The notes below the pieces were generated by a model. It made no database searches. It saw nothing but the letters and a program-made list of their open reading frames with translations, and was not told the DNA's origin. Positions 1-20,234 of a stretch of 20,234 nucleotides of DNA are shown one piece after another. The translations under genes and the position numbers were made by a program. The stretch spans positions 1 through 20,234 of the forward strand of contig PEWQ01000187.1 in the NCBI GenBank assembly GCA_002780065.1, read 5' to 3'. The DNA comes from Candidatus Hydrogenedentes bacterium CG07_land_8_20_14_0_80_42_17 (GTDB lineage Bacteria > UBA8481). Each line of letters starts with the position of its first letter. Positions within the stretch are counted from its first letter, which is position 1.

Positions 1-7
1 GTATTGT

Positions 8-1717
8 TTACTCCTGCTTATTTAATAATTTTTCTGGCGGTTCCAGTAATTCAATAAAATTTGTTTCTTCTCCAAGTTTTTTTCCCTGTATTTTCTCTAT
101 TTCTACTTTAGAAATTTCGACCTCCGGTCCATATTCAAAACCTGCCATTATCTTTTCCCAATCCGGATAATCTCCTTGAATCACTTCTATATCTTCCAAT
201 TCATCCAGGAAATTTGTATCTTCATCACCGGTAGGTTCCGGGATTTCTATTAGTAACTCAGGAGTAAACAATACCTGTGGTTTCCTTTTGGGAGGCAGAT
301 CATCTTCAATTCCAAACAAATCTCCCTGGATAATATCTTTTTTGACTTTTGCTCCTACTATATCCCATAACCATTGATGATTAAGTTTTTCATGGTCGAT
401 AACTGCACAAAATTCCTGAGTATCCTCTCCCCGGGCATTGAGCCGCAAACCCCTTCCGATTACCTGTTGACCATATACTCTGGAAGAGAATTTTCTTAAA
501 AGTAAAATTACACAAACCTCAGGAACATCCCAGCCTTCTCTTAACATCAATACACTTACAACAGCATCATACGGACTATCCTTTTTCCCAAGCTTTCTTG
601 CTTCCTTACGGTCTTTTTCATCAGAGTCTTCAGTAACCAGAAGAGTTTTTATTCCAAATTCTTTTTCCAACATGCTTTTTGCAGCTTCCCCGTCTTTTAT
701 ACATATTGCAACAACAAAAAGTATAGGTTTATATTTTCCACCCGCTAAAGTTTCAGCCCGTTTTTTTTGCTCATTTAATCTTTCCAAAGCAATCTGTATT
801 TGTTTTTTCATCGGGTCAGGGTCAGTTACCCATTGAGTAGCAGTCAAACCGGACTCAATTTTTTGAAATTCCTGATCCATCTCATCTATGGTTCTTTTTT
901 CATCAGTTTCAGGATTAGTATAAGTCAGCTGGACAAAACTTATCTTGGGCTGATAAACCACCACACTTTTTATTATAGGCGGAACTTCGGCCTGAGCATC
1001 TGAAATTGAATATTCATAAATCATTTTTGAATCAGGCGTTTTCCCATCGGCCCTTTCAGGTGTTGCAGTTGTATCCAGCCTGAATTTTACTTTCTTAGAT
1101 AACAGGCGCAGGACACTGTCATATTCAGGTGCAGGAGTATTATGCGCTTCATCATTGAAAATTGCTATATCCGTAATATATTTCATAAGATATACTAAAT
1201 TTCTTTCCCCGTTAATGTTTGAAGGATAAAGCTGATGTATATTTCCTAATATAATTCCGTTTTCAAGAATTCCCTGGGGAGACGCTCCCGGTTCCATAAT
1301 ATGCAAGCCCATTTCATTTGTATAATGTTCATAACCTGCTGGGAAAAATTCAAATTTTCTAAATACAGTTGCATTATTAAAGTCATCTTCCAATCGGTCC
1401 CGCACAATTGTATTGGGACATAACACCATGAATTTGTTTATATTGTGACAGGTTTTAAGCCATGCCATTATTGCTCCTATTATTGCAGTTTTACCGCCGC
1501 CTGTTACTATATTTAATAATACATTCCTCATCTGCAATAATTCGTAAGAATAAACAACTCTGAAAACCGATTCTTTTTGATGATTCCACAATTTACACGG
1601 AGCTTCCTCTCTTTTCAGGTGCTCAAGAAAATCCCTGGTCAATGGCCCCACATCTGAAAAATCAGAATCTTTCCAGTTTCTAAAATCCTGCTCGTATTTT
1701 GCAAAAGAATTATACAT
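8..1717 (-). CDS. Type III restriction Res-like DEAH helicase, short form (569 aa)
   Basis: This is a superfamily 2 helicase/translocase of the type III restriction Res kind, predicted to use ATP to translocate on DNA for the neighbouring methyltransferase system. Visible motifs in order are Walker A TGGGKT (residues 72-77), DEAH (189-192), TATP (217-220), REGWDVP (393-399) and QQVIGRGLR (417-425), so both RecA-like lobes are present. Typical Res subunits are roughly 850-1000 aa and carry a C-terminal PD-(D/E)XK nuclease. This protein stops at 569 aa, about 140 residues after motif VI, and I see no nuclease motif. Its ATG overlaps the stop codon of the ATPase upstream by one base (TAATG), suggesting translational coupling. 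A nuclease could be a separate gene left of the window, could be supplied by another subunit, or could have been lost. The helicase assignment is secure; a restriction role is inferred from the neighbours. Confidence 0.88.
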   Translation of the reverse strand: MYNSFAKYEQDFRNWKDSDFSDVGPLTRDFLEHLKREEAPCKLWNHQKESVFRVVYSYELLQMRNVLLNIVTGGGKTAIIGAIMAWLKTCHNINKFMVLCPNTIVRDRLEDDFNNATVFRKFEFFPAGYEHYTNEMGLHIMEPGASPQGILENGIILGNIHQLYPSNINGERNLVYLMKYITDIAIFNDEAHNTPAPEYDSVLRLLSKKVKFRLDTTATPERADGKTPDSKMIYEYSISDAQAEVPPIIKSVVVYQPKISFVQLTYTNPETDEKRTIDEMDQEFQKIESGLTATQWVTDPDPMKKQIQIALERLNEQKKRAETLAGGKYKPILFVVAICIKDGEAAKSMLEKEFGIKTLLVTEDSDEKDRKEARKLGKKDSPYDAVVSVLMLREGWDVPEVCVILLLRKFSSRVYGQQVIGRGLRLNARGEDTQEFCAVIDHEKLNHQWLWDIVGAKVKKDIIQGDLFGIEDDLPPKRKPQVLFTPELLIEIPEPTGDEDTNFLDELEDIEVIQGDYPDWEKIMAGFEYGPEVEISKVEIEKIQGKKLGEETNFIELLEPPEKLLNKQE

Positions 1718-2907
1718 TACTTACTTCTTTCTTTCCTTATAATAGGTTCAAATCTCATATATAACCTGAATAACTCATTAGCAAATAAATACTCTCCATA
1801 TTTTTCTCCACTTGATAAAACATTTATTTTTTTCATTTTTTGTAAAAAATTATTAAATACTTTTTTCTCAGAATCATTTAATTTCTTTCCGATTTTTTCT
1901 TTTTGGAAAGTCATGCCGACTTCACTAGTAGCAATTTTTTCAAGAATTGTTCTATATTTCTCACTTTTGATTGCCTTATATACTTGCCTGTCAAGATACT
2001 TTTCTCCCACAATTGTTGCAGCCATTAGAATACCTTTTTTTGCATCTTCTTCAGTAATTATATTATCTTCATCTGTCCAAAATATCGCATCTCCAACTTC
2101 ATGTAAAAGCATAGGGAGTCCGCCAGAATATTGATAAAGCATATTTAATACGGAATCTTCAATTTTAATTCCTTCTTTATTAAAAATTGTCTTATAAAAA
2201 TTAATTGTTTCATTTTTATCCATCGGTGCTATTTCAATTATATTGAAAATTCTTGCAATAGACTGTTGCACACTAATCATTTCCTCTCTACGCTCCGGCA
2301 CTCCGCACAACAAAAGCATTACAGGTAAAGGATTCTGGCTTGTTGCAATTTCATCTACAAAACTTTTTAAAAAATTGGCAAATTTTTCTTCTTTTGCTAA
2401 ACCGTTAATATCATCTAATATTAAAATTATTCCTTTTTTCTCACTCTTTATTTTATCAAAGATATTTCTCATAAGAGGTATAAAATTATCAACAATACTT
2501 TTAAGTTCTTTCTCATCCGCATCAAACTGAACTGTCACGCCAAACAATCCAACTTCTTTTACATAATTACTGAACATGGATTTTATTTTATCAAATAAGG
2601 GATTTTGAATATTTTCTTTTAAAATTCTATCAATAATTCTCTTAATCATTTCCTCAATAGAATTAACTCCTCCTAAAATCACATGAACTCCGACCATTGA
2701 TAAATCTTTTTCAACCAAATATTTTACAAATGAAGCCAAAGAACTCTTTCCTATACCTCTTTCACCGCAAAGAAAAACATTTTCTTGTTTGCCCAATGAT
2801 ACTTGTTTTGCCGCTCTCATTATTTTCTCAATTTCATTTATTCTTCCGACAAAAAATTCTATAGGTACTGGCCTTCCTGGAGTAAAAGGACTTCTTTCTT
2901 TCATCAC
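1717..2907 (-). CDS. AAA+/Orc1-Cdc6-like ATPase between mod and res (396 aa)
   Basis: This is a predicted P-loop ATPase of the AAA+/STAND group. Motifs are FVGR near the N-terminus (19-22), Walker A GERGIGKSS (48-56) and Walker B with two acidic residues in ILILDDING (about 162-169). A sensor-like strand LPVMLLLCGVPE (194-205) follows, then SGGLPMLLHE (261-270), which resembles Orc1/Cdc6 and MarR-linked ATPases. The C-terminal ~100 residues are charged and could form a winged helix. The start is GTG at 2907, with an ideal Shine-Dalgarno octamer 6 nt upstream; an ATG directly after it (2904) is the alternative. It begins 1 bp after the methyltransferase stop and overlaps the helicase start by 1 bp, so all three are surely co-translated. 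An ATPase is not part of a classical two-subunit type III system. Its role (DNA sensing, loading or regulation) is unknown. Confidence 0.82.
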   Translation of the reverse strand: MMKERSPFTPGRPVPIEFFVGRINEIEKIMRAAKQVSLGKQENVFLCGERGIGKSSLASFVKYLVEKDLSMVGVHVILGGVNSIEEMIKRIIDRILKENIQNPLFDKIKSMFSNYVKEVGLFGVTVQFDADEKELKSIVDNFIPLMRNIFDKIKSEKKGIILILDDINGLAKEEKFANFLKSFVDEIATSQNPLPVMLLLCGVPERREEMISVQQSIARIFNIIEIAPMDKNETINFYKTIFNKEGIKIEDSVLNMLYQYSGGLPMLLHEVGDAIFWTDEDNIITEEDAKKGILMAATIVGEKYLDRQVYKAIKSEKYRTILEKIATSEVGMTFQKEKIGKKLNDSEKKVFNNFLQKMKKINVLSSGEKYGEYLFANELFRLYMRFEPIIRKERSK

Positions 2908-2908
2908 T

Positions 2909-4810
2909 TTATTTCACCTCCAATTCCAATACTGATGTCTTTTCTCCGCCCTGGTCATCCTGAATAGAACAAGCAATAGTATATGGACCTTCTTTCGGGA
3001 ATTCATATTCAACTGTTAAAATTGGTTTTCCAGTGGACTTGTCTCTTAAAAAAGCATAGCCCTCGGTTGATGAAAACTTTTCCGTAAAATTAAAATCCCA
3101 TTGCAGATTTGCAATAACCCCATCCTTATTCAAGCTCACTGTATCAGAAATATCAAATTTATATTTAAGTTTTTCTATTCTCTCTATCTTGATTTTCACA
3201 TCAGGCGGTTGGACGAAACTTAGCAAACTGCCATAATCCTTATGTTTTGTTATTATGTGTTCCCGGAAATCATTTGATTCTAATCTGATTAAAGAAAGCC
3301 TGACAAAATCTATTCTCTTATTCTCCCTGGCTGCAAGTATTTCCGCGGCTCTTTTAGCATCAGGGGAAAAATTCCAGGCCAGCATTGTGCCGAAATTAGT
3401 TTTTTTGTCTTTGAAGATTGCCTGTGAAAATTTCACTACATCATCTTTGATTATTTTAGTTCTTCTGGAAGGTTCTCCCACATAAAGAGGCACACCAGCT
3501 CTTAAACCATGAATATTTGGAAAAATATTTTCCGGCTTACCGCCAAATGCTTTTACAACAAATTCCCTGAATTCAGCATCAGACAGGTTTTCTAAGTTCG
3601 GTATTTCATATATTCCCCAATGCTCAACAGTAAAATCAGGCACAGGAAATAAACTCCCAATTTTTTCCTCAACACATCTTACAAGGCGATCAGAAGTTAC
3701 AGAAACAGCAATCCTGGACTGGTCTGAACCAAGCCACCTGCGGTTGAGTTCTTGCGCTGCAACTAAAGTAGTTCCTCCACCACAGAAAAAATCGGCTACC
3801 ACTCCGTCTTTAGGACACAATGCAGTAATAATTCTTTGTAATAAAGATTCTGGTTTTTGCGTAGGATAACCAATACGCTCAGGATCTTTTTGTTGTAAGT
3901 TATTAATATCTAACCATAAATCTGACCATACATCTGTTGGGAGGACAGGATCATCATCATAATACTTATATATTTTCCCATTACTTTTAATGGTTCTATA
4001 TACACGCCCATCAGAATCAATATTTTTCTTAAGATTGTTCCATTTGTCTAAAGTAGTTCTACAAGTTGCACACTCATTTCGTGGTAAACCAATAGATTTT
4101 TCATCAAAATACCAGTTCTTGCCTTTTGAATACCATAATAGAGTATAATGTTTTCTTGGAAAAAAATGTTTTGCTCTTCCACCAGTATCAGCAAACCAGA
4201 TTATTTCATTTTTGAAATTATCAATCCCAAATATTTTATCTAATTCTACTTTCGCATAATGGACTGCATGCCAATCTAAATGTAAAATTAAATTCCCAGT
4301 ATCTTTTAATAGCCGTTTCATTTCATATAGCCGGGCATTGAGCCAGATTAAATATCCCGGGATTCCGCCTTCCCAGATGTCTGAAAAGGAACGAACCTCA
4401 TTTTTATCGCCAAATATTACATTATAATTCCTGCCTGAAAAAAAAGGCGGGTCAATATATATCAAATCAATTGACTTGGAAGGCAGTTGCCTCATAACAT
4501 ACAGATTATCTCCGAAAAACAAGCGGTTAGCGCCTTTCGGAAATAACTCTTTTAAGCTCTGGTCTTTTTTATTGTTTTCTAAAAACTCTTTATTGTGTCC
4601 GAACTCAATTCTTTTTACTTCCTGGAAGGGAAGCAATATCCGGGGATAGGAATGTTCAAATTTTGTTACCTTTGTTTCCCGGGGTTTTGTCTCAATCTCC
4701 CAGCCCAAAGGAGCTTCATCAATGGGGACAGAACCAAACCTGGCCGGGATTTTATAAAATTCCGGTTGCTTTGGTATCTCAATTTCTATATTATTTAATT
4801 TTTCATTCAT
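2909..4810 (-). CDS. Beta-class site-specific DNA methyltransferase (Mod-like) with C-terminal extension (633 aa)
   Basis: This is an S-adenosylmethionine-dependent amino-DNA methyltransferase (N6-adenine or N4-cytosine). Catalytic motif IV, DPPF (120-123, in LIYIDPPFFSG), precedes the SAM-binding motif ADFFCGGGTTLV (339-350), which is the beta-class order used by type III Mod proteins. YPTQKP (315-320) lies between them, as is usual. Residues 125-335 should hold the target recognition region. The part after ~390 is not needed for methylation. Residues ~400-530 have an alternating pattern that I read as possibly Mrr-like, and ~545-633 looks like an Ig/PKD-type beta sandwich ending in alternating hydrophobics. 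It is first in a three-gene operon and has its own promoter at 4863-4890. The ATG at 4810 has only a weak AAAAAG-type ribosome site. The methyltransferase call is firm; target sequence and role of the extension are unknown. Confidence 0.9.
   Translation of the reverse strand: MNEKLNNIEIEIPKQPEFYKIPARFGSVPIDEAPLGWEIETKPRETKVTKFEHSYPRILLPFQEVKRIEFGHNKEFLENNKKDQSLKELFPKGANRLFFGDNLYVMRQLPSKSIDLIYIDPPFFSGRNYNVIFGDKNEVRSFSDIWEGGIPGYLIWLNARLYEMKRLLKDTGNLILHLDWHAVHYAKVELDKIFGIDNFKNEIIWFADTGGRAKHFFPRKHYTLLWYSKGKNWYFDEKSIGLPRNECATCRTTLDKWNNLKKNIDSDGRVYRTIKSNGKIYKYYDDDPVLPTDVWSDLWLDINNLQQKDPERIGYPTQKPESLLQRIITALCPKDGVVADFFCGGGTTLVAAQELNRRWLGSDQSRIAVSVTSDRLVRCVEEKIGSLFPVPDFTVEHWGIYEIPNLENLSDAEFREFVVKAFGGKPENIFPNIHGLRAGVPLYVGEPSRRTKIIKDDVVKFSQAIFKDKKTNFGTMLAWNFSPDAKRAAEILAARENKRIDFVRLSLIRLESNDFREHIITKHKDYGSLLSFVQPPDVKIKIERIEKLKYKFDISDTVSLNKDGVIANLQWDFNFTEKFSSTEGYAFLRDKSTGKPILTVEYEFPKEGPYTIACSIQDDQGGEKTSVLELEVK
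2914..2921 (-). promoter_or_regulatory. Ribosome binding site deciding the ATPase start
   Basis: On the minus strand this reads GGAGGTGA, fully complementary to the canonical 16S 3' end. It sits inside the last codons of the methyltransferase gene, 6 nt before GTG 2907 and 9 nt before ATG 2904. Counting from GGAGG the distances are 9 and 12 nt, which favours the GTG. Confidence 0.7.
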
Positions 4811-4862
4811 CTTTTTAATACTCTAAACATTTCTTTTCAAAGTGGAGGTATATATTTGTTTA

Positions 4863-4890
4863 ATTATACAAAAAATATATTATAATGCAA
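4863..4890 (-). promoter_or_regulatory. Predicted sigma70-type promoter for the methyltransferase operon
   Basis: On the minus strand a -35 TTGCAT (4885-4890) is followed after 16 bp by a perfect -10 TATAAT (4863-4868). Transcription would start near 4856, giving a leader of about 46 nt before the ATG at 4810. The leader contains ACCTCC, an anti-Shine-Dalgarno-like stretch, which may be chance in such AT-rich DNA. No operator-like repeat is obvious around the promoter. Confidence 0.55.
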
Positions 4891-5111
4891 AATAAATTTT
4901 GTCCGCGGTTTATAGGGAAAAGAGAGCTTACTAGAAGTCTTATTACGCTACACTTACAATTTTTACTATTAAGTAACAATTCGCCGAATCGGCGGACTGA
5001 CAACCTTATAACGTATAATTACAATACAGCCCGCATAGTTAGCGAGCACGCTATTGTTTTCAGATATAGAAAATATAAACAATTCCCCGGTTCAAGGACG
5101 AAGTGCAACAA

Positions 5112-5133
5112 TCAGGGGGGCTAGCCCCCCTGA
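5112..5133. repeat. Perfect 22-bp GC-rich palindrome
   Basis: The sequence reads TCA, six G, CTAG, six C, TGA and equals its own reverse complement. It stands out strongly in AT-rich surroundings. It is not a normal intrinsic terminator, because a run of A follows it on the plus strand and no T-run follows it in either reading direction. It lies about 60 bp upstream of the inferred IS30 transposase start, so it could be a terminal part of the element or its insertion target. IS30-family elements are known to prefer palindromic targets. Confidence 0.85.
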
Positions 5134-5195
5134 AAAAATCGGCTCTATCCAATAGAGTGTTTTGGTCAATAAACCACTTACGAAGAAGTCGACCC

Positions 5196-5621
5196 ATAGG
5201 CAATAATAACACGCGCGGCAGAAAAACATACCGCCGTTTGAGTTTTGAAAAGAGGGAAGAAATCGCGATCGGGCTGTAACGCGGCGAATCGAAGGCGGCT
5301 ATCGCCTCACGTTTGGGACGAAATCGCTCCAGCATCGGCAGAGAGATTAAGCGGAATCTTCCCCCTCAAAAAAACGTAAGGTATCGTGCCAATCGAGCGC
5401 AGAAGCGCTTTGAAGAGCGGAGCGCTTTTTGTCACGCCAGAGATTGGATCAAGAACTCCGAGACACGGCAATACGTGGAAACTAAACTCAAGGAGGGCTG
5501 GACGCCGGAAATAATCGCAAGTCGGTTGCCGTTGGACGATTCTTTGCTTTCGACGAACTACGAGTCCATCTATCAGTAGATTTGCACCGAACGCCGAACG
5601 ACCGAATACATGCAAACGTAG
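5196..5621 (+). pseudogene. Decayed IS30-family transposase, N-terminal fragment
   Basis: Reading one frame through the stops gives an IS30-like N-terminus. It runs RRLSFEKREEIAIGL, stop, RGESKAAIASRLGRNRSS, then IGREIKRN, then WTPEIIASRL and NYESIYQ, a second stop, and ICTERR. The first half is the helix-turn-helix typical of IS30 transposases, and the (W)xPExIxxRL...ESIY block is the next conserved segment. Stops are TAA 5277-5279 and TAG 5577-5579, the latter where IS30 proteins usually continue with an aromatic residue. The codon at 5196 is ATA where an ATG start would fit. A third in-frame stop is at 5619-5621, and the DDE catalytic domain is absent because the next gene's end lies at 5643. 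It is therefore a non-functional relic. The family call rests on recognised motifs; exact ends are unknown. Confidence 0.75.
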
Positions 5622-5642
5622 AAACGCAATATATCCTTATCT

Positions 5643-6983
5643 CTAAAGTGAAATTGTTATCGCTCTTCGGCCCGGTGCTTCTAACTTAATCGATGTAATA
5701 GGTTCTGAAAAAGAGAACCATCTCCGCTCCTCAAAACCTGAATGTAAAATATTCGGCGCATCTTCAACTAAACCTGAAACCCATGTTCCTCTTGAATATC
5801 CTTTTACGCTCATGCCTGAAATGTTTATATCTTCAGAACCGAAATTTGTCAGTCCAACTCTCAAACGAAATTCATTTCTGCGAGCGGCTGAATAAACTGT
5901 TGCTCGAACTCCGTCGGAAAAAACAGGCTGTTTCATAGGAAACGGTTTTTCTGCCGGAAAACCATTCTGCATATCGACGCGCAGTATTTCGTCTCTGTAA
6001 GGCACAATAAGTTCAATCGATTCTAACCGAGGAACTTCCACAAACCTCACTTCAACCCTAACTGCTTTTCCAGGTTCTACAATTCTTGTAAGAGGCAGAG
6101 AGACACTATACAAAGTTTTACCGCTCCCTGTATAAAGCCTCATGCTTGACGGATTTGGAATAGACGCTGTCTCTCTCGTTACGTTTCTGAAAACTACCTT
6201 TGCGATAAAATTAGAACCTGTCTCGGAAGAACTAATATTTGTCTTCTCTACCGTGACTTCCCACATAACGTTCATTGATTTGTCGGTAAAGAGCACCTTT
6301 TTGTTCAACAAATTCCATTGCGAAGGTTCTGCCGGTGAAATCCATTCGACTTTACCGTTGCCTAACGGATAATGAATCTCGATACCCGTCGGAATGTCAT
6401 CCCTGTTCACCCCAAAGATCAAAACTACATCCAACGGTTCGGAATCAAGTTTCATCGGTTTATCAATCAAAGGTTCAATTCTGTCATGAATTTTTATCGG
6501 TAAATGTCTATTGCCTTTGTCATCCAATAAAACGATATTTTCGCGCAGAATCAAAGTTCTCGTAATCGGTTCAAGTATCGAGGCAGGCACAGCAGTATCA
6601 CGGTGAGCAAATGTATCCTTGTCCGCACGTGTATCTGAATTTAGGAGCCTCAATCTCCTAAATTCATCGTTCTCGATTCTCATTCGAAGCAGAATCCATT
6701 TCTCGTTTCGACTCGGCCATGTATTTGCAACTCCGCTTAAAAGTTCCTCTACAGATTCAACCTGCCACGAAACAGGACCTATTATTATACCTGTATTAGG
6801 ACGAGCAATTTCCTTTCCTGAAATATCCGACATTGAAACCGTGTCTGAAGAATCTCCGACTAATCCAATTCCTTCCCACACGGATTTGTCCTCTTGAGAA
6901 GGCTGAACAAACTGAGTCGACTCTCCGCAAGATAAAATAAAAAATGCAATCAATATAAAGTGAATTTTCGCAAAGAGGTTCAT
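5643..6983 (-). CDS. Predicted lipoprotein with repeated Ig-like domains (446 aa)
   Basis: Function is not recognised. The N-terminus is a signal peptide with a lipobox, ILSC, placing the lipidated Cys at residue 19, so it should be anchored to a membrane on the outer side of the cytoplasmic membrane. The rest is beta-rich. About three similar blocks (roughly 50-215, 220-340, 350-446) each alternate hydrophobics around phrases such as WILLRMRIEND, FIAKVVFRNVT and FRLRVGLTNFG. This is the look of DUF4352-like or other Ig-fold domains, and no catalytic motif is visible. It is the last gene of a five-gene minus-strand run, starting 42 bp after the propeller protein. No clear terminator follows its stop; transcription would run into the IS30 relic. 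The ATG at 6983 has only a distant GAGGG as ribosome site. Confidence 0.72.
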   Translation of the reverse strand: MNLFAKIHFILIAFFILSCGESTQFVQPSQEDKSVWEGIGLVGDSSDTVSMSDISGKEIARPNTGIIIGPVSWQVESVEELLSGVANTWPSRNEKWILLRMRIENDEFRRLRLLNSDTRADKDTFAHRDTAVPASILEPITRTLILRENIVLLDDKGNRHLPIKIHDRIEPLIDKPMKLDSEPLDVVLIFGVNRDDIPTGIEIHYPLGNGKVEWISPAEPSQWNLLNKKVLFTDKSMNVMWEVTVEKTNISSSETGSNFIAKVVFRNVTRETASIPNPSSMRLYTGSGKTLYSVSLPLTRIVEPGKAVRVEVRFVEVPRLESIELIVPYRDEILRVDMQNGFPAEKPFPMKQPVFSDGVRATVYSAARRNEFRLRVGLTNFGSEDINISGMSVKGYSRGTWVSGLVEDAPNILHSGFEERRWFSFSEPITSIKLEAPGRRAITISL

Positions 6984-7025
6984 TCTTTCAAGCCCTCACT
7001 CTCCGCTTCCATTGCACTTTTAAAC

Positions 7026-8594
7026 TTATGCTTCGAGCACATACTTAAAATATTTTTCATCCTCAATTGCCTGATTGGACCATGCTTCAATTTCTCGCAG
7101 TTCATTTGAAAGCGATTCGTTCTCTTTTCCATCTGATTCTTTGAGAAGTCTTCGAATCTCCGCAAGCCTCGATGTCTTCTCGACGCGCTCTTCTTGAATC
7201 TTTTGCTGTCTCATTCTCAACCATGAATCAATCTCTTCAAATTCCTCATAAATACTTTTTGTTTCCAAAGCCAATTCTTCGTCTTTACGTAATGCCGATT
7301 GTCGCGTAACTTCATTGATACGTTCAGTAATAACTTTTAATTTTTTCGCGTATTCAGCAATGTCAGGAGAAAGTTTCTCAATTGGAGGAGTCATCTTTTT
7401 TCTATGACTTTTTCTTTTTTCTTTCACTAAAGTTTTCGAAGATGATGATCTAGACATTTTGACGGCAATAAGAATTGCAATCAAAATCAAAAAGCCGATT
7501 CCTAATATCAGCGAAAGGCTTTTCCTCGATGATAATTTATTTTCAAGCGTTGAAAGTTCTTTTCGAAGTCTGGAATATTCATCCGTCTTTTCGACAGTTT
7601 CTGCGAGCATTGGAGGCGGTGAAGACTTTGAATCGGAAGTGAGCCACTCCGGTTCTTCCGCTCCAATTGCAAAGACCATCATGCCTCCGCCTTCTGTCCC
7701 GCAATAAATTTTCTTTCCATCGTTAGAAGCTAAAGTCCGTATAGGAAAGTTTCCGAATCTCGATGAATAAACTTCTTTCCAACTCACGCGGTTCAATTCC
7801 GTTGTGGCCTCCGCAGAAAGAATTCTTCCTCGAATAGTCCCGATTAAAATCTTTTCTCCGTTAGCTGAAAACGTCATAGCAGTCACTGCATCGCCTGCAA
7901 ACGGCAATTCGAGTTTTACAGGTATTGCAAAAGGACGGTCATCGCAAATATCTACCGTGCCGTCACTTCTTAAACCCATCCAGAAATTTTTCGAAGTTGA
8001 AACTAGAGCTTTATATGTCGAACCTTCCCTAATCAGCGACCATGAATCCGGCTGAGAGTAACGATATAATTTTCCCGGAGTTGCAACTAAGATTCCTTTC
8101 TTATCTGAAAATAGCGCTTGAATATTCTGTTGTTCATCAGGTAAAGCTATAATTCTGGAGCCGCCGCCCGGTATAAGTTCAATCAATCCGTTCCACGAGC
8201 CTGCATAAATATTCCCATTAAATTGCGTAATCGATGAAATGAACGAATCTTTTATAGAGCTTGAGACGTAAATATTAGAAAATTTATTCCCGTCAAAACG
8301 GTACAATCCATTCTCTGACCCAACATAAAAATTCTTTTGGAAATACTCAATCGAGCTCACAAATCCATTGAAGCTCTTAAAAAGATTTGGAGTTTTTCCA
8401 TCTTCAAGGCTTGCAATACCGAATGGAGTTCCAAAAATTACTTTTGAATCTGCAAGCGCAATCGCAGTCACACGGTTCATCCACGACGCTTCAATCTTTG
8501 TATCAACCTCTGTAATTCTGTTTTGAGCCGCAGAAGCAGACGAAGAAAAAATAAAGATAAAAGATATAATACAGAAATAAGATAATTTTTTCAT
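7026..8594 (-). CDS. Secreted-propeller, single-TM, cytoplasmic coiled-coil protein (522 aa)
   Basis: I read this as a membrane protein with an outer sensor-like part. The open frame reaches ATG 8627, but ATG 8594 is preferred. It has AGGTGA 10 nt upstream and starts directly with a signal peptide (MKKLSYF...SASA). Residues ~25-310 contain short repeats of the kind found in two-component-regulator propellers (YVGSENGLYRFDG, YAGSWNGLIEL, ILIGTIRGRI, YCGTEGGGMMV). A coiled-coil heptad stretch (~340-358) leads into one transmembrane segment LSLILGIGFLILIAILIAV (~360-378) and a basic patch. A charged coiled-coil tail of about 130 residues follows, rich in Glu, Arg and Lys. There is no histidine kinase, receiver or GGDEF motif, so any signalling would be by partner proteins. 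It follows the M23 gene by 43 bp. Function is inferred only. Confidence 0.7.
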   Translation of the reverse strand: MKKLSYFCIISFIFIFSSSASAAQNRITEVDTKIEASWMNRVTAIALADSKVIFGTPFGIASLEDGKTPNLFKSFNGFVSSIEYFQKNFYVGSENGLYRFDGNKFSNIYVSSSIKDSFISSITQFNGNIYAGSWNGLIELIPGGGSRIIALPDEQQNIQALFSDKKGILVATPGKLYRYSQPDSWSLIREGSTYKALVSTSKNFWMGLRSDGTVDICDDRPFAIPVKLELPFAGDAVTAMTFSANGEKILIGTIRGRILSAEATTELNRVSWKEVYSSRFGNFPIRTLASNDGKKIYCGTEGGGMMVFAIGAEEPEWLTSDSKSSPPPMLAETVEKTDEYSRLRKELSTLENKLSSRKSLSLILGIGFLILIAILIAVKMSRSSSSKTLVKEKRKSHRKKMTPPIEKLSPDIAEYAKKLKVITERINEVTRQSALRKDEELALETKSIYEEFEEIDSWLRMRQQKIQEERVEKTSRLAEIRRLLKESDGKENESLSNELREIEAWSNQAIEDEKYFKYVLEA

Positions 8595-8637
8595 TTTTGC
8601 AATCTCACCTTGCATTTCACCCGCCATTCATCATTCA

Positions 8638-10389
8638 TCATCTCAAAGTCAGCCTCTTCTCTATTTTATTGCCTGCTCTATCCTCTGCCGAAATAATTAT
8701 CTCTTTGGAATTTAAATTCAGCAATTCCTCCGGTTCCGGAATAAATCCTCTTCTGTCAATATCATATCTGCCTTTTATCTCTCGTTGCAATCCTTCTTCC
8801 AGTTTGTAAGCGAATACTTTGTCACCTGCAACTCCGCTGAAATCATCTTCGATATTTATTACTCCATTATTGTTAAGAGAAATTATTGGCGGCAAAGTAT
8901 CTCTAACAGAAACGACAGGAGCAAGAAAATCAAGCTCAGCCGAACGTGTATTGCCTGTTCTCGATGAATCCAGCCAGCGCCACATGCCATTCGAGAAGAC
9001 CGCCAATCCGTTTGCATAGCGCGGAGCAGGAATTGATATTTGCATTTTTGATGAAGGAAACCCGTACGGCCCAATATGCAAAATCTCGCCTACAGCCTGA
9101 GGCGGAGGTGAAATAGCTCCACCTAGAAAAGAATAAATTTTATTCGCACTCGAGCCTTTCAGTGCCGCTCCGCCGGCAAGCATTACGTTTACATTTTCTG
9201 AAGGGTAAGAAACTTTCACTTTAATTCCTTCAACAAAAGAGTCTCTGTCTGTCACTCTAATATTTTTTCCATTCCTTCGCAGCATAACTCCGCCTCGAGT
9301 TATGTATTCGGTTTTTCCACTCTGTTCTCCAAGCAACGATTCTTTTCCTTGAAGAATAACAAAAGAAAAAGACGTCTTGTTCCCATTTGCATCGTAAGCA
9401 GTAATTCGTATATTGTTGGCTCCTCTTCCGATCTTCAAGAAACCTGCTCCAGACACAATCTCAGCGGAGCCATCAGGCGCTGTTAAATCATAGGTATAAT
9501 TCGTAGGGCTAAATCCGGAGAGAAACGGATCATAAACATTGACAGCCTCATTTATCCGTTCGAACGAAAACGAGTTCATGTCTATTCTGCTGTGATTATG
9601 TCCGTTCACTGAAAGCGTCAAGCGGTCGAGTCCCATGACTCCTCCAAGTTTGCCGTCTTCATCCCTAGCCTTCACCAAAATCCGAACCCTGCCTTGCGCA
9701 CTTATTCTGACTCTGCGTCTCGAATGATTCAGAACTGTCTGCCAGCCTGAACCTTCTACAGTCGATGTTTCGTCAGCAGGCTCAATCAATACCGCTTCAA
9801 TCACTGGCGGCACCGAATCATTCATCTCAATTATTCCACGCCTCATCGGATTCAATGCTCGGTCACTTCTGTCTCTCAACTCAAAATGGAGATGAGGAAG
9901 TCCAATCCCTGCTTCACCGTTGTAGCCAATGACCTCGCCTTTTCTAACATAAACTTTTTTCTGCGGATATGACTCCATCGTATTTCCATCCATGTCTCCG
10001 CCCAACTCATGAGCTTTTCGAGGAAGTAAAACAGCTATCTTCGGAGCAAATCTTTTAAGATGAGCGTAGACTATTCTTCGATTGTTTTGCGAATCGATAT
10101 AGACAACATTTCCGTAACCGCCGGCGCTCGAGCGCACTCGATAGACCCATCCGTTGTAAACTGCCCGAACCGGAATTCCTGTTCGACCAAATGTTGCCAG
10201 ATCAATTCCTGAATGCAATCTGCCCGGGCGATATTCCCCGAAACTTGCCGAAAATGCGCGGCGATCAGTGTCCAGAGGAAAAACATTTTCGGCATAAACA
10301 AAATTTATCGACAAAATAAAAGTAATTAGAAAAGAGATGCAAACAACAAAATATCTTTTTGAAAAATCAAAATAATTTGAAAAATTCAT
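8638..10389 (-). CDS. M23-family (LytM) metallopeptidase with beta-sandwich C-terminus (583 aa)
   Basis: This is a predicted zinc endopeptidase cleaving peptidoglycan cross-bridges or a related envelope substrate. After a signal peptide (hydrophobic core near residues 13-33, ending FVYA) the LytM domain shows HSGID (59-63), AHL (109-111) and PHLHFELRD (165-173). The zinc ligands (His, Asp, His) and both catalytic His are therefore intact and the enzyme should be active. Between AHL and the final HxH there is an extra loop of about 25 residues compared with compact M23 domains. The following ~390 residues look like Ig-like domains (for example NNIRITAYDANGNKTSFSFVI and ISAEDRAGNKIEKRL), a common architecture in secreted M23 proteins. 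ATG 10389 is taken as start because it begins the signal peptide. An in-frame TTG at 10407 overlapping the upstream stop is an alternative. Confidence 0.88.
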   Translation of the reverse strand: MNFSNYFDFSKRYFVVCISFLITFILSINFVYAENVFPLDTDRRAFSASFGEYRPGRLHSGIDLATFGRTGIPVRAVYNGWVYRVRSSAGGYGNVVYIDSQNNRRIVYAHLKRFAPKIAVLLPRKAHELGGDMDGNTMESYPQKKVYVRKGEVIGYNGEAGIGLPHLHFELRDRSDRALNPMRRGIIEMNDSVPPVIEAVLIEPADETSTVEGSGWQTVLNHSRRRVRISAQGRVRILVKARDEDGKLGGVMGLDRLTLSVNGHNHSRIDMNSFSFERINEAVNVYDPFLSGFSPTNYTYDLTAPDGSAEIVSGAGFLKIGRGANNIRITAYDANGNKTSFSFVILQGKESLLGEQSGKTEYITRGGVMLRRNGKNIRVTDRDSFVEGIKVKVSYPSENVNVMLAGGAALKGSSANKIYSFLGGAISPPPQAVGEILHIGPYGFPSSKMQISIPAPRYANGLAVFSNGMWRWLDSSRTGNTRSAELDFLAPVVSVRDTLPPIISLNNNGVINIEDDFSGVAGDKVFAYKLEEGLQREIKGRYDIDRRGFIPEPEELLNLNSKEIIISAEDRAGNKIEKRLTLR

Positions 10390-10403
10390 TTGCAAATTGA
10401 TGA

Positions 10404-10838
10404 TCAAAATTTTCTACGATACATGACTGACACTCCGTTAGAACCGTATGAGTGCATGCTCACGCCATACTTATCTTCCATATTTGACTTAGTATCCATC
10501 GCGCTCCGGCTCATCCTTACTACTCCTCTTACGACAGCTCCGAGAAACGGAAGAGAAGTGCCCTCCGCCCAGGAATAAGCAACCCTGCCGAATTGAGTTC
10601 CAACCGCTTCCGCAAGTTCTGCTTCAGACGAAATAACCGGAGCAGACGGCGGTACGTAATAGACATCCGGCTTAAGCGACTCAGAAGAAAGTTTAGTTTC
10701 AAAAGACGGAGGAAGAGGATTGATTTCAGCGATTCCTTTCGAAAGAGCTGAAGAGCGAGCCGAAAAAAAAGTCAAAAATAAAAACAGGAAAAAAATCTGT
10801 ATAGTTGTTTTGAGTTTCACGAAAAAATAAATCTTCAT
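10404..10838 (-). CDS. Small secreted protein of unknown function (144 aa)
   Basis: Family not recognised. A strongly hydrophobic N-terminal signal (about 10-32, IFFLFLFLTFFSARSSA) points to export. The mature part has a Pro/Ser-rich linker (PPSFETKLSSESLKPDVYYVPPSAP) and then about 80 residues that might form a compact domain with several Gly, Ser and aromatic residues. No cysteine pair or catalytic motif is visible. It lies 38 bp after the kinase gene and its stop touches the possible TTG start of the M23 gene, so it belongs to the same transcript. A role with the M23 protein in the envelope is an inference from position alone. Confidence 0.65.
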   Translation of the reverse strand: MKIYFFVKLKTTIQIFFLFLFLTFFSARSSALSKGIAEINPLPPSFETKLSSESLKPDVYYVPPSAPVISSEAELAEAVGTQFGRVAYSWAEGTSLPFLGAVVRGVVRMSRSAMDTKSNMEDKYGVSMHSYGSNGVSVMYRRKF

Positions 10839-10876
10839 TATTTCAAACTCTCATCCTCTCATCGCATTTACTTTCT

Positions 10877-12589
10877 TCACTCATTATGCGGAATCTCGTA
10901 GCTTGAGCCTCCTATGAATTCACGAATCGGAGAGGTTGACGGCAGTAAAGAAAGGTCAGGAAATTCTGCTACAGTTTCCATAAGGCTTGCAACCCGAATT
11001 CCTCTGATGTAAGGATCCAGTCTGCCCTCTTCTCTCAGCCGCTCGATTACTCTTCTCGAAGGAAAAATCTTTCCTGCTGTCGCTTTCAAAATAGAAAGCT
11101 CATACGGAAGTCCCGAGTTGACAACTGCATCAGTGCTGAAGATGTATGGAATAATGTGCTTCAGCTCCCCCTTGCGGACATAAGGCCAATGCGCAAGCGT
11201 CGTCTCCGCAGGATATCCTCGATGCTGACTGTCTCGAATCATTCTCTTCAACAGCCTGACATCGGCCCACTTTGTAAATTCTCCATTCGTATTTCTCAAA
11301 AGGTTCATCGATTCAATATAAATCTTGAACTTATTTCTGTTAGGAACACTCGAAGTTAATTTGCGATAGAGTCCGTGCAGGCAGTCAATCAATATCACTT
11401 CATCTTCCTTAACATTAAATGGTATGTACTTATCCCTCTTTCCGAGTTTGAAATTATAATGCGGCATCTGAATCTCGCGGCCCGACAAAAGATCCGAGAG
11501 ATTCTGATTCAGAAGTTCCATGTCGATAGCTTCCGGCATCTCAAAATCGTAATCGCCGTATTCATCTTTAGGCTGTTTCGTCAGATCAAAGAAGTAATTG
11601 TCAACGTTAAGCTGTTTTAATTTCAAACCCTCTTTGGCTAACTCCTGACCGATAATCACAGTAGTTGTCGTTTTATTCGATGACGACGGCCCCGCTATGA
11701 TAACTACTCTGATATCTTTTTTGCGCTCGATAATAGATTTTGCAACCGATCGAACATCATCGATATAACGCTTTTCTCCGGCGTTTATGAGGTCTTCGAT
11801 ATTTTTTCCATGCCTTCCGAATATCCAATCGTTCAGAGCAAAAACCGTCTCGCATTCATGCTCGATATTCCATTGAATTGTGCGATTGACTAATTCGCGG
11901 TGAATGCCGTTATTAGTAAATTGGATCGGAGAAATTTCGCCGTTGTGAATTTTTCGTCTGCCTTCCCGGTAAATCATAAATCCTTCCGCGATATCAACCT
12001 CTCCGATATCCTTCATCTCCTTCTCGATCATGTCCTGAATGCATTCTCTGCTCGGATAAAGGAGTTCTTTAGATATTTTTTTCTTCGACAAAGAGGAAGT
12101 TTCGTCAACAAGAAAATCGACAATTTCCTTCTTCTCATCAAAATTTAATTTTGGAAAAAGTCCTTCTGTATAATGAGGATCAACCTTAGAGTTTTCAATC
12201 TCCGATAAAATAGAGCTCTTCAAATCTTCAATTTTGTCCGCAACCTCTTCGCCGAGTGCGAGCGAATCGCGAAAAGTTTCAAGCAGAGCATAAGTCAAAC
12301 GTTCAGTCGCCTTAGCGTTACGCAGTCGTTCCTTTCTTTCGTTTGGCGCGTAATTCAAAAACTTTACTATGAAATCCGATTTAAGCCATGAGAGGTCGTA
12401 AAACTCTCTGTAGACACGCGCCGCTACTTTTTCCGCAAACTTGCGCGCTCTGAGGTCATGCGACCATTTCAAAGGCCCCTTGATATCCTCCATAGTTGCC
12501 CGCAAAGAACGCGTGATGCGTTCAATGTCAAAATCCACAATATCGCCATTCTTGCTTATTATTTTTAAAACACTATTTGGTAAACTCAT
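10877..12589 (-). CDS. ATP-cone plus uridine kinase/phosphoribulokinase-like protein (570 aa)
   Basis: The C-terminal half is a P-loop kinase of the uridine kinase/phosphoribulokinase family, likely phosphorylating a nucleoside or sugar. It has Walker A GPSSSNKTT (300-308), a DNYFFD substrate/metal motif (330-335) and a Walker-B-like VILIDCLHGL (398-407). The N-terminus (about 6-100) resembles the ATP-cone regulatory domain of ribonucleotide reductases and NrdR (IISKNGDIVDFDIERITRSLRA is its opening). A helix AEGFMIYREGRRKI (201-214) recalls the region after ATP cones. This suggests a kinase controlled by adenine nucleotide binding. Oddly, the last Gly of the Walker A loop is Asn. It heads a five-gene minus-strand run although the rest are envelope genes. 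A good promoter sits so close that the mRNA may be leaderless. The exact substrate is unknown. Confidence 0.8.
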   Translation of the reverse strand: MSLPNSVLKIISKNGDIVDFDIERITRSLRATMEDIKGPLKWSHDLRARKFAEKVAARVYREFYDLSWLKSDFIVKFLNYAPNERKERLRNAKATERLTYALLETFRDSLALGEEVADKIEDLKSSILSEIENSKVDPHYTEGLFPKLNFDEKKEIVDFLVDETSSLSKKKISKELLYPSRECIQDMIEKEMKDIGEVDIAEGFMIYREGRRKIHNGEISPIQFTNNGIHRELVNRTIQWNIEHECETVFALNDWIFGRHGKNIEDLINAGEKRYIDDVRSVAKSIIERKKDIRVVIIAGPSSSNKTTTTVIIGQELAKEGLKLKQLNVDNYFFDLTKQPKDEYGDYDFEMPEAIDMELLNQNLSDLLSGREIQMPHYNFKLGKRDKYIPFNVKEDEVILIDCLHGLYRKLTSSVPNRNKFKIYIESMNLLRNTNGEFTKWADVRLLKRMIRDSQHRGYPAETTLAHWPYVRKGELKHIIPYIFSTDAVVNSGLPYELSILKATAGKIFPSRRVIERLREEGRLDPYIRGIRVASLMETVAEFPDLSLLPSTSPIREFIGGSSYEIPHNE

Positions 12590-12595
12590 ACGAAC

Positions 12596-12623
12596 AGTAT
12601 AATAATTTTTGAAATATTTTCAA
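12596..12623 (-). promoter_or_regulatory. Predicted promoter of the kinase/envelope operon
   Basis: On the minus strand -35 TTGAAA (12618-12623), 16 bp spacer, -10 TATACT (12596-12601). The start codon at 12589 lies only 6 nt after the -10 hexamer, so transcription would begin at or next to the ATG and leave no room for a Shine-Dalgarno site, and none is seen. The -35 is one arm of a symmetric TTGAAA-TAT-TTTCAA (12609-12623). Confidence 0.5.
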
Positions 12624-12639
12624 AAAAAATCGTGTTTCA

Positions 12640-12648
12640 TGGTATAAT
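12640..12648 (+). promoter_or_regulatory. Extended -10 promoter of rnpB
   Basis: TGGTATAAT is an extended -10 (TGnTATAAT) ending 6 bp before the first base of the mature RNA at 12655. No good -35 is found 16-18 bp upstream, which an extended -10 commonly offsets. The promoter is divergent from that of the kinase operon, within about 50 bp. Confidence 0.65.
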
Positions 12649-12654
12649 TATTTT

Positions 12655-13063
12655 GCAGACGGTCGCGCGGCCGCGTCTTTCAATTGAAAGATGAGGAAAG
12701 TCCGGACTCCAAAGAGTAAGGCGCTGGATAACGTCCAGGCACGGAAAGGTTTCGAACAGAAATTCACCGTGGCGGAAAGGACAACAGAAAATATACCGCC
12801 TGAATTCCTTGTGAACTCAGGTAAGGGTGAAATGGTGCGGTAAGAGCGCACCGGTTCGAAAGCGATTTCGAACGCAAGGCAACCCCCGCCCGGAGCAAGG
12901 TCATGTAGTCGGCGTATTCCGAAAGGAAAGGGAATTGCTCGTTCCCTTCAAGCTGAGGGTAGACTGCTAGAATCCGAAGGCAACTTCGGATCCAGAGTGA
13001 TGTCCGCGCGGAAACTGATTTTTTAATCAGTCTCCGACAGAATCCGGCTTATAGGCCGTCTGC
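12655..13063 (+). ncRNA. rnpB: RNase P RNA, bacterial type A
   Basis: This is the catalytic RNA of ribonuclease P, which matures tRNA 5' ends together with the protein RnpA (not in this window). The conserved cores are all present. GAGGAAAGTCCGGACTCC is at 12693-12710. The GGTGCGGTAAGAGCGCACCG hairpin lies near 12834-12853, and CCCGGAGCAAGGTCATGTAG near 12889-12908. ACAGAATCCGGCTTAT is at 13037-13052. The ends pair as helix P1 (12655-12662 GCAGACGG with 13056-13063 CCGTCTGC). TCTTTCAATTGAAAGA (12676-12691) is likely the P3 stem, and ACTGATT-TTTT-AATCAGT near 13013-13030 another hairpin. At about 409 nt the length is normal. No strong terminator separates it from hisF. Confidence 0.97.
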
Positions 13064-13103
13064 ATCTTTAAATTCAAAGACGCACGCGGCGAGAGGTAAT
13101 GAA

Positions 13104-13895
13104 ATGCTGAATAAAAAAATTGCTATCGATACAATGGCGGCGCGTGTTATTCCATGCCTCGATGTAGATAAAGGCAGAGTTGTAAAAGGAGTCAATTTTG
13201 TCAATCTGATAGATGCCGGAGATCCGGTAGAACAAGCTTCGATATACAATGATGAAGGTGCTGACGAACTTGTCTTTCTCGATATCACAGCATCGAGCGA
13301 TTATCGTAAAACAGTGCTGGATGCAGTCAGGAGAACTGCCGAGAGCGTCTTTATTCCGTTGACGGTTGGAGGTGGAATAAGGTCGGTGCAAGATTTCAGA
13401 GACACATTGCGAGCAGGAGCAGACAAGGTTTCGATAAACACTTCTGCAGTTGAGCGGCCTGAACTTGTATCCGAATCTGCAAAAACCTGCGGCAGTCAAT
13501 GCGTCGTAGTTGCAATAGACGCGAAAAGAAATAATAAAATGCCTTCGGGTTTTGTAGTCGTCACTCACGGTGGAAGAAAAGAGCGCGGAATCGACGCAGT
13601 GAAGTGGGCGCGTGAAGCAGAAGATAGAGGCGCAGGTGAAATTTTATTAACGTCGATGGATAGAGACGGAACAAAAGACGGTTTCGATCTGGAATTAACC
13701 TCGGCAATAGCAAGTGCGGTTGCGATTCCGGTGATAGCTTCAGGCGGAGCCGGAAGCCCGAAAGATTTTGTCGATGCAATTAAATGTGGAGCGAGCGCAG
13801 TGCTTGCGGCTTCAGTCTTTCACTTCAAGCAATTCAGAATATGCGAAGTTAAAAGAGCGATGAAACGCGCGGGAATAATAATTCGTGAATCTTAA
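13104..13895 (+). CDS. hisF: Imidazole glycerol phosphate synthase, cyclase subunit HisF (263 aa)
   Basis: HisF is the (beta/alpha)8-barrel cyclase of histidine biosynthesis. With HisH-derived ammonia it converts PRFAR to imidazole glycerol phosphate and AICAR in the cytoplasm. The two catalytic aspartates known from the Thermotoga enzyme (D11, D130) are here D20 in IPCLDVD and D139 in VAIDAKR, both shifted by nine. Phosphate-binding loops TVGGGIR (87-93) and IASGGAGS follow, and the VVKGVNF signature (26-32) is present. The start at 13104 has GAGAGG at a good distance. Most HisF proteins begin at what is here Met11 (13134), so this one carries a 10-residue N-terminal extension or starts later. 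No other his gene is in the window. It lies 40 bp after rnpB with no visible terminator, so read-through may express it. Confidence 0.97.
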
Positions 13896-13908
13896 TTTGT
13901 AGATTGCC

Positions 13909-13948
13909 CATTCTTTCCAACGTCAGCCGGGGCCGTCAGTAAAGAATG
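13909..13948 (+). terminator. Hairpin after hisF, possible terminator
   Basis: CATTCTTT (13909-13916) pairs perfectly with AAAGAATG (13941-13948). The T-run that follows (13967-13972) is about 18 nt away, so this is not a textbook intrinsic terminator. It lies between convergent genes. Confidence 0.35.
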
Positions 13949-13975
13949 CAGTCAAATTTAATAAAATTTTTTGAA

Positions 13976-13993
13976 CGCAGGATAAAGCCTGCG
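13976..13993. terminator. Second hairpin in the hisF/small membrane gene convergent gap
   Basis: CGCAGG-ATAAAG-CCTGCG forms a 6-bp stem with a 6-nt loop. A T-rich stretch follows on the plus strand, and an A/T-rich one on the minus strand, so it could act weakly in either direction for hisF or for the gene ending at 14020. Confidence 0.35.
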
Positions 13994-14019
13994 GCTGCCT
14001 CTTTTCGATTTTATTACGC

Positions 14020-14496
14020 CTATCGCCTCTTCTTGAATTTATCTTTTATGCTTCCGAAGATTACTACTCCAACCTGAACTGCAATCAATAAACCAACTAC
14101 AATAACGATATACCAATACGGAGCGATATCAGGGATTCTGAATAAAGAACCTTTTACAGAAGGAACCAAAGGCTCGGCAGGCAAATTTCCGTCTCTTGCC
14201 CGTTCGAGTATCTCTGCTTTCAAACGCGGCTTAACGGCATATTCTCCGTTCAGCATATTGCTTATGTAATCTTCTCTTTCTTTTCCGGATAACTTCTCAG
14301 CGCCGTTCGCAATATTTCTCGCCGCGTCTTCAGCCCGCCGCATGAAAAATAATTTGTCGCTGTCGCTCAATCTTCCGTTGTCGGAGTTCCATATCTCTTC
14401 ATCTTCAAGAATTCTTTCAGTCACTTCTCTCTGAATCGGAGTCATTCTTGCTCCTGCAATCAACAATAAGCCTATGCAAATAACTGCTGTCTTCAT
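14020..14496 (-). CDS. Small single-pass membrane protein, unknown function (158 aa)
   Basis: Family not recognised. It has an N-terminal hydrophobic signal (about 3-17). A charged, helical exported region (20-105) follows, rich in Glu, Asp and Arg with RRAEDAARNIANGAEKLSG. The C-terminal transmembrane helix (about 127-149, PYWYIVIVVGLLIAVQVGVVIFG) is followed by a basic tail IKDKFKKRR. The likely topology is N-terminus outside and tail in the cytoplasm. A strong GGAGGA ribosome site sits 3 nt before the ATG, somewhat closer than usual. It is alone between hisF (convergent) and the PPK2 gene (divergent), so its partner genes are not suggested by context. Confidence 0.7.
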   Translation of the reverse strand: MKTAVICIGLLLIAGARMTPIQREVTERILEDEEIWNSDNGRLSDSDKLFFMRRAEDAARNIANGAEKLSGKEREDYISNMLNGEYAVKPRLKAEILERARDGNLPAEPLVPSVKGSLFRIPDIAPYWYIVIVVGLLIAVQVGVVIFGSIKDKFKKRR

Positions 14497-14569
14497 CTGT
14501 CCTCCGTACCTAACGTTATAACATAAAAATTTTAAATTTACATCAAACTCATTTTTAACATTTCAAGAT

Positions 14570-14578
14570 TGATATTAT
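14570..14578 (+). promoter_or_regulatory. Possible extended -10 promoter of the PPK2 gene
   Basis: TGATATTAT fits TGnTATTAT and would start transcription near 14585, giving a leader of about 19 nt. No convincing -35 is visible, and no clear Shine-Dalgarno site precedes the ATG at 14604, so this is tentative. Confidence 0.35.
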
Positions 14579-14603
14579 ATTTCAAAAGTGCCATAGTTTA
14601 CTC

Positions 14604-16085
14604 ATGATTGACAAAATCGATTTATCCTTGAGTATCTCGAAAGAGGAATACAAAAAGGAAATAAGTGTTCTTCAAAGTCGGTTGCGAATTCTTCAGCAGG
14701 AATTACGAGTTGCGAAGATTCCGGTAATTATCGTTGTCGAGGGCTGGGACGCCGCCGGTAAAGGTCCTGCAATATCTTCATTCATCGATCAGCTGGATCC
14801 GCGCGGATATAAAGTTAATCCTACATACGCTCCAAATCTCGAAGAGGCCATGCGGCCATTTCTATGGCGTTTCTGGCTTCAGCTTCCAGGATACGGTCAG
14901 TTTGCAATCTTCGACAGGTCGTGGTACGGCCGTGTGCTAGTCGAAAGAATGGACAAACTCTGTTCGAAAAAAGAATGGCGAAGAGGTTACGATGAGATCA
15001 ATCAATTTGAAAGAGCCATCTCAGACGACGGAGCAATCATTCTGAAATTTTTCATGCACATCTCAAAAAAAGAGCAGAAGAAGCGCCTCAAAAAAATGGA
15101 GGCTGACAAATATTCAAAGTGGAAGGTTGAAAAGAAAGATTGGGAGAACAACAAACGTTATGACGAATGGGTGAAGTTTTACGACGAGATGTTTGAAAAG
15201 ACCTCTACGACTTATGCTCCTTGGATAATTGTTGAAGCTGAAGACTCAAGATACAGCCGTGTAAAGATGCTTTCAACCGCTATTGTGGCAATAGAGGAAA
15301 AATTAAAGATAGTCGCAGAGCATAAGATTCAGCCGGCAATGATAGCGGCATTGAAGATCAATCCCAAGTCTGCACTCGACCAGGCTGATCTTTCTTTGAA
15401 ACTCGATCGCGAGGAATACAAGATTCAGCTTGCGAAGTATCAGGCGCGTTTCAGAGAACTGGCATTCAAACTTTTTGAGCGAAGAATTCCGTGCATGATC
15501 GGATATGAAGGTTGGGATGCCGCGGGCAAGGGCGGCAATATTAGAAGGCTCATCTCATCGCTCGATCCTCGATCGTTCAGCGTAATACCGATTGCGGCTC
15601 CGCAAGGCGATGAGAAGACTCACAATTATCTCTGGCGTTTTTGGAAGCATTTTCCAAAAGCCGGGCACATTGCGATATTCGACAGGACGTGGTATGGAAG
15701 AGTTCTTGTGGAGCGAATCGAAGGTTTCTGCCGCGAGGATGAATGGCAAAGAGCTTATCAGGAGATCAATGAATTCGAGGCTCAACTTGCAAATTTCGGA
15801 ACAATCATCTGCAAGTTTTGGATACATATTTCAAAAGAGGAACAGCTCAAGAGATTCGAAGAGCGTCAGAATACCGAACACAAATTGTACAAAATTACAG
15901 AAGAGGACTGGCGCAATCGGGAGAAATGGGACCTGTATGAAGCCGCAGTCGGTGAGATGCTTCTTCGAACATCGACCACTTACGCTCCGTGGACAATCGT
16001 AGAAGGCAACGACAAACTCTGGTCGCGAATTAGAACTCTAAAAACTGTGTGCGAAGCAATCTCGAAGAGATTAAAGAAAAAGTAA
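14604..16085 (+). CDS. pap: Polyphosphate:AMP phosphotransferase, two-domain PPK2 (493 aa)
   Basis: This is a class II PPK2 enzyme, predicted to transfer phosphate from polyphosphate to AMP, forming ADP in the cytoplasm. Two homologous PPK2 domains follow one another. The first has Walker A GWDAAGKG (47-54) and FDRSWYGRVLVER (103-115). The second has GWDAAGKG (303-310) and FDRTWYGRVLVER (359-371). Each is followed by the WRFWxxxP-type lead and by the lid region with HISKEEQ. The double-domain layout and length match the Acinetobacter johnsonii Pap type (about 475 aa) rather than single-domain PPK2 that make GTP or ATP. Both P-loops look intact, so sequence alone does not show which domain is catalytic. 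The gene is transcribed alone, converging with the cysteine desulfurase only 3 bp away. Confidence 0.93.
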   Translation: MIDKIDLSLSISKEEYKKEISVLQSRLRILQQELRVAKIPVIIVVEGWDAAGKGPAISSFIDQLDPRGYKVNPTYAPNLEEAMRPFLWRFWLQLPGYGQFAIFDRSWYGRVLVERMDKLCSKKEWRRGYDEINQFERAISDDGAIILKFFMHISKKEQKKRLKKMEADKYSKWKVEKKDWENNKRYDEWVKFYDEMFEKTSTTYAPWIIVEAEDSRYSRVKMLSTAIVAIEEKLKIVAEHKIQPAMIAALKINPKSALDQADLSLKLDREEYKIQLAKYQARFRELAFKLFERRIPCMIGYEGWDAAGKGGNIRRLISSLDPRSFSVIPIAAPQGDEKTHNYLWRFWKHFPKAGHIAIFDRTWYGRVLVERIEGFCREDEWQRAYQEINEFEAQLANFGTIICKFWIHISKEEQLKRFEERQNTEHKLYKITEEDWRNREKWDLYEAAVGEMLLRTSTTYAPWTIVEGNDKLWSRIRTLKTVCEAISKRLKKK

Positions 16086-16088
16086 AAA

Positions 16089-17231
16089 TTATTTAAAAAT
16101 CTCAGTGTTTAAATAATTTTCAATCAGCTGAGCCGCAGTTTCTACTTCAGACTGAGAAGTTGGAACTCCGACGGAGATTCTAATTGTGCCTAAAGACCAA
16201 TCCTTTGAAACTTTTAATGCTTCAAGAACATGAGAAGATCTCCATTCATCAGGATTGCAGGTCGAGCATGCAGACGCGGCTGAGATTGCCAATTCATTTG
16301 AAAGTTTCCGAATCAAACGTTCGCTTGAAATTCCTTTGAAGCTTATGCTCGATGTATTCGGCAGTCTGTGAAATGGATTGCCGTTTATTCTTGCTTCGAT
16401 ACCGCCTGTTATTATCAATTCCTCGAAACGATCACGCAGAGCCAAAAACTTTTCTGAATTTTCTTTCAGGTTTGAAACAGCAATTTCACACGCTTTTCCA
16501 AATCCAACGATTCCTGAAACATTCTCGGTGCCGGCGCGCCGCTTATCTTCCTGCCCGCCGCCATGCAGAAGCGAATCTATATCAATTCCTTTTCGGAGAT
16601 ATAATGCTCCAACACCTTTCGGCCCGTAAACTTTGTGACTGGAAATAGTAAGTAGATCTACTCCGAGTTCTGCAACCGAAACATTAATCTTTCCCAAAGC
16701 CTGAACCGCATCGGCATGCAGTAATACTTTTTTTTGTCTGCATATCTCAGCAATCTCTGCTATGGGCTGAATCGTTCCAATCTCGTTGTTCGCAATCTGA
16801 ATCGAAACCAATATCGTTCTCGGAGTTATAGCGTCTTTAATCTTCGAAGGCTCAATTCTGCCTGTATGATCCGGCTCAAGAATAACCGCGGCAATTCCAT
16901 GCTTCTCAATATATTTTGCAGTTTCTATAACTGATGGATGCTCTATCGAAGAAGTGACAATCCTATTCCCATAATTTCTTCGCGCAGAGGTCGCGCCGAT
17001 AATTGCAAGATTATTCGCTTCAGTACCTCCCGAAGTAAAAATGATTTCATCAGGATGGCATGCAATCGAATCCGCAATTCTACGTCGAGCGGCTTCTAAT
17101 GCCTGTTTTGAGGCTATCCCGTAAGCGTGAGGACTTGATGGATTTCCAAAATAGAGATCGAGAAACGGTTCCATCTCCGCCTTCACTTCTTTTATGAGAG
17201 GTGTAGTAGCATTGTAATCGAGATAAATCAT
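16089..17231 (-). CDS. Cysteine desulfurase, NifS/IscS class (380 aa)
   Basis: This is a pyridoxal-phosphate enzyme that takes sulfur from cysteine, leaving alanine, and passes it as persulfide for Fe-S clusters or thiolated tRNA. It shows MIYLDYNATTPL at the start and SIEHPSV with the PLP-stacking His. HADAVQALGK follows, then SSHKVYGPKGVG with the PLP lysine, and RRAGTENVSG. The catalytic Cys loop is ASACSTCNPDEWR, where the usual Ser/Gly-rich follow-up (ACSSGS) is replaced and a second Cys appears. ATG 17231 is preferred because the family begins at MIYLDYNATT. ATG 17243 would add four residues and abuts a hairpin. It is the last gene after the VanZ-CBM9 gene (about 40-50 bp apart). No iscU or iscR is adjacent, so nifS versus iscS cannot be told. 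Confidence 0.93.
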   Translation of the reverse strand: MIYLDYNATTPLIKEVKAEMEPFLDLYFGNPSSPHAYGIASKQALEAARRRIADSIACHPDEIIFTSGGTEANNLAIIGATSARRNYGNRIVTSSIEHPSVIETAKYIEKHGIAAVILEPDHTGRIEPSKIKDAITPRTILVSIQIANNEIGTIQPIAEIAEICRQKKVLLHADAVQALGKINVSVAELGVDLLTISSHKVYGPKGVGALYLRKGIDIDSLLHGGGQEDKRRAGTENVSGIVGFGKACEIAVSNLKENSEKFLALRDRFEELIITGGIEARINGNPFHRLPNTSSISFKGISSERLIRKLSNELAISAASACSTCNPDEWRSSHVLEALKVSKDWSLGTIRISVGVPTSQSEVETAAQLIENYLNTEIFK

Positions 17232-17243
17232 ACGGCAGAGCAT

Positions 17244-17271
17244 ACAACTTTTTGGAATTAAATAAAGTTGT
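17244..17271 (-). promoter_or_regulatory. Hairpin in the leader of the cysteine desulfurase gene
   Basis: ACAACTTT (17244-17251) and AAAGTTGT (17264-17271) pair perfectly over 8 bp with a 12-nt loop. It ends 12 nt before the preferred start codon and directly touches the alternative ATG at 17243. In the intergenic 37-50 bp it might stabilise or limit translation of the downstream gene. No T-run follows, so termination is unlikely. Confidence 0.4.
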
Positions 17272-17280
17272 ATTCAATCC

Positions 17281-19416
17281 TCATCCGGCATAGCAAAAGC
17301 CGAATCGCCACGGGCGATGAAACCAACCGTAAGTAGGCGACCATGCGTAAAAAAAGAAGCCTTCTTTCGGAGCACCGTCGATTCTCATAACATTCATTCG
17401 TATTCCCTTTTTCAAAAAGTCTGCGTTTATTCCAAGTTGCTTTAACGGAATTTTCAGTTCAATGCTCCAGCTCTTGGCTCCGCGATGCGCCGCCGCAGTA
17501 AGTCCGTCGCAATTCCATCTCTTTGAATTTTCAAAATCTATATGCGAACCATATTCTACAATCGCATCGTAAAGAGTTGCGTTCGGATTAATCTCAAATT
17601 CGGCATATCTTCTGCCAAGGCTTTCAGTATCCAGAAATAATTCAACTGCATCCTCGCGCCACAAATCTGAATCTCTTTCAAAAATCGAAGAAGCAATCGA
17701 AGTATCCTGGCATTCAGCCGCAAAATATAAAAAGTTTTCGGTATATCCTATTCCAAAATGCGTATTATTTTCCGGCACAGGCGGGGCGCCTGTGCCTCCG
17801 TTTGCATAAACCATCGAATATTTCAAATCGATGTCAGGCACTCCATCTATGCGCGGCTCCGACCTCAAATATGAAATTGTAATTACAGAGTGATTACCTG
17901 AAATTATCTTTTCAGTCGGTATTTTGACTCTATGAAAAGTATCAGGATGAATAAATGCAATATAAAATATTACGCATACTAAAATCGCAATCGAATTTAT
18001 TCTCACTTCCTCGAATATTCGCGGATAAACCAATATCATCAGAATCAAAAGACTGAAGAATAAAATCACTTCCGTCTTCGAGCAACCGGTCACGATTCTT
18101 TCTCCAACTGCGCTATTGTAATTTTCATGTGGAGAAGTAAGCGAATATATCCTTTCCACCGAGTCCTGATTCCATCTCGATTCGGTCGCGTCCAACAGTT
18201 CTCCGAAATAATCCTCGAGAATAAAGTTTTCTTTTAGCGCCACAAAAAGATTCTTCTTCCACTCGTCTCGCTTTGGAGAATCGCCTGCACTTGATTTCTT
18301 TCTGTGCTGTAAGTAGTATGAATCCGTCAGCGGTTTTCCCCAATCAGTATCTTTGCCGTCCAACCAAAACTCCGCCCTTTGCAAAGATTCAGCTCCGAAA
18401 AGATTCACTGCATCATCTTTTCCGTAATACAAAATGTAATCATTAAGAGCTCTCTGAAAAAGTTTCTCTCGATTCATATTGCTGATAAGCGGCATGAAAG
18501 AAGAATCAGAAATGGAAAGGCGAATTAAATCATGATACGTGTAAGCAATATAGCGGTCGCGTCTAAAAAGATGAACACGAAACTCATTCAGCTTCGGATA
18601 TTTTTCAGCAGGAAAATCGCGAAGAAAAGTATCGTAATCGAATAATGAAGGCATTCTGATTCTTCGAATCGCATCTTCTGAAATAATCACTTTTGTAAAT
18701 AGTTTTTCAGGCGAATTCGTTCTCGTCTTGAAGATGTAGCCTCTAGGGTCTCTAACTTCAATTCCATATTCCTGAATTAAAACTGTAAACCCAAGGAGAA
18801 GAAGAAATGCAAATATTCCCGCAACACGAGTCGATATTGCTCTTCTGTCCGAAGAACTCCTTTCCGTCTTCTCAAACAATCTGAATATCACGAGAGGCAG
18901 ACCTACGGCGATAATATTCCAAAAGATATCGATAAGTTCACCGTGACGATTAGGAAGAATATGCTGAATCGTCTCATCGAGCGTTCCGATTGCCACTCCG
19001 GTAAAAAGCGAATTTGGAAATACAGCCTTTGAAATGATCGCCGAACTCCATCCTTTGTATAGCAGATATGAAAGAAATCCATATTCGAGAAAATGAATCT
19101 TTTCCGTCGGCACTTCCATTATTGAAACGAGGTATCCGTAAACTCCTGCGACCGCAATTATTAATATCAATCGGAGAGGCTTTCGAGTAATCGGGTTCGA
19201 AATAAGTTTATAGAAAAGTATGAGCAAAATAATTCCGAGTATCACTGCCGAAATATGTCCCAGCATTTTATATCCGTAATCGGTTTCAAAAGTTTTATTG
19301 ATTGTCGAAGTCATCCAGCCGGTCATATCCGGGGCATAAGGAAGAGTCAGAAAAATTAAAGCTGTCCAAACAGCAGCTGACAAAAACCAAAAAATTATTT
19401 TCGAATTAGAATTCAT
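17281..19416 (-). CDS. VanZ-like membrane domain fused to a CBM9-like domain (711 aa)
   Basis: The N-terminal third is multi-spanning. Hydrophobic segments lie near 8-26, 50-70, 82-100, 108-120, 135-145, 160-178 and 198-216. The VanZ-like signatures are TEKIHFLEYGFLSYLLY (104-120) and LDETIQHILPNRHGELID (146-163). A soluble region (about 220-445) is followed by two more hydrophobic stretches (about 450-475 and 483-500). Residues ~513-711 look like a CBM9/DOMON-like carbohydrate-binding sandwich, with RIDGVPD, a DAVELFLDTES block (the CBM9 core) and WSIELKIPLKQLG. The protein would put the binding domain outside the membrane. A short palindromic repeat (17774-17796) is translated as GGTGAPPVP near 539-547. 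It starts 12 bp after the sulfatase gene. A link to glycan handling is inference. Confidence 0.72.
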   Translation of the reverse strand: MNSNSKIIFWFLSAAVWTALIFLTLPYAPDMTGWMTSTINKTFETDYGYKMLGHISAVILGIILLILFYKLISNPITRKPLRLILIIAVAGVYGYLVSIMEVPTEKIHFLEYGFLSYLLYKGWSSAIISKAVFPNSLFTGVAIGTLDETIQHILPNRHGELIDIFWNIIAVGLPLVIFRLFEKTERSSSDRRAISTRVAGIFAFLLLLGFTVLIQEYGIEVRDPRGYIFKTRTNSPEKLFTKVIISEDAIRRIRMPSLFDYDTFLRDFPAEKYPKLNEFRVHLFRRDRYIAYTYHDLIRLSISDSSFMPLISNMNREKLFQRALNDYILYYGKDDAVNLFGAESLQRAEFWLDGKDTDWGKPLTDSYYLQHRKKSSAGDSPKRDEWKKNLFVALKENFILEDYFGELLDATESRWNQDSVERIYSLTSPHENYNSAVGERIVTGCSKTEVILFFSLLILMILVYPRIFEEVRINSIAILVCVIFYIAFIHPDTFHRVKIPTEKIISGNHSVITISYLRSEPRIDGVPDIDLKYSMVYANGGTGAPPVPENNTHFGIGYTENFLYFAAECQDTSIASSIFERDSDLWREDAVELFLDTESLGRRYAEFEINPNATLYDAIVEYGSHIDFENSKRWNCDGLTAAAHRGAKSWSIELKIPLKQLGINADFLKKGIRMNVMRIDGAPKEGFFFYAWSPTYGWFHRPWRFGFCYAG
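17774..17796 (-). repeat. Palindromic repeat carried in frame inside the CBM9-like domain
   Basis: GGCACAGGCG and CGCCTGTGCC flank a GGG spacer: a perfect 10-bp inverted repeat far more GC-rich than the surrounding coding sequence. Translated in the gene it gives Gly-Gly-Thr-Gly-Ala-Pro-Pro-Val-Pro, a stretch with no sign of secondary structure that sits in a loop between predicted strands. Confidence 0.7.
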
Positions 19417-19428
19417 TTTTGTCAGACA

Positions 19429-20234
19429 TCAATTGCTCGCCGTCACTTCAATCTTCACCCACTCGCTCCATTCCCGCGGCTCTTTATCAATCGATATTCT
19501 CACTCTGTACGGCGAATAAAGCCTCAAATACGTGTTCCAATAGCTTTTCTCGAACGGCCCGTAAATCTTCTCGTTTCCCTCGAGCTCGATGTATCCGTGA
19601 AGATGAGTCGTATCCTTTCCGACATCATACTCGATAACGTAGGGAACATCAGCTCGGCCTGTCCATTTGAAGACTACCCGACCTCCATCAGTTTTCGCTG
19701 TCACGACGCTTCCGTCTTTAGGCGAAAGCAGTACCGGCGGCGAAGGCACTCCGGTCAGATCGATCGGTTTCCGCGGAAACAGCCATCTCATAAGTTTCTG
19801 ATAAGGAGAGGAGTAGTCGAACGGATCCTTTTGCAGAGGCTTCTTCTTCGACTCGTCATTAACCCACTTGAATAAAATCTCTCTTAATTCGTTGGCTTTT
19901 TTCGGCTCTTCATCGAGAATATTTTTTTGTTCCAGAGGATCATCTCTCAAATTGTAAAGCTCAAAGCGTCCCTGATTCTCCTTGTAAAAATAATGTATCA
20001 GTTTCCAGCCTTCGTAAATTACTGCGCGAATTCTATCCGTGACGTTTTGAGGATCCGGCTCGCCGTAGCCTGCGCGCGAGGTCTGAATAAATGCGATTCT
20101 ATCCTTAGTCTCTTCGCCGCGAATTACCGGCATGAGGCTCTTCCCTTCCAGATAATCCGGAACAGGCAATCCTAGAAAATCCATAACTGTCGGCATTACA
20201 TCAACTCCGCGCACCTGAGTTTTAATGAATCTGC
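19429..20234 (-). CDS. Sulfatase, C-terminal part with an FN3/Ig-like domain (N-terminus beyond the window)
   Basis: This is the C-terminal portion of an alkaline-phosphatase-superfamily sulfatase, probably secreted, that would remove sulfate esters from glycans. The coding frame is open through the right edge (the sequence before VRGVDVMP reads RFIKTQ), so the N-terminal catalytic Cys/Ser site lies outside. Evidence is VRGVDVMPTVMDFLGLPVPDYLEGKSL, a hallmark of the later part of sulfatases. YEGWKLIHYF and FELYNLRDDPLEQKNILDE follow, and are also typical near the C-terminus. After a linker the last ~100 residues (PPVLLSPKDGSVVT onward, FKWTG, SEWVKIEVTASN) resemble a fibronectin-III or similar beta-sandwich, possibly glycan-binding. 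It is the first visible gene of a minus-strand run with the VanZ-CBM9 gene 12 bp downstream. Confidence 0.85.
   Translation of the reverse strand, partial: RFIKTQVRGVDVMPTVMDFLGLPVPDYLEGKSLMPVIRGEETKDRIAFIQTSRAGYGEPDPQNVTDRIRAVIYEGWKLIHYFYKENQGRFELYNLRDDPLEQKNILDEEPKKANELREILFKWVNDESKKKPLQKDPFDYSSPYQKLMRWLFPRKPIDLTGVPSPPVLLSPKDGSVVTAKTDGGRVVFKWTGRADVPYVIEYDVGKDTTHLHGYIELEGNEKIYGPFEKSYWNTYLRLYSPYRVRISIDKEPREWSEWVKIEVTASN

Follow-up and report, generated by a model that had tools for sequence, protein, structure and literature searches.

The window analysed here, 20,234 nt in length, is the whole of contig C5 of genome G000 and ends inside a res gene. Open reading frame (ORF) calls together with domain searches placed three tightly packed genes on its minus strand. 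The mod gene (2909..4810) encodes a beta-class DNA methyltransferase of 633 aa (N6_N4_Mtase, E 1.8e-39). It is followed by the GTG-initiated gene of a 396-aa AAA+ ATPase with a C-terminal winged helix (1717..2907; AAA_16, E 6e-12; ATPase_2, E 5e-10) and by res (8..1717), of which the window holds the first ~565 of ~664 aa of an SF2 helicase-like protein (ResIII, E 1.8e-16), its 3′ end being located on contig C170. The mod and ATPase genes are separated by a 1-bp gap (TAA-A-GTG), whereas the ATPase and res genes overlap by 1 bp (TAATG). An earlier sequence-only reading of the window had proposed a beta-class methyltransferase and a Res-like helicase coupled with the ATPase in exactly this manner, and both the domain matches and the junctions bear this out.

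The same reading had assigned a single promoter to the three genes. A weak promoter-like site (TTTGCA-17-TATAAT, 10 of 12 matches) is indeed located upstream of mod on the minus strand (4863..4891). As 25 such sites were observed in the region versus 18.9 expected, which is not clearly above background, one promoter common to the mod-ATPase-res operon is plausible only, although the candidate site is well placed. The ATPase gene has a GC content of 29% and a GC3 of 0.21, compared to 36–37% and 0.29–0.30 for mod and res and a GC content of 42% for the rest of the contig. This base composition appears foreign, although the difference in GC may also be explained in other ways.

In Mod, the DPPF motif IV precedes the FxGxG motif I, as in beta-class enzymes, and the C-terminus is weakly PKD-like. 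The protein shares 39–62% identity with Mod of five other cassettes (described below), while Res shares 41–66% with Res of six other cassettes. Two features by which type III systems are recognized are thus present: the beta-class arrangement of Mod (DPPY/F before FxGxG), with motifs invariant across six cassettes, and conserved SF2 helicase motifs in Res (TGGGKT/S, NDEAH and VIGRGLR-type).

Complete relatives of Res have 664–685 aa, compared to 569 aa for the ORF in the window, the stop of which is located 8 bases from the contig end. Window positions 17–36 are identical to C170:20-1, an exact 20-bp overlap of two contigs of the same genome followed by divergence, and comparison with C170 showed that the differing bases at the contig edge (1..16) create the apparent res stop (8–10). 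C170 extends the res frame by ~100 codons that match the relatives (Res C-terminus at G000:C170:3-317). The next gene on C170 is nuc (C170:320-664), encoding a 118-aa TnsA-like PD-(D/E)XK nuclease, which was recovered by searching the window's own genome with the small protein encoded after res in related loci and is 68% identical to the nuclease of cassette L121. From the overlap, the reading frame and the repeats described below we infer that C170 follows C5. Since the res ORF ends at the contig edge and C170 supplies both its end and nuc, the complete unit would comprise four genes, mod-ATPase-res-nuc. The three genes of the cassette proposed earlier are therefore real, but its res is cut by the contig end and a fourth gene, the nuclease gene, lies on C170.

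The nuclease matches the Pfam TnsA-like endonuclease family (E 1.4e-12), and all its relatives retain the D, E and K residues. A further match is to the C-terminal end of a family of fused Res proteins (profile positions 849–940 of 970). No solved structure was close to the nuclease in sequence. Searches of plasmids yielded no relative of the nuclease, and searches of phages none of Res. In classical type III enzymes the endonuclease is part of the helicase polypeptide, whereas here and in ten relatives it is encoded by a separate gene; hence, we regard the system as a type III-like variant and not as a classical member.

An outer inverted repeat begins just upstream of mod (4889..4990), and its partner (G000:C170:664-764) directly follows the nuclease stop. 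The two copies match at 89% over 102 bp, are inverted relative to the operon and are the only copies of this ~100-bp repeat in the genome, bracketing mod-ATPase-res-nuc. Because the repeats occur only on C5 and C170 and the reading frame and overlap agree, the four genes presumably form one inverted-repeat-bounded cassette. On its outer flank lies a broken IS30-family transposase remnant (5244..5579, plus strand; NF033563, E 4.5e-11, read through with X at an internal stop), which is truncated at profile residue 79 of 267. A second mod-res-nuc cassette, L146, is bracketed by inverted repeats as well (L146:3112-3240 and 8513-8641; 129 nt at 99%, or 188 bp at 96% by BLAST), for which reason inverted-repeat-bounded units may be a route by which such cassettes move. 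The other cassettes tested had no bracketing inverted repeats, some of them having short flanks.

Further genes of the window are mentioned for completeness. The product of 10877–12589 is a fusion of an ATP-cone and a uridine kinase/phosphoribulokinase domain, and that of 17281–19416 a fusion of a VanZ-like membrane domain and a C-terminal CBM9-like domain. A 493-aa protein (14604–16085) looks like a tandem pair of one kinase domain with two GWDAAGKG motifs and, by eye, resembles PPK2-type polyphosphate kinases.

The ATPase possesses a Walker A (GERGIGKSS, 2766–2740) and a Walker B motif (LILDDIN, 2424–2404), both on the minus strand. An AlphaFold2 model built with 67 relatives (pLDDT 89) consists of an AAA+ core and a C-terminal winged helix. 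The highest-scoring solved structures were Aeropyrum ORC2 (1w5t; Z 21.1, rmsd 6.3 over 343 residues) and the archaeal ATPases PABY2304 and SSO1545, the two archaeal ATPase entries scoring Z 21.0 (2qen; rmsd 5.2 over 327 residues) and Z 20.9 (2fna). The match to TnsC (Z 16.8) was below these. Core, Walker motifs and winged helix on the model thus correspond to the Orc1/Cdc6-type AAA+ fold. Identity to Orc1/Cdc6 and the archaeal ATPases is only 12–17%, and the curated orc1/cdc6 model TIGR02928 scores the protein at 29.5 versus a cut-off of 181.3. A sequence search against solved structures returned only a weak match to a TPR protein. Of the designation "Orc/STAND-like" given previously, the Orc part holds on the model, whereas the STAND part does not, as the 396 aa comprise AAA+ and winged helix only, with neither TPR, WD40 or LRR sensor repeats nor an effector, and nSTAND models score below their cut-offs. 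The broader description as a type III-like restriction-modification (R-M) cassette with an extra Orc/Cdc6-fold ATPase agrees with the domains of Mod, Res and ATPase and with the modelled fold.

The same arrangement of Res and a separate nuclease recurred in ten further cassettes, of which five come from genomes (L130, L131, L132, L133 and L134) and five from IMG/VR contigs (L121, L143, L144, L145 and L146). A scan of the phyla of four cassette genomes plus one larger phylum added none to this number. None of these ten Mod-Res-nuclease cassettes contains the ATPase. Across all loci, with fused, more classical Res included, there were 35 distinct pairs of mod followed by res, and several carry other genes at the position taken by the ATPase in the window and in locus L096. 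In L130 (6968–8290) the intervening genes encode one GIY-YIG protein and one Bro-N protein (PADLOC candidate PDC-S13, E 3e-124); L133 (seen there as L116) has a Ymh/HEPN-type protein, and L135 an MNT nucleotidyltransferase plus HEPN (7385–8102), located before a fused res-nuclease gene. Small ORFs plus HEPN occupy this position in L086, while in L026 (472–3306; genome G064) an NYN-domain protein is placed after the mod end and directly before res. On the basis of these gene orders the mod/res junction is a recurrent insertion slot, with cargo mostly of toxin, HEPN or nuclease types; as it was the ATPase that led to L086 and L096, these two loci do not count as unbiased examples. Two candidates were rejected as slot inserts, L134 due to a shifted res start and L144 because its mod is broken by another insertion (3413–7996), in which a transposase-like protein and two ORFs on the reverse strand are encoded. 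We also observed a recombinase-like gene after nuc in L130 (10675–12087) and an unlinked copy of the ATPase, L003, in genome G064.

A search of genome contigs with the single ATPase protein gave no match, and a profile search in one genome per species then identified 342 relatives in many bacterial phyla and in archaea, the best 80 of which were kept and read. Plasmid matches were below 30% identity, one of them, L327, lying among kinase and hypothetical genes. In 78 of the best 80 relatives the ATPase gene does not adjoin mod or res; the neighbours are diverse, mostly housekeeping genes and often only a few bases away. No neighbour was recurrent, the commonest Pfam families occurring three times among 104 adjacent proteins as counted with a simple ORF caller that left the ATPase ORF unplaced in a few of the 80 loci, whereas the linkage count used all of them. 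The sequence-only reading had set beforehand the absence of linkage in most genomes as the result that would contradict it, and such absence is what prevails among these relatives. What remains of the expected linkage are two loci, L086 and L096, that adjoin both mod and res genes, of distant families. BLAST with Mod and Res of the window did not detect L096 or the distant Res of L086, while profiles built from diverse members found both.

In L096 the order is Mod-ATPase-Res, the ATPase gene lying in between with overlapping reading frames; in L086 it is ATPase-Mod-...-Res. The ATPases of the window, L086 and L096 are 42–52% identical to one another, but outside the motif core the Res proteins of L086 and L096 share only about 21–23% with that of the window, and their Mod proteins 23–34%. 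These Mod/Res pairs have a fused nuclease and belong to type III-like families that are only distantly related. The three R-M-linked ATPases occupy scattered positions on the ATPase tree, where three separate changes are needed. Given the separate changes and the distant Mod/Res proteins, we take this as repeated independent recruitment of the ATPase and not as one inherited trio. As a lead, 2 of 80 relatives beside mod/res exceeds chance by a rough guess (far fewer than one expected); some functional affinity of the ATPase family for R-M operons is therefore likely.

Type III systems are characterized by one-strand methylation and by cleavage ~25 bp from head-to-head sites. Mod reads and methylates the site, Res moves by ATP from unmethylated sites and the nuclease cuts. 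The cassette resembles EcoP15I and EcoPI in its beta-class Mod, its SF2 helicase-like Res and the order of mod and res in the operon, but it differs from them by the AAA+ gene between mod and res and by the separate ~115-aa TnsA-like nuclease in place of the Res C-terminus. In CglI and NgoAVII the nuclease of the R-protein has a phospholipase D fold, unlike the TnsA-like PD-(D/E)XK nuclease here, a distinction made by description. Common to both is that methyltransferase, nuclease and helicase are separate polypeptides, those of CglI and NgoAVII being the M, R and N proteins (PMC4267653). The roles of the type III Mod and Res subunits are given in PMC8259958.

PADLOC contains no model describing the trio; for mod and res the matches are to generic type II/III models, and the ATPase has one weak match only (SngB, E 0.012). 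For BspHIV and Eco86II, an additional ATPase of a different kind encoded beside type III genes has already been published (Murray et al. 2021; PMC8259958), which is the nearest parallel in wording. There, an SF2 helicase-like gene situated 5′ of mod is the extra one; it is co-located in over 500 genomes, and its product was unneeded for methylation and was undetected in the cleaving Eco86II fraction (PMC8259958). The window likewise adds an ATPase gene to mod and res, but has no SF2 helicase-like ATPase 5′ of mod: its Orc/Cdc6-fold AAA+ gene lies 3′ of mod, between mod and res, and its family is rarely linked to R-M genes. In position, the nearest published parallel is PrrC within EcoprrI and the HEPN genes embedded in many R-M operons, accessory effectors proposed to act as second-line defence (PMC3710099, PMC12707154). 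As at those loci an accessory gene lies inside an R-M locus, and HEPN, Ymh and MNT also occur in the relatives' slot; however, the published cases mainly concern HEPN RNases, which in part are accompanied by ABC or GHKL ATPases (PMC3710099, PMC12707154), whereas the cargo of the window is a lone AAA+ ATPase without a visible effector domain.

Taking these observations together, the locus represents a variant of restriction systems already known, not a new machine of three parts. The tight coupling had been interpreted as one machine of three, but this is mostly not supported, given ten sister cassettes without the ATPase and the 78 unlinked relatives. We consider it probable, judging from gene content and order, that the locus is a mobile, split-nuclease, type III-like mod-res-nuc operon that carries an autonomous Orc/Cdc6-fold ATPase as accessory cargo. 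That some type III-like systems instead use the ATPase as a dedicated third subunit, a DNA-bound AAA+ ring sensing recognition or licensing the separate nuclease as TnsC does with TnsA, seems unlikely to us: the tight gene coupling, the recurrence of the order and overlapping ends in L096, the arrangement of L086, the TnsA-like nuclease and the resemblance to TnsC speak for it, whereas the sister cassettes, the fused nucleases beside the two linked ATPases, the many relatives without Mod/Res neighbours and the better fold scores against Orc and archaeal ATPases speak against it. Hardly better, and still improbable, is the idea of a pure hitch-hiker family that settles in any operon, has no defence role and came to lie between mod and res by accident. 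The diverse, closely spaced, mostly housekeeping neighbours and the deviating base composition would fit such a family, but the two relatives beside type III-like genes and the toxin, HEPN or nuclease types of most other slot cargo would not.

An appreciably more speculative combination would make this unnamed, widespread family an autonomous defence or genome-guarding factor that repeatedly plugs into the mod/res slot and switches the TnsA-like nuclease, so that restriction would reuse a pairing like that of TnsA and TnsC. The gene set of the window might, finally, be complete as it stands, a Mod-ATPase-helicase system that has no nuclease and acts by silencing instead of cutting, since its Res ORF ends at 569 aa without a nuclease domain. 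This has become very improbable and is largely refuted by the contig end, by C170 with its 20-bp overlap, in-frame res continuation and nuclease gene, after which the view of Res as complete without a nuclease domain was abandoned, and by flanking inverted repeats found only on C5 and C170.

In the favoured reading of a restriction operon with accessory ATPase cargo, Mod would recognize and methylate the site, and Res would be the ATP-driven motor that leaves unmethylated sites and recruits the small nuclease, joining as a separate subunit, to cut. A free-standing ATPase gene would have inserted cleanly at the mod/res junction, which takes up cargo. Because sister cassettes lack it and neither Mod nor Res is encoded near most of its relatives, the ATPase is probably unneeded for methylation, translocation and cutting; it would be co-expressed with the R-M genes as an Orc-like accessory that binds DNA and is switched by ATP, and might act alone, as a DNA- or stress-sensing switch, a second-line defence or a stability gene, like PrrC beside EcoprrI. 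For this group of systems, the cassette would represent split-nuclease type III-like restriction that is assayable as three separate proteins, with a mod/res junction that works as a cargo slot, and it draws attention to an uncharacterised AAA+ family of 342 relatives, counted with one genome per species, that has no fixed neighbours.
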